Assembly: GCA_002723275.1 (NCBI GenBank)
Contig: PBNZ01000030.1
Coordinates: 23,145-87,144 of the forward strand
Length of the DNA: 64,000 nt
Direction: 5' to 3'
Origin: Planctomycetaceae bacterium
Lineage (GTDB): Bacteria > Planctomycetota > Planctomycetia > Pirellulales > Pirellulaceae
Shown here: positions 1 to 64,000 of the stretch, piece by piece
Layout of the letters: every line of letters begins with the position of its first letter
Position numbering within the stretch: the first letter of the stretch is position 1
The notes under the pieces: generated by a model
What the model was told of the DNA's origin: nothing
What the model saw: only the letters and a program-made list of their open reading frames with translations
Databases searched by the model: none
Made by a program: the position numbers and the translations under genes

Positions 1-1026
1 TTGCCCGCCTGTAATCTGGGATTTTGCCGGAAAATGTCAAATTGCATGACATCCACACGAGTATCAACTTGACCGGAAAGTGAGCCCCCCCTGATTTAGA
101 TTCTTTTTCCTCTGTAGTGGGGATTCTGTTCGCGATGCAACGAGTTTGATTTTAGATCGATGCCTGCGGCTACTACTTCCACGCGTGTTTGCGAGCACAC
201 GAATGAGGCTTCGACGGCCAATGGAAATTGCGCACATCCCGATTTCCGTCGTGGTGAGGCAGGACTGAGCGGTGTACGCATTCATCCTGCCCGCCAGATT
301 TGACCGAATGAGGTGGAATGTTTGGCATGCAGCCCTAGATTTCTCGGTTTGCCGCAATGGGCGGATCTGTCGTTGGCTCGGAGGTGGCGTGGAGGTGAAC
401 TGCTCGGGTGGAGGACAGGATCAGAGGCAGGGGCCCTTGGTCACGACTGTTTCCAAGCCGTTTTGACCGCGGATTTCCTGGAAAAGCGACCTGCAAACAC
501 CGGGATTGGCTGAATCTTGGTCCTTTTGCAAACACTGCAAATGTGCTATCAAATAAAACTTGCGCCGAGTGGCGGGGGTGTTGCTTGACCGTGTATGGGG
601 TTTTCCCAAAGGGTTAAGGGGTCTCCCGAGCCCGATATGTGGTTTTCCGAAGACAGCTAAAGGCGACTGGCCTCATTCGGGTCCGTCCCCGGAAAACTCA
701 ACCTAACCGAAAGGGTTTTGGCGGTGCAGCCTACCTTCTGGGACGAAAATCCGCCGAGTATTTCCTCTGGAGGGGATTTACCTTCGGGCCGATTCGAGAG
801 GGAGGCATCTGAGCACCTTGTCGATTTGCTGCCCCGAGCAGATATTGAGGACTGTTCAACGGGACACGACAACGGATAACAGGAGTTCGAGGGATGCGTC
901 GATAGCGTCCTTTTCAGAATAAAAAACGCGGCCAGCTACCGCAGATGACCATTGAAGAGCAAGAGCGTCGCTCAACAGCAGTGGTGGTTCGCAAAGACGA
1001 TGAAGAAGAGAATTGGAGACAATTAA
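1..1026. other. Non-coding stretch upstream of gap
   Basis: No convincing gene is seen here. The open frames on both strands are short, rich in Arg, Ser and Pro, and have no domain-like composition. The only functional element I can support is a Shine-Dalgarno sequence (GGAGA) about eight bases before the gap start. The stretch probably holds the gap promoter and the end of a neighbour lying outside the window. A structured RNA cannot be excluded by eye. Confidence 0.4.
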
Positions 1027-2073
1027 ATGGGAATCAAAGTTGGGATCAATGGTTTTGGTCGAATCGGTCGGTTAGTTATGCGAATTGCCTCGCAACACAG
1101 TGACATCGAGTTCGTCGGTATCAATGATCTGGTACCCGCCGAAAATCTCGCTTATCTGTTGCGTTATGATTCGATGCATGGCCCCTTTGATGGGACAGCC
1201 GAAGCTGACGGCGACGCTCTCCTGATCAACGGCCAGCGCGTACCCTGCATGGCTGAACGAGATCCCAGTCAATTGCCTTGGAAAGACTTGGGTGTCGATT
1301 ATGTTGTTGAATCGACCGGGTTCTTCACCGATTACGCCGGTGCCGAACAGCATTTGAAGGCGGGTGCGAACCGAGTTGTAATTTCGGCACCGACGAAGAC
1401 TCCGGATCAGATTCCCACTTTGGTGATGGGTGTGAATCACGACGAGTTCGACGCGTCGAACAAGGTTGTTTCTAACGCTTCCTGCACCACGAACTGCTTG
1501 GCGCCGATTGCCAAGGTGATTCAAGATAACTTCGGCATTGCTGAAGGATTGATGACGACGGTTCACGCAGCTACGGCAACCCAACCGACCCAGGACGGAC
1601 CGTCCAAGAAGGACTTCCGTGGAGGTCGTAACGCCTACATGAATCTGATTCCTGCCGCCACGGGAGCTGCCAAAGCCGTGGCTCTGGCGATGCCCGAACT
1701 CAAGGGCAAGCTCACGGGCATGGCTGTCCGCGTGCCAACGGCAGATGTGTCGATGGTCGACTTGACCTTCCGCACCGACAAGGCTACGAGTTATGCCGAA
1801 ATCTGCGAAGCGATGAAATCGGCTGCCAACGGAAACTTGTCCGGTATCCTCGGCTATACCGAAGACCAGGTTGTTTCCAGTGACTTCGTCAGCTGCAGTC
1901 TTTCTTCGATTTTTGATGCCACCGCTGGTATCGAATTGAACGATCAGTTCTTCAAAGTGATTAGCTGGTATGACAACGAATGGGGTTATGCCACGCGAGT
2001 TGTCGACCTGATGAAGCACATTGCCCAAGTTGATGGCCTCTTGAGTGCCGAAGCAGCGGCCGCCACTGCTTAG
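1027..2073 (+). CDS. gap: Type I glyceraldehyde-3-phosphate dehydrogenase
   Basis: Converts glyceraldehyde 3-phosphate, NAD+ and phosphate to 1,3-bisphosphoglycerate in the cytosol. The 348-residue protein has the usual family length. The N-terminal Rossmann motif [10 protein letters not shown] spans residues 7-16. The catalytic signature SNASCTTNC carries the nucleophile Cys153, and His180 in [10 protein letters not shown] is the activating histidine. The C-terminal domain has the conserved SWYDNEWGY. The ATG start follows GGAGA at good spacing. The next gene, class II aldolase, starts 70 bases downstream on the same strand, so the two consecutive glycolytic enzymes are probably co-transcribed. 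Nothing is unusual about the active site. Confidence 0.97.
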
Positions 2074-2142
2074 GTTGAGCTCGTTTGTCGTTTGGATTCC
2101 TTTTTTCGCCCCCTTTATTTTCATTACCAGCGGATCTAGATC

Positions 2143-3192
2143 ATGCCGATTGCAACTTCTGAACAATATCGAGAAATGCTCGACGCAGCATTTAATGGCA
2201 ACTACGCTTATCCTGCGATTAACGTCTCGAGTATGGTGACGGCTAACGCCGCACTCAAAGGTTTTGCGGAAAAGGGATCGGACGGCATTATTCAGGTTTC
2301 GACGGGCGGTGGAGCATTTGCTTCCGGTTTACATGTCAAAGAGCAGGCGTTGGGAGCGATCTCGCTTGCCGAACACATTCATCGTGTTGCTGATCATTAC
2401 GATGTCTTGATCGCTCTGCATACGGATCACTGTCCTCCGACCGCCGTTGATTCATTTATGTCGCCTCTGATTGATGAATCGGAAAGGCGTGTCGCTGCGG
2501 GGCAACTTCCGCTTTACAACAGCCACATGTTGGATGCCTCCAATTTGCCGCTGCAGGAAAACCTTGACCTTTCCGTGCCGATTTACCAACGTCTCGCAGC
2601 CATCAAAATGATGATTGAGATTGAGGCAGGAGTCGTCGGAGGAGAAGAGGACGGTGCTGCGGGAAGTCACGATACCCCTTCGGATAAACTTTACACGACC
2701 CCGGAAGAAATGGTGGAAGTGTATCGCCAAATGAAGGGTGTCGGTGGCACCTACATGTTCGCAGCCACGTTTGGCAATGTACACGGTGCCTACAAGCCCG
2801 GTGTCGTTAAGTTGCGTCCAGAGATCTTGAAGCAAGGTCAGGAGGCAATTCGTGCCGAATTTGGTCCTGATGCCAAGTTCTATCTCGTCTTCCACGGTGG
2901 TTCTGGTTCTGAAAAATCCAAGATCAAGGAAAGTCTTGGATATGGCGTCGTCAAAATGAATGTCGACACCGATTGCCAGTATGCCTTCTCTCGTCCCGTC
3001 GCCGATCACATGTTTCGTAATTACGACGAAGTTCTCATGGTTGACGGTGAGGTGGGAAGCAAGAAGAAGTATGACCCCCGTAGTTATCTGAAGGCGGCTG
3101 AGCAGGCGATGGCCGACCGTGTTGGTGTCTCCTGCGAAGATCTTGAATCGGCCGGTAAGAGCCTCTTGAAGTCGTCGGCGGGAGTCGTGTAA
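2143..3192 (+). CDS. fba: Class II fructose-bisphosphate aldolase
   Basis: Zinc-dependent aldolase that interconverts fructose 1,6-bisphosphate with dihydroxyacetone phosphate and glyceraldehyde 3-phosphate. The 349-residue length fits the long class IIA (FbaA-like) subtype. Visible motifs are HTDHCPP (His93-Asp95-His96; Asp general base and zinc ligand), the glutamate-rich EIEAGVVGGEEDG, NVHGAYKPG with His214, VFHGGSGS with His251, and NVDTDCQYAFSRPV for phosphate binding. It lies directly behind gap. A hairpin 38 bases after the stop may terminate the pair. Confidence 0.97.
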   Translation: MPIATSEQYREMLDAAFNGNYAYPAINVSSMVTANAALKGFAEKGSDGIIQVSTGGGAFASGLHVKEQALGAISLAEHIHRVADHYDVLIALHTDHCPPTAVDSFMSPLIDESERRVAAGQLPLYNSHMLDASNLPLQENLDLSVPIYQRLAAIKMMIEIEAGVVGGEEDGAAGSHDTPSDKLYTTPEEMVEVYRQMKGVGGTYMFAATFGNVHGAYKPGVVKLRPEILKQGQEAIRAEFGPDAKFYLVFHGGSGSEKSKIKESLGYGVVKMNVDTDCQYAFSRPVADHMFRNYDEVLMVDGEVGSKKKYDPRSYLKAAEQAMADRVGVSCEDLESAGKSLLKSSAGVV

Positions 3193-3229
3193 CGCCGCTT
3201 GTCGTCGCTGGCTAAATCGTTCCATCAAA

Positions 3230-3263
3230 ACGCTCGCTCTCTATTCAGGGTGAGCGTCTTTTC
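3230..3263 (+). terminator. Possible intrinsic terminator after fba
   Basis: An inverted repeat ACGCTC/GAGCGT (3230-3235 and 3252-3257) is followed by CTTTTC. The stem is only six base pairs and the T tract is short, so this is a weak call. It is placed correctly to end a gap-fba transcript. Confidence 0.45.
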
Positions 3264-3346
3264 ATGGGTGCAAATCGCGGAGTCGGAGCGGACGGTCTTG
3301 TCGATTAGCGATCTCGTTCGCGACACGGTCGAATTCTCCAGGACAT

Positions 3347-3399
3347 CCGGCCATCAACCGGCCATCAATATCCGGCCATCAATATCCGGCCATCAATAA
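3347..3399. repeat. Four-copy tandem repeat, 14-nt unit
   Basis: The unit CCGGCCATCAATAT occurs in tandem: a truncated first copy of 11 nt (3347-3357), then copies at 3358-3371, 3372-3385 and 3386-3399, the last ending AA instead of AT. The array is bracketed by AGGACA (3340-3345) and TGTCCT (3401-3406), which are reverse complements. It sits in the 346-base intergenic stretch between fba and the peptidase gene, which otherwise holds only the weak fba hairpin. Confidence 0.85.
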
Positions 3400-3538
3400 G
3401 TGTCCTGCGATCGGACGACGTTTGTTTTCATCGGTGAGTGTGGACGTTCAAGAGGGAAGCTTAGACGCCGTTGCCGGAATCGCCTACAATCTTTCGAAAT
3501 CGCAGTTTTGTCATGACTAGCTTTGTCGGAGTGATGGG

Positions 3539-5935
3539 ATGTCTTGTATTCACTGGGGATGGGTATGTTCGTTTTTGTTCGTGTTTTCGGGAGTTGTAGC
3601 GGCGGAGAGCGGCTACCAGTTGCCTCCGGAAGAAGTCGTGGACATCGTTGACGCGCCGCCAACGCCTTCGGTCAGTTTAAGCCCGGATGGCGAATGGATG
3701 TTGTTCCTCTCTCGTGATGCCATGCCTGGTCTCGAGGATATTTCTCGTCGCATGCTGCGACTGGCTGGGGTTCGGATTGATCCTAAGGCCAACAGCCAAT
3801 TTCAGACGATCTTTTATCGCGGCATCGCCCTTCGCAAGACAATGGGCGGTGAGGAAATCAAGATTCCTGTACCGGCAGGTGGCAAGGTCGCTGGCACCTC
3901 TTGGTCTCAAGACTCGAAGAGGTTTGCCTACTATGTCGTGACTGACGAAGGGACACAGCTGTGGGTCGCATTCGTCGATCGTCCTCAGGACCCCCAATTG
4001 ATGACGTTGCACCTTTCGACGGTGCTGGGAGGCATTCAATGGATGCCCGACGGAAAATCGATTCTTTGCCAGCTCGTTCCTGAACAGCGAGGCGACGAGC
4101 CGGTGTCGCCTTCCGTTCCTATCGGGCCGAATGTTCAAGAGTCCAGCGGGAATACTTCTCCGACGCGAACGTACCAGGATCTGTTGCAAAACCCTCACGA
4201 TGAGACCGTGTTTGAGCATCATGCAACGACACAACTTGCCATCATCAATGAGGATGGAGAGGTGAAAAAAATTGGAAAGCCGGGCATCTATGCCGGTGTG
4301 TCGGCATCGCCTGATGGCCATCATCTGTTGGTTTATTTGATTCAGAAACCATTTTCATATCTGTATACCTATCGATCGTTTCCTCAGTTGATTCAAGTGT
4401 GGAATCTGAATGGCGAGTTGCAATATGAAGTTGCTCAAGTACCGATGGCCGACAATATTCCGATTCAGGGAGTTCGAACGGGGCCAAGAAATGTCGATTG
4501 GAAGTCATCCGAGGATGCGACGCTGGTCTGGATGGAAGCTCTCGATGGTGGTGATCCTCGCGTGGAGGCGGAGCATCGTGATCGACTGATGGCTTTGGCG
4601 GCTCCCTTTGACTCAAAGCCCGACGAGTTGCTGAAGGTAGAGCACCGCGGAGTTGGGGTGACCTACTTCGCCGATCCCCAGAAAATGCTGACAACCGAAT
4701 ACGATCGTGATCGTCGCTGGGTTCGCACTTTGATGCACGACTTGGCTAACCCTGATACAGCTCCCAAAGTGTTGATGGATCGCAGCGTTCGTGATCGTTA
4801 CGGTGATCCGGGATCGATCGATTTACAACAACTTGCAAACGGGCACGTCGTCGTGCGACAGGATGGTGATTGGATCTATCGAATGGGCAGGGGGGCCTCG
4901 CCGAAGGGAGATCTTCCATTTCTCGATCGCCAGCATCTGCAAACATTGGAGACCGAACGACTTTGGCGCTGTGCAGAAGGTGCGTATGAAAGGTCCGTCT
5001 TTGTACGTGAGCCGGACGGTGACGATTTGCCGCAGTTTTTAACGGTTCATGAAAAAACCACTGTGCCTGCGAACTTCTTTTTGCGAGATCTTGAGCACGG
5101 AAGTGCGACGCCGCTGACCCACTTTGAGGATCCGACGCCGCAAATTCGCGGTATCAAAAAGCAGCTCGTGACTTACAAACGGGCTGACGGAGTTCCGCTT
5201 TCCGCAACCCTTTATCTTCCGGCAGACTATCAGCCGGGAACACGACTGCCTTTGTTGGTGTGGGCCTATCCGCGTGAATTCAACGATGCAAGCACGGCCG
5301 GGCAGATCACCACGAGTCCTTCTCGATTCACAAGAATCAGCGGTCTCAGTCATTTGGTTCTTTTGACGCAAGGTTATGCCATTATGGATAACGCAACGAT
5401 GCCTGTGATCGGTGATCCAGAAACCATGAACGATACGTTCATCGATCAAATTGTCGGCTCCGCGCAGGCGGCCATCGACAAGGCAAACGACCTTGGCGTT
5501 GCCGATCCTAATCGAGTAGCGGTTGGAGGCCACAGTTATGGCGCCTTCATGACCGCAAACCTGCTCGCTCACAGCGATCTTTTCAAGGCAGGAGTCGCTC
5601 GGAGCGGTGCTTACAATCGAACCCTTACACCTTTTGGATTTCAGGCTGAACGGCGTCCTCTGTGGGATGCCAAAAGTGTCTATTACGGGATCTCACCTTT
5701 CTTGCATGCCAACAAGATCAATGAGCCGTTGTTACTCGTCCATGGAGAGGCCGACAACAATTCTGGTACCTTTCCCATGCAGTCCCGGCGGATGTTCCAG
5801 GCCATCAAGGGGAACGGTGGAACCGTCCGGCTCGTGATGTTGCCCAAAGAAAGTCACGGCTATCGAGCTCGAGAATCGGTATTGCATACGCATGCTGAAA
5901 CCATTGAATGGCTCGATCGCTATCTTAAGGAATAA
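3539..5935 (+). CDS. Secreted S9 family peptidase (prolyl oligopeptidase-like)
   Basis: Serine peptidase or acylaminoacyl-peptidase of the S9 family, 798 residues. A signal peptide with a hydrophobic core (CSFLFVFSGVVAA) covers about residues 1-23. A WD/beta-propeller-like region with repeated DG motifs follows, and residues of about 540-798 form the alpha/beta hydrolase domain. The triad is visible: Ser666 in GGHSYGAF, Asp739 in HGEADNNSG and His773 in ESHGY. The start ATG has GGAG eight bases upstream. It probably degrades peptides in the periplasm. The gene stands alone and converges on the next, minus-strand gene, only 61 bases away. Confidence 0.92.
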   Translation: MSCIHWGWVCSFLFVFSGVVAAESGYQLPPEEVVDIVDAPPTPSVSLSPDGEWMLFLSRDAMPGLEDISRRMLRLAGVRIDPKANSQFQTIFYRGIALRKTMGGEEIKIPVPAGGKVAGTSWSQDSKRFAYYVVTDEGTQLWVAFVDRPQDPQLMTLHLSTVLGGIQWMPDGKSILCQLVPEQRGDEPVSPSVPIGPNVQESSGNTSPTRTYQDLLQNPHDETVFEHHATTQLAIINEDGEVKKIGKPGIYAGVSASPDGHHLLVYLIQKPFSYLYTYRSFPQLIQVWNLNGELQYEVAQVPMADNIPIQGVRTGPRNVDWKSSEDATLVWMEALDGGDPRVEAEHRDRLMALAAPFDSKPDELLKVEHRGVGVTYFADPQKMLTTEYDRDRRWVRTLMHDLANPDTAPKVLMDRSVRDRYGDPGSIDLQQLANGHVVVRQDGDWIYRMGRGASPKGDLPFLDRQHLQTLETERLWRCAEGAYERSVFVREPDGDDLPQFLTVHEKTTVPANFFLRDLEHGSATPLTHFEDPTPQIRGIKKQLVTYKRADGVPLSATLYLPADYQPGTRLPLLVWAYPREFNDASTAGQITTSPSRFTRISGLSHLVLLTQGYAIMDNATMPVIGDPETMNDTFIDQIVGSAQAAIDKANDLGVADPNRVAVGGHSYGAFMTANLLAHSDLFKAGVARSGAYNRTLTPFGFQAERRPLWDAKSVYYGISPFLHANKINEPLLLVHGEADNNSGTFPMQSRRMFQAIKGNGGTVRLVMLPKESHGYRARESVLHTHAETIEWLDRYLKE

Positions 5936-5996
5936 ACCTGCGCTTGAGATGGATTCAAGTCTGCCATGCATCGTCTGCAACACACCGATTCATCGA

Positions 5997-6941
5997 CTAA
6001 CGAAGAGTGTGGATCGAAGAGGACGCAGCCGCCGGAAAAAGCTGGGGGTGAATCACGCTGGCAAGGATATCAAGCGTTTCCACAAGACGAGGGCCGCTGC
6101 GATTCAGGTAGGCGTTGCCGTCCATGACAAACACGCGGTCCTGTCGCTGAGCGGCCGTATGGTGCCAGCCGGGTAACTGCTTGAGGGTCTCGGCTTCGCT
6201 TTGACTACGGCGCAGGTCGAAGCCGCATGGTGCGACAATGATCACCTCGGGATCGAAATTCAAGATTTCCGACCAGTCATGGTACTGACTGTGTTTGCCC
6301 TCGGTGGCGAGACCCGCAACGCCGCCGGCCCAGCTGAGAAGCTCCGGGGTCCAGTTGCCGGCTACCATTAACGGCTCGATCCATTCAATGCAAATGACAC
6401 GTGGGCGTTCTGTTGTTAACAGCGGATCGGTTTTTGACCGAACGGCAGTGACGCGAGCTTGCAGCTCGCTTAACCAATCCTCCCCGGCCTGCTCGGTGTT
6501 TGTGAGTTTTGCTAAGCGGTGAATATCGGCGAACACGTCTGTCAATGATTGAGGGTTGAGAGCGACGATCGAAGTTCCAGCCAAGGCATCCGCGGATGTC
6601 ACAAGTTGACGGACCTGATCCAGGCTGACGGCACACACGTCACATTGGTCTTGCGTGACAATCATGTCAGGTTTCAGAGCGAGCAGTTTTCCTTCGTCAA
6701 CGGTGTAGAGGCTTGCACTTGCCTCTAATTTGCCTCGCACCTGATTGTCAATTTGCAGTGACGATGCCGCAGAATCAATCGCCGAAAGGGTGACCTGCGG
6801 TTTGTCTCGGCAAGCGGGCGGATAATCGCACTCGTGGCTGACTGCTACAGTCTGGTCTGCCAGGCCTAGGCCATAGAGTATCTCCGTTGCGCTCGCGAGC
6901 AGAGAGACAATTCGGGGAGCGGAATCTATCGGACGACTCAT
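5997..6941 (-). CDS. Cobalamin-binding-like protein (BtuF/periplasmic-binding fold)
   Basis: A 314-residue protein of the helical-backbone metal/B12 receptor superfamily (Peripla_BP_2), similar to BtuF. The conserved opening PRIVSLLASATEILYGLG, the TQDQCDVCAVS segment and the ending with VFVMDGNAYLNRSGPRLVETL are typical. I chose ATG 6941 because AAGGTGG lies just upstream. An earlier in-frame ATG at 7007 has no such site. No signal peptide or lipobox is seen and no BtuC/BtuD permease genes are nearby, so it may act in the cytoplasm. The ligand is inferred from the family only. Confidence 0.85.
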   Translation of the reverse strand: MSRPIDSAPRIVSLLASATEILYGLGLADQTVAVSHECDYPPACRDKPQVTLSAIDSAASSLQIDNQVRGKLEASASLYTVDEGKLLALKPDMIVTQDQCDVCAVSLDQVRQLVTSADALAGTSIVALNPQSLTDVFADIHRLAKLTNTEQAGEDWLSELQARVTAVRSKTDPLLTTERPRVICIEWIEPLMVAGNWTPELLSWAGGVAGLATEGKHSQYHDWSEILNFDPEVIIVAPCGFDLRRSQSEAETLKQLPGWHHTAAQRQDRVFVMDGNAYLNRSGPRLVETLDILASVIHPQLFPAAASSSIHTLR

Positions 6942-7008
6942 CGGCCACCTTGAGGGATCAATGCAAGTAGAGATATTTGATTTTCTCTGGAAGACCGTTT
7001 CTTGCAAG

Positions 7009-7081
7009 CCGCCGTAAACTGCGAATTTCTCAGTTTTTCTTGCAATGGACCGGTGCCTGCAGAGACCCAGATTTACGGCGG
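7009..7081. repeat. Perfect 10-bp inverted repeat in a divergent intergenic region
   Basis: CCGCCGTAAA (7009-7018) is repeated in inverse orientation as TTTACGGCGG (7072-7081), separated by 53 bases. The space also holds a second copy of CTTGCAA. It lies between the divergent BtuF-like and aquaporin genes (6942-7291), where no gene is seen. It could be a dyad operator or a long RNA stem. Function is unknown. Confidence 0.6.
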
Positions 7082-7291
7082 AGCATTGTCGGTGCAGCCG
7101 GCGCCGCGGCTTGCTGAATTTCCTCTGTACCCGTGATTCATGGCCGAGTTTGATCCGTCAAGTTTCAGGGCAACCAAGTTGCTGTTATTGATTGTGGCAC
7201 TCAGGGCTGGTAAGTTCGCTTTCCCTAGGGAAATGTAGATGCTCACGGAAGCGTCCTCTCAGACGTATGGATTTCATAATCGGTTGAAAGA

Positions 7292-7984
7292 ATGTTTGGC
7301 AAATATTTCGCAGAATTCCTCGGTACGTTCATGCTGCTGTTCGCGGGAACAGGAGCAATTGTCGTCAATCACGCCTTTGGTGGAGTGGTCACACACGTCG
7401 GTGTTGCTTTGACCTTTGGTTTGGTGGTCCTGGCGATCGTTTATGCGTTGGGAGATGTTTCCGGAGCGCATATCAACCCTGCCGTCACGTTGGCTTTTTG
7501 GGTAGCGGGCCGGTTTGATTTCAAACATGTCGTGCCATTTATCGCGGCACAATTACTTGGAGCAGGCGTGGCGAGCCTCTCGCTCCGGCTTTTATTTCCT
7601 GATGATGTTACGTTGGGTGCAACCCTTCCCAATATTGGCGTCTGGCAATCCGTTGTGCTGGAAATCATTCTGACCTGGTTCTTGATGTTTGTTGTCCTGA
7701 ATGTTTCTACGGGAGCCAAAGAAAAAGGAATCATGGCAGGAGTTGCCGTCGGTAGTGTGGTTGCACTCGAAGCGATGTTTGCCGGGCCCGCTTGTGGGGC
7801 CTCGATGAATCCTGCCCGCTCGTTTGGGCCTGCGATTGGCGCCGCGTTGTTTCCCGTGAACGCAGTATCCGTTCAGCCGCTCTATGCTCTCTGGATCTAC
7901 TTTGTAGGTCCTATTATTGGAGCTTTCTTGGCGGTTGCTTCGTTCTATCTTGTCCGTACGGGCGCGGATTCCGATGAGACCTGA
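7292..7984 (+). CDS. Aquaporin / MIP family channel
   Basis: Membrane channel of the major intrinsic protein family, 230 residues. Both half-helix signatures are intact: SGAHINPAVT in the first repeat and GASMNPARSFGP in the second. Six hydrophobic spans can be drawn. The short length and the lack of the extra loop and Asp seen in glycerol facilitators favour a water-selective aquaporin over a GlpF type, but selectivity is inference. It is followed 59 bases later by a sodium:solute symporter gene on the same strand, so the two may share a transcript. Confidence 0.93.
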   Translation: MFGKYFAEFLGTFMLLFAGTGAIVVNHAFGGVVTHVGVALTFGLVVLAIVYALGDVSGAHINPAVTLAFWVAGRFDFKHVVPFIAAQLLGAGVASLSLRLLFPDDVTLGATLPNIGVWQSVVLEIILTWFLMFVVLNVSTGAKEKGIMAGVAVGSVVALEAMFAGPACGASMNPARSFGPAIGAALFPVNAVSVQPLYALWIYFVGPIIGAFLAVASFYLVRTGADSDET

Positions 7985-8043
7985 TGCGACCTGGGGTTTT
8001 AGCCTTTTCGGCTTATTGAGTTGGATCCAGGGAGCTGTAACTT

Positions 8044-9564
8044 TTGACGCTGTCTCTCCATCGTGTTGACTTGGTTGTGCTAGTTGCCTACCTGTCCGCC
8101 GTCGTGCTGTTCGGTGTTTGGATTGGACGCGGTGCGAAGAGTATGTCTGCCTATCTGCTGGGCAACCGACATCTGCCGTGGTGGGCAATCTTAGGTTCCA
8201 TTGTGGCGACTGAGACAAGTACGGCAACATTTCTCAGTGTGCCCGGACTCGCATTTGCTCAAGCGGGAGACATGCGGTTTCTGCAGCTTGCCATGGGATA
8301 CATCGTGGGACGGGCGCTGATTGTGGTCACCTTGTTGCCGCTCTATTTTCAAGGACAGATCTTCACGGCCTATGAAGTTCTCGAAACTCGTTTCGGCGGT
8401 GCGACGAAACGAGTTGCCTCGGTCGTATTCCTCGTAACACGTAACCTCGGCGATGGTTTGCGTCTGTTCTTGACCGCGATTGTTTTGGAGAAAGTCATCG
8501 GGATTCCGTTGCCCCAATGCGTGATCGCCATCGGGATTGCGACGATGATCTATACCTTTTTCGGCGGAATGACGGCGGTGGTATGGAACGATTGTCTGCA
8601 ATTCGTCGTGTATATGATCGGTGGGTTCATTGCCGTCGCTGTTATCCTGGGACGCTTGCCGGGTGGAATCGAGCAGTACTGGCAGTACGGATTGGAATAT
8701 GAAAAGTTTCGAGTCTTTGATTTTCAATGGACGCTCGAAGATCCGATGACGTTCTGGGCTGGGCTCATTGGTGGAATGTTCCTGACTCTGGGAACGCACG
8801 GAACCGATCAGATGATGGTCCAGCGTTATCTCTGTGCCAGTTCGGTGAAGCAGGCTGGCAAAGCGTTGATCGTCAGTGGTTTCGTCGTTTTCGTTCAGTT
8901 TGCCGTTTTCCTACTGCTTGGAGTCGGCTTGGCCTGCTTCTTCCAGCAGTTTCCGCCAGAAGTTCCCTTTCGGACGAATGACTATGTCTTCGCAACCTTC
9001 ATCGTTTCGGATCTTCCCGCGGGTATTGGCCTGGTAGGTATCGTCCTGGCTGCCGTTTTTGCCGCTGCCATGTCGACCCTCTCTAGCTCTCTCAATTCCT
9101 CAGCCTCCTCAGCCGTTAATGATCTTTGTCGGCCCTTGTTGAGAGACCCCAGTGATGGATTCTTGTTGAACTTGAGTCGCGTGATGACGTTGGTCTTTGG
9201 CGTGCTCCAAATCATCGTGGCTATTGCGGCGAGCCAAGTCTCAAGTAGCGTTGTCAGTGACGCTCTCGCCATTGCCGGATTTTCTGCAGGACTGCTGCTG
9301 GGAGTCTTTGCTCTCGCTCTGCTGCTTTCCAGAGCCGGTCAGTCGAGTGCTCTGATTGGACTCTTGTTTGGGTTGCTCGTCTTGTGTTTCGTCAAGTTTG
9401 GGATGCCATGGATCGGACTGCATGCCCCGGAACCCTGGTCTGACCTGGCCATTAAAATTGCCTGGCCGTGGTATCCTGTGATTGGATCGGTAACGACCTT
9501 CGTGGCCGGCGCCGTGGTTGCTTGGCTGTTTCCAGTTGATGGCCCAACGCCATCTTCCGATTAA
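8044..9564 (+). CDS. Sodium:solute symporter (SSS family)
   Basis: Inner-membrane Na+-coupled transporter of 506 residues with about 13 hydrophobic segments. The N-terminal region has the family pattern AYLLGNRHLPWWAILGSIVA followed by ETSTATFLSVPG, and there is a conserved GGMTAVVWNDCLQ. The start is TTG with GGGAG about nine bases upstream. The next possible ATG lies inside the first conserved loop and would remove a helix. The substrate cannot be read from the sequence. The downstream neighbour is a NamZ-type exo-muramidase gene starting 29 bases later, so uptake of cell-wall amino sugars is a reasonable but unproven role. Confidence 0.92.
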   Translation: MTLSLHRVDLVVLVAYLSAVVLFGVWIGRGAKSMSAYLLGNRHLPWWAILGSIVATETSTATFLSVPGLAFAQAGDMRFLQLAMGYIVGRALIVVTLLPLYFQGQIFTAYEVLETRFGGATKRVASVVFLVTRNLGDGLRLFLTAIVLEKVIGIPLPQCVIAIGIATMIYTFFGGMTAVVWNDCLQFVVYMIGGFIAVAVILGRLPGGIEQYWQYGLEYEKFRVFDFQWTLEDPMTFWAGLIGGMFLTLGTHGTDQMMVQRYLCASSVKQAGKALIVSGFVVFVQFAVFLLLGVGLACFFQQFPPEVPFRTNDYVFATFIVSDLPAGIGLVGIVLAAVFAAAMSTLSSSLNSSASSAVNDLCRPLLRDPSDGFLLNLSRVMTLVFGVLQIIVAIAASQVSSSVVSDALAIAGFSAGLLLGVFALALLLSRAGQSSALIGLLFGLLVLCFVKFGMPWIGLHAPEPWSDLAIKIAWPWYPVIGSVTTFVAGAVVAWLFPVDGPTPSSD

Positions 9565-9593
9565 GGCGAAGTATTTGGGAGTGAGTATCGAGT

Positions 9594-10703
9594 ATGGCCA
9601 ATTCTCAGCTTTTCACTGGGCTTGAACGCTGCCGCGACCATCTTCCTGCGTCTCTGCAGAGTGGGAACTATGGTTTGCTGATGAATCAAGCTTCTGTGGA
9701 TCGCGATTGGAACTATGCCGTTGACGTGTTGCGCGAAAGTTCGCCGGCAAAGTTGTGTGCTCTGTTTTCTCCGCAGCATGGGATCTGGGGAGAAGAGCAG
9801 GCAAATATGATTGAGACGGAACATTTTCGTGAAAGTCCCTGGGGTGTGCCGCTTTACAGCCTGTATAGCGAGACTCGCATGCCCACCGATGAAATGTTGG
9901 CCACGATCGATACGCTGGTGATCGACCTGCAAGATGTAGGAACTCGCGTTTACACCTATGCTTGGACCGTCGTCAATTGTCTAAAGGCCTGTGCACGCAA
10001 CCAGAAAACTGTACTCATTCTCGATCGTCCGAATCCACTTGGCGGTCAGATTGTTGAAGGACCTATCCTGCAACGCGAATTCGAAAGCTTTGTTGGCATG
10101 CTGCCCATTCCCATGCGTCATGCGTTGACCCTGGGAGAAATTGCGCGGATGGCCAGGGGCGAGCTCCAGTTGGACGTCGACCTCCAGATACTCGACGTTG
10201 TTGGCTGGAAACGTGAGCAGATGTTTGACCATACCGGACTGCCTTGGACCGCTCCCTCCCCAAATCTTCCTCGTTGGGAGTCCTCTTTATTCTATCCAGG
10301 TATGGTGCTTCTGGAGGGGACCAATCTCTCGGAAGGGCGCGGAACGACGACACCCTTTCAATTACTCGGTGCTCCATTCATCGATCCGTTTGCTCTCGAT
10401 GAGGAGCTCAAGTCACTCGAGCCGGTCGGGTTAAGACTCCGCCCCGTTCGATTCCGACCGACCTTCGATAAATGGAAAGATCAAAGTTGCGGTGGCATCG
10501 CGTTTGAAGTCGTAGAACCCTCGGAAGTCCGATCGTATCAACTAATCGTGGAGATTCTGATGGCCATCAAACGGCTCTGGCCTTCGTCGTTTGAATGGCT
10601 GCCGCCCCCTTACGAATACGAAAGACGGCGCATGCCGATCGACATTTTGAGCGGAAGTGAAGAGTTGAGATTGAGAATCGATGGTTTGCCGAACAGCTCT
10701 TAG
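9594..10703 (+). CDS. DUF1343 protein, NamZ-like exo-beta-N-acetylmuramidase
   Basis: A 369-residue DUF1343 protein. Members of this family (NamZ) remove terminal N-acetylmuramic acid from peptidoglycan fragments. Typical segments are GLLMNQASVDRDW, LFSPQHGIWGEEQ, DTLVIDLQDVGTRVYTYAWT, LILDRPNPLGG and EGTNLSEGRGTTTPF. No signal peptide is seen at the ATG start, unlike secreted NamZ enzymes, so it may act on imported fragments. It directly follows the solute symporter gene, which suggests that both serve muropeptide or amino-sugar salvage. Its last four bases overlap the end of the convergent terB-like gene. Confidence 0.9.
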   Translation: MANSQLFTGLERCRDHLPASLQSGNYGLLMNQASVDRDWNYAVDVLRESSPAKLCALFSPQHGIWGEEQANMIETEHFRESPWGVPLYSLYSETRMPTDEMLATIDTLVIDLQDVGTRVYTYAWTVVNCLKACARNQKTVLILDRPNPLGGQIVEGPILQREFESFVGMLPIPMRHALTLGEIARMARGELQLDVDLQILDVVGWKREQMFDHTGLPWTAPSPNLPRWESSLFYPGMVLLEGTNLSEGRGTTTPFQLLGAPFIDPFALDEELKSLEPVGLRLRPVRFRPTFDKWKDQSCGGIAFEVVEPSEVRSYQLIVEILMAIKRLWPSSFEWLPPPYEYERRRMPIDILSGSEELRLRIDGLPNSS

Positions 10704-11047
10704 GCGTCGTCCAACAATCGGTCGATTAAACTGTTCAACTCTAAGGGGGAAATCCCCAAAACGGTTGTCGCGAAAGCCAGCAGCTCCTTTTGCTCACTCG
10801 CCAACTGTCCGTCCGCTGCCATCATGCAGATCATTTCTTTGATCAAATCAGCACGTTCGCCTCGGTCCCTGGGAATGGTGAATTCAGCGGTGCCCTGAAT
10901 TGCTTGCTGAATGGCCGCTTCAAATTCTTCGTCCGAAATTCCCCATTCCGTGGCGCGATCTGAAAGTAATCTCAATTCGGATTCAGCCATCCGTCCATCC
11001 ACAGCCGCCATCAATAAGAGATTGCGGAACATTTCAGCCTGAGTCAT
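10700..11047 (-). CDS. TerB family protein
   Basis: A small (115-residue) all-helical protein of the tellurite-resistance TerB family. The family pattern is seen as two helical halves with acidic turns: LLLMAAVDGRMAESELRLL and MICMMAADGQLASEQKELL. Start ATG 11047 is preferred over the TTG two codons earlier because GGGGAAG sits upstream. TerB domains bind divalent metal and act in stress or membrane-linked complexes. No other ter genes are present, so tellurite resistance should not be assumed. Confidence 0.85.
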   Translation of the reverse strand: MTQAEMFRNLLLMAAVDGRMAESELRLLSDRATEWGISDEEFEAAIQQAIQGTAEFTIPRDRGERADLIKEMICMMAADGQLASEQKELLAFATTVLGISPLELNSLIDRLLDDA

Positions 11048-11078
11048 TCCCAACTTCCCCGTCGTTTAATCCCTGTCT

Positions 11079-11101
11079 TTATATTCGTTCGTAAACGAAC
11101 G
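11079..11101 (-). promoter_or_regulatory. Palindromic operator-like site near a -10 box upstream of terB-like gene
   Basis: CGTTCGT-AA-ACGAACG (11086-11101) is a perfect 7-bp inverted repeat with a two-base spacer. Read on the minus strand it ends next to TATAAA (11084-11079), about 35 bases before the terB-like start. The layout fits an operator in the -35/-10 region. No regulator gene is nearby. Confidence 0.4.
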
Positions 11102-11476
11102 TTGATCCTCGTTATGTGAGTGCATCTCACTCTAACAACAACTCCTTCATTCATGCATGAAATCTTGGACGGGGAGCCAAAAAATGAACTCGCGACGGAT
11201 TCAGTGAACGTTTCAAGAGGGAATCGTCGTGACTTGGTTTTGAGTTTCAGGTAAGAATCCTCTCTTCGCGGGATGGGAGCCGCTCCCTCTGGAGGAGGGG
11301 GCGGGCGGGGCATTTTCCGAAAGATCTTGGCATTTGCCCAAATAAAGCAACGATTCCGCAGAAGAGTAGATGGCGATGAGCAAGTTTTTAGAGATCAGGC
11401 AAGGTGGCGAACTCTTCAGGCCTTTGTCGCGTAAGCTTTATACACTGAAACTCGCATTCAAAAGAAAGAAGAAGAT
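11102..11476. other. Non-coding stretch before the M50 gene
   Basis: No gene is seen. The stretch separates the divergent terB-like and M50 protease genes and contains a small imperfect dyad GAGTG/CACTC near 11118-11132. Directly before the M50 ATG an AAAGAAAGAAGAAG purine run may serve as ribosome binding site. Confidence 0.4.
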
Positions 11477-12346
11477 ATGAATGGTTCTTGGCGCCTCACA
11501 CGCGTTGCTGGTATCGACATTTCACTGCATTGGACCTTCGGGCTGCTGATGGGATGGGTCGTTTTTGCCGCATTGCAGGCAGGCGGTTTGGCGACGGCGA
11601 TCAACGAGGCTCTCTTTGTTTCCTTACTATTCGGGTGTGTTGTCCTTCATGAACTTGGACACGCACTAGCCGCGAGAACCTATGGAATTCCTACGAACGG
11701 TATCACTCTGCTCCCCATTGGTGGTGTGGCACAACTTGCACGAATTCCACGCAACCCAGGGCAGGAGTTGATTATTGCGCTGGCCGGCCCCGCGGTTAAC
11801 GTGGTCATTGCCGCCTTTTTGCTACTGCTACTGACGTTAAACGCCGGTCTCGAGCAACTCGCCTCGGTCTCAGTCATCAGCGGCGGTCTTGTCCCGAGGC
11901 TCCTGGCAGTCAACGTGATGCTTGTCCTGTTTAACTTGTTGCCAGCATTTCCGATGGATGGCGGTCGAGTTCTCAGAGCTACCATGGCGCTCATGACCGA
12001 TTATCCGCGGGCGACTTACCTCGCAGCAAGGGTCGGACAGGGTACCGCGTTGTTGTTGGCTCTCGTCGGACTGTACTGGAATCCCATGTTGTTGATCATT
12101 GCCGCTTTTGTTGTCTTCGCTGCTGAAGCTGAGCTGCGGCAGGTCATGTCCGAGGAGCACCGTCGTCAACGATTCGAAGAGCCGCCGGTCATGCACTCCG
12201 ATCCCTCGGGGACCATTATCGAGGGTCAGGTGATTGATCGGAGCAGCCATGATCGAAGGCCACCCGCGGGGGGGCAAAAGCAGCCCGTAACCGCGACGAT
12301 TGTCTGGCCAAACGATTCTGCGGTAACTCCAACTCAACGTTGTTAG
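11477..12346 (+). CDS. Site-2 protease family (M50) zinc metalloprotease
   Basis: Intramembrane metalloprotease of 289 residues. The zinc motif HELGH (His58, Glu59, His62) lies in the second membrane segment, and the third ligand Asp161 lies in NLLPAFPMDGGR. About five to six hydrophobic spans are followed by a hydrophilic C-terminal tail of about 65 residues. No CBS or PDZ domains are present, unlike many relatives. The substrate is unknown; family members cleave membrane-bound regulators. The gene stands alone and ends in a strong intrinsic terminator. Confidence 0.92.
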   Translation: MNGSWRLTRVAGIDISLHWTFGLLMGWVVFAALQAGGLATAINEALFVSLLFGCVVLHELGHALAARTYGIPTNGITLLPIGGVAQLARIPRNPGQELIIALAGPAVNVVIAAFLLLLLTLNAGLEQLASVSVISGGLVPRLLAVNVMLVLFNLLPAFPMDGGRVLRATMALMTDYPRATYLAARVGQGTALLLALVGLYWNPMLLIIAAFVVFAAEAELRQVMSEEHRRQRFEEPPVMHSDPSGTIIEGQVIDRSSHDRRPPAGGQKQPVTATIVWPNDSAVTPTQRC

Positions 12347-12374
12347 AACTTTCCCCGCTTCCCAATTAAGGGCT

Positions 12375-12416
12375 ACGTGGGCCGGTAGATTCTTCTCTCC
12401 GGTCCACGTTTTTTTT
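12375..12416 (+). terminator. Intrinsic terminator after the M50 protease gene
   Basis: An 11-bp stem (12375-12385 with 12399-12409, one G-T pair: ACGTGGGCCGG against CCGGTCCACGT) with a 13-nt loop runs into eight consecutive T residues. It begins 28 bases after the stop codon. Confidence 0.88.
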
Positions 12417-12635
12417 GGGGGGGCTGCAGGTGGAATGGAGCCGTCGCTGGTGGTAAGCAGCGAAAGTGTGGGCCAAAAAAAGGGGGCCTTCGACGTGCCA
12501 TCCACCGATGGCAACACTGGACAGTCAGGGGCAAGGCAACCATCCGGTATACTGTTCGTCAAAGGCCCCGCGGGCCAGCTGTCGCAGGCCAACGAGGCCC
12601 ACAACAGCAACTACTGAATGCATTCTGCGTGCCAA

Positions 12636-12851
12636 GTCTAAAATTGAGACAACCAAATTCGGACTGTTTTCTGTAAGTTATTTCTGCATTGCGATTTGCG
12701 ATTGCTGAGAGCCTGGTGAGGCTCAAATTGAGACGCACCTAAAGGTGGGGAAATTGGCTTACCTTCTCAAGAACTGCGTTAATTTGCCTGTACTAAATTG
12801 CGACGGCGCAGCATTTCCATTTGGCGATATGAAATTTGTCTCAAATTGAGA
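12636..12851. repeat. Three copies of a palindromic CTCAAATTGAG-type motif
   Basis: The motif occurs at 12636-12650 (GTCTAAAATTGAGAC, one arm mismatched), 12722-12732 (CTCAAATTGAG) and 12839-12851 (TCTCAAATTGAGA). A degenerate fourth copy may lie at 12789-12803. Each good copy is a near-perfect dyad centred on one A. All lie in the gene-free stretch 12417-12982 upstream of the lipid kinase gene. The spacing of about 80 and 118 bases is irregular, which suits dispersed binding sites better than a tandem array. Confidence 0.6.
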
Positions 12852-12982
12852 GTGGAGGGCCGATCGCCCCCGTACTGACGATCGGCCAGGACGGCTATAA
12901 TCGGGCCGACGATGGATCAATATCGGAACTTGGCGATTAGTCCCCGACGCAATGCCCATTTCGGGGGAACTCATAGAATTCA

Positions 12983-13951
12983 ATGGCTTTAACAACGCGT
13001 ACGCTCAGGGATGACGCCGATCGCATCTTGGTTCTCCGAAATCCAAAGGCTGGGGCGGGTGCGTCCCGGCAGATTCTGGATGGGGTGATCGAGCAGCTTC
13101 GTGACCGTCGGTATCAGGTCGACATCTTTACCGATTTAGATCAGGTCACAGAGGAGACGGTTAGGCTCAACGAGCGAGGAGAGCTGCGGACGGTATTGGC
13201 TGCTGGGGGCGATGGCACTGCTGAAGTGGTCGTCAATCGAATACCCTTGGGGACACCGCTAAGTATTTTGCCGTTGGGCACCGAAAATCTTCTAGCGAAA
13301 TATCTTGGCGTTACGGGTGACCCGGTCGAATTGGCGAATACGATCGAAAATGGAGTGGTGGGGGAATTCGATTTAGGGCGGCTTACGGCAGCAGGGCGGT
13401 CAAGCTATTTTCTATTGATGATGGGGTGTGGTTTTGATGCTGAGGTCGTACGGCGATTGCACGCCGATCGAACCGGAAACATCAACCATCTTTCGTACAT
13501 CAAACCAATTTTTGATTCCGTTCGTAGTTACGATTACCCTCCGCTACGAGTCATCACGAGAAACGAACCGGAAGGTCCGATTTTGGAGGAAATCACCGCT
13601 CACTGGGTTTTCGTGTTCAATACGCCGTCCTACGCCATTGGTTTGGGCATCTGTCCCCAGGCCAATCCGTATGATGGGAGACTGGATGTGACCACCTTTA
13701 ATGGCGGATCATTTTGGCATGGTTTGTTTCACTTGAGTTCAATCATTGTTGGCCAACACAATAATCTTTCGGGGGTTAACTCCATTCGCGCTCGTTGCAT
13801 TCGAATTGAGTCGGACCGGTCGGTTCCCTTTCAGGTTGACGGCGATCCTGGGGGAGGATTACCGGTGGATATTGAGACGATCGAATCACGTCTGTCGATT
13901 GTCGTGTCGCGAGAATGGATCGAGCACAAGGCGACGAACGAATCGGAGTAG
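12983..13951 (+). CDS. Diacylglycerol/sphingosine kinase family lipid kinase
   Basis: A 322-residue member of the DAGK-catalytic/YegS-BmrU family, which phosphorylates lipid hydroxyl groups. Visible motifs are RNPKAGAG (residues 19-26), the nucleotide-binding GGDGTAEVVVN from residue 75, and PLGTENLLAKYL from residue 97, followed by the GCGFDAEVV stretch. The C-terminal beta domain contains a typical QVDGDPGG. No signal peptide is seen, so it acts at the inner face of the membrane. The substrate is not determined. The next gene, kdsA, starts 42 bases downstream, so a link to outer-membrane glycolipid synthesis is possible. Confidence 0.9.
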   Translation: MALTTRTLRDDADRILVLRNPKAGAGASRQILDGVIEQLRDRRYQVDIFTDLDQVTEETVRLNERGELRTVLAAGGDGTAEVVVNRIPLGTPLSILPLGTENLLAKYLGVTGDPVELANTIENGVVGEFDLGRLTAAGRSSYFLLMMGCGFDAEVVRRLHADRTGNINHLSYIKPIFDSVRSYDYPPLRVITRNEPEGPILEEITAHWVFVFNTPSYAIGLGICPQANPYDGRLDVTTFNGGSFWHGLFHLSSIIVGQHNNLSGVNSIRARCIRIESDRSVPFQVDGDPGGGLPVDIETIESRLSIVVSREWIEHKATNESE

Positions 13952-13993
13952 GTTTCAACCGAAGACCCAACAAGAGAGAAGAGCGACACATTG

Positions 13994-14821
13994 GTGAATA
14001 GTATTCATATCGGACCGTATCGGGTAGGGAGCGATCAGCCTATCTTGCTGATCGCAGGTCCTTGCGTTTTGCAGAATGATTCTCTGGCTTTATTAATCGC
14101 GGAACATTTGGCGAAACTTGCGCAGAAATTCGACGTTCAACTCGTATTCAAAGCTTCATTCGACAAGGCAAATCGGACAAGCATTGATTCCGAGCGAGGA
14201 CCGGGTTTGGAGGCGGGGTTGAGGATGTTGGAACGGGTGAAGCAGGAAACCTCGCTTCCTGTGACCACCGATATTCACGAGCCACAACAAGCGGCGCCGG
14301 TGGGGCACGTCTGCGACCTGCTGCAGATCCCCGCTTTTTTGGCGAGACAAACTGATCTTTTGGTGGCGGCAGCGACTACCGAGAAGGCAATCAATGTGAA
14401 GAAGGGACAGTTCATGGCGCCGTGGGATATGCGGCACGTCGTGGGCAAACTCAAAGCCGCCGGGTGTCAAAATGTGATGCTTTGCGAGCGAGGAACATTT
14501 TTCGGCTACGGCCAACTCGTCAACGATATGCGAGCTCTCGTACAAATGCGTGACTTTGAAGTGCCCGTCGTATTTGACGCGACGCACAGTGTCCAGCAGC
14601 CCAGTGGTGGTGCGACGACGGGCGGTAATCGTGACATGGTTGCTCCCTTGGCTCGAGCGGCTACAGCCGTTGGCATTGATGGATTGTTCATCGAAACCCA
14701 TCCGAATCCTGATGAATCACCGAGCGATGGTCCCAATATGGTGCCGCTCGACGAATTGGAGTCTTTATTGCAGCAGGTAATTGCCATTCGACATGCCATG
14801 AATGATGCGGGTGGGCATTGA
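13994..14821 (+). CDS. kdsA: 3-deoxy-8-phosphooctulonate synthase (KDO-8-P synthase)
   Basis: Condenses arabinose 5-phosphate and phosphoenolpyruvate to KDO 8-phosphate for lipopolysaccharide core synthesis. Family landmarks are [11 protein letters not shown] near the N terminus, [73 protein letters not shown] and the end [21 protein letters not shown]. The asparagine in NVKKGQF points to the metal-independent class. The start is GTG 13994 or the TTG codon directly before it; both follow the purine-rich AGAGAAGAG. Its presence implies an LPS-like outer membrane. Confidence 0.96.
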
Positions 14822-14848
14822 TGTGACTGGTTTTGAACGACGAGGGAC

Positions 14849-16513
14849 TTGATCTTGTTAACTCGACCGAAGCTTATTTTCGTTCTCCTGCTCGTATTTG
14901 GCGTTTGTGGATGTGAACAAAATTCGGTGCCTGACGCATTTCGCTCACCGTCCGCCACGATGGACACCAGTCGCCAGCAGGATTTGAAACAGGGGCTGAG
15001 TTTTCTCAATCGACTCGATGAATTCGATCAGTTTGAGGTACAGCAAAAAATTCTGTACCATCTCAGTCAATGGATGAAAAGACAGTCGGCCGACCCGAAT
15101 TGGTCTCCGGATGCACTGGTCCTGGATAGCGGTATGGTCGCTCCTGGTGATTTAGTGCCACTGCAGTTGAATCCCTACGATATGCAGGTCTTGCAGGAGG
15201 CCACTTGGTTGCGAGATGTCTCTCGCACTGTTGTCGAATTGAACACCCCCTCGCCCGACATCCAACGCTTGATTGACGCTTCTGTAGAGCGAGTTGGCGA
15301 AAGCACTGGAGGGGATTTGGCGCATGCAATCCAACTGTTCGATTGGACTGTTCGTAATTTGATGCTCGATCATGATTTCGAGGTAGGTGAGACGCTACGT
15401 CAACAACCGATCGTGCTAGAGGCATGGGAGTGCCTGTTGTTGGGCCGCGGCACCGCCATGGAGAAGTCTCGAGTTTTCATGCTGTTAGCCCGACAGTTAG
15501 GGTTGCCTGCTGTTCTCTTAGGAGTGGAAGATGAGTCAGCGGTTAAACCGTGGCTTACGGCTGTGCTGTTGGGGGATCAGTTGTTTCTCTTTGACATGAT
15601 TTTGGGCATGCCGGTGCTGGATGAGACCGGAGCCGTAACCACGCTTGAGCAAGTATTGGAGAAGCCAGAAATCCTGGTTGAAATGGCAAGTCAGGCGGGA
15701 GTTGACGTCGCCTTTACGGCCGAACAAATCGGTGCGGGGGATCCCAACAGCGTCGTGGCCGTCATCGATGCAACGCCCGGCTATCTTTCGCAACGAATGC
15801 AGTTGCTTGAAAAACAACTGATGGGCGACGAAAAAATGGTGCTGAGCGTTGCGCCCGCATCGATCGCAGGACGTTTGATCGATTCGGGGCAAATCAACAG
15901 TGTTGGGATCTGGGGTTTGCCTTATGAAGGATTCATGATTCGGTCGGAGATTCAACAGCAACCACCGCTTCTGAGATGGTTGACCGCCGAACATGGAATT
16001 TATGACGGATCAACTCCCTTTCCATTAAGGCGAGCTCGTCTGCTTCATCTCCGCGGTCAGTTTGACAAGACAGATGATGCTTTTGGCGCTCGGCAGTTGT
16101 ACCTGGAGTGTCGCCCTTCGAACGCGAATATCGAACAGATCGGTGAGCAGCTGGTGCAGCAAGTGGAGACGTCGGAGGCAACGCCCGCGCAGATTGAAGA
16201 ATACCGCGGGCGAATTGAGGCGATCTTTGAACGCATTAAATTGAATGCGAGTTTCTGGTTAGGAACGATTGCCTTCGAGCGAGCTGAGTATGAATCTGCC
16301 TCTCGTTATTTTCAAACTCGAGTTCTTGAGTCGGCATCGGAAAACCGTTGGACATCGACTGCCAAGTACAATCTCGGAAGATGCTGGGAGGCAATCGCAA
16401 TTCGCGATGATAATCTCGACGCAAAGAACAGGGCGATTGAAATCTATCGCTCGGTTGTCGACTCGCCCTGGACACCGATCTGTACGCTCCGAGCCTCTCG
16501 GCTGGAGCAATAG
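14849..16513 (+). CDS. Transglutaminase-like lipoprotein with C-terminal TPR-like region
   Basis: A 554-residue lipoprotein, recognised by a short hydrophobic leader ending in a VCGC lipobox (Cys about residue 22). The middle (about residues 150-290) resembles the transglutaminase-like fold: AIQLFDWTVRNL, then LLGRGTAMEKSRVFMLLARQLGLPA, then LFLFDMILGMPV. The position where active enzymes carry the G-x-C cysteine reads GTAMEKS, so catalysis is doubtful. The C-terminal 150 residues contain helix pairs such as EYESASRYFQTRVLE that look like tetratricopeptide repeats. The start is TTG with GAGGG upstream. It follows kdsA by 27 bases, probably in one transcript. The exact role is unknown. Confidence 0.75.
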   Translation: MILLTRPKLIFVLLLVFGVCGCEQNSVPDAFRSPSATMDTSRQQDLKQGLSFLNRLDEFDQFEVQQKILYHLSQWMKRQSADPNWSPDALVLDSGMVAPGDLVPLQLNPYDMQVLQEATWLRDVSRTVVELNTPSPDIQRLIDASVERVGESTGGDLAHAIQLFDWTVRNLMLDHDFEVGETLRQQPIVLEAWECLLLGRGTAMEKSRVFMLLARQLGLPAVLLGVEDESAVKPWLTAVLLGDQLFLFDMILGMPVLDETGAVTTLEQVLEKPEILVEMASQAGVDVAFTAEQIGAGDPNSVVAVIDATPGYLSQRMQLLEKQLMGDEKMVLSVAPASIAGRLIDSGQINSVGIWGLPYEGFMIRSEIQQQPPLLRWLTAEHGIYDGSTPFPLRRARLLHLRGQFDKTDDAFGARQLYLECRPSNANIEQIGEQLVQQVETSEATPAQIEEYRGRIEAIFERIKLNASFWLGTIAFERAEYESASRYFQTRVLESASENRWTSTAKYNLGRCWEAIAIRDDNLDAKNRAIEIYRSVVDSPWTPICTLRASRLEQ

Positions 16514-16924
16514 AATTTGGGGCCTGCCAGGCAGAGCCGGCGCGAGCTGGAACCATCTATCAAAGGCTCGGCTTACTATCTCCAGAGAAGTAAGCTCCCT
16601 GTGAGATGTTCGAGAGCGTCGATTTAGCGAGCATTCGATCGCCTAAATCTTACAAGTCGCGGACTTTGCCTCGTTTGACCCGTAGCTTCGACCGCGTCGA
16701 TTAGATGAATACGGATTCGTGTATCTTTCCCCGACCTTATCGTCTGACGAACTCTGTAGTTTTGCAGGGGATGTTCAAGGTGCGAAGTAAATGAGAGGAT
16801 CTCCGACTGGAGCCTGGGGCCATCTGCCTCGCCCATTGGTTGAACTGCCACGCGAGGTGGTTTAGACTCGCTGCGGCCGTTCGTGCCGCGAATTTCGACC
16901 TCGTATGAGAATACACCGCTCATC
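16514..16924. other. Gene-poor 411-base gap
   Basis: No gene is firmly supported. A minus-strand open frame of 103 codons (16624-16935) covers the gap, but it has an Arg-rich tail and overlaps the start of the next plus-strand gene head-on, so I do not call it. Confidence 0.35.
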
Positions 16925-18346
16925 ATGGATTCCATTCACTTTCGTATTCCCAAGTCGCATCAGTCCAATGGGACGAAGGTGGATTCCGCCTATATGGTGG
17001 GGATTGATGGCGTTGCCTGGCCGACTCGTGTGCACCTGAAAGACGATCTGCTTCAGGTGTCCCGTCATAGTCGTGAGTCCGGACGTCTGATCATCCTCTG
17101 GGAGCTCGAGGGGCATGGGACTCAGGCTCTTTCAACAGCGACCATTGCGCCGAGTGAGCAAACATATCTTCTGCCGCTGGAACTGGCCCGAGGCACGCTG
17201 GCACGGCTCCATACCCGGCTGCACGCCGTCGAAGGTAAGGGCTTTACGCTGGATGAGGAACATCGCGAAAGCTTGGCTGCTGCGACACGGCATTTCATTC
17301 AAGCTTCAATTGCGCAAAAGGATCCAGAGCGAGCGTCATCGGAGGCGAATGCTTCGCTGACCCTGGTCTTAAAGCTGATTGCGGCCCTCGGCGGCCATCA
17401 GCAACTCGCTGCAGGAGGTGATGACGAAGGGGCACACTCGACGGTTTGGGGAGCGACAATCGACAAGACGGAGGATGTTCAGGTTTTGTCCTCGATCTCG
17501 GGTTCCGTTCCCAACGTCGTTTTGTTGCAAAAAAATTGGTGTGATCTCGAGTTGAATCCTAAGGAATGGGATTGGAGTGCACTTGATAACATGGTCGACG
17601 CGGTTGATTCCGATCATTTTCGCGTGGGCTTTGGCCCATTGGTCACGTTGAATCGAGAGCATTTGCCCGACTGGTTGTATCTGTGGGAAGGTGACTTCGA
17701 CACGATCTGTTTTTATGTCTCCTCGTATGTGCAGCAGTTAGTCACGCGCTATGTAGGGCGATTTCGATTCTGGCTCGGTTGTTCCGGGATGAACGTGGAT
17801 GCCGGCCTGGGATTGTCGGAAGGAGATCGTTTGAAATTGACCGTCAGCGTTCTCGAGACGATTCGGCAGGCAGACCCTAAGACGCCGCTGTTGTTGGCGG
17901 TGAAACAGCCCTGGGGGGAATATCTTGGCCGTTCTTCTCAAGACCTGACGCCATTGCAGTTTGCCGATATCTTTGTGCGTGGTGAGTTGGGATTGTCAGC
18001 GATTGGACTGCAGATTGACTTGGGCTGCTCTCTGAAACACTCTTTGCCACGCGACTTGTTCGAAGTCAATCAAATGATTGACACCTGGTCACGTTTAGGC
18101 CTGCCGCTGGTGATTCTACTGTCGGTTCATCAAGACGCGATGGGAACCTTGGAAGAGGACAATGAAGTCGAGTTCATTGAATCACTACTGAGATTTTTCG
18201 GTCGCAAATCGGCAGTCCACGGAGTCATCTGGGACCCGCTTGTGCATCACGACGATCTGGCCACGATGGGGTTACGCGGACGAGAAGGTGTGGAAACTCC
18301 GGCGTCGAGATGCCTCCGCCGTGCCGCGAGTCAGCTGGTCCAATAG
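16925..18346 (+). CDS. GH10-like TIM-barrel protein of unknown function
   Basis: A protein of 473 residues without a signal peptide. The C-terminal 300 residues look like a glycoside hydrolase family 10 or family-A beta/alpha barrel: a WDWSALDNMVDAV strand-helix, FRVGFGPLVTLNREHLPDWLY, then RFRFWLGCSGMNVDAGLGL, IRQADPKTPLLLAVKQPWGEY and a final HGVIWDPL. The barrel strand that carries the acid/base Glu in true xylanases reads WLGCSGMN, with no Glu, so hydrolase activity is uncertain. The N-terminal 150 residues match no domain I recognise. ATG 16925 is preferred over a GTG at 16883. Similar large proteins of unknown role are common in planctomycetes. Confidence 0.65.
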   Translation: MDSIHFRIPKSHQSNGTKVDSAYMVGIDGVAWPTRVHLKDDLLQVSRHSRESGRLIILWELEGHGTQALSTATIAPSEQTYLLPLELARGTLARLHTRLHAVEGKGFTLDEEHRESLAAATRHFIQASIAQKDPERASSEANASLTLVLKLIAALGGHQQLAAGGDDEGAHSTVWGATIDKTEDVQVLSSISGSVPNVVLLQKNWCDLELNPKEWDWSALDNMVDAVDSDHFRVGFGPLVTLNREHLPDWLYLWEGDFDTICFYVSSYVQQLVTRYVGRFRFWLGCSGMNVDAGLGLSEGDRLKLTVSVLETIRQADPKTPLLLAVKQPWGEYLGRSSQDLTPLQFADIFVRGELGLSAIGLQIDLGCSLKHSLPRDLFEVNQMIDTWSRLGLPLVILLSVHQDAMGTLEEDNEVEFIESLLRFFGRKSAVHGVIWDPLVHHDDLATMGLRGREGVETPASRCLRRAASQLVQ

Positions 18347-18387
18347 GCAGCTGCTCGTTTTCGTTGGCCCCGTTTCGCGACAGCGGA

Positions 18388-20361
18388 TTAACGAGTGGTG
18401 TCGTCGTTCTTGTCGTCGTTCTGGGCGGTGATCGCCGGCTTGGTGATGCCGTCAACGAAGGCGGCCTGTTTGTCGAGCAGGCAACCTGTTGCAAACCAGC
18501 CGTCTTCTTCGGTGCGGACAAACGCGCCTGCCGGTCCCAGATATCGTCGGACGGTTTGGAATTCAGGCAGTTGACTTCCGTCGATCTGCTGCGAACGAAG
18601 CACTCCTTCATCATCCGGACCGAGTACCTGGTTGAGCAGTTTGCCGAGCATCGATTCCGATTCTGGCATTCGACCCTCTCGAATGAGTTCGTAGGTAGGT
18701 CGATAGGCTTCGTCGGTTCGCGTGAAGAAGCGAGCACAATCATCACCCGCACCGATTTCGCGAAGGTGCTTTTCCACAAGGTGGAAGTCTTCACATTTGG
18801 TCAACTGATCCGTGTCGCCACGAGCTTCCAGGATTCGTCGCAGGCAATCGATATGGGTCGCCACCATCAATTGTCCGTAAGCAACCGTGATGGCTGCATT
18901 ACGCAGAATCATTTCCTCTTCTGGCTCTTCTTCAATGATCGGGTCACCAATCGGATCGATCCCTTCCAGCTCAAGACCCAGGTCGGGGGCTGATTCGTCT
19001 TCGTTATCGATGATCTCCCAGATGCGGTAGGAGTCCAGGTCGACGCCACGTGCATCCGGGTCATTATCGAGTGCCTTTGCCAGCGTCTTCTGCACCTTTT
19101 CGGGGTCCGTTAATTGGATGGCAATCAGCATTTGCTCAGCTTTTGGCGTGATGGGGTATTGGTGATCGGACATCACGGTGACTTGTTCGCCCAAGTGCTG
19201 CACAAAGTCTTTGCGAACGTCAATTTGAGGACCGTTGGGATCGTCCTTAATGCTTGCCAAGAGATCTTCAAAAAATCCCTCACTGCCGGCGATTGCATCG
19301 ACCAATGTTTCGGAATAGCGAAACGCTTCCTGAGTTTTCCAGCGGAAGTTCGTCACTGACGATAACTCTCGTGGTAACCATTGAGGAAGGTTCCAGGTTG
19401 AGCTATTGGGGAAGTCAAGCATGCGTGCGGCGAGTCGATATCGCTCACTGCCTGTACTTTTGACGGGAGGAGCATAGACCATTGTGCGGTGTAGCACCTC
19501 GTAACTGCCCGTCGCCATGTGGACGTGACCGCCAAGAGCCTGGACTGCATCAAAACCTTGTGAGCGGAGAATGTTAAGGATGTCTTTGCCTCGCTTCTTG
19601 CGGCCACCGTTGGCAACACGTACGACCTGAGCGTAATCGAAAGGATCGACATACCAACGAACTTGAGGTAGATCGCTGCCCGCGTCTTTTGAGACACGAG
19701 CCATGACGGCTCCATATGCCGGCACGGTGACTAACGAATCCGTTCGTTCCTGAGAGCTAATCCGGCGCAGAACGTCGATGCTCGCAGCTTCGTTATTGCA
19801 AATTACCAACATGTCGTCCGCGACAAATTGGATAACGCGACCTGCTTCAATCTGACCTTTTTCACGAGGAATCTCATGAATGACAAGCTGTTGTCCCTCG
19901 GTCTCCTTGACTGATCGCTGAGCTCCCTTTTCTTGCAGTTGCTCACTGATGTCTTTGAGGACCGCCTGCGCTTGCTCTTGGCGTCCCGTGATATCGACGA
20001 TCAGGATGGCTGCATGCTTTTCAGGGTCGTTGTCGGGTTGAATGGACGCGACACTCAGTTCTCCACCGCAGGCTGCTGCTAAGTCTTCCCACGAAATTTG
20101 CATGTTGAAACGTGAATTGACAATTTTGTCCCGGATCTGTCGCTGAAGATCATCGGCGAACGGCTTCATGACAGGATCGGCCGCCAATTTGCCCAACTGC
20201 ATATTGGCCCATCGTTCCTGGAAGTCCGCAACGTCCGAAATCGACACGAACCCCTTTGTTGTATCCGGTAGAATTTGGTCTGCTGGGGCCGCTGCGTTCA
20301 GATCGGACGATGCGACAATGAGCGCACAAGAAGTCCAGGCTATCACGAAAACACGATTCAC
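18388..20361 (-). CDS. Secreted protein of unknown function, 657 residues
   Basis: No family is recognised with confidence. A signal peptide covers about residues 1-24 (hydrophobic VFVIAWTSCALIVASS ending in NAAA), so the protein is exported. The rest is mixed alpha/beta with acidic patches, including an EEEPEEEM run near residue 480, and ends in a D/N/T-rich tail. The pattern of ADQILPDTTKGFVSISD followed by repeated AILIVDITG- and MLVICNNE-like strands resembles the large planctomycete relatives of DUF3352, but this is a tentative comparison. The GTG start is well supported by AGGAGG seven bases upstream. It converges on the barrel-protein gene. Confidence 0.75.
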   Translation of the reverse strand: MNRVFVIAWTSCALIVASSDLNAAAPADQILPDTTKGFVSISDVADFQERWANMQLGKLAADPVMKPFADDLQRQIRDKIVNSRFNMQISWEDLAAACGGELSVASIQPDNDPEKHAAILIVDITGRQEQAQAVLKDISEQLQEKGAQRSVKETEGQQLVIHEIPREKGQIEAGRVIQFVADDMLVICNNEAASIDVLRRISSQERTDSLVTVPAYGAVMARVSKDAGSDLPQVRWYVDPFDYAQVVRVANGGRKKRGKDILNILRSQGFDAVQALGGHVHMATGSYEVLHRTMVYAPPVKSTGSERYRLAARMLDFPNSSTWNLPQWLPRELSSVTNFRWKTQEAFRYSETLVDAIAGSEGFFEDLLASIKDDPNGPQIDVRKDFVQHLGEQVTVMSDHQYPITPKAEQMLIAIQLTDPEKVQKTLAKALDNDPDARGVDLDSYRIWEIIDNEDESAPDLGLELEGIDPIGDPIIEEEPEEEMILRNAAITVAYGQLMVATHIDCLRRILEARGDTDQLTKCEDFHLVEKHLREIGAGDDCARFFTRTDEAYRPTYELIREGRMPESESMLGKLLNQVLGPDDEGVLRSQQIDGSQLPEFQTVRRYLGPAGAFVRTEEDGWFATGCLLDKQAAFVDGITKPAITAQNDDKNDDTTR

Positions 20362-20669
20362 AACTCCGCCTCCTAGGGGCCACAGCGATGGGCATGATCG
20401 GCGTACCAGTCCGATACCCCGTTTACTTGCTGTCCTTTTTAGTTTTGTCTGTTATCGGCGAATTAACGGTCGATCAAAACATGCTTTTGCCTGCGCCGTC
20501 TTATTTGCCCACGTGGACTAATGCTCATAGAACGAAAAGTACAGCTATCCACAGCTCTAGGGAGGAAAGAGTACCGGGAATCGCCATTGGGGTCTAGGAA
20601 GGATAGAGAAAAAAACTCATCTTTAAGGGTTCCTGGACGTGCAGGCATTGCTGGCGCAAGATATCGGTC
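20362..20669. other. Divergent intergenic region, no gene
   Basis: This 308-base stretch separates two divergent genes and presumably holds both promoters. I see the AGGAGG ribosome binding site of the minus-strand gene at its left edge and no clear promoter boxes or structures elsewhere. Confidence 0.4.
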
Positions 20670-22079
20670 ATGGTTCAGATGCAACAAGAAAACCTGAGTT
20701 ACGATCCGGTTCACGGATACATTTCATTTACGGCGAATGTTGGTGTCGGGGAGCTCTCAGAGCGGCAGATCATTGACCACCCCTGGGTCCAGCGACTTCG
20801 GCAAATTCACCAATTGCAAACGGCCTGGTGGGTTTTTCCCTCGGCCGAACACACTCGATTTCAGCACGTGCTGGGGGTCATGCACCTTGCCAGTCGCGTT
20901 GTTTCGCAGCTGTACGATAGCCTGAAAGAAAGTTGTCGCCAGCGAGGTGAGCCATTGCCGAGCCGGGGATATGTGGAGTCACTGTTGCGGATGGCGGGAC
21001 TCCTGCACGACGTTGGGCATGGTCCGTTCGGTCATTTTTTTGATGAACACTTTCTGTCGCGTTACCAGCTAACGCATGAGACATTGGGAGCGGAGATCAT
21101 TCGGAGTGAGTTGGGGCCGTTGCTTCGTCGCGTTCGAAGAAATCCCAACAGTGAATTAGCAGAAGGTGAAGAACTCGACCCTGACCAGATTGCCTGGGTC
21201 ATTTGCCGACCACGACCTGATGACGAACGCGACCAATACCCTTGGTGGCTTGGCATGGTGCGCAGTCTGTTGAGCGGCATCTATACGATCGATAATCTGG
21301 ACTTTGTGCTGCGAGATGCGTACATGTCGGGTTACAGCCAGCAGTCTTACGATTTGCAACGATTGTTGCACTACAGTTTTTTTACGGAGCACGGTCTGAC
21401 GATTCATGACCGTGGGATTGAGTCGTTACTTCGTTTTATGTCAGCCCGAGCGGAATTGTTTCGCACGATCTACTTTCACCGGACCGTCCGTGCGATTGAT
21501 TTGACACTGGCTGATTTATTTGCAGAAAGCCATAATTACCTGTTTCCCGGTTCTCCGTTAGAGCACCTTGATAACTATCGAGATTTCACCGAGTCATCGC
21601 TGTTGGTCGACGTCGCACGTTGGCCTCGTAGCGATGACTCCCAGCAACGTGCTTTAGGTGAGCGATGGAGACGTTTGTTGCGACGTGATATCGACTGGCA
21701 AATGGTCTGTCAGCGAAGCCTGGTGTTTGATGAACAGGCATCGGAAAGTAGCAGCGTTTTTGCCCAGGCGGATTGGGTCGAGCAAGCGGTGCGAAAGGAA
21801 ATGCCAGACACATTGAAGGATATCGCCCTGCGCGTTGATGTCGCTCGACATATCTATCGACCGAATACGACGGGGCCGGCCCGTCGACAGAACTATCTCT
21901 ATGATTCGGCACGAGATGAGGTGCGACCGCTCAGCGATAACGAGCTCTTTCGGCATTTGCCGCTCAGTCACCGGATTTGTCGCGTTTATGCAGAGTCTGC
22001 TGAAGTTGCACCGGCTGTGGCGGAAGCGATGGATCGGTTGCTCGGGCGTCATGCAGTGGATGATCTGACCAACATGTAA
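20670..22079 (+). CDS. HD-domain phosphohydrolase (dNTPase/SAMHD1-like)
   Basis: A 469-residue metal-dependent phosphohydrolase. The start DPVHGYISF and the motif RLRQIHQLQTAWWVFPSAEH are typical of the SAMHD1/YwfO-like branch. The HD metal ligands are His66 in RFQHVLGVMH, His113-Asp114 in LLHDVGHGPFGH and a downstream Asp in NLDFVLRD. Family members hydrolyse dNTPs, but here the substrate is inference. The start is ATG 20670 or ATG 20679; neither has a strong Shine-Dalgarno site. The gene lies upstream of purB, and a nucleotide-pool link is tempting but rests only on adjacency. Confidence 0.88.
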   Translation: MVQMQQENLSYDPVHGYISFTANVGVGELSERQIIDHPWVQRLRQIHQLQTAWWVFPSAEHTRFQHVLGVMHLASRVVSQLYDSLKESCRQRGEPLPSRGYVESLLRMAGLLHDVGHGPFGHFFDEHFLSRYQLTHETLGAEIIRSELGPLLRRVRRNPNSELAEGEELDPDQIAWVICRPRPDDERDQYPWWLGMVRSLLSGIYTIDNLDFVLRDAYMSGYSQQSYDLQRLLHYSFFTEHGLTIHDRGIESLLRFMSARAELFRTIYFHRTVRAIDLTLADLFAESHNYLFPGSPLEHLDNYRDFTESSLLVDVARWPRSDDSQQRALGERWRRLLRRDIDWQMVCQRSLVFDEQASESSSVFAQADWVEQAVRKEMPDTLKDIALRVDVARHIYRPNTTGPARRQNYLYDSARDEVRPLSDNELFRHLPLSHRICRVYAESAEVAPAVAEAMDRLLGRHAVDDLTNM

Positions 22080-22226
22080 CGCCTTTCCAGGTATACCGCA
22101 CTTGGCGATTTAGCGGTCGGGGCTCGCGGTCAACGCGACTCGCGATAAAATAATGAATTCCGTTGTTCGCAGATAACGTTCGCAAATCACTCATCGCGTC
22201 GCTTTCTCTTGGATTTGAGGTTGAGT

Positions 22227-23657
22227 ATGTCTTACGACAATTATCAGAACCCCTTGATCTCCCGTTATTCGTCTCAGCAGATGAGCGAGCTATGGGGGGA
22301 TCGACGAAAGTTTGAAACGTGGCGCCGACTTTGGATTGCTCTCGCAGAAGCCGAAGCGGAAATGGGGCTCGATGTTTCATCGGAGCAGATCGAGCAAATG
22401 CGGGGGCAAATTGAAAATATTGATTTTGCAGCTGCCCAGGCCTATGAGAAAAAGCTGCGCCACGATGTGATGGCTCACGTTCACGCTTTTGGTGATGTTT
22501 GTCCAGATGCACGCCCGATTATCCACCTGGGAGCCACCAGCTGCTTCGTGACCGACAATACCGACCTGATCTTGCTGCGAGAAGCATTGGAACTGGTCCA
22601 ACAACGACTGGTGGGTGTTATCGATGTGATGGCTCAGTTTGCTGTCGATTACAAAGACATTCCTTGTCTTGCCTACACCCATTTGCAACCTGCTCAACCG
22701 ACAACCGTAGGAAAACGCGCGACCCTCTGGGCTCAAGATTTGCTCTTGGATTTAATGGAGGTCAGTCACCGTATCGAACAATTGAGAATTCGAAGTGTAA
22801 AGGGGACGACAGGAACTCAGGCCAGCTTTTTGAAACTGTTTGACGGTGACGGAGAAAAAGTTCGGAAGCTTGAGCACATCGTCGCTGATAAGCTCGGATT
22901 CGAAAACGTTTACGCGGTTACCGGGCAAACGTATTCTCGCAAAGTTGACGCTCAGATTCTGGATTGTCTCTCAGGGATCGCACAGAGTGCTCACAAAGCT
23001 GCGACGGACTTGCGTTTACTTGCAAATCGAAAAGAGCTAGAGGAGCCGTTTGAAAAACATCAAATCGGTTCGTCTGCGATGGCTTACAAACGAAATCCCA
23101 TGCGAAGCGAACGGATTTGCGGTCTCGCCCGTTTTGTGATGAGTTTGCAATCCAGCGCTGCTCAGACGATCTCGACGCAATGGATGGAACGTACCCTCGA
23201 TGACAGCGCAAATCGTCGGCTGGTCTTGCCTCAGGCATTCCTGGCCATCGATGCGATTCTCATCATCTATCAGAATGTGGCAAGTGGTCTTGTGGTTTAC
23301 CCCGAAGTGATCGCTCGTAACTTGAATGAAGAGCTGCCATTTATGGCAACCGAGAATGTGATGATGGCTGCCGTAGCCCTTGGAGGTGACCGTCAAGATC
23401 TTCACGAACGCATCCGACAGCACAGCCAGGCCGCAGCTGAACAGATCAAGAAACATGGTCAATCCAATGATCTCATGGATCGACTTCGTGCCGATGAAGC
23501 ATTCGCCGGAGTGGATTTCGAGGGCGTTGCCGACGCACGTCAATTCGTCGGACGTGCTCCTCAGCAAGTGCTCGAATTTGTCGAATCTGAGGTGGAACCC
23601 GTGAGAAGTCGTTTCGCCAGCCAGATCGGCGCGGATGAAGTTGAATTGCGAGTTTAG
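22227..23657 (+). CDS. purB: Adenylosuccinate lyase
   Basis: Releases fumarate from adenylosuccinate and SAICAR in purine synthesis. The 476-residue protein begins with the characteristic NPLISRYSS and contains [23 protein letters not shown] and the fumarase/aspartase superfamily signature [17 protein letters not shown] at about residues 281-297, including the mobile-loop serine. TGAGG seven bases before ATG 22227 decides this start over the TTG at 22209. The length and animal-type sequence pattern (long form, with the C-terminal three-helix domain) are complete. The gene ends 42 bases before the end of a convergent gene. Confidence 0.97.
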
Positions 23658-23699
23658 CTTGGGTGCAGCTCGCGAGAAAAACGTTGCCGACGAGCGTTC

Positions 23700-24419
23700 T
23701 TATCGGAACTCTCGGCAGATACCTTCGTTGCACATCTGCAGCAGTTTTGTGTGCATGTCACCACGGAACGTTCGCGTTGTACGTGTGTTCGAAGCATGCG
23801 ATTCGCTCAAATGAATCTGAATTGCCAAACGGAGACCCGCGCGGATCGCGTTGAGTTCGTCCAGATAGCCCTTCAGTTCGGCGATCTGAAGAGCTGAATA
23901 ATCATTGCCCATCGACATGCGTCCGGCTGCCCGGATAAAGGCTGTTGCGAGATTCATGCGACGAAGGTAGGTCAGCGTTAACGCATCCGGTCGAAATCGC
24001 TCCATGCGTTGTCGGAACATGCGATCGTTAGTCAATGACCACACGTGAGTCCGCGCACCTTCTTGAATCAGGTTTCGGTATTCTTCCAGATCGTATCCCG
24101 AACTTACCACGACTCCGAATGGATCGGGGTGCAGCGAATAGGAAGTCAGGATGGCGGCTACCTCGACCCGCGCCAAAGCAGTCAGCCAGCGAAAGCCGTG
24201 TCGGCCGTAAGTTCCATCGCCGGTATCCTGAGTTTCGGCGAGCACGGTATTGGGCGGTTGGATTTTTCGCGAAAGGTTCGTGAAGATTTTGAACTCGGGT
24301 TCGGATTGAATGATTTCTTCAATCGCGCTGAATTCTTCTTCTGTCATCTCTGCCGCCAATTTGTCGAGATAGTGGAGCGCATTTGCGTACTCGCTATAGC
24401 CGACGACACGGTGGATCAA
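23700..24419 (-). CDS. C-terminal part of a secreted protein split by an in-frame TGA
   Basis: A 239-codon frame of unknown family. It is in exactly the same frame as the next gene upstream (24522-25958), separated only by one TGA (24522-24524) and 34 sense codons. Those 34 codons look coding, with usage like the neighbours and a plausible translation from IELPKAATG to SDPN. They contain no ATG or GTG, so the only possible independent start is a TTG at 24419 without a good ribosome binding site. I therefore read this as the C-terminal part of one protein of about 750 residues. It ends in a Cys-rich tail (MCNEGICREFR). If translated separately it would lack a signal peptide. Confidence 0.6.
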   Translation of the reverse strand: MIHRVVGYSEYANALHYLDKLAAEMTEEEFSAIEEIIQSEPEFKIFTNLSRKIQPPNTVLAETQDTGDGTYGRHGFRWLTALARVEVAAILTSYSLHPDPFGVVVSSGYDLEEYRNLIQEGARTHVWSLTNDRMFRQRMERFRPDALTLTYLRRMNLATAFIRAAGRMSMGNDYSALQIAELKGYLDELNAIRAGLRLAIQIHLSESHASNTRTTRTFRGDMHTKLLQMCNEGICREFR

Positions 24420-24485
24420 GTTCGGGTCGGATTTCGGGAGATAAACGCCAGTGTAATTGGTTGTTTTCTTGACATTGTATTGTTT

Positions 24486-24504
24486 GGCGACCGTACCGGT
24501 CGCC
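24486..24504 (-). promoter_or_regulatory. Stem-loop behind the in-frame TGA (bSECIS-like geometry)
   Basis: On the minus strand GGCGACCG-GTA-CGGTCGCC forms a perfect 8-bp stem with a three-base loop starting with G. It begins 17 bases after the TGA, so the loop lies 25 bases behind it. This spacing and the G at the loop start fit the general shape of bacterial selenocysteine insertion elements. No T tract follows, so an intrinsic terminator is unlikely. The hairpin may also be coincidental coding sequence. Confidence 0.35.
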
Positions 24505-24521
24505 GCTTTGGGTAATTCGAT

Positions 24522-25958
24522 TCACCAGAACGTGCCATCCACCATTCCATCAAAATGGCCTCCCTGGAAGTTGGATTTGACAATCTCATTCCAGTTTTGA
24601 TTTTCGTCGAATGAGTAATCGGTGAAATCGCGATCCTGGTAGGCCCAGTGAGAGTGATGTCGGCGGTCGTAGGTGGGGATGGGGGCTGCGCCAGCCTGCA
24701 TCGGGTCATTGGGTACCGGGGTGATGACCGGCATGAAAAGTCCTATTCGTTGCCGTGCGTCGATCGCCGCTTTGGGGCCCTTGAATAAGCCCATGAAAAC
24801 CGGTCCCGCACCGTAACGTCCACGTCGCCACCAATGCAAACCTGCAAACAGCATTTGACTCTTTTCTGTGAGATCACCGGCTGATTCTTGGGACGATCGG
24901 ATTTGTTCTTGGAGCGGTTCGATTTTGATCGTGTTGAGGCGATCTCGCGCAAATCTTCCTCGTCCTTTTTTCAATTCTTGAACGACCGATTGACCGTCGC
25001 TTCCGAGTGCGTATGCAGAAAGGAAACGTTCTTTCGTTGACTTCGCCTCGTCGATCGCTTTGGAGGCAAAGGCAAGCCGCCTGACTCGCAACTCCAAGGA
25101 GCCCTCTTCTAAATCCAGCACTAAGTTGCGAATGTCTCGTTCAAATTTCCGGAAATCTGTTTCCAAGACGGCCTTTTGTTGCTCGCTTAGATTGTTCACG
25201 CGGCGCAGGTTTTTCTGCTGCTGGATACTTCGACCTACGCTGATGATTTGATTCGCCATCAATAGGCGATTGCGGTCGACATGTGCGTTCCAAAGGAAGT
25301 CGCGGTACTCCACCATTTGTTTGGGTCTTGGCAACTTGTCCGGAAGAAGCGGGTTCCTCTCAATCTCATCAAAAAACTCGTTGAGGCGACGCTTCAACTC
25401 TCCCACGATGAGAACTGCTTCCATCGGAGAAGGCTTGGCGACACGTGCTCCTCGACTTTGTTGTAAGAGGATGCGAGCATCAGTGAGAATCACGGCCAAA
25501 GATGGAGTATTGTTGGACTTCAGGAGAACGTCGATCTCGGCCAGGTTGGCTTCATTCATGCGCGAAAGCTTGGCCTGATATTCTTCGATGATCAAAGCAG
25601 CATTCTGCTTTTCGTACGCCGGAATCAGCGTCTGTTCAACGAAAGATTGAATCGCGCGGTTCGGCGCATGCTGGGCTTGATTAGGTCGCTGGGCTTGATT
25701 GGGATTTCCATTTTCGATGGCCCGCGCATTGCCCGCCGCTGCAGGGGTTGGTAACGCGCCGCGTTGACGGTTGAAGCGTGGATCGCGCAAACGTGGATCC
25801 TGAATACCGCCGCCAGGAAGGCGTGGGTCTCTGGGAAAGGGAGCTTGCGCCTTGAGAGTCGGCGTTGTGAGTACCGGTACCGTTCCGCAAACCATGAAGA
25901 GGGCAAGGAACTGACTTGCGATTACCGTCCTTCGTAAACGATGAAAACGTCGAAGCAT
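24522..25958 (-). CDS. Secreted protein of unknown function, N-terminal part of TGA-split gene
   Basis: A 478-residue frame. I chose ATG 25958 because GGGAG lies six bases upstream; an ATG at 26003 has no such site. A signal peptide covers about residues 1-37 (VIASQFLALFMVCGTVPVL, ending KAQA). A Pro/Arg/Asn/Gln-rich linker with repeats of DPRLPGG and NQAQRP type follows, then a long helical region with coiled-coil character (about residues 100-370), and finally a His/Trp-rich stretch. The frame ends at FW-TGA, after which the same frame continues in the C-terminal part. No known family is recognised. The protein is probably periplasmic or on the cell surface. Confidence 0.65.
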   Translation of the reverse strand: MLRRFHRLRRTVIASQFLALFMVCGTVPVLTTPTLKAQAPFPRDPRLPGGGIQDPRLRDPRFNRQRGALPTPAAAGNARAIENGNPNQAQRPNQAQHAPNRAIQSFVEQTLIPAYEKQNAALIIEEYQAKLSRMNEANLAEIDVLLKSNNTPSLAVILTDARILLQQSRGARVAKPSPMEAVLIVGELKRRLNEFFDEIERNPLLPDKLPRPKQMVEYRDFLWNAHVDRNRLLMANQIISVGRSIQQQKNLRRVNNLSEQQKAVLETDFRKFERDIRNLVLDLEEGSLELRVRRLAFASKAIDEAKSTKERFLSAYALGSDGQSVVQELKKGRGRFARDRLNTIKIEPLQEQIRSSQESAGDLTEKSQMLFAGLHWWRRGRYGAGPVFMGLFKGPKAAIDARQRIGLFMPVITPVPNDPMQAGAAPIPTYDRRHHSHWAYQDRDFTDYSFDENQNWNEIVKSNFQGGHFDGMVDGTFW

Positions 25959-26256
25959 TGATAACTCCCAATGAACCGTGAAATGCCAATTGGTCGAATT
26001 CACATCATTCGTTTGCGATAGCCGTCTGAGTCGGACAGTCTACCGGCTATCCAGAGCCACCACAAACGGAATCGATTTCGGCTGGGACGCTCTAGACCGA
26101 AAATTTCAGGGAGGCAATCTCCATTAGAATTGAGCGTTAATGGACAGTTTTCTCCGATCGAGACATTGTCGGAGCGAACGCTCGTTCAGACTGGGTAGCA
26201 AGTCTCTCGCGGTAATGTTCTGTATTTCAATTTAATGCGCAACTTTACCTTGCAAC

Positions 26257-27324
26257 TCAATGACGCAGTTTGTCGAGTTCCACCGAATGGTGGATTCTGG
26301 AGACGCCGCGGACATCGATGATTTCCATCGTCAGCCGAGGAACTGGACGATCCCAATCGATGGTCAACATGCCGAAATGATTGTCTTGGACGACCTGGTC
26401 GCCGACGCGATATTGATTGCTCTCGACAACTTCCCAGTCTTCCGTGATTCCGCTCGCGGTTACATCGTAGATCGGATAGCCCTTGTCTGGAACTCGCCGT
26501 GAAATTTCGCCCCAGTGTACGTCGCCAGAGATAAAGACAACGCCGTTGGCTCGTGTCTTTCGAATTAAATCCATCATTCGTTTTTGTTCGACAGGCAGAT
26601 TGGTCCAGGATTCCCATCCGTTGTATTCGTGAGAGAACTGAATGGAACTGCAGATGATCCGAACATCGGCGGGTTTCGACAGTTGCTCCTCAAGCCATTT
26701 CCATTGCGATTCACCCAATAAAGTTTTTTGGGGTGTCGAATCGGGCTGATAGACATTCTTAAAGGGATAGTTTTCTGGGAGTGGATCCGGATTGGCCTTA
26801 AGAGGATCTCGGAAAAAACGAGTGTCCAGCAGGATGATCTGTAATGCGCGATCACCCTGGATAAACCGATGAGCTCCGTAGATACCGGGACGTTGGCGAC
26901 GCGGGCTGTCAGCGGGTACTCTCCAGAAGTCCAGGAAGATTTCCTGCGACTGTTCCTTCATGGGGTACTCTCGCCCGGCATCGTTTTCACCGTAGTCGTG
27001 GTCATCCCAGATGGAGAGCACTCGTGCGTCCTCCCATAGCGCTTGGAACTCTGGCTTCGCACCCAGCTTGGCGTACTTGTCTCGCAACACTTGCATGTCG
27101 CGACTGTCGCCGTAGATGTTGTCCCCAAGGAAGATGAAAAAGTCCAGGTCGCGTTCATGAGCCTTATTCAGGACCGGTTGAGGTTTCTCCTGATCGGCAC
27201 AGGATCCGAAGGCGATTCGCGTAGGAAGCTCCGTGTTCCAAGTGGATGAGGAGGATTCCTCCGCACTGTCCGCCTGGGTGAATAGCAAGAGAAAGAAGGC
27301 CAGCAACTTGAAAAGACGGATCAC
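26257..27324 (-). CDS. Secreted PhoD-like alkaline phosphatase / metallophosphatase
   Basis: A 355-residue protein of the PhoD-like metallophosphatase family, which hydrolyses phosphate mono- or diesters. Motifs include FGSCADQEKPQPV, FFIFLGDNIYGDSRD (metal-binding Asp and Asn), LSIWDDHDYGEND and the C-terminal VFISGDVHWGEISR. GTG 27324 has AAGG eight bases upstream and gives a clean signal peptide (IRLFKLLAFFLLLFTQADSA). An upstream ATG at 27366 would add 14 residues and has no ribosome binding site. No Tat motif is seen, unlike Bacillus PhoD. Export points to phosphate or phospholipid scavenging in the periplasm. Confidence 0.9.
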   Translation of the reverse strand: MIRLFKLLAFFLLLFTQADSAEESSSSTWNTELPTRIAFGSCADQEKPQPVLNKAHERDLDFFIFLGDNIYGDSRDMQVLRDKYAKLGAKPEFQALWEDARVLSIWDDHDYGENDAGREYPMKEQSQEIFLDFWRVPADSPRRQRPGIYGAHRFIQGDRALQIILLDTRFFRDPLKANPDPLPENYPFKNVYQPDSTPQKTLLGESQWKWLEEQLSKPADVRIICSSIQFSHEYNGWESWTNLPVEQKRMMDLIRKTRANGVVFISGDVHWGEISRRVPDKGYPIYDVTASGITEDWEVVESNQYRVGDQVVQDNHFGMLTIDWDRPVPRLTMEIIDVRGVSRIHHSVELDKLRH

Positions 27325-27468
27325 GGCAAAACCTTGTTTGAAAACTTGGCAGAATCGACAGCCCATGGGTAACGACAGTTAGGGTTCTATCGAGATCTGC
27401 GGGGTACGTCAAACGAGGAATGTGATCTCCATGCGATCCAGATGGGGCGTGGCTGGCTCACAAAGGTC

Positions 27469-27684
27469 TTACGATTGAGTGTCCGGAGAACGATCAAGAA
27501 TTCTTACGACTTCTTTCCAGGGTTCTTCCGTTTCCACCCAATGCTTGGCCCACCGATGAGGTGTCGCCAGTCTTTGGAGAAAGGACTCGAGTTGCCGTCG
27601 TCTGGCCTCTTCATGTTCCAGGGCACGAGCTAAACGCAGATTGGTTTCCAGCAATTTATCGTAACGGTCGAGTGACGAAGCCAT
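27469..27684 (-). CDS. Small helical protein, 71 residues, unknown function
   Basis: No family is recognised. The first 45 residues are strongly heptad-like and highly charged (LDRYDKLLETNLRLARALEHEE), which predicts a short coiled coil. The rest is Trp- and Glu-containing. GGAGG lies eight bases before ATG 27684, which supports real translation and this start over the ATG five codons upstream. It is separated by about 100 bases from the phosphatase gene on the same strand. Confidence 0.65.
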   Translation of the reverse strand: MASSLDRYDKLLETNLRLARALEHEEARRRQLESFLQRLATPHRWAKHWVETEEPWKEVVRILDRSPDTQS

Positions 27685-28478
27685 TTTCACTGCCTCCATC
27701 CGAAACTACTGAAGCTCGGAAACAACATGTTTCTAAGGTGACAAGAATCCGATCGGATTTGCGATCATCGCCAACGTGTGCATCTTAGGTGTTTGCTTTT
27801 TTGGCCTCTCAAACTGGTCCTCGAAAATCCCGCCGAAAGGACGCTTTCGCGCGCCGAATACGAATGGATTTTTCGAGGCTCTGTCTCGTGGTCGCTGAGG
27901 AGTGTCGTCTCCTCGAAACGACATCACGAGAAGACGCGGGCACCTCTCTAAACTCACTCGGTCTACTAAAACTACGAAACGATCGATGGCGAAGTTCATC
28001 TTGCAGATGAGCGAGTTGACGCTTTTATTTTACGCAGGCGAGTTCAAGAGTGAAGAAGAACCTTCCTGTTTCATACCGCCAGAACCGTTGTTGACCTTAA
28101 AGTGGGCGGTGAGTGATTCCACACAATGGGGTGGTCATTTGATTTTTTTTAACTTGTTGCTTCACAGGCGAGGTGTCCACTCATACCTCGAACGTCTCAT
28201 CTCTCCGATTCATCTCCCAACAGCAACCCAAACAGGACTGATTGAAAGAGTTGGGTTCCGAGGTGGGCTCTTGCAGGATTGCTGATCGTCGCATCAGGGG
28301 CTTCACGAATATTGATTCCAGGGAAAGCCTTGACTGAGTTGGTGTTTTAGGCGAAAGAGGGAGGTGGTCTGGTATCGACGGTGCCGCCGACAAATGGTTT
28401 CCCTATACTAGCTGCTTGACCGGCAGACCTAGCTGCCTGAATTCTCCCTTTAGTTTGCATGACGAAAGAGTTGATATC
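27685..28478. other. Gene-poor stretch of about 790 bases
   Basis: Several open frames of 70-127 codons exist on both strands (for example 27733-27999 minus and 27902-28285 plus). None has a convincing start site, domain or protein-like composition. I see no tRNA-like fold, insertion sequence or clear terminator. It may contain a decayed gene. Confidence 0.4.
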
Positions 28479-29282
28479 TTGAATCGATTATCGAATCGTG
28501 TTGCTTTGATTACGGGTGTTGGAACGGGGATCGGGCGCGCGACGGCGTTAGCGATGGCTCGTGAGGGGGCGGACTTGATCCTGAATGATTTGGCGAGTGA
28601 GACGAGTCAATCGCATCTAGAGGATTTGGCCGATCAGATTCGGCAACAGGGGCGACGAGTACGAGTGCATTTTGCCGATGTTTCGAATCGCATGCAGATG
28701 GAAGAGTTGTTTGCAGCGAGTGTTGACGAGATGGGTTCGATTGACATTGCGCTTGCAAACGCAGCCTTCTCGGTCAAGAAACGCATTGTCGATACGGAAT
28801 GGACCGAAGCCCAGCGAATGATCGACGTGATCCTGGATGGAACTTTTCACACTTGTCAGCTGGCCGCGCAACAAATGATAAGTCAGCATAAGGCTGGGCG
28901 CTCAGGCGGTAAGATTCTTATTACTGGCAGCATTCATGCCGAACTCGCGATGCCGTTTCATGGTGTTTATGCAATGGCAAAAGCGGCTGGCATGCGTTTC
29001 TGCCAGTCACTTGCGGCAGAACTTGTTCCTTATCGAATTAACGTGAATTCGATCAATCCAGGTTGGATCGATACGCCCAATGAACGAAACTTCATCAGTG
29101 AAGCCGAGATCCAGGCCGTCGCGACTGAACTTCCCTGGCAGCGTTTGGGGAACCCGGATGAAATCGCTGAGGCCTTTGTTTTCCTCGCGAGTCCGGAGGC
29201 TGATTACATTACGGGACAAACCTTAGTGGTTGACGGAGGCTTGCGGCTGGATACTCGCAGCATTACGAAGGGTCTTGATTGA
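28479..29282 (+). CDS. Short-chain dehydrogenase/reductase
   Basis: A classical SDR oxidoreductase of about 267 residues using NAD(P)H. It has the cofactor motif TGVGTGIGRA near the N terminus, NDLAS after the second strand (an Asp that favours NAD), the NAA motif as LANAAF, the catalytic Ser of ITGSIHA, the YxxxK as YAMAK, and INPGWIDT. The C-terminal end ADYITGQTLVVDGG is typical. TTG 28479 gives the normal distance from the start to the glycine motif; a TTG at 28416 would add 21 unusual residues. The substrate is unknown. A sirtuin gene follows 56 bases later. Confidence 0.88.
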   Translation: MNRLSNRVALITGVGTGIGRATALAMAREGADLILNDLASETSQSHLEDLADQIRQQGRRVRVHFADVSNRMQMEELFAASVDEMGSIDIALANAAFSVKKRIVDTEWTEAQRMIDVILDGTFHTCQLAAQQMISQHKAGRSGGKILITGSIHAELAMPFHGVYAMAKAAGMRFCQSLAAELVPYRINVNSINPGWIDTPNERNFISEAEIQAVATELPWQRLGNPDEIAEAFVFLASPEADYITGQTLVVDGGLRLDTRSITKGLD

Positions 29283-29338
29283 TCTGTCCGTGAACTTTTT
29301 GAACGATGGGCGACGGTCATGGACAGGAGATAGACACC

Positions 29339-30094
29339 ATGCAGCAAGAGACCGCAGAACGCATCGCTGAATGGCTTAGTGGGCAAGATGCCGCCGTGGT
29401 CTTTACCGGGGCGGGGATGAGTACCGAAAGTGGCATCCCTGATTTTCGTTCTCCGGGGGGAATCTGGACGAAGTACCGAACCGTGTATTTCGACGAATTT
29501 CTGCAAAGTGCGGAAGCACGGTATGAGTATTGGCGGCAGAAAGCGGAGGGGCATCGGGACTTTGCCGATTCCCAACCGAATCTGGGTCATCAGATTCTGG
29601 CAACATGGGAAGCAAAGGGTTTGATAAGAGGAGTCGTTACGCAAAATATTGACGGGTTACATCAGTTGGCCGGCTCACAAAACGTTTTAGAGCTGCATGG
29701 AACTGCCCGTCAGATTATGTGTCTGGATTGTCAGGCTCGTTTCGATTCAGAGCCTCTCGTCCAGGAATTCTTGCAGCACGATCGAGTTCCTGAGTGCCCG
29801 GCTTGTCAGCAGGGGCGACTTAAGCACGCTACGATTTCCTTTGGCCAATCGTTATCGCCTGAGATTCTCAATAAGTCGATTGATTGGTGTCGTTCGTCGA
29901 AACTTTTGCTGGCGATGGGATCTTCGCTGGTGGTTACGCCAGCCGCTGAACTTCCTCGCCTGGTCAAGCAGAATGCGGGACGCCTGGTGATCATTAATCG
30001 GGATGAGACGCCACTGGATTCGCTTGCAGACGAAGTCATTAGTAGCTCCCTTGGAGAAGCCCTTGGGCAGATTGATGCGTGTCTTGGCAACTAA
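29339..30094 (+). CDS. Sir2 family NAD-dependent protein deacylase
   Basis: A class III deacylase of 251 residues that removes acyl groups from lysine using NAD+. Sequence landmarks are FTGAGMSTESGIPDFRSPGG (NAD loop), TQNIDGLHQLAG, LELHGT with the catalytic His, and a complete four-Cys zinc ribbon (CLDC then CPAC). The GSSLVVTPAAELP stretch follows. ATG 29339 is chosen because AGGAG lies nine bases upstream; ATG 29306 is an alternative. The YEYWRQK region resembles the Ala/Tyr-Arg pattern of SIRT5-like desuccinylases only loosely, so the acyl preference is open. Confidence 0.93.
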   Translation: MQQETAERIAEWLSGQDAAVVFTGAGMSTESGIPDFRSPGGIWTKYRTVYFDEFLQSAEARYEYWRQKAEGHRDFADSQPNLGHQILATWEAKGLIRGVVTQNIDGLHQLAGSQNVLELHGTARQIMCLDCQARFDSEPLVQEFLQHDRVPECPACQQGRLKHATISFGQSLSPEILNKSIDWCRSSKLLLAMGSSLVVTPAAELPRLVKQNAGRLVIINRDETPLDSLADEVISSSLGEALGQIDACLGN

Positions 30095-30118
30095 AGCCTC
30101 GCTGAGTGGTGCTGAATC

Positions 30119-31693
30119 ATGTCGAAAATTCCAGCTTTGATTTGCGGTGCTGGCCCGGTGGGATTGACGATGGCTGCTCAATTGCTTCGTCAAGGTATTG
30201 GGTTTCGCATTGTCGATAAAAACTCGAGACGCAGCATTCATTCGAAGGCTTTAGTTGTTTGGGCGCGTAGCCTTGAGGTGCTCAACACGGCCGTGCCAGC
30301 TCAAGATTTTATCGATGCGGGTATACCCGTTCGGAAGGCTGAGTATTGGTTTCAACAGGAGCGTCTGGCGGAGATCGATTTTTCGGGAGCTGAAAGTCCC
30401 TTTGGTACCGGCGTCATGATTCCGCAGGATGAGACGGAACGTGTGCTCGAAGAATCGCTCGCTCGTCATGAAATTCACGTTGAGCGACAGACTGAATTGA
30501 AACAGTTTGAGCAGAACGCGACGGGTGTGCGATGCCAGTTGGCGAAGGCTGACGGAACGATGGAAGAATTGGATGTGTCTTGGCTCATTGGTTGTGATGG
30601 AGCCCACAGCGTCGTCCGGCATCAGCTGGAACTCCCCTTTCACGGAGAGCTCGATAGGCACCGGTGGTATCTCGCCGACGTGCATATTCGAGGCGAGATG
30701 CCCGATGCCAATGTCGTTATTTGTGGACACCCTGATGGCATCATGATTTGCTTTCAGATTCGTGGAAACCGTTGGAGGATCATTGCCGAAGTTGATTTGA
30801 CCGACCCGGATCAACCTGTCGAAGAGGTGAAACTGTCGCAGGTTCAAGAGATGATGAATCAACGTGGACCCTCTGGTTTTGAACTCGCTGACCCTATTTG
30901 GTTATCCGAATTTCGAATCAATGAGCGAAAGGTCGATCGCTATGGCGTTGGCCGAGCATTTCTCGTAGGGGATGCGGCTCACATTCATAGTCCGGCAGGT
31001 GGACAAGGGATGAATACCGGAATGCAGGACGCTTGTAACCTCGCTTGGAAGTTGGCATTGGTAGAAAAGGGAGTTGCTGGACAGCCATTGCTCGAATCTT
31101 ATACTCAGGAACGCAGTGTGATTGGTGAGCAAGTGTTGAAGGCGGCAGGTCGTCTGACGGACGTCGCAACGCTGCGCAACTCACTTGCGATTTCCCTGAG
31201 AAACATCGCGTTGAAGACTGCGACCTCGTTCCATTGGATTCAAAAACGAGCACGGGATACGTTGTCGGAACTACGGATCAACTATGCATCGAGTCCACTG
31301 TGTGGTGCGCATATTTTGCATGGTGCCGTTCGCCCTGGTTTTCGAGTTCCGGACCTTCATTGGCAGACGAACGATGGCCAAACGGAATCGCTGTTTGCCG
31401 AGATGAAGGATCCCTCTCTGCTTTTACTGACTTGGCAGATGGGGCCCGAATTCACGGAGTCGTTGTTCGAGGCCTTGCCCGCTCGCTGGCGGGATGACGT
31501 ACGGATCGTCTCGCTGTTGCAAACGGATGATGACGACTTCGATGCTGATGGCATCATGCCCGCGTCTGAATGGAAGCGATTGGGTTCGGAAGTTCCCGGA
31601 TACGCACTGCTTCGTCCCGATGGCTATCTCGCTCTGTCGGCGAAGGCTAACGAGCCGCATGCATTGCAGGAGTGGTGTGCCAAGCTGAGTTGA
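30119..31693 (+). CDS. FAD-dependent aromatic monooxygenase (PheA/TfdB-like)
   Basis: A 524-residue group A flavoprotein hydroxylase of the UbiH/phenol hydroxylase type that uses NAD(P)H and O2. It has the Rossmann motif GAGPVGLTMAAQLLRQG near residue 10, the DG motif in LIGCDGAHSVVR, and the GD motif in FLVGDAAHIHSPAGGQGMN, followed by DACNLAWKLALV. The last 130 residues have the thioredoxin-like shape of the phenol hydroxylase C-terminal domain. It begins 25 bases after the sirtuin stop, so they are probably co-transcribed. The aromatic substrate cannot be read from the sequence. A halogenase gene lies 390 bases downstream, so both may modify aromatic compounds. Confidence 0.9.
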   Translation: MSKIPALICGAGPVGLTMAAQLLRQGIGFRIVDKNSRRSIHSKALVVWARSLEVLNTAVPAQDFIDAGIPVRKAEYWFQQERLAEIDFSGAESPFGTGVMIPQDETERVLEESLARHEIHVERQTELKQFEQNATGVRCQLAKADGTMEELDVSWLIGCDGAHSVVRHQLELPFHGELDRHRWYLADVHIRGEMPDANVVICGHPDGIMICFQIRGNRWRIIAEVDLTDPDQPVEEVKLSQVQEMMNQRGPSGFELADPIWLSEFRINERKVDRYGVGRAFLVGDAAHIHSPAGGQGMNTGMQDACNLAWKLALVEKGVAGQPLLESYTQERSVIGEQVLKAAGRLTDVATLRNSLAISLRNIALKTATSFHWIQKRARDTLSELRINYASSPLCGAHILHGAVRPGFRVPDLHWQTNDGQTESLFAEMKDPSLLLLTWQMGPEFTESLFEALPARWRDDVRIVSLLQTDDDDFDADGIMPASEWKRLGSEVPGYALLRPDGYLALSAKANEPHALQEWCAKLS

Positions 31694-31897
31694 TCTTGAA
31701 TGTTCGGTACATCGTTCGCTGAACGACGATTCGTCTTCAAATTTTCAGCGGGGCTTATTTCCACTGGCACAGTCAATCACGGATGTTTATTCTGGTGGCT
31801 TGATATTCTTTTCGATGATTCGCTGCCCGTGCTCAGGAGTTCGGAAGTGGTTTGATTTTGGCTTTGTCTTCTGGTGGCCTTTGGGCTGAATGCCTAG

Positions 31898-32083
31898 TCT
31901 GTTTGCGGAGCCGATATCGAATGGATTTCAGGATTGCTTGACAAAGAGTTCGACCTCAGCGGCTACGAACAAGGTCCGCGGCCAGCGATGGCGGCGGTTC
32001 CGGAGCCATCTAGTCTGCTGTTGATGCTGGTCGCTATGGCTGGTTTAGGAAACCGTGTAATCCGCAAGACTCGCGACAGGTAA
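31898..32083 (+). pseudogene. Orphan PEP-CTERM tail upstream of halogenase
   Basis: This open frame of about 61 codons runs from an in-frame TAG (31895) to TAA (32081). Its end reads AVPEPSSLLLMLVAMAG and then RVIRKTRDR, which is a textbook PEP-CTERM sorting signal: VPEPS, a hydrophobic span and a basic tail. The preceding residues (about EWISGLLDKEFDLSGYEQG) look like the end of a dockerin-like secreted protein. No signal peptide or body is found upstream in any frame of 31694-31895, so it appears to be the remnant of a lost surface-protein gene. It ends one base before the halogenase ATG. Confidence 0.7.
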
Positions 32084-32084
32084 A

Positions 32085-33593
32085 ATGATAAGGGATGACA
32101 CCAATCAGATTCGTCGCATTCTGATTGTCGGCGGAGGAACCGCCGGATGGATGGCAGCTGCCTACCTGCAAAAGCACTGCCCCTGCCAAATTGCTCTCGT
32201 CGAATCGCCGAATGTGCCTACCGTCGGAGTCGGCGAAGCAACGCTGCCGGCTTTGATTGATTTTATCGCCGAACTGGGGCTCGACGAAGACGAGTTCATG
32301 CGTCGATGCCATGCGACCTACAAGCTCGGTATCCAGTTCCAGGATTGGTTTCAGACTCAACATAGTTTTTGGCACCCCTTCGGTGTTGTCGGTGGAGAGA
32401 TCGATGGGGTTGATCTTTTTCATTACTGGTTGAAAGGGAGACGCCTGCAACGGGATGAAAGTGTCTATACCGACTACTCCCTCCAAAGAACGCTCGCCGA
32501 AGCCGGGCGAGCCCATCGACGTATCGGTGGAAAAGCGGTTGTTCGAAATTACGCTTACCATTTAGATGCAGGCGCACTCGCCGACTATCTCAAGGAAGTC
32601 GCGACGAGCCAGGGAGTACGGCATCTATTGGCGAACGTGGAAGAGGTGGTTGCCGATGGGCAGGATCGGATTCGATATGTTCGATTCGATGACGGTCGAC
32701 AGGTTGACGCCGATCTGTATCTGGATTGCACCGGCTTTCAGGGATTGCTGATCGAGCAGGCTCTCGGTGATCCCTATCTGGATTGGTCCGACACGCTGAT
32801 CTGTGATCGAGCTGTGGTCATTCGCTTGCCAGCCAACCCCAGGATGATGCCTTGTACCGAGGTGACTGGCGGCAGGGCAGGGTGGATCTGGCGGATTCCA
32901 CTCACGCATCGCGTCGGGTGTGGCTATGTTTACTCGAGTCGGCACCTCAGCGATGAAGAAGCCTTCATGGAACTAAGCCAATTTGCGGGGCTTGCTCAAA
33001 TACCTAAGGATGCGAAGCAATTGAAGATGCGTGTTGGACGTCGTGCCCACTTCTGGAAAGGCAACTGCGTCTCTCTGGGATTGGCATCGGGATTTATCGA
33101 GCCCCTAGAGTCGACAGGGATCTTTCTGATTCAAAGAGCTCTCGAATGTTTACTCGACGCCTTTCCCGACACATCCTGCAGTCAACCGCTGCAGAAATTG
33201 TTCAATGCTCGCATGGCCGAGGCCTATGAGGAAACACGAGATTTTGTACTCCTGCATTACTATTTGAGCCAGCGTCGTGATCCCTTCTGGGAAGACGCTC
33301 GACAGATTGCACTGCCGGATTCTCTGGTCGAGCGATTGGAGCTGTTCGATGATACCGGTGCAGTGGTTATTCCAGCCGCAGCCGTATTCCCTGCGACCAG
33401 CTTCTATTCGATTTATGCCGGGGAAGAACGGTTGCCGCGAACCTACAACCCACGCGTTGATGCAACCGATTTTGGGCAGGTTTGCAAACTGCTCGATCAA
33501 ATCAAAAATGCGAATCAAAATGCCATCGCCCAGTTGCCAAGACATCAAGACTTGATGCGTTGGTTGCATGAAGGTGAGGCAACTTCACGCTGA
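32085..33593 (+). CDS. Flavin-dependent tryptophan-type halogenase
   Basis: A 502-residue FADH2-dependent halogenase that would chlorinate or brominate an aromatic substrate. Diagnostic features are all present: GGGTAGW (residues 16-22), VGVGEAT (47-53), the catalytic Lys80 in TYKLGIQF, WIWRIP (267-272; the WxWxIP hallmark) and the conserved PLEST Glu342. No signal peptide is seen. A partner flavin reductase is not in the window. The gene starts directly after an orphan PEP-CTERM tail, and its end overlaps another such tail on the other strand. Activity on free tryptophan is not implied; related proteins act on varied substrates. Confidence 0.93.
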   Translation: MIRDDTNQIRRILIVGGGTAGWMAAAYLQKHCPCQIALVESPNVPTVGVGEATLPALIDFIAELGLDEDEFMRRCHATYKLGIQFQDWFQTQHSFWHPFGVVGGEIDGVDLFHYWLKGRRLQRDESVYTDYSLQRTLAEAGRAHRRIGGKAVVRNYAYHLDAGALADYLKEVATSQGVRHLLANVEEVVADGQDRIRYVRFDDGRQVDADLYLDCTGFQGLLIEQALGDPYLDWSDTLICDRAVVIRLPANPRMMPCTEVTGGRAGWIWRIPLTHRVGCGYVYSSRHLSDEEAFMELSQFAGLAQIPKDAKQLKMRVGRRAHFWKGNCVSLGLASGFIEPLESTGIFLIQRALECLLDAFPDTSCSQPLQKLFNARMAEAYEETRDFVLLHYYLSQRRDPFWEDARQIALPDSLVERLELFDDTGAVVIPAAAVFPATSFYSIYAGEERLPRTYNPRVDATDFGQVCKLLDQIKNANQNAIAQLPRHQDLMRWLHEGEATSR

Positions 33594-33713
33594 TCTGCGA
33601 CGACCGAGGAAAATCAAGCTCACGAGAGCCAGGGTCATACCAGATGGTTCCAGTAGGCCAACAATCCTTTGCACAAAGCTGAGTCGTTGAGTGGATTGAC
33701 AACGCGATACAGT
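33585..33713 (-). pseudogene. Orphan PEP-CTERM-like tail downstream of halogenase
   Basis: On the minus strand, reading from an in-frame TAG (33714-33716) to TGA (33585-33587), the frame ends GLLEPSGMTLALVSLIFLG followed by RRRSA. This matches the EPS, hydrophobic span and Arg-rich end of PEP-CTERM signals, although the first Pro of the motif is replaced by Leu. Only about 42 codons are open and no upstream body is found. It overlaps the last nine bases of the halogenase gene in convergent orientation. It is likely a decayed surface-protein gene. Confidence 0.55.
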
Positions 33714-33944
33714 CTACGAGAGTCCATGCTAACCATGGGTTTGATTCGATTCCAAGCAGAGCTGGATTGGATGCGGCTCGGTTAAACGCGTTTGATTACT
33801 GTCGGTCAGCCTGTTACAAAAAGGCTGCCAATGATGCGTCGGAAGTCAATGCATCTCCTCTTAGCGAGAGCAGCAGGATCCGATGCGACTAATCGATGAA
33901 TGATCCGCTTTTTTTATCCTTAATCTCAGCGATTGAAGGAAACG

Positions 33945-36047
33945 ATGAAACAGATTCTATTAACTTTCTTAATTTGCAGCTTCTTGTTCACCACAGCGGA
34001 AGACGCGGCGGTCGCTGCAAAACAGGATCATGATTACGACGTGGTGGTCATCGGTGGGACGCCTGCCGGAGTCGCGGCGGCAATAGCTGCAGCTCGCGCT
34101 GATAAAACGGTTGTCATTATCGAGCAATCGCCGGTTCTTGGAGGAGTACTTGCTTCGGGGGTGCTCAGGCTCGACGACAAATATGTGGAATCGAACAGTG
34201 GGGTGATGGAAGAATTCCGCCAACGCGTTAAAGCGTATCACCGTACCGAACTGGCGAATGATCCTCTTGTCCAAAAACATGTCCAACAAAATCCGGCAAA
34301 TCAATGGAACGTTGCAGAAGGCCGAGCCTGGGAGCCGCATACGGCGGCCAGGATTTATGCCGAATTAGTCGCTGAACATGCTGGTATCGCTACGCGGTTT
34401 AATGAAGTTGCCGTGGATGTGAGTATGGATGGATCGCGAGTCACGGGGGTCATTACACGCGAACGCGACAATCAGGGAAAACTCGGTGCTTCACATGCCT
34501 TTACCGGCAAGGTGATCATCGATGCAACTTATGAAGCTGACCTGGCAGAATATGCGGATATTCCTTATCGCATTGGACGCGAGGCTCGCTCACCAGAAGA
34601 ACCCCATGCGGGACGTATTTACACGAACTATTTTCGTGGTGTCCGAGGGACGTTACATGCCACGATCTTACCCGACAGTACAGGAGTTGCCGACCACCGA
34701 TCCCAGGCATTCACCTATAGGATCACTGCTAAGGACTATGGTCGCCCCGATCATCCGCATCGGCTGAAGGAACCGCCGCCCGGTTATGACCCGAGCAAGT
34801 ACAACTGGAATCCAAATACAAAGCCAATCATCCCCAACAGCAAGTTTGATCTACTGGGAATTAACTGGGGTGGCGACCTGGTGGGGCATGGAACACGTTG
34901 GGTCCTGGCCGACTGGGAGGAACGTGTTGAAGTCGAAAAAATCTACCGTAACCATGACCTAGGCTATCTCTACTTTATTCAGACCGAAGGAGGTTCGCCC
35001 CAGATCGGACTTCCGGATGATGAATTTCAAGACAACGGCAACTTCCCCTATCGAGTCTATGTTCGTCAGGGGCGGCGTATTGAGGGGCTCTACACGCTGA
35101 CAGAGAGTGACCTGCACAAGGATCTACGCGGAGATGGATTTCGGGGACCGTTACTCGTGGATTCCGTCGCCATTGGGATCTACGGCATCGATGCCCATCG
35201 CGTCGAAGGTCCTGCTGGCCGCAATGAACCGCCGCATGGGCCTGGTGCTGCTGAGGGGACGCTCCACATGCATGATGCAACAGGACCTTACCAGATACCT
35301 TATGGCACCTTGGTTCCCAAACAGCATCAGGGCATTCTGTTTCCGGTTGGTCTTTCCTCAACCCATGTTGCCATTTGCAGTGTACGCATGGAGCCCGTTT
35401 GGTCCTCGTTGGGACAGGCTGCCGGTGTTGCTGCCGCTCTGGCAATCGATCAAGAGCGGGAACTGAAGGACGTTTCGGTGACGGAAATCCAAGATGAGCT
35501 TTTGAGGCAGGGAAGTGTTTTGTTCTTCTATACTGATCTGCCGGCCGATAATCCGGCATTTATAGCAGCGCAAAAACTAAGTTTGCTTGGGGCAGTGGCC
35601 GGACCGGATCTGGCGGATTACATCCACGAGGCTGGTCGAGCGAAAGGCTTGAGCTCTCAGGAGAGGGAGGCCTACCGTTTTCGACCTGATGAACCGATTA
35701 CCTTAGGCGAGTTTGCTCAGATGGCGGTGAACGGACTTCAAATTCCGCTTAGCATTACCGCCTCGCACTTCACGGATGTGCCCCGCGGTCATCCTGCTTT
35801 CAAGTACATCGAAACGCTCTATGATTACTCAACGCAGTCCAAGCAACCTTTCTTCGACTTTGAGCCAAGTGAGAATTTCCGAACTGCCGTGGCTCATCCG
35901 GACAAGAATGTAAGCGGCGAGCAGGCAACCAAAATCCTTTCCGGTTTGCTCAAGACAAATGTCCCCGCGGCTGACAAACCCGCGGCAGACGTTACCCGCG
36001 GGGAAGCCGCGCAGTTGGTCTACCAGTGTTGGGTGAATGCCAACTGA
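33945..36047 (+). CDS. Secreted FAD-dependent oxidoreductase with SLH-like C terminus
   Basis: A 700-residue exported flavoprotein. The signal peptide covers about residues 1-23, followed by the dinucleotide motif VVVIGGTPAGVAAAIAAARA, LGGVLASGVLRLDD, and IIDATYEADLAEYA typical of the FAD-dependent oxidoreductase family common in planctomycete secretomes. Near the C terminus, SHFTDVPRGHPAFKYIETLY resembles an S-layer homology repeat, which could tether it to the cell wall. ATG 33945 is chosen because AAGGA lies just upstream; a TTG four codons earlier is less likely. Substrate unknown. It follows the halogenase by 351 bases. Confidence 0.85.
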   Translation: MKQILLTFLICSFLFTTAEDAAVAAKQDHDYDVVVIGGTPAGVAAAIAAARADKTVVIIEQSPVLGGVLASGVLRLDDKYVESNSGVMEEFRQRVKAYHRTELANDPLVQKHVQQNPANQWNVAEGRAWEPHTAARIYAELVAEHAGIATRFNEVAVDVSMDGSRVTGVITRERDNQGKLGASHAFTGKVIIDATYEADLAEYADIPYRIGREARSPEEPHAGRIYTNYFRGVRGTLHATILPDSTGVADHRSQAFTYRITAKDYGRPDHPHRLKEPPPGYDPSKYNWNPNTKPIIPNSKFDLLGINWGGDLVGHGTRWVLADWEERVEVEKIYRNHDLGYLYFIQTEGGSPQIGLPDDEFQDNGNFPYRVYVRQGRRIEGLYTLTESDLHKDLRGDGFRGPLLVDSVAIGIYGIDAHRVEGPAGRNEPPHGPGAAEGTLHMHDATGPYQIPYGTLVPKQHQGILFPVGLSSTHVAICSVRMEPVWSSLGQAAGVAAALAIDQERELKDVSVTEIQDELLRQGSVLFFYTDLPADNPAFIAAQKLSLLGAVAGPDLADYIHEAGRAKGLSSQEREAYRFRPDEPITLGEFAQMAVNGLQIPLSITASHFTDVPRGHPAFKYIETLYDYSTQSKQPFFDFEPSENFRTAVAHPDKNVSGEQATKILSGLLKTNVPAADKPAADVTRGEAAQLVYQCWVNAN

Positions 36048-36433
36048 TCTTCTTTTTATCTTCCCAACCTGATCTTGCTGCTGATCTTGCGGGTTGGGGA
36101 GATCGTTGCGTTATCGGAGATACCACACGCGGGAATTTATTTTTTGCTGCGACGCCGCCCGGTTGGACGACGGCTGTCGTTGAAAACCTGTTGGCAGCAG
36201 CAAAAAACAAAATGAGGTAGAACCCCCATGCATACTTCGAGAATCAAAAAGAGATTGGGGTAGTTTGGAATCCTCGCAGCAAAAAGTTGTTTGCTTCCGA
36301 CCTGGCTCGTCCAGCCGACATCAACATCCTGACTTTCCGTGACTTCGGTTCAGCCTTAACGGGTGATAAAGCCTCTGACTCGGGATTTTGCGGATGAGGG
36401 GCAGCATTTTTCCAACAGCTATTCGAACACCCG
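36048..36433. other. Convergent intergenic region with a dyad and a short direct repeat
   Basis: No gene is seen. Shortly after the oxidoreductase stop, CCCAACC and GGTTGGG form a 7-bp dyad enclosing a direct repeat TGATCTTGC-TGC-TGATCTTGC (about 36062-36102). No T tract follows, so this is at best a factor-dependent end. Confidence 0.5.
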
Positions 36434-36937
36434 TCACCTGCTGTTTGGATATCTGATGTTTTTCGCCATGCGAATTCGTTTTTGCAATGAGGGTTCTTTC
36501 CAACCGCGTTCAATCGCCCATGCCCGCCAAATCGCATACTTGTTTGCACTCCAACGTAATAGGAACCATGGAATGAAGATTACGATGAAGGCCGCGGGTG
36601 CAAGGATTCCCAGGAACATCGTGAGCGAAGATGCGGTTAGTAAGCCTAGGATGCATAAGACCATGATGACAAGCGTCCAGTAAATCCATAGGCAACCGCG
36701 TTCTGCTGGGCGTTTAAAGATCACAGGGTCAAAGGCTTGGGGGGAGTGCATTTTCTTGTTGCAGTCCAAGCATGAGAACTCCCGCCTTTCATAGACGAGG
36801 CGGCCGCTTTCTGGATTTTGTACAGGTGCAGATTGAGTGTGGTAATCAGAATGTTTCTGACATTTCCAACACCATAGTCGCTGATAATCCGGCTTTTCAG
36901 AACTGTCATCCCGCTTCGCATCGAACTGAGTCATCAT
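36434..36937 (-). CDS. Zinc-ribbon membrane protein of unknown function
   Basis: A 167-residue protein. The N-terminal part has two Cys pairs (CWKC near residue 23 and CLDC near residue 56), which would form a treble-clef or zinc-ribbon domain. Two hydrophobic segments follow (IYWTLVIMVLCILGLLTASS and an adjacent span ending FIPWFLL), then a basic tail. This suggests an inner-membrane protein with a cytosolic zinc ribbon. AGGAAT before the tandem ATG codons supports the start. No family is recognised and no neighbour explains it. Confidence 0.7.
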   Translation of the reverse strand: MMTQFDAKRDDSSEKPDYQRLWCWKCQKHSDYHTQSAPVQNPESGRLVYERREFSCLDCNKKMHSPQAFDPVIFKRPAERGCLWIYWTLVIMVLCILGLLTASSLTMFLGILAPAAFIVIFIPWFLLRWSANKYAIWRAWAIERGWKEPSLQKRIRMAKNIRYPNSR

Positions 36938-37149
36938 CTGATTCCTCGAAAGGTGAACGGCGAGAATTCTCCATCAAGATCAGAGCCGATGATCCCGTCC
37001 AGCAACAAAGCATGCCTCGCGCAATGCAAAGGACTTTCTTCGTTTATCGGGGATGACTGGCAGTTCAAGGATGCTTACTTTCAAAAAGCATCGAAGGCTA
37101 CCACACAGCGCTCGCAAAAGCTGCAATTGGTTCAAAAGCCACTCTAGAA

Positions 37150-37185
37150 GAAAACATGAAACCCTCTGTTTTGTCAGCGGGTTTC
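37150..37185 (-). terminator. Terminator downstream of tRNA-Val
   Basis: On the minus strand GAAACCC and GGGTTTC (37185-37179 with 37164-37158) form a 7-bp stem with a 14-nt loop, followed by ATGTTTTCTTCT. It begins 26 bases after the tRNA 3' end. Confidence 0.7.
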
Positions 37186-37211
37186 GCTCGGTGCGGTGCC
37201 AATCATGAAAG

Positions 37212-37285
37212 TGGGCGATACTGGATTCGAACCAGTGACCTCCGCAATGTGAGTGCGGCGCTCTAACCAACTGAGCCAATCGCCC
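37212..37285 (-). tRNA. tRNA-Val (anticodon CAC)
   Basis: The 74-base cloverleaf is complete. The acceptor stem is GGGCGAT/ATCGCCC, the D arm GCTC-AGTTGGTTA-GAGC, and the anticodon stem CCGCA/TGCGG with loop CTCACAT giving anticodon CAC. The T arm is ACTGG-TTCGAAT-CCAGT and the discriminator base is A. CCA is not encoded. It reads valine codon GUG. No other tRNA is adjacent, and no integrase or attachment repeat is seen at its 3' end. Confidence 0.96.
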
Positions 37286-37832
37286 GATTGAATGATGGAG
37301 ATGGATTGTTCAATCACCGATCTCATAGGTCAAATGCGATGATCCAACCATGATCATTCCTTCCTAGTTTAGCTGTCGAAGAAGGTGGCGCGAAGAACGG
37401 CAGCTCGTCACCCGGCAAGCGGTGCAATTAAGTTTTCATTGGATGAAGGTGCACTCGCCGACAGAGTTGCCGCGGATCAGCCTTGTCATAAGGCCGTTAT
37501 TGTCCTGGTAGATTCGTAGTTCGATTTCTGGCACCCATCTGAAAGGGCTCTTCAAGTTGATTGGGCCCCGCGTATGCGACGTCGAATCCAATTCACGTGT
37601 TGTTTTGCGGGGAGCGAGCGTTGCTCATCATAAAGGCTTCCAAGCCTTCCCCCTATCCCTGATTTCCAGCGTTGGATGAACGTCGATTCTCTTGAGCTGT
37701 ATCACGGGATCGGTTCCGCCGTCATGGGATGCTGAACCGTTCGAGCGACATTACCAGACGACAATAAATTGCAGTGTCGAGTCGCGTTTTTGAATTCGGA
37801 CGTCTGGTTGTTCAGAAAACGATTCAAAAAAG
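37286..37832. other. Intergenic stretch between tRNA and PEP-CTERM gene
   Basis: No gene is supported in about 550 bases. A short minus-strand open frame (37702-37926) overlaps the promoter of the PEP-CTERM gene and is not protein-like. Confidence 0.4.
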
Positions 37833-37860
37833 TTGCAATCAGAACTGCTTCGCTTATAAC
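37833..37860 (+). promoter_or_regulatory. Sigma-70-like promoter for the PEP-CTERM gene
   Basis: TTGCAA (37833-37838) and TATAAC (37855-37860) are separated by 16 bases, close to the consensus. The expected start near 37867 would leave a leader of about 58 bases ending in GAGGGGA before the ATG at 37925. Confidence 0.5.
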
Positions 37861-37924
37861 GCTAACCACGTGAAAACGACGTCTTTTCAACGTTGAAATG
37901 TCTTTTTTGAGAGGGGAATCGATC

Positions 37925-39649
37925 ATGAAGGCAGCATGCTTGTCAGGAACAGTGAGGCAACTGAAAGCTGGCGTAGCGACCGCTGTATTTGCCTGGATGT
38001 TGGTCTCGGTAGCCCATGCCGAGATTCTTCATCAGGAAACCTTCGAGACCGATGGTGACGGTGAGCGTTATGATCTCTTCGACCCTGGCTTTGAATTTAC
38101 CGGCGACTCGGGGCCGGGCATTTGGGGGCTGAATTTTGATGCGGAGCAGATCGGATTGCAACAGAATGCACCGGCCAGGAGAGCAGCGATTCTTTGGAAT
38201 CACGAAATGTTTCCGGAGGTCCCAGCCCCGGAATCGTTAGAAGTGTGGGTTTCCCTCACGGAATGGGCGGTCGACAACAAAGAGGGTGCGAAGATTGGCT
38301 TCTTCCCAGGATATGAATTCACAGAGGGTTCTCTCATCGTTGCCGAAGCGCTTGAGAATGCTGGTTACAACCTGGAAGAGGTGCTTGATCCCGCCGATGT
38401 GCCAACCGATCTCGATGTCTTGATTCACTCCAGCGAATCAGCATCGACTGCTTTTGCGGAACTCAAAACGCCGATTATTTCCTACAGCTCATCAGACCAT
38501 GATGATACCGCGATTGCCGGTATTGGATCGGCCCATGATTTCCTGGATCCCGTTGAGTTAATGGTGCCGGTAGAACATGAGGGGCATCCGGCACTCGGTG
38601 GCAAGACCGGAATGATTCCTTGGACTGCCGAGGAGGCCACGCTACGCGGTATCGGCAAGCTTCATAATGGTGGCAAAGCTATTGCTTTCGCCGAAGATCC
38701 TCTAACTGGAGACGATACTCCTGCCATTTTTGTCATCGAAGAAGGGGACCCGCTGTTGGGTGCCTTTAATCCTGATCCACAAGGCGACGGCTATCTGGTC
38801 GGTGCGGCGCTCAATAAGTTTGGAACGGGCGGAGAACGCACCGTCGACATCGGTCCTATCGATATCGCAGGCAAGTCCGATCTGGCACTCACCGTTGATC
38901 TGGCCGCCACGGCAGCCGACTTTGAGTCGGGTGACTATCTGCGAATCGAAGCAGATATCGATGGTGAAACGGTAGTCCTGGACGAGTTCTGGGGCGTGGA
39001 TGATCCTGGTAGTGATTGCCTCAAAGGCTTGAGCAATGGCGATTTTCCAGGGGAAGAGGGAGACATCTGTCTTCCGGAAACCGACTTTGAGGAATTCACC
39101 TTTGCAGTTCCGTCGGGCAATGAAGTTACACTTCGGTTTGCTCTGCTAAGCACGTGGGGCAACGAGGTTACCGCGATCGACAATATTCGTCTGCATAGCG
39201 GACCGTTGGCCGCGAATCCCGATTTCAATGGCAACGGTGAACTCGATGCGGGTGACCTGGATGAATTGACCGCTGGTATGGCGGCAAACGATCTTGCCTA
39301 CGATCTGACGGAAGATGGAGTCACCGATTATCAAGATCGAGTTAGCTGGGTCCGCGATTCCAAGGGAACGTGGATCGGCGATTCGAATCTTGATGGCGTC
39401 TTCACCAGTTCGGATTTCGTTCTGGTCTTTACCGCTGGAAAATTCGAAACTGGGGATGAAGCCAGTTGGTCCGAAGGCGATTGGGACGGTGACAAATTCT
39501 TTAGCAGTTCTGACTTTGTCGCAGCCTTCATCGATGGTGGTTTCGAAGCTGGTGAACGCAATGCAGTCAGTGTTGTGCCGGAGCCCTCCAGTATTCTCAT
39601 GATCTTCGTGGGAATGGCTTGGCTCTACGGCCGCATGCGTCGGCGTTAA
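37925..39649 (+). CDS. PEP-CTERM surface protein with dockerin-like repeats
   Basis: A 574-residue exported protein. The signal peptide (residues 1-33) ends VSVAHA. The body has a metalloprotein-like acidic beta region of unknown family. Two Ca-binding dockerin-like segments follow: DFNGNGELDAGDLDELTAG with a YDLTEDGVTDYQD partner, and GDSNLDGVFTSSDFVLVF with a GDWDGDKFFSSSDFVAAF partner. The C terminus reads VVPEPSSILMIFVGMAW, then GRMRRR, the PEP-CTERM signal for exosortase-dependent surface sorting. ATG 37925 is preferred because of GAGGGGA upstream; nine residues earlier is an alternative start. It is flanked by a good promoter and a strong terminator, so it is a single-gene transcript. 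Its ligand is unknown. Confidence 0.9.
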   Translation: MKAACLSGTVRQLKAGVATAVFAWMLVSVAHAEILHQETFETDGDGERYDLFDPGFEFTGDSGPGIWGLNFDAEQIGLQQNAPARRAAILWNHEMFPEVPAPESLEVWVSLTEWAVDNKEGAKIGFFPGYEFTEGSLIVAEALENAGYNLEEVLDPADVPTDLDVLIHSSESASTAFAELKTPIISYSSSDHDDTAIAGIGSAHDFLDPVELMVPVEHEGHPALGGKTGMIPWTAEEATLRGIGKLHNGGKAIAFAEDPLTGDDTPAIFVIEEGDPLLGAFNPDPQGDGYLVGAALNKFGTGGERTVDIGPIDIAGKSDLALTVDLAATAADFESGDYLRIEADIDGETVVLDEFWGVDDPGSDCLKGLSNGDFPGEEGDICLPETDFEEFTFAVPSGNEVTLRFALLSTWGNEVTAIDNIRLHSGPLAANPDFNGNGELDAGDLDELTAGMAANDLAYDLTEDGVTDYQDRVSWVRDSKGTWIGDSNLDGVFTSSDFVLVFTAGKFETGDEASWSEGDWDGDKFFSSSDFVAAFIDGGFEAGERNAVSVVPEPSSILMIFVGMAWLYGRMRRR

Positions 39650-39692
39650 TGACCGAAACGGCACCACGATTTTAGGTGTCGTTGAGCTTTCA

Positions 39693-39746
39693 AGCTCGAA
39701 GTCGATTTCGCGGGATTCTCTCGCCGTTCGGCTTCGAGCTTTTTTT
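39693..39746 (+). terminator. Intrinsic terminator after PEP-CTERM gene
   Basis: AGCTCGAAG (39693-39701) and CTTCGAGCT (39732-39740) form a perfect 9-bp stem followed by six more T residues. The 30-nt loop can fold a smaller inner stem. Confidence 0.85.
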
Positions 39747-39802
39747 ACAGGCAAGCGACGCTGCGTTTGCGGCTTCTGCCGCCCGTCAGCGTTGTGAGAA
39801 GA

Positions 39803-40144
39803 TTATGAGGTTTCCTTCTCCGATGTCGACTCAGTCGCGACATCTTCGGTCACCGAAGTTTCAGCCACGGAATCACCGTCTGCCGGTAATTCGAATTTGG
39901 GGGCCGTCGGAGCCTCGTAGTCATCGACGTCCTCATCTTGATATTGAGGAGTCGATGAAGAAGTTGTGGGATAGCGATACGAATGACTGCTAATGTCCAT
40001 CTGCGATTGGATTTCGCTGAGTCCCTGGCGGAACTCCTTGTAACTCGAGCCAAGCGATCGAGCGACTTCGGGTAATCGCTTCCCAAATAACACGACAGCC
40101 ACAATGCCGACAATGATGAGTTCTTGTATGCCTAACCCAAACAT
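39803..40144 (-). CDS. tatA: TatA/TatE family twin-arginine translocase subunit
   Basis: A 113-residue TatA-type protein: one N-terminal membrane span (LIIVGIVAVVLFG) preceded by FGLGIQE, then the amphipathic helix KRLPEVARSLGSSYKEFRQG, and an acidic, Ser/Thr-rich tail. TatA oligomers form the pore that exports folded Tat substrates. ATG 40144 places the FGLG motif at the very N terminus as in the family; an upstream start at 40183 would add 13 residues. It follows a second tatA-like gene by 78 bases on the same strand. TatC is not in the window. Confidence 0.9.
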   Translation of the reverse strand: MFGLGIQELIIVGIVAVVLFGKRLPEVARSLGSSYKEFRQGLSEIQSQMDISSHSYRYPTTSSSTPQYQDEDVDDYEAPTAPKFELPADGDSVAETSVTEDVATESTSEKETS

Positions 40145-40222
40145 AGGTTTCCCAACCAATCGAATGAACTCGTGTGAACACAACGCAACGGTGCGTTGCC
40201 CCTCACCGTGAGATGATCAAGT

Positions 40223-40468
40223 CTACGACTCGTCTTTTTTCGAGTCGTTACTGATCGAGGTTGTCGCCTCTTCAAGTTCTTCCTCGACGCCTTGGACGCC
40301 TTTCTTGAACTCGGTGATGCCTTTGCCAAGCGAACGCATGACGCTCGGTAAACGATTGCCAAACAGCAACAGCAAAATGGCCAGGACGACAATGAGTTCC
40401 AAAGGACCAGGCATGCCGATAAAGGCAAGCAAAGGTTGCATTTGGTCAACAGCGATGAATGTAGACAT
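40223..40468 (-). CDS. Second TatA/TatE family subunit
   Basis: An 81-residue TatA-like protein: FIGMPGPLELIVVLAILLLLFG membrane span, then NRLPSVMRSLGKGITEFKKGV amphipathic helix and a charged tail ending in Lys/Asp/Glu. ATG 40468 is supported by GAGGG upstream; the GTG five codons earlier is less likely. It has an unusually long N-terminal lead of about 20 residues before the membrane span. Together with the downstream paralogue it suggests specialised TatA/TatB-like roles, but this protein lacks features that would assign it to TatB. Confidence 0.88.
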   Translation of the reverse strand: MSTFIAVDQMQPLLAFIGMPGPLELIVVLAILLLLFGNRLPSVMRSLGKGITEFKKGVQGVEEELEEATTSISNDSKKDES

Positions 40469-40776
40469 CAGATTCGCCCTCACACGTAACGAGATCTAAG
40501 GTAGGAGGAAACGTACTGTGCGGCGAAAGCGGGCGACGAACCCAGGTTGGGCGGTGCCAGGACCGACGGTGGTGAGCACGATGAATGATTGACCTTCCTC
40601 GGGTCGCGTGCCCACGTCCCTATTTTAATCCGTAAAAACCTGACCTGTCAAACCGCTTGCCGGCCGCTGTTTGGCGAACTTAACTGCTAAACTTTAGGGG
40701 GTCTGGCTGGAAGCGACGACCGTTTATCCGCCCAGACCATCGATTTCCCCTGAATCAAAAGCTTAAACGGCCTGCA
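40469..40776. other. Divergent intergenic region, no gene
   Basis: This 308-base stretch lies between the divergent tatA-like and alpha-amylase genes. I see no clear promoter hexamers, dyads or RNA structure in it. Confidence 0.4.
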
Positions 40777-40779
40777 GTG

Positions 40780-42657
40780 ATGCTCTGGTTGCGAAAACGT
40801 TTATTCTTGTTCGCCTCGTTTACCACGCTTGTGGTTGCCGCGATTGCTGAGGCACAGGCTGTTTTGCCCCTTGAGTCAGGGCCAGCGACCGTGCCGAGTT
40901 GGGCACAGGAAGCGGTTTGGTATCAGGTTTTTCTTGAACGATTTAGGAATGGTGATTTTTCCAACGATCCCCAGCTTGCGGATCTTAAAGGTGCCTGGCC
41001 CCATCTGCGTCCGGCAGGCTGGCAGCCGACACCTTGGGGGCAGGATTGGTATCGCTTGGAGGCTTGGGCCCAAGCTCGGCAGGATTTTTACCAGACCGTT
41101 TATATGCGTCGCTACGGCGGTGATCTGCAAGGGCTCATCGACCGCTTGGATTACCTTCAGGATCTGGGGGTGACAGCCATCTATCTGAACCCGATCAATG
41201 ATGCGCCTTCCCTGCACAAGTATGACGCACGCAACTATCGCCATATCGATCGTAACTTCGGCCCGGATCCCGCCCGCGATGCGGAACTCATGGCTGCCGA
41301 GGATCCGGCCGACCCTGAAACCTGGCGATGGACGACGGCCGATCGACTTTTCCTCAAGCTGCTCGAACTTGCACACCAACGCGGCATGCGAGTGATCATC
41401 GATTACTCCTGGAATCACACCGGGACGACGTTTTGGGCCTTTCAGGATGTTCGCAAAAGGCAGGCTAATTCTCCTTTCCGTGATTGGTATCGAATAAACG
41501 CGTTTGATGATCCCGATACGACGGAGGATGAGTTCACCTATCGAGGCTGGCACGGTGTTGCTGACTTGCCGGAACTTAATCGGGCGGTGAATCAGGCGGG
41601 TGAAGAGGATTTACATCCAGCCGTAAAACGCCATGTATTTGCCGTCACCCGCCGATGGCTGGATCCCAATGGTGATGGCAATTGCGAAGATGGTGTCGAT
41701 GGGTTTCGCCTGGACGTTGCTGCTGAAATTCCATCTGCCTTTTGGCGAGACTATCGTCGCTTCGTCAAGGAAATCAATCCTGAAGCATTTCTTGTCGGTG
41801 AGATCTGGTGGGAAAAATGGCCCGTTAGTCTCGCCGATCCAGCGCCCTGGTTGCAGGGGGATATGTTTGACTCCGTGATGGACTACCGTTGGTACGCTGC
41901 GGCACGCGGGCTCTTCGCGAATGCGATCCCCAGGGAAACTCCCACGAGCTTCCGGAATCAACTCCTCCAACAGAGCCAAGGTCTCTCCGGCGATACGCAA
42001 CGCGGGTTAATGCGTTTGCTGTCCGGACACGATAGCCCTCGATGTATGACGTCGATTGAAAACCCAGGCCTCTATAAGTATCGAACTGGTTTGAGAGGAG
42101 ATTCAAATTACCGGATTCAGCGACCTGGTTCGGCAGTGCGACGCACGATGAAAACGATGCTGCTCTGCCAGTTTACCTCGGTCGCTGCACCGCAAATTTA
42201 TTACGGTGATGAAGTCGGGATGTGGGGAGCCGACGATCCAGACAATCGAAAACCGATGGTCTGGGCGGACATCGAATACGAAGATGAGGCATCGCATCCC
42301 TTAGGTGATCAACGTACGTCCGATAGAATCCAACCTGATCTGGATTTACACGCTCATGTTCGTCAATTGGCAAAAATGAGAAAGCGTCATGCAGATTTGT
42401 TGGTCTACGGTGACTTTGAGGTTGCTGACGCCAACGATGAGGCGCGGTGGTTTGTTATACGGCGTTGGACCGATGACAAAAATCTTTACGTGATCTTCAA
42501 TTTAAAGCCTGAAACTCGCCCTTATCATCTTCGCAATGTCGACGCTGCAATCGATCTCTTGACGGAGAAAAAGTTGACCGGTCATTCGAAAGCGAAAAAC
42601 TTGTCGATTCGCGTTCCCGGAAATTCTGGCATCGTTGTTCGGGTTACGGAACCTTGA
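40780..42657 (+). CDS. Secreted GH13 alpha-amylase family enzyme
   Basis: A 625-residue glycoside hydrolase of family 13 with an N-terminal signal peptide (about residues 1-26, ending AEAQA). All catalytic regions are present: region I DYSWNH (208-213), region II GFRLDVA with nucleophile Asp312, region III LVGEIWW with acid/base Glu341, and region IV SGHDS with Asp418. The opening VWYQVFLERFRNGD and the IYLNPINDAPSLHKYD loop resemble neopullulanase and cyclomaltodextrinase relatives. DPNGDGNCEDGVDG (295-308) looks like an extra Ca-binding loop. A C-terminal beta domain is present. It probably cleaves alpha-glucans outside the cytoplasm. ATG 40780 or the GTG directly before it may be used. Confidence 0.93.
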   Translation: MLWLRKRLFLFASFTTLVVAAIAEAQAVLPLESGPATVPSWAQEAVWYQVFLERFRNGDFSNDPQLADLKGAWPHLRPAGWQPTPWGQDWYRLEAWAQARQDFYQTVYMRRYGGDLQGLIDRLDYLQDLGVTAIYLNPINDAPSLHKYDARNYRHIDRNFGPDPARDAELMAAEDPADPETWRWTTADRLFLKLLELAHQRGMRVIIDYSWNHTGTTFWAFQDVRKRQANSPFRDWYRINAFDDPDTTEDEFTYRGWHGVADLPELNRAVNQAGEEDLHPAVKRHVFAVTRRWLDPNGDGNCEDGVDGFRLDVAAEIPSAFWRDYRRFVKEINPEAFLVGEIWWEKWPVSLADPAPWLQGDMFDSVMDYRWYAAARGLFANAIPRETPTSFRNQLLQQSQGLSGDTQRGLMRLLSGHDSPRCMTSIENPGLYKYRTGLRGDSNYRIQRPGSAVRRTMKTMLLCQFTSVAAPQIYYGDEVGMWGADDPDNRKPMVWADIEYEDEASHPLGDQRTSDRIQPDLDLHAHVRQLAKMRKRHADLLVYGDFEVADANDEARWFVIRRWTDDKNLYVIFNLKPETRPYHLRNVDAAIDLLTEKKLTGHSKAKNLSIRVPGNSGIVVRVTEP

Positions 42658-42700
42658 TGGGCTTTCGAGCGTCTGGCGGTGGGGGATTGGGGAAATCCGG

Positions 42701-42730
42701 TTCTGAATTTGCGGTGAGTTTTGCTATAAT
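42701..42730 (+). promoter_or_regulatory. Possible promoter upstream of the DUF1549/1553 gene
   Basis: TATAAT (42725-42730) is a perfect -10 box. TTCTGA at 42701-42706 is a weak -35 at 18 bases. Transcription would start about 40 bases before the ATG at 42777, which is preceded by GAGGTGG. Confidence 0.45.
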
Positions 42731-42776
42731 TCGAGCTCTTTAGTTGACATCATGGATTCCAGCCGAGGTGGCCTCA

Positions 42777-45617
42777 ATGGCCGATCGACGAATACTGTTT
42801 GTTGCGATTGGATTCGCGGCTGCAGCCGCATCGGGTTTGGTGCGCGCCGACGAAGCGGCCGACATCGAATTCTTTGAACGAAAGATTCGTCCGGTGCTTG
42901 TGGAGCATTGTTACGAGTGCCATGCGGAATCTTCCGAAGAATTGCAGGGTGACCTGAGACTCGATACACGTGAGGCGATTCGTGCAGGCGGCCCTTCAGG
43001 AGCTGCGGTGACTCCTGGTGAACCGTCTGAAAGCCTCTTGCTCGACGCGATGCGTTATGAGTCGTTCGAGATGCCGCCTCAGGGGAAGTTGCCGGACAAT
43101 GTCATCCGCGACTTTGAGCGTTGGATTGCGAATGGGGCTGTTGACCCACGAGAGGGCAGCGCGCTTGAGAAGCAAGGAGTCGATCTTGAGCAGGGCAGGA
43201 AGTTTTGGGCTTTTCAGCTACTCGACGCAACCGTGCCACAGGGTGCTGAGCTGGATCGCTCCGGAACAACCATCGATCGGTTTATTCGAGCACGTCAGCG
43301 CGAACAAGACTTGAATTCAAATCCTCCGGCTTCACCGGAGATCTTAGTTCGTCGGCTGTTTTTCGACTTAGTGGGCATCCCCCCGACGCCAGCTCAGATT
43401 CGCGACTTCTTAGCAGATGAATCTCCCGATGCTTATTCTCGCCTGGTCGAACGTCTTTTGGCCTCCTCCGAGTTTGGTCAGCATTGGGGGCGACACTGGC
43501 TGGACGTCGTTCGCTATTCCGACTCGAGTGGCGGTGCCCGAACGCGCATCTTTCAGCATGCCTGGCGATATCGTGATTACGTGATTCAGGCATTCAATGA
43601 GGATCGGCCCTACGATCGATTTGTGGCAGAGCAACTAGCCGGCGACCTCATGCCTTATCAGTCTGAGGAACTTCGTCGGCAACAACTCACCGCGACCGGT
43701 TTTCTCGCTCTAGGGCCGACGAATTATGAATTGCAGGACAAAGAGCTCCTGCGAATGGAAGTTGTTGATGAGCAGCTCGATACCTTGGGTCGAGCGATGT
43801 TGGGGATGACCATTGGCTGTGCTCGTTGCCATGATCATAAGTTTGATCCGATTGGTATCGCAGACTATTACGCAATGGCCGGTATTTTTCGAAGCACGAA
43901 AACTTTGAATCATGCCAACGTTTCCAATCCTATCATGCGAGATCTGCCAGTTGCCCCTGAGCATCAGCAGCGACTCGACACGCATACAAAACAAGTGAAG
44001 GCTCTGAAGACCGTTATTGCGGACTTGGAAGCCAAGCTTAAAGGGATCGATTCTCAGTCGTCACCTGCTGTTGCTGCAGATTCCTTGCCAGGCATCGTCG
44101 TCGATAATACCGCGGCAGAGATGATGGGGAGTTGGACGCCTTCCTCGCATACACCTCGCTATGTCGGAGCGGGCTATTTGCATGATCAGAATCAACAGAA
44201 GGGTGATTTGCAGGCGACGTTTGTCGCGCAGATCCCGGTGGCCGGGAACTATGAAATCCGCGTGGCGTATTCGGCGGGCACGAATCGAGCGCCGCGAGTC
44301 CCGGTTGTGATCCAACTTTCCGGTCAGCAGGAGACGGTCTTTGTTGACCAAACGGTGGCTCCACCTATTGATGGCCTGTTTCACTCGCTGGGGCAGTATC
44401 AACTGCAGCAGGGTGAGACGGTGAAGGTCGTCGTACAGAATCGGGGGACGCAAGGCCATGTCATCGTGGATGCGGTTCAATGGTTGAACCTCGCCGCCAA
44501 CGAAAATGATGACGACGGCAATGTTGATCAATCGGCGTCGGAAGTTGCTCTGCAGACTCAAGCTCTCGAAAAACAGCTTGAGGAGCATCGCAGTGAACTT
44601 AAGCGTCTGGAGTCTGCTGCGCCCAAGCCGCCGGATCTCGTCATGTCGGTGCAAGAAGAGGAAGATCCGAAAGACGCGTTCATCTGCATTCGTGGTAATG
44701 TTCATAATCGGGGCGATGATGTCGGACGTGGTTTTTTGCGGGTCGTGAGTCCTGACGGCGATTGGGAAATTGAAGAGAGTGAGAGCGGCCGGCGAGAACT
44801 GGCTGAGTGGATTTGCAGTGACGAGAATCCGCTTGCATCTCGCGTTTTGGCGAACCGAGTCTGGCACCATCTGTTTGGTGACGGCCTCGTAAGAACACCT
44901 GATAATTTTGGCTATACAGGTGAACGTCCCACGCATCCGTTCTTATTGGATTATCTGGCAGTGCGACTCATCGACTCAGGTTGGTCGGTCAAGGCTTTGG
45001 TTCGTGAAGTGGTTCACAGCGAGACTTACCGGCTATCTTCGGAGCGTCATGTACGAGCCGCGGAGATTGATCCCGATAATCGTCTTTTGTTTCGTCAGAA
45101 TCGGCGAAGACTGGCCGCGGAACAAATCCGGGATGCGATCTTGGTTTCCAGTGGCCGGCTTGACCGTCAGATAGGTGGGCCTTCCATCGCCGCCGGCACC
45201 AAAACTGAATTTGGCTATGCCTTTGCGGGATATCGACGGGGCGTTTATGTACCCGTATTTCGAAGTACATTCAGCGATCTTTTTGAAGTCTTTGATGTTG
45301 CCGATCCGAATATTGTGGTGGGGAAACGAAATGTTACCACCCGAGCCTCGCAGGCACTCTTCATGATGAATAGTCCCTTTATCGTCGAGCACGCTTCGCA
45401 TTTAGCCGAGGAAGCCTTGCGGACGGTTAGCTCCGATCAGGAACGCATGAAGTGGCTCTATCGTCGTGTCCTCGGACGCGAGGCGACGGAAAATGAACTC
45501 GTGGAAACTTGGCGGTTTTTCGGGGAATTACAGGAGTCGGGTGCCAGTTCATCCGATTCTTGGACCCTTGTTTCCCAAGCATTGTTTGCCTGTCTGGACT
45601 TTCGTTATATACACTAG
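42777..45617 (+). CDS. Planctomycete cytochrome c / DUF1549 / DUF1553 protein with golvesin-like insert
   Basis: A 946-residue exported protein of the planctomycete-specific family often fused as PSCyt1-PSCyt2-PSD1. Signal peptide about residues 1-24; haem-binding-type CYECH at 45-49 with a distal GEMPP-like [11 protein letters not shown]; then DUF1549 ([10 protein letters not shown] to [12 protein letters not shown], containing a second CxxCH) and C-terminal DUF1553 ([26 protein letters not shown] onward). Between them lies about 120 residues ([15 protein letters not shown] to DAVQWLNL) resembling the golvesin/xly carbohydrate-binding beta sandwich. This insert and a coiled coil precede DUF1553. 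GAGGTGG supports ATG 42777. The downstream DUF1501 gene completes the usual pair. Function in the periplasm is unknown; a role in polysaccharide handling is inferred from such pairs. Confidence 0.93.
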
Positions 45618-45652
45618 GTCAACGTATTGAAGCTAAACCTTCAGGGAAGACC

Positions 45653-47047
45653 ATGAATCGATCATCAACATCCCGACGCGATATGTTGCGGACAACGGCA
45701 TGTGGCTTTGGCTCTTTGGCATTAGCCGGGCTCTGCCGAGACAGTGTGGCGGCTCCGAGCATGGTGGCGAAGGACCCTCATCTGCCACCGAAGGCGAAAC
45801 GCGTGATCTTCTTGTTCATGCAGGGCGGTCCGAGTCAGATCGATACCTATGATCCCAAGCCTCGCCTGGATCGGGATGACGGAAAACAGGTCGAATTCCA
45901 CGTTGCCAGGACTCGTAAGATTACTCCGGAACGTGTCTTCAAGTCTCCTTGGCGCTTTCGTCAGTATGGTGAGTGTGGACAGCCTGTTTCAGAACTCTTT
46001 CCACACATGGCGGAGCATGTGGATGATTACTGTGTCATTCGCAGTATGCATACGGAAGGGGTGGCTCACGGACCGGCGACGTTGTTTTTGCACACCGGTG
46101 CGACCAACCTCGTGAGACCCTCGATGGGAGCCTGGGTCAGTTATGGCTTGGGTACAGAAAATCAAAGTCTGCCTGGCTTTGTCACGATTAGCCCACCTTC
46201 GACTCAGGGTGGACCGCGACTCTATTCCAATGCATTCTTGCCAACGCTCTACCAGGGGACGGCGATTGGACGTGCCGGGACTGGAATTTCCGATGGAAGC
46301 ATTGCCAATTTGCGAAATCAACGCTGGCAGGATGACCAACAGCGAAAGCAGTTGGCATTCTTGAATTCACTCAATCGCCAGCAGATGTTGGAACCGGATG
46401 ATGAGCTCGAAGCGACGATTTCTTCGTTCGAACTTGCTTATCGCATGCAAAGCGAGGCTCCCGCGGTTTTAGATTTGTCGAGTGAGTCTGCCGCAACGAT
46501 GGCTCAATACGGCATCGGGGAACAAGAGACGGATGAGTTCGGTCGGCAATGCTTGCTCGCGCGGCGTATGGCCGAATCAGGCGTGCGATACATTCAGGTC
46601 AATTACGCCGACAACACCAACAACCCCCGCTGGGATCAACATTCTCGAATCAAAGAGCATGAAAAGCACGCCCGTGCGATCGATCAACCGGTGGCGGGCT
46701 TGCTGAAGGATCTCAAGCAACGAGGGTTGCTCGAGGACACGCTCGTTTGGTGGGGTGGGGAGTTTGGAAGGACACCATTTGCGCAGGGACGCGATGGGCG
46801 CGACCACAATCCGCGTGGTTTCACCGTGTGGCTGGCAGGGGGAGGAGTCAAACCCGGCATGGCTTACGGGCAGACCGATGAATTTGGCTATGAGGCGGTT
46901 GAAAATAAGGTCCACATGCACGATCTGCATGCCACCTTGCTCCATCTGATGGGCCTCAATCACAAACAGTTGACCTATCGATACGACGGTCGCGATTTCC
47001 GGCTGACGGACGTCGCGGGACGTGTGGTCACGGATATTATTGCCTAA
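45653..47047 (+). CDS. DUF1501 protein, Tat-exported
   Basis: A 464-residue DUF1501 protein of the alkaline-phosphatase/sulfatase-like fold. The N terminus [20 protein letters not shown] contains the twin-arginine motif SRRDMLR before a hydrophobic stretch, so it should be exported folded by the Tat system. Typical segments are [61 protein letters not shown] and [14 protein letters not shown] with likely metal-binding His and Asp residues. ATG 45653 has AGGGAAG upstream. It starts 35 bases after the DUF1549/1553 stop and is almost certainly co-transcribed. The substrate is unknown. Confidence 0.93.
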
Positions 47048-47137
47048 GTTGGGCAGCGTCCTCTTTTGTTTCATGGGAGATCGGTTCGCTTAATGCGCGG
47101 ATCGTCTCGTTGCCGGGGTAATCGTCTGGTTGCCGGG

Positions 47138-49066
47138 TTACCGGCGGGATGGTAGCTCGATACCCCGTGTAGCCGTCTTCAGTTGCGACCGATAGAAGGG
47201 CAGGTATCGGTAATAGCTTTCCAGGCAGAGAGTTGCCAGAGCTGTCGTGTAGACTCGACCACCCGCTCTTCCCCAACGAGTGTCCGGATCCCAACTGCCT
47301 TTCAACTGGCCATCGTCGGTGCGTTGAGTCCCCACCAGTTTACGCGAAACAGCTTTGTTCCACGCGGTCCATCGATAATCTTGGAGCTGATGAAGTGCCA
47401 ACGTCGCATAATAAAAATAATAGAGATCGGTCGGAGCTTGTCCCAAGCCATACTGAGAGATGTAATTGGCGCCTTCTTCAATCGCCGCTTGGCTGCGCGA
47501 TCCCTGCAAGAAGATGCGGCACATCAAGGCTTCGGCCGTCATGGTATGAGTCGCTCTTTTTTGGGCTGAGTTGTAGCAAGCCAGTCCACCGTGTTGTCCC
47601 AGTGAGACATATTCCAGAAATTGATTCGCTCCTCTCCATGTATCAATCGGAATTTCAATTCCTGCTGACCGTGCACTAATGAGCGACATGAGCTGCCAGC
47701 CAAATTGACTTGTGTCTCCCGTGTCGCCCGGCTTGTATCGCCAACCGCCCGTGGTGCGATGCTGTGAGGAGATCGTGTAATGGATTGCCCCTTCGAGGTG
47801 AGGGCGAATACGTTTGTCCCGAGTCATGATCGAGGCTTCACTCAACGCCAGAGTCGCGATGCCGTGACAATACATGGCGACGAAGGGACCTGCGTTTCCG
47901 GCGAGACTTCCATTGGAAGCGGACTGTTGGCTGAAAAGGAATTGCAAGCCTTTGTCGATATGCTCCTGATAGGGGCCATCGAGATGAGTGTGGCCGGCAC
48001 CAAAAAAGCAAAGGAGTGCCAGACCGGTTAGGGCAGTATCCGCATGAATTGTGCGGGAGCTGGCTCCGACATTCGAGAAATCACGAGTTTCTCGGCCACC
48101 ACCCCAGGCTTCTGTATTCCAGCGACCATCCCGTGGATTTTGGGCTGATGCTAACCATACGAGTGCATCCTTCACGGCTTGTTCGGTTTCCCGTGAACCG
48201 CCCTGAGACACAACTTTCTCGAGACGATCGTCGCCTTGGCGATCTCGATAAAGCTTCGGCAGCACACGTCGTGGGGCTGTGATCGCTGGTGATGCAGCGG
48301 CGATTGGAGGAGATTTTGCCGACGAGCTTGAAGCAAGTTGCGCCGGTGTACGATCGGTGGGGTCGGCGGCGAGATCCGCATCTTCTGAAATGGGCACAAC
48401 ATCCGCCAGACTCTGGAGATCATTATCGGATCCATCGGTTGTGGTCTGAGCTGTTGCGTCGGGAAGGGCAGCAGTGTCTTCGGGTTCCAACTGCGTCGGA
48501 GATTTTACCAACGGGTCGGTTGTGGCGACCGACTTCTCGGGCTGAGGTACGAAGGTGCTTTCCAGAACTTCCGCATCAGCGACCGAGGCGGATTCCAACA
48601 GCTCGGAGGTGATCTGCTCGCTGTCAGACAACAGGGCGTCGTCGACAAAAGTTGGATCGGGGATTGCCACTTCCACGGGAATTGTCTCGGGATTGATCTG
48701 GGGCGGCGATTCTTCTGACTTGATCGGCTGAGACTGCTCCCAGGGAGTATCTCCCGACATCTGGTCTTCTTCGTTGTTGGATTCGATGTAGGTCACCGAT
48801 GTGGTCTGACCATGACCGCTGGGAAGCGGTACTTGGAACAGGTTGTACATATAGGCGAAGACGAGCAGCAGGAGATGTGCGTAGACTGACAGAATGACGC
48901 ATTTTTGCACGGGGCGCGCATGACCAAGCCGCGACAGCATCAGGACCAGCAAGGCGACGCTCAACAGAGCGAAGCCAATCCCGAGCAGCAGCCAGGCGGA
49001 TTGCCCCTGGAACAGACTGCTGCCTGCCATGACAATCCCGTTGAATTTGATTATGCCCTCACCCAT
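47138..49066 (-). CDS. Prenyltransferase/squalene-oxidase-repeat protein of ExbBD operon
   Basis: A 642-residue membrane protein. Two N-terminal membrane spans (about 20-42 and 55-75) are followed by a long acidic Pro/Ser/Thr-rich linker (about 90-270) and a C-terminal alpha/alpha toroid (about 300-620). The toroid resembles prenyltransferase and squalene cyclase repeats: ALVWLASAQNPRDGRWNTEAWG, GLALLCFFGAGHTH, TGGWRYKPGDTGDTSQFGWQLMSL. Repeats of this fold in planctomycetes need not be cyclases; no DxDD cyclase motif is seen. It is the last gene of a four-gene operon, 18 bases after ExbD. The N-terminal anchor plus extended linker recalls TonB architecture, so it may be an energised periplasmic effector. 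Confidence 0.85.
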   Translation of the reverse strand: MGEGIIKFNGIVMAGSSLFQGQSAWLLLGIGFALLSVALLVLMLSRLGHARPVQKCVILSVYAHLLLLVFAYMYNLFQVPLPSGHGQTTSVTYIESNNEEDQMSGDTPWEQSQPIKSEESPPQINPETIPVEVAIPDPTFVDDALLSDSEQITSELLESASVADAEVLESTFVPQPEKSVATTDPLVKSPTQLEPEDTAALPDATAQTTTDGSDNDLQSLADVVPISEDADLAADPTDRTPAQLASSSSAKSPPIAAASPAITAPRRVLPKLYRDRQGDDRLEKVVSQGGSRETEQAVKDALVWLASAQNPRDGRWNTEAWGGGRETRDFSNVGASSRTIHADTALTGLALLCFFGAGHTHLDGPYQEHIDKGLQFLFSQQSASNGSLAGNAGPFVAMYCHGIATLALSEASIMTRDKRIRPHLEGAIHYTISSQHRTTGGWRYKPGDTGDTSQFGWQLMSLISARSAGIEIPIDTWRGANQFLEYVSLGQHGGLACYNSAQKRATHTMTAEALMCRIFLQGSRSQAAIEEGANYISQYGLGQAPTDLYYFYYATLALHQLQDYRWTAWNKAVSRKLVGTQRTDDGQLKGSWDPDTRWGRAGGRVYTTALATLCLESYYRYLPFYRSQLKTATRGIELPSRR

Positions 49067-49084
49067 TGTTCACCTGGGAGGAAT

Positions 49085-49495
49085 TTATCGATCTAAACGT
49101 ACTGAAATGCCCATGTCGTCAATGCCCGCCTGTCGACAGGCAGTCAGAACCGATGCGACATTTTGAAATGGACCTGCTCCGTCGCCTCGCACCACGACGC
49201 CCAGTTCGGGATATTGTGCGGTTGCCGACTTCAATTCAGCGCGAAGTTGTTCGAGCGTGATCGAACGGCGGTCAACGACAATCGAACCGTCGTTGTAGAC
49301 ATTGATGACACGTTTTTCCGGAGCGGACGATAACGCGCCTAAGTCTCCCACTTTTGGAACTTCGAGCTGTACGGTTCGTTCTATTTCAGCGAACTTGGTG
49401 CCTACCATGAAGAAGATGATCAACAAGAAGACGATGTCGATCATCGGCGTCAGGTTGAGCGTCGGTTGTTCGTCCTGGTGCGTTTTGAGTGGCAT
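49085..49495 (-). CDS. exbD: ExbD/TolR family biopolymer transport protein
   Basis: A 136-residue inner-membrane protein with one N-terminal span (IDIVFLLIIFFMVGTKF) carrying the conserved Asp in LTPMIDIVFLL, which conducts protons with ExbB. The periplasmic domain ends in VLTACRQAGIDDMGISV. It uses the proton gradient together with the neighbouring ExbB. Its stop lies 18 bases before the prenyltransferase-repeat gene start, and the gap to ExbB is ten bases. Confidence 0.93.
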   Translation of the reverse strand: MPLKTHQDEQPTLNLTPMIDIVFLLIIFFMVGTKFAEIERTVQLEVPKVGDLGALSSAPEKRVINVYNDGSIVVDRRSITLEQLRAELKSATAQYPELGVVVRGDGAGPFQNVASVLTACRQAGIDDMGISVRLDR

Positions 49496-49505
49496 GCTCA
49501 GTCCC

Positions 49506-50330
49506 CTAGGCGGCCTGTTTGCGTTCTGATTTGCGTGAGCTTTTCTTTTGTGGTTTTCGCCAGCCGTCGGAGGCGATCGCGTTGACGACTTGCTGACCCA
49601 GATCGTCGATCTCGATAATCAGACGATCAACGCGACTCATGAAATACAGATGAGCCACAATGGCAGGGATCGCGACGGTAAGTCCGCTGGCCGTCGTGAG
49701 CAGGGCTTGAGCGATCCCCCCGGCCAGCATTTCGGGACGACCCATCGCGTCCGCAGATGCGATCGAATTGAAGGCGGTGATCATGCCGAGCACCGTGCCG
49801 AGGAGGCCTAACAACGGGCTGATGGTTGAGATTCCATTGAATAGACGTAAGTACTTCCGTAAGTCATTGGATACTCGTTCTCCGGTGTCCAAAACGGCCT
49901 GTTCAACCTCGACGGATGGACGTCCCCATTTTTTAATCGCTGCCGCAAACACAACGGCAACGGGACTGCGATTTTCTTCGCAAAGTTCTAACGCCTCGTC
50001 CTGATTCAATTGTTGTTCTTCGAGTTGCATGAGGAATCGTTTGACGAACGGCTTAGGAATCACGCGTCCACTTCTCAAACTGATCGATCTTTCGAAGACG
50101 AAAATGCAAAGGATGAACGAGCACATGCCGATCAACGCCAGCATCGGTCCCCCATCCCTCAAGACAGAAAACATGCTACGTGTGGCGATCGGCTCTTCCT
50201 GACTCGTCTCAAGGGCAACCACCGGTGTCACGTCGGATTGGGCAATACCAACCGCGGTCAGTGATGCCGACATCGGTAACAAAACAGCGAGCAACGCGGT
50301 GATTAGGAGCTTTGTTGAGCGTTGATTCAT
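49506..50330 (-). CDS. exbB: MotA/TolQ/ExbB family proton channel
   Basis: A 274-residue proton channel. An N-terminal signal-like segment (LLITALLAVLLPMSASLTAVG) is followed by the ExbB core: a span at LALIGMCSFILCIFVFE, a cytosolic helical region, and two spans in ISTISPLLGLLGTVLGMITAFN and GGIAQALLTTASGLTVAIPAIVAH, which form the pore. Its start overlaps the TPR gene by four bases (ATGA), so translation is coupled. Together with ExbD it energises an outer-membrane or periplasmic process. Confidence 0.93.
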   Translation of the reverse strand: MNQRSTKLLITALLAVLLPMSASLTAVGIAQSDVTPVVALETSQEEPIATRSMFSVLRDGGPMLALIGMCSFILCIFVFERSISLRSGRVIPKPFVKRFLMQLEEQQLNQDEALELCEENRSPVAVVFAAAIKKWGRPSVEVEQAVLDTGERVSNDLRKYLRLFNGISTISPLLGLLGTVLGMITAFNSIASADAMGRPEMLAGGIAQALLTTASGLTVAIPAIVAHLYFMSRVDRLIIEIDDLGQQVVNAIASDGWRKPQKKSSRKSERKQAA

Positions 50331-53227
50331 CGTGTCTCTCCGTCCTGATCGCTGGTGTTGGCTGGCGATAAAGGTGTTTCGCCAGAGATGCGATTCCGTA
50401 TTCGATTCTTCGGGGGAGCGGGAGTACCCGCCTTGATTTGTAATAATCGTTGTTGTGCCGTTGCGTGATGTTCCGTTGCTGGAATCTCGGTGGTGATCCG
50501 TTCATACAGCTTGCGAGCGTTTGGGATTTTTCCCAGCCGCTCATAGCATTTACCGGCTTGCAACAGAGCTGCGGCTCGCCATTCCGGGTAGTCATAGAGC
50601 ATGTCGACCTTGAGGTAGGCCCGCAGTGCCTGTTCTGCCGCATTTTGATGAAGGTAGGTTTCACCGATCATCCACTGCGCCTTGGCTGCGGTTTCGGTGA
50701 ATTGACCGCGCGGATCGTCGATTGCTTCCTGAAACGAAGTTCTCGACTCATCGAAATGCGCAGCCGCCACCAAACGCTGGCCTTCCAGGTAGCGAATCTC
50801 ATAGCTGCGTTCAAAGTCTCGAAAGCGATCCTGGAGCCGACTCAAAATCTGATCAACCTCTTCCCATGATCTTTGGATCGCTTTGATCTGGGCCAACCGC
50901 AGTAGCACAATCGCCTGCCACGGCTCCGCTTCCCTATCTTTGGCTTTTCCAACTGCGACCAGGTGAGGGATTGCCTCGTCGTATTCTTTCAATTGAAAGT
51001 GGGCCTCAGCGAGCCAGAAATGTGCCGACGTTGCGACTGGACTCTCGGGATTTTTCTCGGTGATGGGGCGAAGAATGCTAATCGTGTTCGTCCAGTCTGC
51101 TCGGTGAGCAGAGATCCGCCCCTCCAGATATTTGACGAAGGGGATCAGCTTCGGATTCGGTCGCCCTTGATGAACTTGATTGAGTTTCTTCAGTAATCTC
51201 TCCGCCGTCTTGATCCTGTCTTCCTGGTAGGCGATATCTGCCATGCGATAGGTGGCGTCGGTCCAGTATTCGCTTTCGGGCTGCTCAAGATACAGCGTCT
51301 TATAAGCGGCAAATGACTTTTGCGGGTTGCCTGCAAGACTTTCAAGCCAGCCTAGCTTGTAGAGCACCAGATCCATGCGACCATGTAGTTGTGGGTGGTC
51401 TTTGAGTTCTTGCAGAAAGTCGATGGCTAGTTCGATTCTGTCTTTGGATTTCAGCAGGTCAATGCTGGCGAGCATGGCTGTTGCCCATTGTTCGTTTTTT
51501 TCGCTCATCTGAGCAATCTCAAGGTAGGCCTCGAGCGCTTTGTCCTTTTCATCGAGTCGTTCAAGACTGCGGGCCCGAGGGAGTCGTGCTTCACGTGCCT
51601 CCGTTGAATCGGGGGCTTTTTCGATGAGCTCATCGAATGCCTTGAGGGCTGCCCGGTCGTTGCCCATGCGGAAGTGGCACCATCCCAGCCCTGATAGCCC
51701 GCGGTTGAGGAGCGGTGCAGCCGTGGCTCCCGCCAGAATCTTGGCGTACAGCTGCGATGCGTCCTGGTAATTGCTTTGCGAAAAATTTGCATCCGCCAAA
51801 TGTCGTCTGGCGGTGGTGAGCAGATTGGCATTCGCATCCGGTTGTTGTTGCCACTCGCTCAAAACCTCCGTCGCCGTTTGAAGATCTTCTGACTTGATCA
51901 GGGCGAAAATCAATTGAGCTTGTCCCTGTTCGCCCAGATCGCCATTCGCATTCAAAAGCAGTTTCGCCGCATTTTCGTGTTGGCCGAGAGCGTTGAAGGC
52001 CATCGCTTTCGCCAATTCAACTTGAGTCCGAAGGTTGATTCCTTGTCCGTCGACGTTGACCTTCTTCAATTGCGATAACGTCTCGGCTGGATTGTCGAGC
52101 CCCAAGAATGCTACACCCAGCAAATAATGACTCGTTGAACGGGCTTGCTCGTTCAAATTTTCTTGTTTGACAAGTTCTGAGAAGATCTCAACGGCCTGAC
52201 GGAAAAGCTGCTGTTTGATCAGGGATTCTCCCAGAATATGTTCCGCTTCCATGCGGCGATTGCTCTGGGGTACGGATTGCTCGATCGATGCTGCATAATT
52301 GGCGACGCCCTGATGATCGTTCTGCTTGAGTGCGATACGCATCAGGCTCACTAAGGCATCGTCCGCCCATTCGTTGTCGCGGAGCTGTTGTGAGATTTCC
52401 TGCAGTTGCGGGATCGCTGCATCTAGCTGGCCAACGCGACGCAATGACTCTGCTGCCAGGTATTCGATCGCATGAATACGGCGATGTTCAGGTCGCCGTC
52501 GCTTGACCTCCGCGAAATTCTTGGCTGCTTCGCCGTATTTCTGCTCGTCAAAGTTAACTAGCCCCAGCCAGTAGGCGGCCTCAGCTTGGAGATCACTCTC
52601 AGGGAATTTCCGCTTGAGTTGACTTAGGAATTCAGCCGCGTCGGTGTAACGTTGCTGCTCATAAGCCAGCGTGGCGAGTCCGAGAAGACACTCGTCAGCA
52701 TAGGGGCCACGAGGATATTTGCTCAACGCTTTTGAAAACGCCTGGATGGCTCCCTCTTGATCGCTCGCCGTTTGACTCAGGCTCCCCAGATACGGCAGTG
52801 CGTACTGTTGCAGTTCATGCTCTGGATACAAACGGTTGAATTCTCGCAGTTGCCGCAAGGCAGCTACTGGGCGATTTGCTAGATAAGCACATTCGCCGGA
52901 ACGAAAGAAGGCTTGAGCTCGTGATTCGTGTTCCGGTGCGGCTTCGAGAAATTGCTGGAAGTATTCCGCTGCGTCATCGTAGCGGTTCAGCTGAACAAGC
53001 GACTCGCCCGCATAAAAAGCTGCCTCGACCGCCTGAGGGCTGTCTGAGTGTTGCTGTGTGAAGTCGCCAAAGGCTGTTGCGGCTAAGTCCCAGTTTTCGT
53101 CAGCATAATATTGCGCAGCAATCGCATATTCCCGTTCCGAAGAATCGGCAATTGCATTAGTGACCCACAGCGCCACCCAAACAATGCTGAGATAGGCTTT
53201 CACGACACGCATCCTTGCGTCTGTCAT
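50327..53227 (-). CDS. Large tetratricopeptide-repeat protein of ExbBD operon
   Basis: A 966-residue exported protein. A hydrophobic leader (about residues 10-25, ending NAIA) is followed by tetratricopeptide repeats along the whole length, such as YAIAAQYYADENWDLAATAF, AEDAEYFQQFLEAAPEHES-type pairs and QAIQAFSKALSKYPRGPYADE. The repeats resemble YbgF/CpoB and BamD-like repeats that accompany Tol systems. ATG 53227 is chosen over a GTG at 53299; ATG 53212 is a further alternative. First gene of the operon, it overlaps exbB by four bases. By analogy with CpoB it may coordinate the channel with envelope assembly. Confidence 0.85.
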   Translation of the reverse strand: MTDARMRVVKAYLSIVWVALWVTNAIADSSEREYAIAAQYYADENWDLAATAFGDFTQQHSDSPQAVEAAFYAGESLVQLNRYDDAAEYFQQFLEAAPEHESRAQAFFRSGECAYLANRPVAALRQLREFNRLYPEHELQQYALPYLGSLSQTASDQEGAIQAFSKALSKYPRGPYADECLLGLATLAYEQQRYTDAAEFLSQLKRKFPESDLQAEAAYWLGLVNFDEQKYGEAAKNFAEVKRRRPEHRRIHAIEYLAAESLRRVGQLDAAIPQLQEISQQLRDNEWADDALVSLMRIALKQNDHQGVANYAASIEQSVPQSNRRMEAEHILGESLIKQQLFRQAVEIFSELVKQENLNEQARSTSHYLLGVAFLGLDNPAETLSQLKKVNVDGQGINLRTQVELAKAMAFNALGQHENAAKLLLNANGDLGEQGQAQLIFALIKSEDLQTATEVLSEWQQQPDANANLLTTARRHLADANFSQSNYQDASQLYAKILAGATAAPLLNRGLSGLGWCHFRMGNDRAALKAFDELIEKAPDSTEAREARLPRARSLERLDEKDKALEAYLEIAQMSEKNEQWATAMLASIDLLKSKDRIELAIDFLQELKDHPQLHGRMDLVLYKLGWLESLAGNPQKSFAAYKTLYLEQPESEYWTDATYRMADIAYQEDRIKTAERLLKKLNQVHQGRPNPKLIPFVKYLEGRISAHRADWTNTISILRPITEKNPESPVATSAHFWLAEAHFQLKEYDEAIPHLVAVGKAKDREAEPWQAIVLLRLAQIKAIQRSWEEVDQILSRLQDRFRDFERSYEIRYLEGQRLVAAAHFDESRTSFQEAIDDPRGQFTETAAKAQWMIGETYLHQNAAEQALRAYLKVDMLYDYPEWRAAALLQAGKCYERLGKIPNARKLYERITTEIPATEHHATAQQRLLQIKAGTPAPPKNRIRNRISGETPLSPANTSDQDGETR

Positions 53228-53443
53228 TGTGGCTGAGTTTTCGACTCGATTTACTTTTGCGAGAGAAAACTTATTGGGCGAACCACGATTGTCACCCACT
53301 CACGATCAGCTCCTGAGTGCTGATATTCGGTTGTATCAACGGAATGTTGGAAAAGGATTTGAAATCAGATGAGAACGGTTGTCGTGATGATTGTCAGGTT
53401 TTTCACGAACTGGATCGGTTTATTGCGAATGGTGTTCCTCAAC

Positions 53444-53617
53444 TTATTCTCGGTCGCAGCATTCTAGTTTTTGGCGAATGACGGTCAGGGTGCAGAGGAT
53501 CAATAAAAAGATTCCTGCAGTCATCAACGGATGACTCATGATTTGCATTGCCACATCCGTGGTGGCCACCATGAGGGTATCCGTCGCGAATAGACCAAGG
53601 TTTGTCGATGACATCAT
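53444..53617 (-). CDS. Small single-span membrane protein, 57 residues
   Basis: A short frame not resembling any family. It begins with tandem ATG codons (MMSSTNLGLF), has one hydrophobic span (LMTAGIFLLILCTLTVI) and ends in a basic and Cys-containing tail (RQKLECCDRE). GGAG lies eight bases before the first ATG, which supports translation. It lies alone between the TPR gene and the glycosyltransferase gene on the same strand. Confidence 0.5.
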   Translation of the reverse strand: MMSSTNLGLFATDTLMVATTDVAMQIMSHPLMTAGIFLLILCTLTVIRQKLECCDRE

Positions 53618-53757
53618 CAAGGGTGCTCCAACGCTGCTGACGTTTGCGTATCAATCCTTATCGGATGTGAGGCTTTTGCGCGTCGAGAAAGTGGGATGCA
53701 GTCGGGAAACCCATCGCAACAAGCAGCCTTGGCCTAGTCTTCGTCTTTTGACAGACC

Positions 53758-54438
53758 CTATTCCGCACGGTTGAAGATCTGTGAACAGCATTCCGCAATC
53801 GGGATTAATGACGGTGAAGTCTCAGCGGTCTGTTCAATTTCACGAAAAAGACGTGCCAGATCATCCAGCGTGTCGACGTCATACCATTCTGGAAGGATTG
53901 CTAGCGATACCTGCTCGTCAAGCTCATCAACACGTTGCAGGGTCTGAGTCCAGACTTGAGAAGAACTCCAGTCCACATTGCAAAAGACACCGCAAAGCGG
54001 CTTTCGCATACCGATGAGGTAATAGCCTCCGTCCGCGCTTGGTCCAATCACGAGATCGTGCGTTCGCAGTTCTTTTAAGGCCGTTGTCATGATTGCTTGC
54101 GGAAGGGTGGGGCTATCAGACCCAATCAAAACGACCGACTCCGCTCCGGCCTCGAGACGGTCCTCAAAAAAACGGCTCATCCGCTCGCCGAGATCATCCC
54201 CCTGTTGAGCCAGTAATTGCCAATCTCGGGGGCCGACGAGCTTTTCGAAAGCTGCCCTTTCCGATTCCGGCGTGAAGACGAGCATCCGTTGGTCACCATA
54301 CCGTCGAAATCGTTCCAACAACGTTGTCAGAAAATGCTGGTAGATTTGGCTCGCGAGTTCATTTCCCAACGTGGCAGCGAGCCGCGTTTTAACACGACCT
54401 GGCTCCCAGTATTTCGCAAAAATTCCCAGCTCTTGCAT
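53758..54438 (-). CDS. DUF2064 / TIGR04282 family glycosyltransferase
   Basis: A 226-residue GT-A type nucleotidyl/glycosyl transferase of the family annotated as arsenosugar-biosynthesis-related (TIGR04282, DUF2064). Characteristic motifs are IFAKYWEPGRVKTRLAATLG at the N terminus, VVLIGSDSPTLPQAIM and VIGPSADGGYYLIGM, ending with WYDVDTLDDLARL. It starts 12 bases after the glutaredoxin gene on the same strand, an arrangement common in this family. The true sugar acceptor is unknown, so the arsenosugar name should be treated with care. Confidence 0.9.
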   Translation of the reverse strand: MQELGIFAKYWEPGRVKTRLAATLGNELASQIYQHFLTTLLERFRRYGDQRMLVFTPESERAAFEKLVGPRDWQLLAQQGDDLGERMSRFFEDRLEAGAESVVLIGSDSPTLPQAIMTTALKELRTHDLVIGPSADGGYYLIGMRKPLCGVFCNVDWSSSQVWTQTLQRVDELDEQVSLAILPEWYDVDTLDDLARLFREIEQTAETSPSLIPIAECCSQIFNRAE

Positions 54439-54450
54439 CCAAATTACCCG

Positions 54451-54732
54451 TCAGCTGCGTGAGATCAGTCTCTTTAGCAACACTTCATTGACTCGTCCTC
54501 GAAAACGTATTTTGCCGTCGATCTTCACAACGGGAATACAACAGTCGAATTCTTGTTTCAGATGTTCGTCCTCATCAATGTTAATCAACTCCGGACGCAA
54601 ACCGTGTTTTCGCAGTAATTGATCCGCATCCTCGCACAGGTGACAGCCCTCACGGGTGTAGAGAATCACCTCTTTCGCTGACGTATGACGATCCGATCGA
54701 CGTCCAAGGATGCGTTTGAGTATTTCAAGCAT
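54451..54732 (-). CDS. Glutaredoxin family protein
   Basis: A 93-residue thioredoxin-fold protein with the dithiol motif REGCHLCEDA (Cys30 and Cys33) and a cis-proline region IPVVKIDG. The N-terminal 20 residues are basic and extra to the fold. This short family (DUF836-like, thiol reductase) usually sits next to the DUF2064 transferase, as here, and they probably form one transcript. A role in thiol-disulfide exchange is inferred. Confidence 0.88.
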   Translation of the reverse strand: MLEILKRILGRRSDRHTSAKEVILYTREGCHLCEDADQLLRKHGLRPELINIDEDEHLKQEFDCCIPVVKIDGKIRFRGRVNEVLLKRLISRS

Positions 54733-55059
54733 GTGCCACTTTCTGATGCTGCTAGGGCTTCCGGATTACAGGAAGAATGAGCGCTCGGGAGTTCTGTATT
54801 CAATGGGCCAGTTGGCGACCGCAACGTCAAGCGGGGCGTGAACTCAATCTTCGGCTGGGCCGTTCAAATTGGGGCTCCTCCATTCAGGGGGTTACTCGTG
54901 TTTCAGCTCCTTTGCGGAGTTGGCTCGAGTCGCAAAACACGGGTGTTCCCTGGGCTGTTTGTGTGGTCGTAAGTCTATTGAAAATCATTAGTTGTCGTTG
55001 TCCACTTGAATTTTCAGATGTCACCTATCTAGCATGATAATGCGGCGAAGGATGCCATT
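54733..55059. other. Divergent intergenic region, no gene
   Basis: This 327-base stretch lies between the glutaredoxin gene and the divergent HELGH gene. No structure, repeat or clear promoter is seen. Confidence 0.4.
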
Positions 55060-55824
55060 TTGAAGGCAAGGTTCATCAAAGGTATTCGTCACAACCCAAC
55101 TGGTTCCATGGCTAATCGCAACTTCAGAAAACCGGTCAAACGTGTTCGACCACCGCTGAATAATGTGGTGACGTCGAAACGGAATCGTCATGGTGCCGCT
55201 TTGAGCCAGCGAGCACGTGGTTTGAAGAAAAGCGAGCAGTTTCCTTTTGCTCCTCCCGAAGATTGGCATGAAGTAGAAGACGTGCAGGGCCGATCTTTTG
55301 AGGTAATTGTGCAGTCGCCAGGCAAAGGTTACCGGCATGTCGTGACTCCTCAGGAGATTCGCGATCGTTTGTCGGTCTTGCCGGATCACATGCTCGAACC
55401 GTTGGCGGTGGTGCAATTGAGTCGGATGACGCGGAAAAAGTTGAGTTTGCCATGCTACGGAATGCAATGGGGCAATGCGCTGTATCTCTACCCGATCGAA
55501 CACAGCCTGACGGAATACTACGCGAAGCCCCCGAAGCCTGCTCAAATTACCGAAGCCCGGATGTTTGGTGGCCGCTGGCGGCAATCTGGGCCGACTGAAT
55601 GGGAATTAGTCTGGACAGAAGCGGCTGTCAAAGACTTTTATCTTAATAACATTTTGATTCACGAATTGGGACATTTGCTAGACAATCGAAATCGCAGCTA
55701 TACCGATCGAGAACGTTATGCAGAATGGTTCGCGATCGAACACGGTTATAAGCAAAGTGATCGGCCCAAGCATGTTTCGAAAAAGTCTGCTACCAAACGA
55801 GTTACCCGGCGACACCATTCGTAA
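55060..55824 (+). CDS. Putative zinc metalloprotease-like protein (HELGH)
   Basis: A 254-residue protein of no recognised family. The first 60 residues are strongly basic (KPVKRVRPPLNN, KRNRHGAALSQRARGLKK), then a mixed domain leads to NILIHELGHLLDN with the HExxH zinc motif. A downstream ERYAEWFAIEHGY supplies a possible third ligand Glu, as in gluzincin-type enzymes. The end is again basic. No signal peptide is seen. The TTG start is supported by AAGGA seven bases upstream; ATG 55108 is an alternative. Its 3' end overlaps the next gene by 53 bases in another frame. Confidence 0.7.
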   Translation: MKARFIKGIRHNPTGSMANRNFRKPVKRVRPPLNNVVTSKRNRHGAALSQRARGLKKSEQFPFAPPEDWHEVEDVQGRSFEVIVQSPGKGYRHVVTPQEIRDRLSVLPDHMLEPLAVVQLSRMTRKKLSLPCYGMQWGNALYLYPIEHSLTEYYAKPPKPAQITEARMFGGRWRQSGPTEWELVWTEAAVKDFYLNNILIHELGHLLDNRNRSYTDRERYAEWFAIEHGYKQSDRPKHVSKKSATKRVTRRHHS

Positions 55825-57658
55825 GCTCTTTCTGCGATATGCGCTGCTGTTGTTTTGTTTGGGGTCGATTCTGATCGGTGTTAATTCCCAACTGATGGCT
55901 GCCCCTCAAGCAGTGGACTCGTTGAGCGAATTGCGTGGCGAACTTCGAGAAGCCGGGAAGTTCTACAAGAACGGTGAGTTTCGCAAGGCCGCTGAAATCG
56001 TTCAGCAAGTTCAACTGGATTTTGAAAAACTTCCCGCTGAGGCCCAAAAAGATCGGCGGCGTTATGCTGCTCTTGCTGAGGTATTACGGAAAGCTCGCGC
56101 TTTGTTAGAGCTTGAGGGGCTTTCGATTCGAGTGGCGAAGCCGGTAGAAGCTTCCAAACCCGTTGAGCAACGTGCCGCGACACAAACGGTTAGCTATGCA
56201 GATGATGTCTACCCAAACCTGAAGAAGCGATGCGGCGATTGTCATGTTGACGACCGACAGGGTGGTTTCAGTATGGCGGATTACGCCTTACTGATGAGAG
56301 GCGGTAAATCGGGCACGGCGATTTTTCGGAAGAATGGGAGCAAAAGCCCGATCGTCGAACGCATTTTGGCCGGGGAGATGCCACCCGATGGACCATCTTT
56401 TCCCGCTGCTGAATTGCAAACGTTGATCGCCTGGATCGATCAGGGCGCCCGGCTCGATCGAAAGCCAGATCCTGAGCCGACCAATCAGGCGATCACGACG
56501 AACCGCGATTTGCCGGCGGCCGATGGGGAAGTCAGTTTCGCCCAGCACATCGCTCCGCTTTTCGCGGAACAATGTGTTTCATGTCATGGAAACAATAATC
56601 CGCGCAACGATTTGAGTCTCGCAACCTATGCCCGTATGCAACAAGGGGGGGATGCAGGATCTCTCTGGGAAGCCGGCCAGCCCAATGCCAGTCTGCTTGT
56701 TCGCAAATTAAAAGGACTCGGCGATGGCCAGAGAATGCCACTGAATCGTCCGCCATTGAGTGATGCGCAGATCGCGATGGTGGAACGGTGGATTCAGGCG
56801 GGTGCGACTTTCGATGGGGATGCACCCAACCAGCCCATCCAGGATCTTGCTACGGCAATGCGTTTGAAGACCGCTTCCGCGGAAGAGCTGAGCGAGGAGC
56901 GGCAGGCTTTGGCTCGGAAGTCATGGGGACTTGTCTTTGCTGGGCAAGAGCCCGAGTTTCACGCTTCCGACCATTTTTTGCTCGTTGGAAATGATGGACA
57001 AGAACTGCTCGCCGAGGTAGCCCGTGATGCGGAATCCCTCTTCGACAAAGTTGGTAAGGTGTTTCCGTTGCGATCCGACTCGCAGGCAGTCAAAGGTCGA
57101 CTGAGTTTGTTTTTATTGCCTGATTCGTACGACTACCATGAATTTGCTCAAATGGTCGAACAGCGATCCGTCCCGCCGGATTGGACTGGCCACTGGGCAA
57201 CACCTGGATTGGACGCCTATCTCGTCACGTTAAGACCGCGAAATGCGGACGATCGCGAACGTTTCGAGACCGATCTTTGTCGCAGTCTTGTTGGAACACA
57301 AATTGAATTGTCTGGGGCCTTTCCCAAGTGGTTCGTGGATGGGACGGTCGAGTTGATCCATGACCGCGTTTTTAAGCGTTCCCGACGAGGCAGAGATGCG
57401 AATCAGCTTCTGACCGAGGCTTTTGCGGGGGTCACTAAGCCAAAGCAGGTCATGGATGGTTCTCTGCCACCGAGTCAGGCAAAGCTGTTGAGAGCCGATT
57501 TTGTCCAGAATCTATTTCGAAAGACCGGGGCTTACCAGGCCGTGATTGAGGAGGTTTCTGCCGGAGCTGACTTCACGGAATCGGTTGAAAAACAGTATGG
57601 AAAGCCGCCAGAAGGCCTGATGGCCCAATGGCTGACCAGCAAAAAAAAGGGCCGGTGA
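55772..57658 (+). CDS. Exported protein with two planctomycete cytochrome c motifs
   Basis: A 628-residue protein. A hydrophobic leader (about residues 20-40: LRYALLLFCLGSILIGV) directs export. A helical region follows, then two planctomycete-type cytochrome c domains with CGDCH (154-158) and CVSCH (268-272), each followed by a distal MPP or MPL motif (GEMPPDGPSF and RMPLNRPPLSD). The last 250 residues contain FVDGTVELIHDR and LLTEAFAGVT, resembling a peptidase-like (DUF1570-type) domain without a clear HExxH. ATG 55772 is preferred; ATG 55718 is possible and would lengthen the overlap with the HELGH gene. Function unknown. Confidence 0.8.
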   Translation: MFRKSLLPNELPGDTIRKLFLRYALLLFCLGSILIGVNSQLMAAPQAVDSLSELRGELREAGKFYKNGEFRKAAEIVQQVQLDFEKLPAEAQKDRRRYAALAEVLRKARALLELEGLSIRVAKPVEASKPVEQRAATQTVSYADDVYPNLKKRCGDCHVDDRQGGFSMADYALLMRGGKSGTAIFRKNGSKSPIVERILAGEMPPDGPSFPAAELQTLIAWIDQGARLDRKPDPEPTNQAITTNRDLPAADGEVSFAQHIAPLFAEQCVSCHGNNNPRNDLSLATYARMQQGGDAGSLWEAGQPNASLLVRKLKGLGDGQRMPLNRPPLSDAQIAMVERWIQAGATFDGDAPNQPIQDLATAMRLKTASAEELSEERQALARKSWGLVFAGQEPEFHASDHFLLVGNDGQELLAEVARDAESLFDKVGKVFPLRSDSQAVKGRLSLFLLPDSYDYHEFAQMVEQRSVPPDWTGHWATPGLDAYLVTLRPRNADDRERFETDLCRSLVGTQIELSGAFPKWFVDGTVELIHDRVFKRSRRGRDANQLLTEAFAGVTKPKQVMDGSLPPSQAKLLRADFVQNLFRKTGAYQAVIEEVSAGADFTESVEKQYGKPPEGLMAQWLTSKKKGR

Positions 57659-57700
57659 TGATCTGCTTGTTCTGTCCGAAAGGGAAAAGAGAGGCTTGTC

Positions 57701-57729
57701 TTGCTTCCAACGGCATGCCTGTACATAAT
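57701..57729 (+). promoter_or_regulatory. Possible promoter for the aro leader and DAHP synthase gene
   Basis: TTGCTT (57701-57706) and CATAAT (57724-57729) are 17 bases apart. The expected start at about 57736 coincides with the ATG of the leader ORF, which would make its message leaderless. This is inference from spacing only. Confidence 0.35.
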
Positions 57730-57735
57730 GTTGGC

Positions 57736-57813
57736 ATGAAACGCTCATGGTTCCGCTACTTTTGGTTTTTCTACTTTACCGGACTTTGTCCCGGGGCCGG
57801 AGGCATTTCGTAA
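57736..57813 (+). CDS. Aromatic-rich leader peptide upstream of DAHP synthase
   Basis: A 25-codon ORF in which residues 5-14 read WFRYFWFFYF: two Trp, two Tyr and five Phe in ten positions. It then ends TGLCPGAGGIS and TAA. Such runs of the pathway's end products are the signature of attenuator leader peptides. No good Shine-Dalgarno lies before ATG 57736; either the transcript starts at the ATG or translation begins at ATG 57658, 26 codons upstream in the same frame, which has AAGGG and overlaps the stop of the cytochrome gene. It lies between the cytochrome gene and the attenuator hairpin. Confidence 0.7.
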   Translation: MKRSWFRYFWFFYFTGLCPGAGGIS

Positions 57814-57876
57814 GGAACCATCCGACAGCAAACTCTCAAAGGCCCTGAGATCCAAGCCAGTTCTCGGGGCTTTTTT
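57779..57876 (+). terminator. Transcription attenuator in front of DAHP synthase gene
   Basis: Terminator: GCCCTGAGA (57842-57850) pairs with TCTCGGGGC (57862-57870), 9 bp with one G-T pair, followed by six T residues. Antiterminator: CGGGGCC (57792-57798) can pair with GGCCCTG (57841-57847), which includes the left arm of the terminator. Protector: CCGGAC (57779-57784) can pair with GTCC-CGG (57788-57794), which covers part of the antiterminator. The three are mutually exclusive, as in the trp and phe attenuators. A ribosome stalled on the aromatic codons (57748-57777) would block the protector and allow read-through. Confidence 0.75.
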
Positions 57877-57952
57877 AATTCACAATTCTTAATCACAACG
57901 CCACCCCACTTTAGGCTCAAAAAATTCCCTCAGCTAAACGGAGTCCGATTCG

Positions 57953-58966
57953 ATGATTGTTGTCATGAAACACGGTGCCCCCCAGGACCAAGTTGACCAT
58001 ATGGTTTCTCGCGTAGAGGGCTTGGGGCTCAAGGCTCATGTCATCGTCGGGACCGAACGAACGGTGATTGCTGCGATTGGTGAAAAACGTGAAGAAACGC
58101 GCCAATCGTTGGAGAGTGGACCCGGAGTTGCCGAGGTCGTTCCGATTCTCGCGCCCTACAAAGTGGCAAGCGTCGAAGTCAAGCCCGAGCCAACGGTCGT
58201 GAAAGCCGGTAGTTTGACCGTAGGGAAGGGCACCGTGGGAATGATCGCCGGTCCCTGCAGTGTTGAGTCGGAAGAGCAAATCTTCAAGTCCGCTCATGCG
58301 GTAAAGGCTGCTGGGGCGACGGCACTTCGAGGTGGTGCTTTCAAGCCTCGTACTAGCCCTTACAGTTTCCAGGGGATGAAGGAAGAGGGGCTTAAGTTGC
58401 TGGCGGCAGCAAGAGAAGAGACCGGTTTAGCCGTGGTCACCGAGGTGATGTCGACCGACGACGTCGAGTTGGTTGCTGAGTATGCCGATGTGTTGCAGAT
58501 TGGTGCTCGCAACATGCAGAATTATCGTCTTCTCGAAGCGGTTGGTGGTTGCGGTCGTGCCGTGTTACTGAAACGAGGGGCCAGTGCCACGCTCGATGAA
58601 CTGCTCTTGGCGGCCGAATACATCCTCAATGAAGGCAATGCAAATGTTATGCTTTGCGAGCGCGGGATTCGTACCTTTGAGTCGCACACCCGTTTCACAC
58701 TGCCGCTTGCGACCGTAATCTATCTCCATCAGAAGACTCATCTGCCCATCGTCGTTGATCCTTCTCATGGGACCGGTCACGCAAATCTGGTCCCCGAAAT
58801 GGCCGTGGCCAGCGTTGCAGCCGGAGCTGATGGCTTGATTGTCGAAGTGCATCCAGAGCCGGAAAATGCAATGAGTGACGGTTATCAATCGCTTACCTTC
58901 GACCAATTCGGTGACATGATGGCGCGTTGTCGTCGTGTTGCTGAGGCAGTCGATCGAACGATGTAG
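57953..58966 (+). CDS. aroF: DAHP synthase, type I-beta with N-terminal regulatory domain
   Basis: Condenses phosphoenolpyruvate and erythrose 4-phosphate to 3-deoxy-D-arabino-heptulosonate 7-phosphate, the first step of aromatic amino acid synthesis. The 337 residues comprise a ferredoxin-like N-terminal domain (about 1-70, [14 protein letters not shown]), the known feedback site of AroF/AroG-beta enzymes, and the (beta/alpha)8 barrel with [49 protein letters not shown] and VDPSHGTGH. The upstream leader peptide and attenuator suggest that its transcription responds to charged aromatic tRNAs as well. Confidence 0.96.
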
Positions 58967-59247
58967 GCTGCACCGGCTTTCTGAGATTCGATGATACAAC
59001 GTTGGAATTGAGCCTCGTCAGGCGGAAGGCGAGGCCCCATGTGTCACGTCAGCGTTGAACGTCGTTTGATCCGCATGATTGGTTTTGGGCAGGAGCCTCG
59101 TCGACGTGGTGGAAGCTTGCCGCTGCATGGCTTTGCGATGGGAGTGCTGGTTCGGTCAACAAAGGTCGGTTCTACAGGCTCTTGAGAGTGATGAGCCAGC
59201 TTTGGTCGCTATTTCTCAATTCATGGCACGCCGTCATAATGCTTAGC

Positions 59248-60680
59248 ATGAATGATGAGCACCGTGTCGGAACTGACCGTGGCACTCCTCTGAGTCGTGA
59301 CATTTCATTCTGGGGAATGTCGATCCTCCAATTCCTTGGTGCTTTCAACGACAACCTATACAAGCAACTCATGCTGCTGCGCGCGATACCGGTGGGTGTT
59401 GCATCTTTGGGGCAGGATCAACAGGATTTGGAAACGATCGTGTTTTCATTGCCGTTCGTTTTGTTTTCTGTTTATGCCGGATTCTTATCCGATCGTTACA
59501 GCAAGAAAACGATCATTGTGATCAGCAAGTTTGCAGAAATCGCTGCAATGGCTTTGGGGTTGCGGCATTTCTGGCCTATGCAACGACTGGATATGCCGGC
59601 TTGCTGTTTACCCTGTTTTTGATGGGGATCCAAAGTGCGTTTTTTGGACCAGGTAAATATGAGATTCCTCCCGAACTGTTCCGGCAACGCGAGCTGCCTC
59701 ACGCCAACGGCATCATTCTGATGCTGACTTTTCTGGCGATCATTTTCGGCATGGTGAGCGCCGGATTCTTGGATACCTGGCTGATCAAATGAACTGAACC
59801 CTTAGTGACAGGTGCCTCGAAACTCGCGATCGGATCTGCGTTTTGTGTGGGGATCGCGGTGATCGGTACCGTGACGGCTTTGTTGGTGCGATATGTACCG
59901 CCGGCCCAGCCCGATCTAAAGTTCAGTCTCTCGTCGCTTCTCATTCGCTCCGATACGTTCAGAGTTTTGCGTCAAGATCGTCCCTTGGTTTCGGCCATTC
60001 TGGCGTCGAGTATGTTCTGGCTGGTGTCAGGAATTGCGATTCAGGCCGTCAATTCTTTGGGGGTCGTGCAGTTGCAACTGAGTACGTTGTTGACGAGCAT
60101 CATGAATGGTGTCGTCGGCCTGGGGATTGCCGCTGGAGCGATTATCGGCGAACGGCTCTGCAACGCCGGAGGTGATCGTAAGGTCATTCGCGTCGGGCTC
60201 TGGGGCATCGTCATCTGTTTGACGCTCCTATCGATCTCGTGGCCCACAGGAAAGACCGTTGAGATTCCGGTGGAGCCAGCGGCAGTCGATTCGGGGGGAC
60301 TGCAACAAGAGCTTCCGCAAAATCAATCGGTATCGCAGTTTGAACATACCGTGTTAACGAAGCATGTACCGACCTATCACTATTTGTTGGGATTTCGTGG
60401 GGCGCTGATGGTCCTTTCTTCGTTGGCCGTTTCAGCCGATTTTTTTGCGATTCCGCTCCAGGTTTTTATTCAATCCAGGCCGCCCGATGATCAGAGAGAT
60501 CGGATGATTGCGGTGATGAATCAGGCTAATTTCGTCGCTATCATGCTGTCCGGTATTGTTTATGGGAATTTTAGCCGCATGATCGTTGTCCTGGAGTGGC
60601 CACGCAGTCCAGTTTTTGGGTTAATGGCTCTACTCATCCTGCCGTTACTAATGTTCTATCGGCCGACGTTAGAAAGATGA
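59248..60680 (+). pseudogene. LplT-like MFS transporter, frameshifted and with an in-frame TGA
   Basis: A major-facilitator transporter related to the lysophospholipid transporter LplT (about 478 residues if intact). Three pieces are seen. The first (from ATG 59248) includes FWGMSILQFLGAFNDNLYKQ and LFSVYAGFLSDRYSKK, and its frame is lost at a G4 run (59556-59559). One extra G would restore MALGVAAFLAYATTGYAG in the next frame. The second piece runs to a TGA at 59790-59792, and the third continues in the same frame from there to 60680 with VPPAQPDLKF and further spans. Either the gene is decaying or the sequence has two errors here. It lies 28 bases before the SIS gene. Confidence 0.8.
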
Positions 60681-60708
60681 GTTTGAGGTTTCTTTTTTAA
60701 GGGAGAAT

Positions 60709-61326
60709 GTGGATTCAATGTTGGGAGCGACGTTAAATCAGGCGGATTATATTTCACGTCTTAAGGACGAACTCGATCGTATTGACCCAGCAGCCATGCA
60801 GCGTTGGTCTGACTTACTGTACGAAGCCTGGGAGCATGGTCGGTTTGTTTATGTTTTTGGAAATGGGGGTTCAGCAACCTCTGCAACTCATTTCTGCGAG
60901 GATTTGGGGAAGAGCAGTTTGCGCGAAAGTGATCTTCAGGATGAGTCCAAGAAACGTTTGAAGATCATGAGCCTCACCGACAATGTGGGTTGGATGTTGG
61001 CCGTTGGGAATGACGTTGGCTATGAAGATATTTTCGCTCAACAATTAATGAATTACGGTCAGGCGGGTGATTTGGTACTGGCCATTAGCGGCTCGGGTAA
61101 CAGTCCAAACATTGTGAAAGCAGTTGATTGGGCGAATCGTCATGGCCTTATGACCTTTGGCATCTCAGGCTTCAACGGTGGAAAGTTGAAGGAGATGCAA
61201 ACGGACGGCATTCACGTGGAATTGAATGATATGGGGATGGTTGAGAGCATTCATCTTTGTCTGTTCCATTGGGTACTCAACGATGTATTTGCTCGTATCA
61301 ATCATGAGGGTCGGTACGCAAAATGA
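60709..61326 (+). CDS. SIS-domain sugar isomerase (GmhA-like)
   Basis: A 205-residue SIS-domain protein similar to phosphoheptose isomerase. The phosphosugar site VFGNGGSATSATHFCEDLGKS and the second motif LAISGSGNSPNIVKAVDWA are clear. GmhA converts sedoheptulose 7-phosphate to the heptose 7-phosphate used for LPS; specificity is inferred. The GTG start follows AAGGGAG closely; ATG 60718 is an alternative. The stop overlaps the start of the ROK kinase gene by four bases (ATGA), so they are translated together and probably act on the same phosphosugar. Confidence 0.88.
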   Translation: MDSMLGATLNQADYISRLKDELDRIDPAAMQRWSDLLYEAWEHGRFVYVFGNGGSATSATHFCEDLGKSSLRESDLQDESKKRLKIMSLTDNVGWMLAVGNDVGYEDIFAQQLMNYGQAGDLVLAISGSGNSPNIVKAVDWANRHGLMTFGISGFNGGKLKEMQTDGIHVELNDMGMVESIHLCLFHWVLNDVFARINHEGRYAK

Positions 61327-62270
61327 TTCTGGGCATTGAGATCGGCGGCACGAAGTTGCAGTTGGGGATCGCTCCAAGTGACTCCGACAGCAAAACTCTG
61401 GTGACCTTAGAACGCGCGACCATCGACCGTGCGCTGGGTGCTGAAGGGATTCTGCAGCAAATCAAGGAAATCGCGCCTTCACTGATTTCAATCCATCGTG
61501 TGCGGCAGATCGGAATTGGGTTCGGTGGACCTGTCGATGGGGCACACAACCGAGTGATCACCAGCCACCAAGTGCACGGCTGGGATGACGTTCCCTTGGG
61601 AGATTGGTGTCTGCGTGAGTTGGGCCTTCCCGTGACGATGGGCAACGATTGCAACGTGGCGGCCCTCGCAGAAGCTGTCCATGGTGCTGGTGAAGGAGCG
61701 GGTCGAGTTTTCTACGTTACGATTGGTACCGGCATTGGCGGTGGGCTCGTCGTCGATGGCAGGATTGACGGAGAATCGTGTCCGGCGATTGCTGAGATCG
61801 GCCACCTGCGTCCTGGACTCGATGCCAGGGATCCTCAACAAACGGTTGAATCCTTCGCCAGTGGATTGGGGATCGAAAGTCGAGCTCGAGATTTATTAGC
61901 CTCCGGCCGTGAAGTGAGTGGCGTCGATGAATTGCGAACGCTCGATCCGTTGTCTGCAGAAACTGTGATTCAGGCGGCTCTCGCAGGCAATGCCGCCTCG
62001 CTCGAAATCTTTGACCAGGCAACGCTAACCTTGGGTTGGGCGATTGCCCAAGTATTGACGATCGCAGCACCCCAGCGAGTGGTGATTGGTGGAGGTGTTT
62101 CTTTGGTGGGTGAGCCACTTTTCCAGCGGCTTCGTGAAACGGTTGGAACGTTCGTCTTTCCGCCGCTCGCGAATGACTTCGAGTTGGTACCGGCCTCATT
62201 GGGTGAAGAAACCGTGGTGGTTGGCGCGGTCGAGTTGGCTCGAACTCACGGAGTTCCGTCGGTTGCCTGA
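61323..62270 (+). CDS. ROK family sugar kinase
   Basis: A 315-residue ROK protein of the glucokinase type. The N-terminal ATP site GIEIGGTKLQLGI, GFGGPVDGAHNRVITSH, and the catalytic GNDCNVAALAEAVHGAG are typical, with GTGIGGGLVVDG after them. The usual zinc motif CxCGxxGCxE is missing: the equivalent region reads EIGHLRPGLDARDPQQTVES. It therefore belongs to a zinc-free branch. It overlaps the SIS gene, so a kinase acting on the isomerase product is likely. Its end overlaps the convergent gene by 25 bases. Confidence 0.9.
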   Translation: MILGIEIGGTKLQLGIAPSDSDSKTLVTLERATIDRALGAEGILQQIKEIAPSLISIHRVRQIGIGFGGPVDGAHNRVITSHQVHGWDDVPLGDWCLRELGLPVTMGNDCNVAALAEAVHGAGEGAGRVFYVTIGTGIGGGLVVDGRIDGESCPAIAEIGHLRPGLDARDPQQTVESFASGLGIESRARDLLASGREVSGVDELRTLDPLSAETVIQAALAGNAASLEIFDQATLTLGWAIAQVLTIAAPQRVVIGGGVSLVGEPLFQRLRETVGTFVFPPLANDFELVPASLGEETVVVGAVELARTHGVPSVA

Positions 62271-62626
62271 CGCTTGAGTTGTTCAATCACCTCCGGCAGT
62301 GGATATTCGAGGATCGAGAGGTCGCTGCCGGAGATTTCTCGCAAACGCTGGAACCCACGGGTCACCAGAAGCTCACGCTCCTTCACAAAGTCAGCATCGA
62401 GATTCCGTTTGTCAAAGTCGCCATCGACCTGCACCGGTGTGAATTCGGGATCGACAATGAATTGAGCAATAACAGGGTTGCAGCGGATATGGCGCTCGGC
62501 AGTGGTGTGCAAGAGTTCAGGATCTAATTCGCCAATGACGTACTGCAGGTAGAGCTGGCTGTCTGTGACCTGAGCCACGTCCTCACCACAAACATCGCAA
62601 AGATATCCCTCGTCGCATTTCGCCAT
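62246..62626 (-). CDS. Conserved small protein with N-terminal Cys pair
   Basis: A 126-residue protein of unknown function. The N terminus has CDVCGEDV, a zinc-knuckle-like pair, with two further cysteines nearby (Cys4 and a later RCNPV). The rest is mixed alpha/beta with LYLQYVIGELDPELLHTTAERH and a helical end. It follows dapB by 34 bases on the same strand and overlaps the convergent kinase gene. No signal peptide is seen, and it resembles small planctomycete proteins of unknown function. Confidence 0.7.
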   Translation of the reverse strand: MAKCDEGYLCDVCGEDVAQVTDSQLYLQYVIGELDPELLHTTAERHIRCNPVIAQFIVDPEFTPVQVDGDFDKRNLDADFVKERELLVTRGFQRLREISGSDLSILEYPLPEVIEQLKRQATDGTP

Positions 62627-62660
62627 CGGATCGCCGTAAGCAATGAGGCAGGATCAGAAA

Positions 62661-63467
62661 TCACAGCCCGAGGACATCGTACATGGAATACATTCCAGGA
62701 GAGCGAAAAGCGACAAACTTGGCCGCCTCTAAAGCTCCCAACGCATACGAATCGCGATTGGTTGCCTTGACGGTAAGCTCGACCGTTTCTCCGATTAAGC
62801 CAAACACGATTGTGTGCTCGCCTGGATTGTCACCTGTTCGTAAGGCGTGGTAGCCAATCTCGTTTTGGGGTCGTTGCCCCGGACGTCCTTCACGACCGTG
62901 GACGTGTTCTGTTTGTTCCATCTCTCCGGCGATTAACTCGCCAAATTTCAAGGCCGTACCGCTCGGGGCGTCTTCCTTGAAACGATGGTGACGTTCAATG
63001 ATTTCGACGTCTGCCCCCGGTCCATAGTCTTTCAGTTTTTCCGCTGCGATCGTTGCCAGTTTCATGGTGAGGTTCACGGCGAGGCTCATGTTCGGCGCTC
63101 GAACAATGGCGATCTGTTGGGATGCCTCGTCGATTCGACGTCCTGTCTCTTCGGGGAAACCGGTGGTCGCGAGTACCAAAGGGATTTTTCGTTCCACGCA
63201 TTGAGCGAGAATGCCATCGACTGCTTCTGCACTGGAAAAATCGATGACCGCATCGACGTCTGCTGGCAGCTCCGCGGAGATGGGGAGATTGATCGCGCCC
63301 ACTCCAGCCAGTGCCCCAGCGTCTTCACCGATGGCCGGATGGGAAGCAGCGTCGACGGCGCCGGTGAGTTGCATTGCCGTATCTTCTGATCCCAGAGCGA
63401 TCAGACGTCGCCCCATGCGACCCGCTGCTCCATGGATCACTATTCTCGGTCGTTCCGTCTGATTCAT
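62661..63467 (-). CDS. dapB: 4-hydroxy-tetrahydrodipicolinate reductase
   Basis: Reduces 4-hydroxy-tetrahydrodipicolinate with NAD(P)H in lysine and meso-diaminopimelate synthesis. The 268-residue protein has the cofactor motif VIHGAAGRMGRRLIAL at the N terminus, VIDFSSAEAVD, LATTGFPEE, and the catalytic signature EIIERHHRFKEDAPSGTA. ATG 63467 is decided by AGAGGA upstream; longer in-frame starts have no site. It lies 40 bases after thrC on the same strand, so aspartate-family genes are clustered here. Confidence 0.96.
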   Translation of the reverse strand: MNQTERPRIVIHGAAGRMGRRLIALGSEDTAMQLTGAVDAASHPAIGEDAGALAGVGAINLPISAELPADVDAVIDFSSAEAVDGILAQCVERKIPLVLATTGFPEETGRRIDEASQQIAIVRAPNMSLAVNLTMKLATIAAEKLKDYGPGADVEIIERHHRFKEDAPSGTALKFGELIAGEMEQTEHVHGREGRPGQRPQNEIGYHALRTGDNPGEHTIVFGLIGETVELTVKATNRDSYALGALEAAKFVAFRSPGMYSMYDVLGL

Positions 63468-63507
63468 GCTTCCTCTCCATGTCAAGCTGCAAGATGTTTT
63501 CGATACT

Positions 63508-64000
63508 TCAACTGTAAAGTTGGATCGCCCGGATGATCTCATCCAAGTCGTTTTGTACCGCTACCGCGCGATTTGCAAAAGATGCCCGCTGAACGCCTCG
63601 ACTGCCCAGCACCTCATTGAATTGAGCCTGGTCCGTGGTGTGATAGGCAACGGTCGCCGTCGGGTCTTTGAGCTGGTGGCCGGTCAGAATGCAGACCACA
63701 CGCTCATCGGCTCCGATAATGCCTTCCTCGCAAAGGATCTTCGCTCCGGCGACGCTCGCCGCACTGGCCGGCTCGCAACCAATTCCGCCAGCGCCCACTC
63801 TTGCCTTGGCGTCCAGGATCTGCTGGTCGTTCACCTTCCGAACCACCCCGTCGCAAAACTCTAAGGCTCGAATACATTTGTTGAGATTCACAGGGCGATT
63901 GATTTCGATCGCGCTGGCAATCGTCGATGCCTTGCGCTGTTGTTCGTCGAGTTCGTCATAGTAATAGCAGGCCAATTCAGCGTTCGGATCACCCTGTCTC
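63508..64000 (-). CDS. thrC: Threonine synthase, C-terminal part (cut by window edge)
   Basis: The frame runs in from the right edge of the window, so the N terminus is missing; about 163 residues are visible. The pyridoxal-phosphate enzyme converts O-phosphohomoserine to threonine. The visible end has STIASAIEINRPVNLNK, VVRKVNDQQILDAK, GGIGCEPASAASVAG and VVCILTGHQLKDP, all characteristic. The TTG at 63973-63975 is not the real start because the frame continues upstream as RQGDPNAELACYYYDELD. It precedes dapB by 40 bases. Confidence 0.93.
   Translation of the reverse strand, partial: RQGDPNAELACYYYDELDEQQRKASTIASAIEINRPVNLNKCIRALEFCDGVVRKVNDQQILDAKARVGAGGIGCEPASAASVAGAKILCEEGIIGADERVVCILTGHQLKDPTATVAYHTTDQAQFNEVLGSRGVQRASFANRAVAVQNDLDEIIRAIQLYS

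Follow-up and report, generated by a model that had tools for sequence, protein, structure and literature searches.

A predicted ribosome-mediated attenuator with an aromatic leader upstream of the DAHP synthase gene aroF in Planctomycetota

Based on the comparative data reported here, we suggest that aroF, the 3-deoxy-7-phosphoheptulonate (DAHP) synthase gene of a Planctomycetaceae bacterium, is very probably controlled by a ribosome-mediated transcription attenuator, through which the charging of tRNA-Phe, tRNA-Tyr and tRNA-Trp would set the level of the enzyme. The element was noticed in a 64,000-nucleotide stretch of DNA, here called the window. It consists of a short leader ORF dense in aromatic codons followed by two mutually exclusive RNA helices, and comparable elements precede DAHP synthase genes in many relatives.

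Results

The product of aroF exceeds the cut-offs of two DAHP synthase models (Table 1). A search of the whole genome with the PF00793 profile gave two matches, aroF and one KDO8P synthase gene (window 14015-14788; TIGR01362 and NF003543 cut-offs exceeded), and PF01474, which describes the other type of DAHP synthase, had no match in the genome, the assembly being rated 96.6% complete. Because the second PF00793 match is a KDO8P synthase and PF01474 is absent, aroF is the single entry enzyme of the shikimate pathway found in this genome. At 59182-60680 (+) of the window, a transporter gene is split into two ORFs that differ in frame and are separated by a further stop; its matches to LplT and acyl-ACP acyltransferase models fall far short of the cut-off, and the gene is either a pseudogene or an assembly error.

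Table 1. Features of the predicted attenuator and aroF, in window coordinates
Feature	Position	Strand	Remarks
-35-like hexamer TTGCTT	57701..57706	+	17 bases 5' of the -10-like hexamer
-10-like hexamer CATAAT	57724..57729	+	6 bases 5' of the leader ATG at 57736
Leader ORF, 25 codons, MKRSWFRYFWFFYFTGLCPGAGGIS	57736..57813	+	ATG 57736-57738, predicted +1 (leaderless); stop TAA, last base 57813
Sensor codons W F R Y F W F F Y F	57748..57777	+	nine of ten aromatic; TGG TTC CGC TAC TTT TGG TTT TTC TAC TTT
Weak possible protector hairpin GGAC-TTT-GTCC	57781..57791	+	seen in the stalled fold with arm 4 made
Antiterminator 5' strand (region 2)	57787..57799	+	inside the leader ORF; pairing energy with 57840-57851, -17.3 kcal/mol
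Intrinsic terminator hairpin (regions 3 and 4)	57838..57874	+	inner arms 57841-57850 and 57862-57871; folding
Antiterminator 3' strand	57840..57851	+	overlaps the terminator 5' arm (region 3); folding, swap test
T6 tract of the terminator	57871..57876	+	sequence
aroF (DAHP synthase, 337 aa)	57953..58966	+	ATG at 57953; NF006421 and TIGR01361 cut-offs exceeded

An earlier note on this DNA had pointed to the 25-codon leader and its cluster of nine aromatic codons among ten, and its coordinates proved right. When the 400 bases upstream of aroF in the window were shuffled 2000 times with dinucleotides preserved, none of the shuffles reached seven aromatic codons in ten. However, twelve start-to-stop ORFs of at least 20 aa overlap positions 57550-58000, and therefore the leader ORF alone proves nothing and conservation must decide.

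From a scan of public genomes, the best 80 of at least 584 DAHP synthase loci were kept, giving 81 loci together with the window. At a threshold of five aromatic codons in ten, a short ORF lies within 400 bases upstream at 46 of the 81 DAHP synthase loci, versus seven of the 315 upstream sequences taken from other genes of those loci; dinucleotide shuffles gave 70 of 1620, and reverse complements three of 81. At a threshold of seven in ten, the DAHP synthase loci gave 20 of 81 versus 0 of 315 for the other genes, and neither reverse complements nor shuffles gave any. With a wider span of 600 bases and six aromatic codons in twelve, a leader was found at 48 of the 81 loci, including that of Roseimaritima sediminicola JC651, so that the aromatic codons are kept in relatives, as the earlier note had proposed to check. 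The remaining 33 loci lack a dense leader (fewer than six aromatic codons in twelve), and they were left out of the terminator, swap, codon, promoter and masked-fold analyses described below. At one locus among the closest relatives (L003, DAHP synthase 81% identical), promoter and terminator are kept and Trp, Tyr and Phe codons are only scattered; the leader frame there runs into the gene without a stop (L003:2700-3000), and this region is perhaps a decaying attenuator.

Two further samples extend the distribution. A sample of the phylum comprised 199 genomes, 151 of them with a DAHP synthase match at E <= 1e-60. Among 60 upstream stretches taken from near the top of that list, none of which is identical to the first set over the last 100 upstream bases, 22 have a leader and a terminator, and both are present in 11 of the 11 other genomes of the same class that have the gene. 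In a distant family (f44), in which DAHP synthase is 53-55% identical, six of eight genomes have leader and terminator, and the other two have shorter leaders, MYFKYFSIQIRCS and MYFYYNIRCS, followed by a similar terminator. The DAHP synthase leaders of this family (L116, L117, L122, L123, L120, L124; L111, L113) are Tyr-rich in sequence of 30-38% G+C, and six of the eight carry at the leader stop a TTAGGG that, by eye, is complementary to CCCTAA or CCCTGA in the terminator arm.

The class was sampled with a model (R1) built from 30 of the 46 loci used for the helix tests below. This sample of 118 genomes, 88 with a DAHP synthase gene at E <= 1e-110, includes the 11 same-class genomes of the phylum sample and overlaps the first set partly (L191 and L065 share a leader). 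R1 matched 0-600 bases upstream of 58 of the 88 genes; 79 match rows were tabulated and the others taken by eye, and none of these precedes a DAHP synthase gene left unmatched. Of the 30 genes lacking a match, 26 were read, eight of which have a leader and terminator (L201 being borderline), and two further ones that were read have both. In total, 68 of the 88 genes have a leader, 18 do not and two, at contig ends, were unreadable (G264, G292).

The earlier note had left the leader start between a leaderless ATG and 57658. From the spacing of TTGCTT and CATAAT to the ATG at 57736, the leader AUG is predicted to be the first base of the transcript, whereas the in-frame ATGs at 57628, 57658 and 57715 were rejected as leader starts because they lack a well placed -10; on sequence grounds, the doubt over the start is largely settled in favor of 57736. 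A generic promoter and terminator scan of the region gave no match. Promoters were counted at 45 of the 48 leader loci, three having no usable ATG. A -10-like hexamer lies at a spacing of 6 in 11 of these 45 ATG leaders versus about 0.9 in shuffles, and at a spacing of 7 in eight versus about 0.8. All 18 leaders with the hexamer 5-8 bases before the ATG also have a TTG 16-18 bases 5' of the hexamer. We predict that the transcript starts at the leader AUG at these 18 of the 45 loci, the window included. The other 27 have no -10-like hexamer 5-8 bases before the ATG, and their transcripts may start further upstream.

Behind the leader, the claim of an intrinsic terminator ending in six T residues 77 bases before the aroF start was confirmed by sequence and folding, the hairpin having an energy of about -18 to -19.3 kcal/mol. 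That the generic scan mentioned above did not pick it up is probably because it allowed only loops of 3-8, and the 321-base region as a whole has no unusual degree of structure (z 0.66, with 75 of 100 shuffles folding equally well or better). At 46 of the 48 leader loci, a hairpin followed by T residues begins 17-55 bases past the leader stop. In the 30-locus alignment, nine of 12 pairs of the terminator stem change on both sides, and none of 500 shuffles scored as high on any measure. In the window, the terminator and the antiterminator share the terminator 5' arm and are mutually exclusive.

For the antiterminator, a fixed column alignment showed modest co-variation (83.3% paired versus 81.7% in shuffles, with 17-92 of 500 shuffles as high). 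Because region 2 seems poorly aligned there, we used an alignment-free swap test, in which region 2 was taken as the 34 bases beginning 6 after the last aromatic codon, and the region 2 of each locus was paired with its own region 3 or with that of other loci. This and the other helix tests covered 46 of the 48 leader loci, L064 and L082 being left out since the script found no terminator there. Own partners paired with a mean of -18.9 kcal/mol versus -14.5 (sd 0.41) for permuted partners (z -10.7), none of 10000 permutations was as good, and 39 of the 46 loci beat their own median swap. By contrast, six controls (pre-ATG sequence, aromatic codons, the stop-to-terminator stretch, post-terminator sequence, reversed region 2 and region 4) gave z values from -1.3 to +1.5. 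The antiterminator is locus-specific over the 46 loci.

Compensatory change in the stems of relatives, the second comparison proposed in the earlier note, is thus seen as co-variation of the terminator and locus specificity of the antiterminator. The note had also described protector, antiterminator and terminator as one mutually exclusive set; this is borne out for the latter two, but the protector is a weak, short hairpin and found no support in the comparison (swap z -0.8; fold energy z -1.5 relative to shuffles). At 40 of the 46 loci, the leader ORF extends beyond the 3' end of region 2, and therefore a ribosome at the stop could cover region 2 directly and a protector may be unneeded. The layout known from trp and phe operons, with leader codons, terminator and antiterminator, is present across loci.

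Folding with a masked ribosome gave structures that fit such a switch. With the ribosome stalled in the aromatic cluster and arm 4 not yet made, the antiterminator formed at 41 of 46 loci; with the ribosome at the leader stop, the terminator formed at all 46; without translation, it formed at 42. Once arm 4 was present, the terminator was again the minimum at 32 of the 46 loci even with a stalled ribosome. The window is among these (-25.3 kcal/mol for the stalled fold before arm 4 is made; -31.4 kcal/mol with arm 4 and the terminator formed). Therefore, antitermination must be kinetic.

Together, we suggest the following model. RNA polymerase would start at or beside 57736, yielding a transcript that, as judged from promoter placement, begins with the leader AUG, and a ribosome would translate the leader. 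When all three aromatic tRNAs are charged, the ribosome would reach the stop and cover region 2; region 3 would then pair with region 4 in the terminator predicted by folding, and aroF would be off. When any aromatic tRNA is in short supply, the ribosome would stall in the sensor codons and leave region 2 free to pair with region 3 while region 4 is still to be transcribed, so that the locus-specific antiterminator would form and aroF would be on. RNA that is not translated would default to the terminator fold.

Which amino acids are sensed was approached through codon content, using, in each of the 48 leaders, the stretch of twelve codons that ends with the last aromatic one. Among these 572 codons are 181 Phe, 90 Tyr and 63 Trp codons. 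All three aromatics occur in 39 of the 48 leaders, eight lacking Trp and one lacking Tyr. Relative to long ORFs of the same loci, Phe is enriched 11.0-fold, Tyr 8.8-fold and Trp 11.9-fold, figures that were computed over 576 codons, the true number being 572. The leaders were picked for Trp, Phe and Tyr, which biases the summed enrichment; yet the near-equal enrichment of the three is not forced by selection on their total. From these codons we infer that all three are sensed, and equally; the suggestion in the earlier note that the gene senses all three aromatics fits the counts and keeps this conditional standing. Among the Phe sensor codons, 71% are TTT versus 32% in the background, a preference that may keep the stretch unpaired or slow its decoding.

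The alternative that keeps the most weight, though we consider it unlikely, is that the same attenuator responds mainly to Phe and that the Tyr and Trp codons are passengers. Phe is indeed the commonest sensor residue, with 181 of the 334 aromatic codons and 33 of the 48 last positions, and the aroR leader (FYF) of Corynebacterium glutamicum reportedly responds to Phe but not to Tyr (PMC11802643). Against this, Tyr and Trp are enriched about as strongly as Phe, 47 of the 48 leaders contain Tyr and 40 contain Trp, Tyr is by eye the commonest in several leaders of the distant family, and upstream of the two trpE-like genes of this genome no attenuator was seen.

Elements of the same construction also precede genes of other amino-acid pathways. 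Of 20 fetched R1 matches away from aroF, 16 lie before leuA, two before a citramalate synthase gene and two (L165 and L170) before neither. The leuA leaders found are rich in Leu codons, such as MNQNLLLLQLLLITPGC, and the citramalate synthase leaders in Ile and Val codons, such as MEIIGIAVIIIAIS. One leuA and two citramalate synthase proteins pass curated cut-offs (TIGR00973 and TIGR00977), and the remaining genes were named from conserved protein starts. Across the class sample, a second model (R2), built from 14 leuA leaders, matched at most 700 bases upstream of 66 of 114 leuA genes; no fewer than 51 of the 66 belong to genomes outside the R2 training set. From 43 R2 matches not before leuA, many of them aroF sites, 12 were fetched together with four further R1 matches; six of these 16 precede citramalate synthase, most with Ile/Val-rich leaders.

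The genome of the window itself has two such candidates in stretches that contain N. Before leuA (L173; G000:C31, reverse strand), a leader MFTRLRXLXLLSLLALGR and a terminator make up a candidate Leu attenuator. Before citramalate synthase (L144; G000:C14:68372-68412), XIGIIRRSSPA, with a putative start codon, and a terminator make up a candidate Ile attenuator. Leaders similar to that of L144 were seen at L151, L164, L210, L211, L212, L213, L214 and L218. The codons thus switch with the pathway, from aromatic to Leu to Ile/Val, and no other single observation speaks as strongly for stalling by codon supply. The like construction at leuA and citramalate synthase makes the aroF element one of a set at pathway entry enzymes.

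This switch of codons bears on a second alternative, in which the leader would act as a sequence-specific nascent arrest peptide of the TnaC or SecM kind and stalling would not depend on codon supply. Several leaders share an aromatic-dense core and related tails such as FYFSPPGRGAGG, as an arrest peptide might. However, the residue at each position varies (entropy 2.5-3.7 bits; the last position is aromatic by choice) while composition is kept, the common tail reflects the coding of region 2, whose letters track region 3 of the same locus, and the leuA and citramalate synthase leaders carry the residues of their own pathways. Given the variability and the pathway-matched codons, we reject an arrest peptide as very improbable. 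Less probable still is that the region works as a protein-bound attenuator or as an RNA that binds a metabolite or a tRNA (riboswitch or T-box), although control of aromatic genes by T-boxes and TRAP occurs in other phyla. The conserved part here is a coding cluster of matching amino acids, and Rfam covariance models searched over 57300-58300 at E up to 5 gave no relevant attenuator, leader or T-box match, the four matches all being unrelated and far below the gathering score; ten loci likewise gave no match at the gathering score, and a riboswitch or T-box was rejected for want of a relevant Rfam match. Finally, that an ordinary terminator of the upstream gene, a same-strand neighbor with its end at 57658, merely adjoins a chance aromatic ORF has next to no probability and is refuted by conservation, for although ten of the 16 further model matches are ordinary terminators or unrelated sequence, leader, antiterminator and terminator co-occur at DAHP synthase genes, the controls being close to zero, and the promoter sits between the upstream gene and the leader.

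Discussion

The data thus favor an attenuator that responds to codon supply, and we suggest, with more reserve than for the aroF element itself, that it is probably one member of an old set of codon-matched attenuators in Planctomycetota. This set would act at the entry enzymes of the aromatic, leucine and isoleucine pathways, namely DAHP synthase, leuA and citramalate synthase, often with leaderless leader cistrons, and its aroF member, by pooling Trp, Phe and Tyr codons, would work as a three-amino-acid OR gate. If this is true, ribosome-mediated attenuation extends to a phylum without a described case in the literature searched, and one leader, by pooling three amino acids, governs the step that the branches of a pathway share. 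It would also imply that transcription and translation are closely coupled in planctomycete cells, which have long been discussed for their compartment-like membranes. In cultured planctomycetes, for instance Roseimaritima sediminicola JC651, the element offers a simple way to put amino-acid regulation to the test.

Attenuation of DAHP synthase is itself known in Corynebacterium, and an aroR-aroF attenuator of Corynebacterium glutamicum was reportedly treated by Neshat et al. in 2014. The E. coli trpL and pheL attenuators serve terminal branches with one amino acid each and their scheme has a protector stem, whereas the element described here would serve the common first step with three amino acids, as judged by codons, has an unsupported protector and places region 2 inside the ORF. 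The likeness to trpL and pheL (PMC11802643) lies in the regulatory codons, the terminator, the antiterminator and the coupling of translation to transcription.

The earlier note knew of no described case in a planctomycete, and this agrees with our search of the open-licence literature for planctomycete terms together with attenuation or leader peptides, which returned none in the portions of the articles retrieved, PMC12125101 included. PMC4833913, in its retrieved portion, deals with short-distance leader genes in general, planctomycetes included, and there names neither aroF nor DAHP. As far as the excerpts go, the closest described case is aroR-aroF of C. glutamicum, in which a short aromatic leader ORF (FYF) before a DAHP synthase gene is described as acting in ribosome-stalling attenuation (excerpt of PMC11802643), the attenuator having been predicted in PMC4046766, likewise seen as an excerpt. 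The likeness is one of layout only. For aroR, the excerpt names three aromatic codons and no Trp, whereas the window leader has nine, with Trp, Tyr and Phe; moreover, the C. glutamicum aroF is given there as one of two DAHP synthases with a Phe-only response, while in the genome studied here, which belongs to another phylum, one DAHP synthase was found.

For the leaderless start, the excerpt of PMC7298713 provides a precedent in Sinorhizobium meliloti trpL, where the transcript begins directly with the leader ATG and the attenuator lies behind the ORF. That system concerns Trp and trpE(G) in Alphaproteobacteria and has a known 5' end, whereas the 5' end of the aroF leader is predicted. For the sister elements, the excerpt of PMC1262725 describes the LEU element of Actinobacteria, in which a Leu-rich leader precedes isopropylmalate synthase and a pseudoknot pairs with the Shine-Dalgarno box. 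In Planctomycetota, the leuA elements resemble it in their Leu-rich leader, but they have a terminator and match the model built from the aroF loci.
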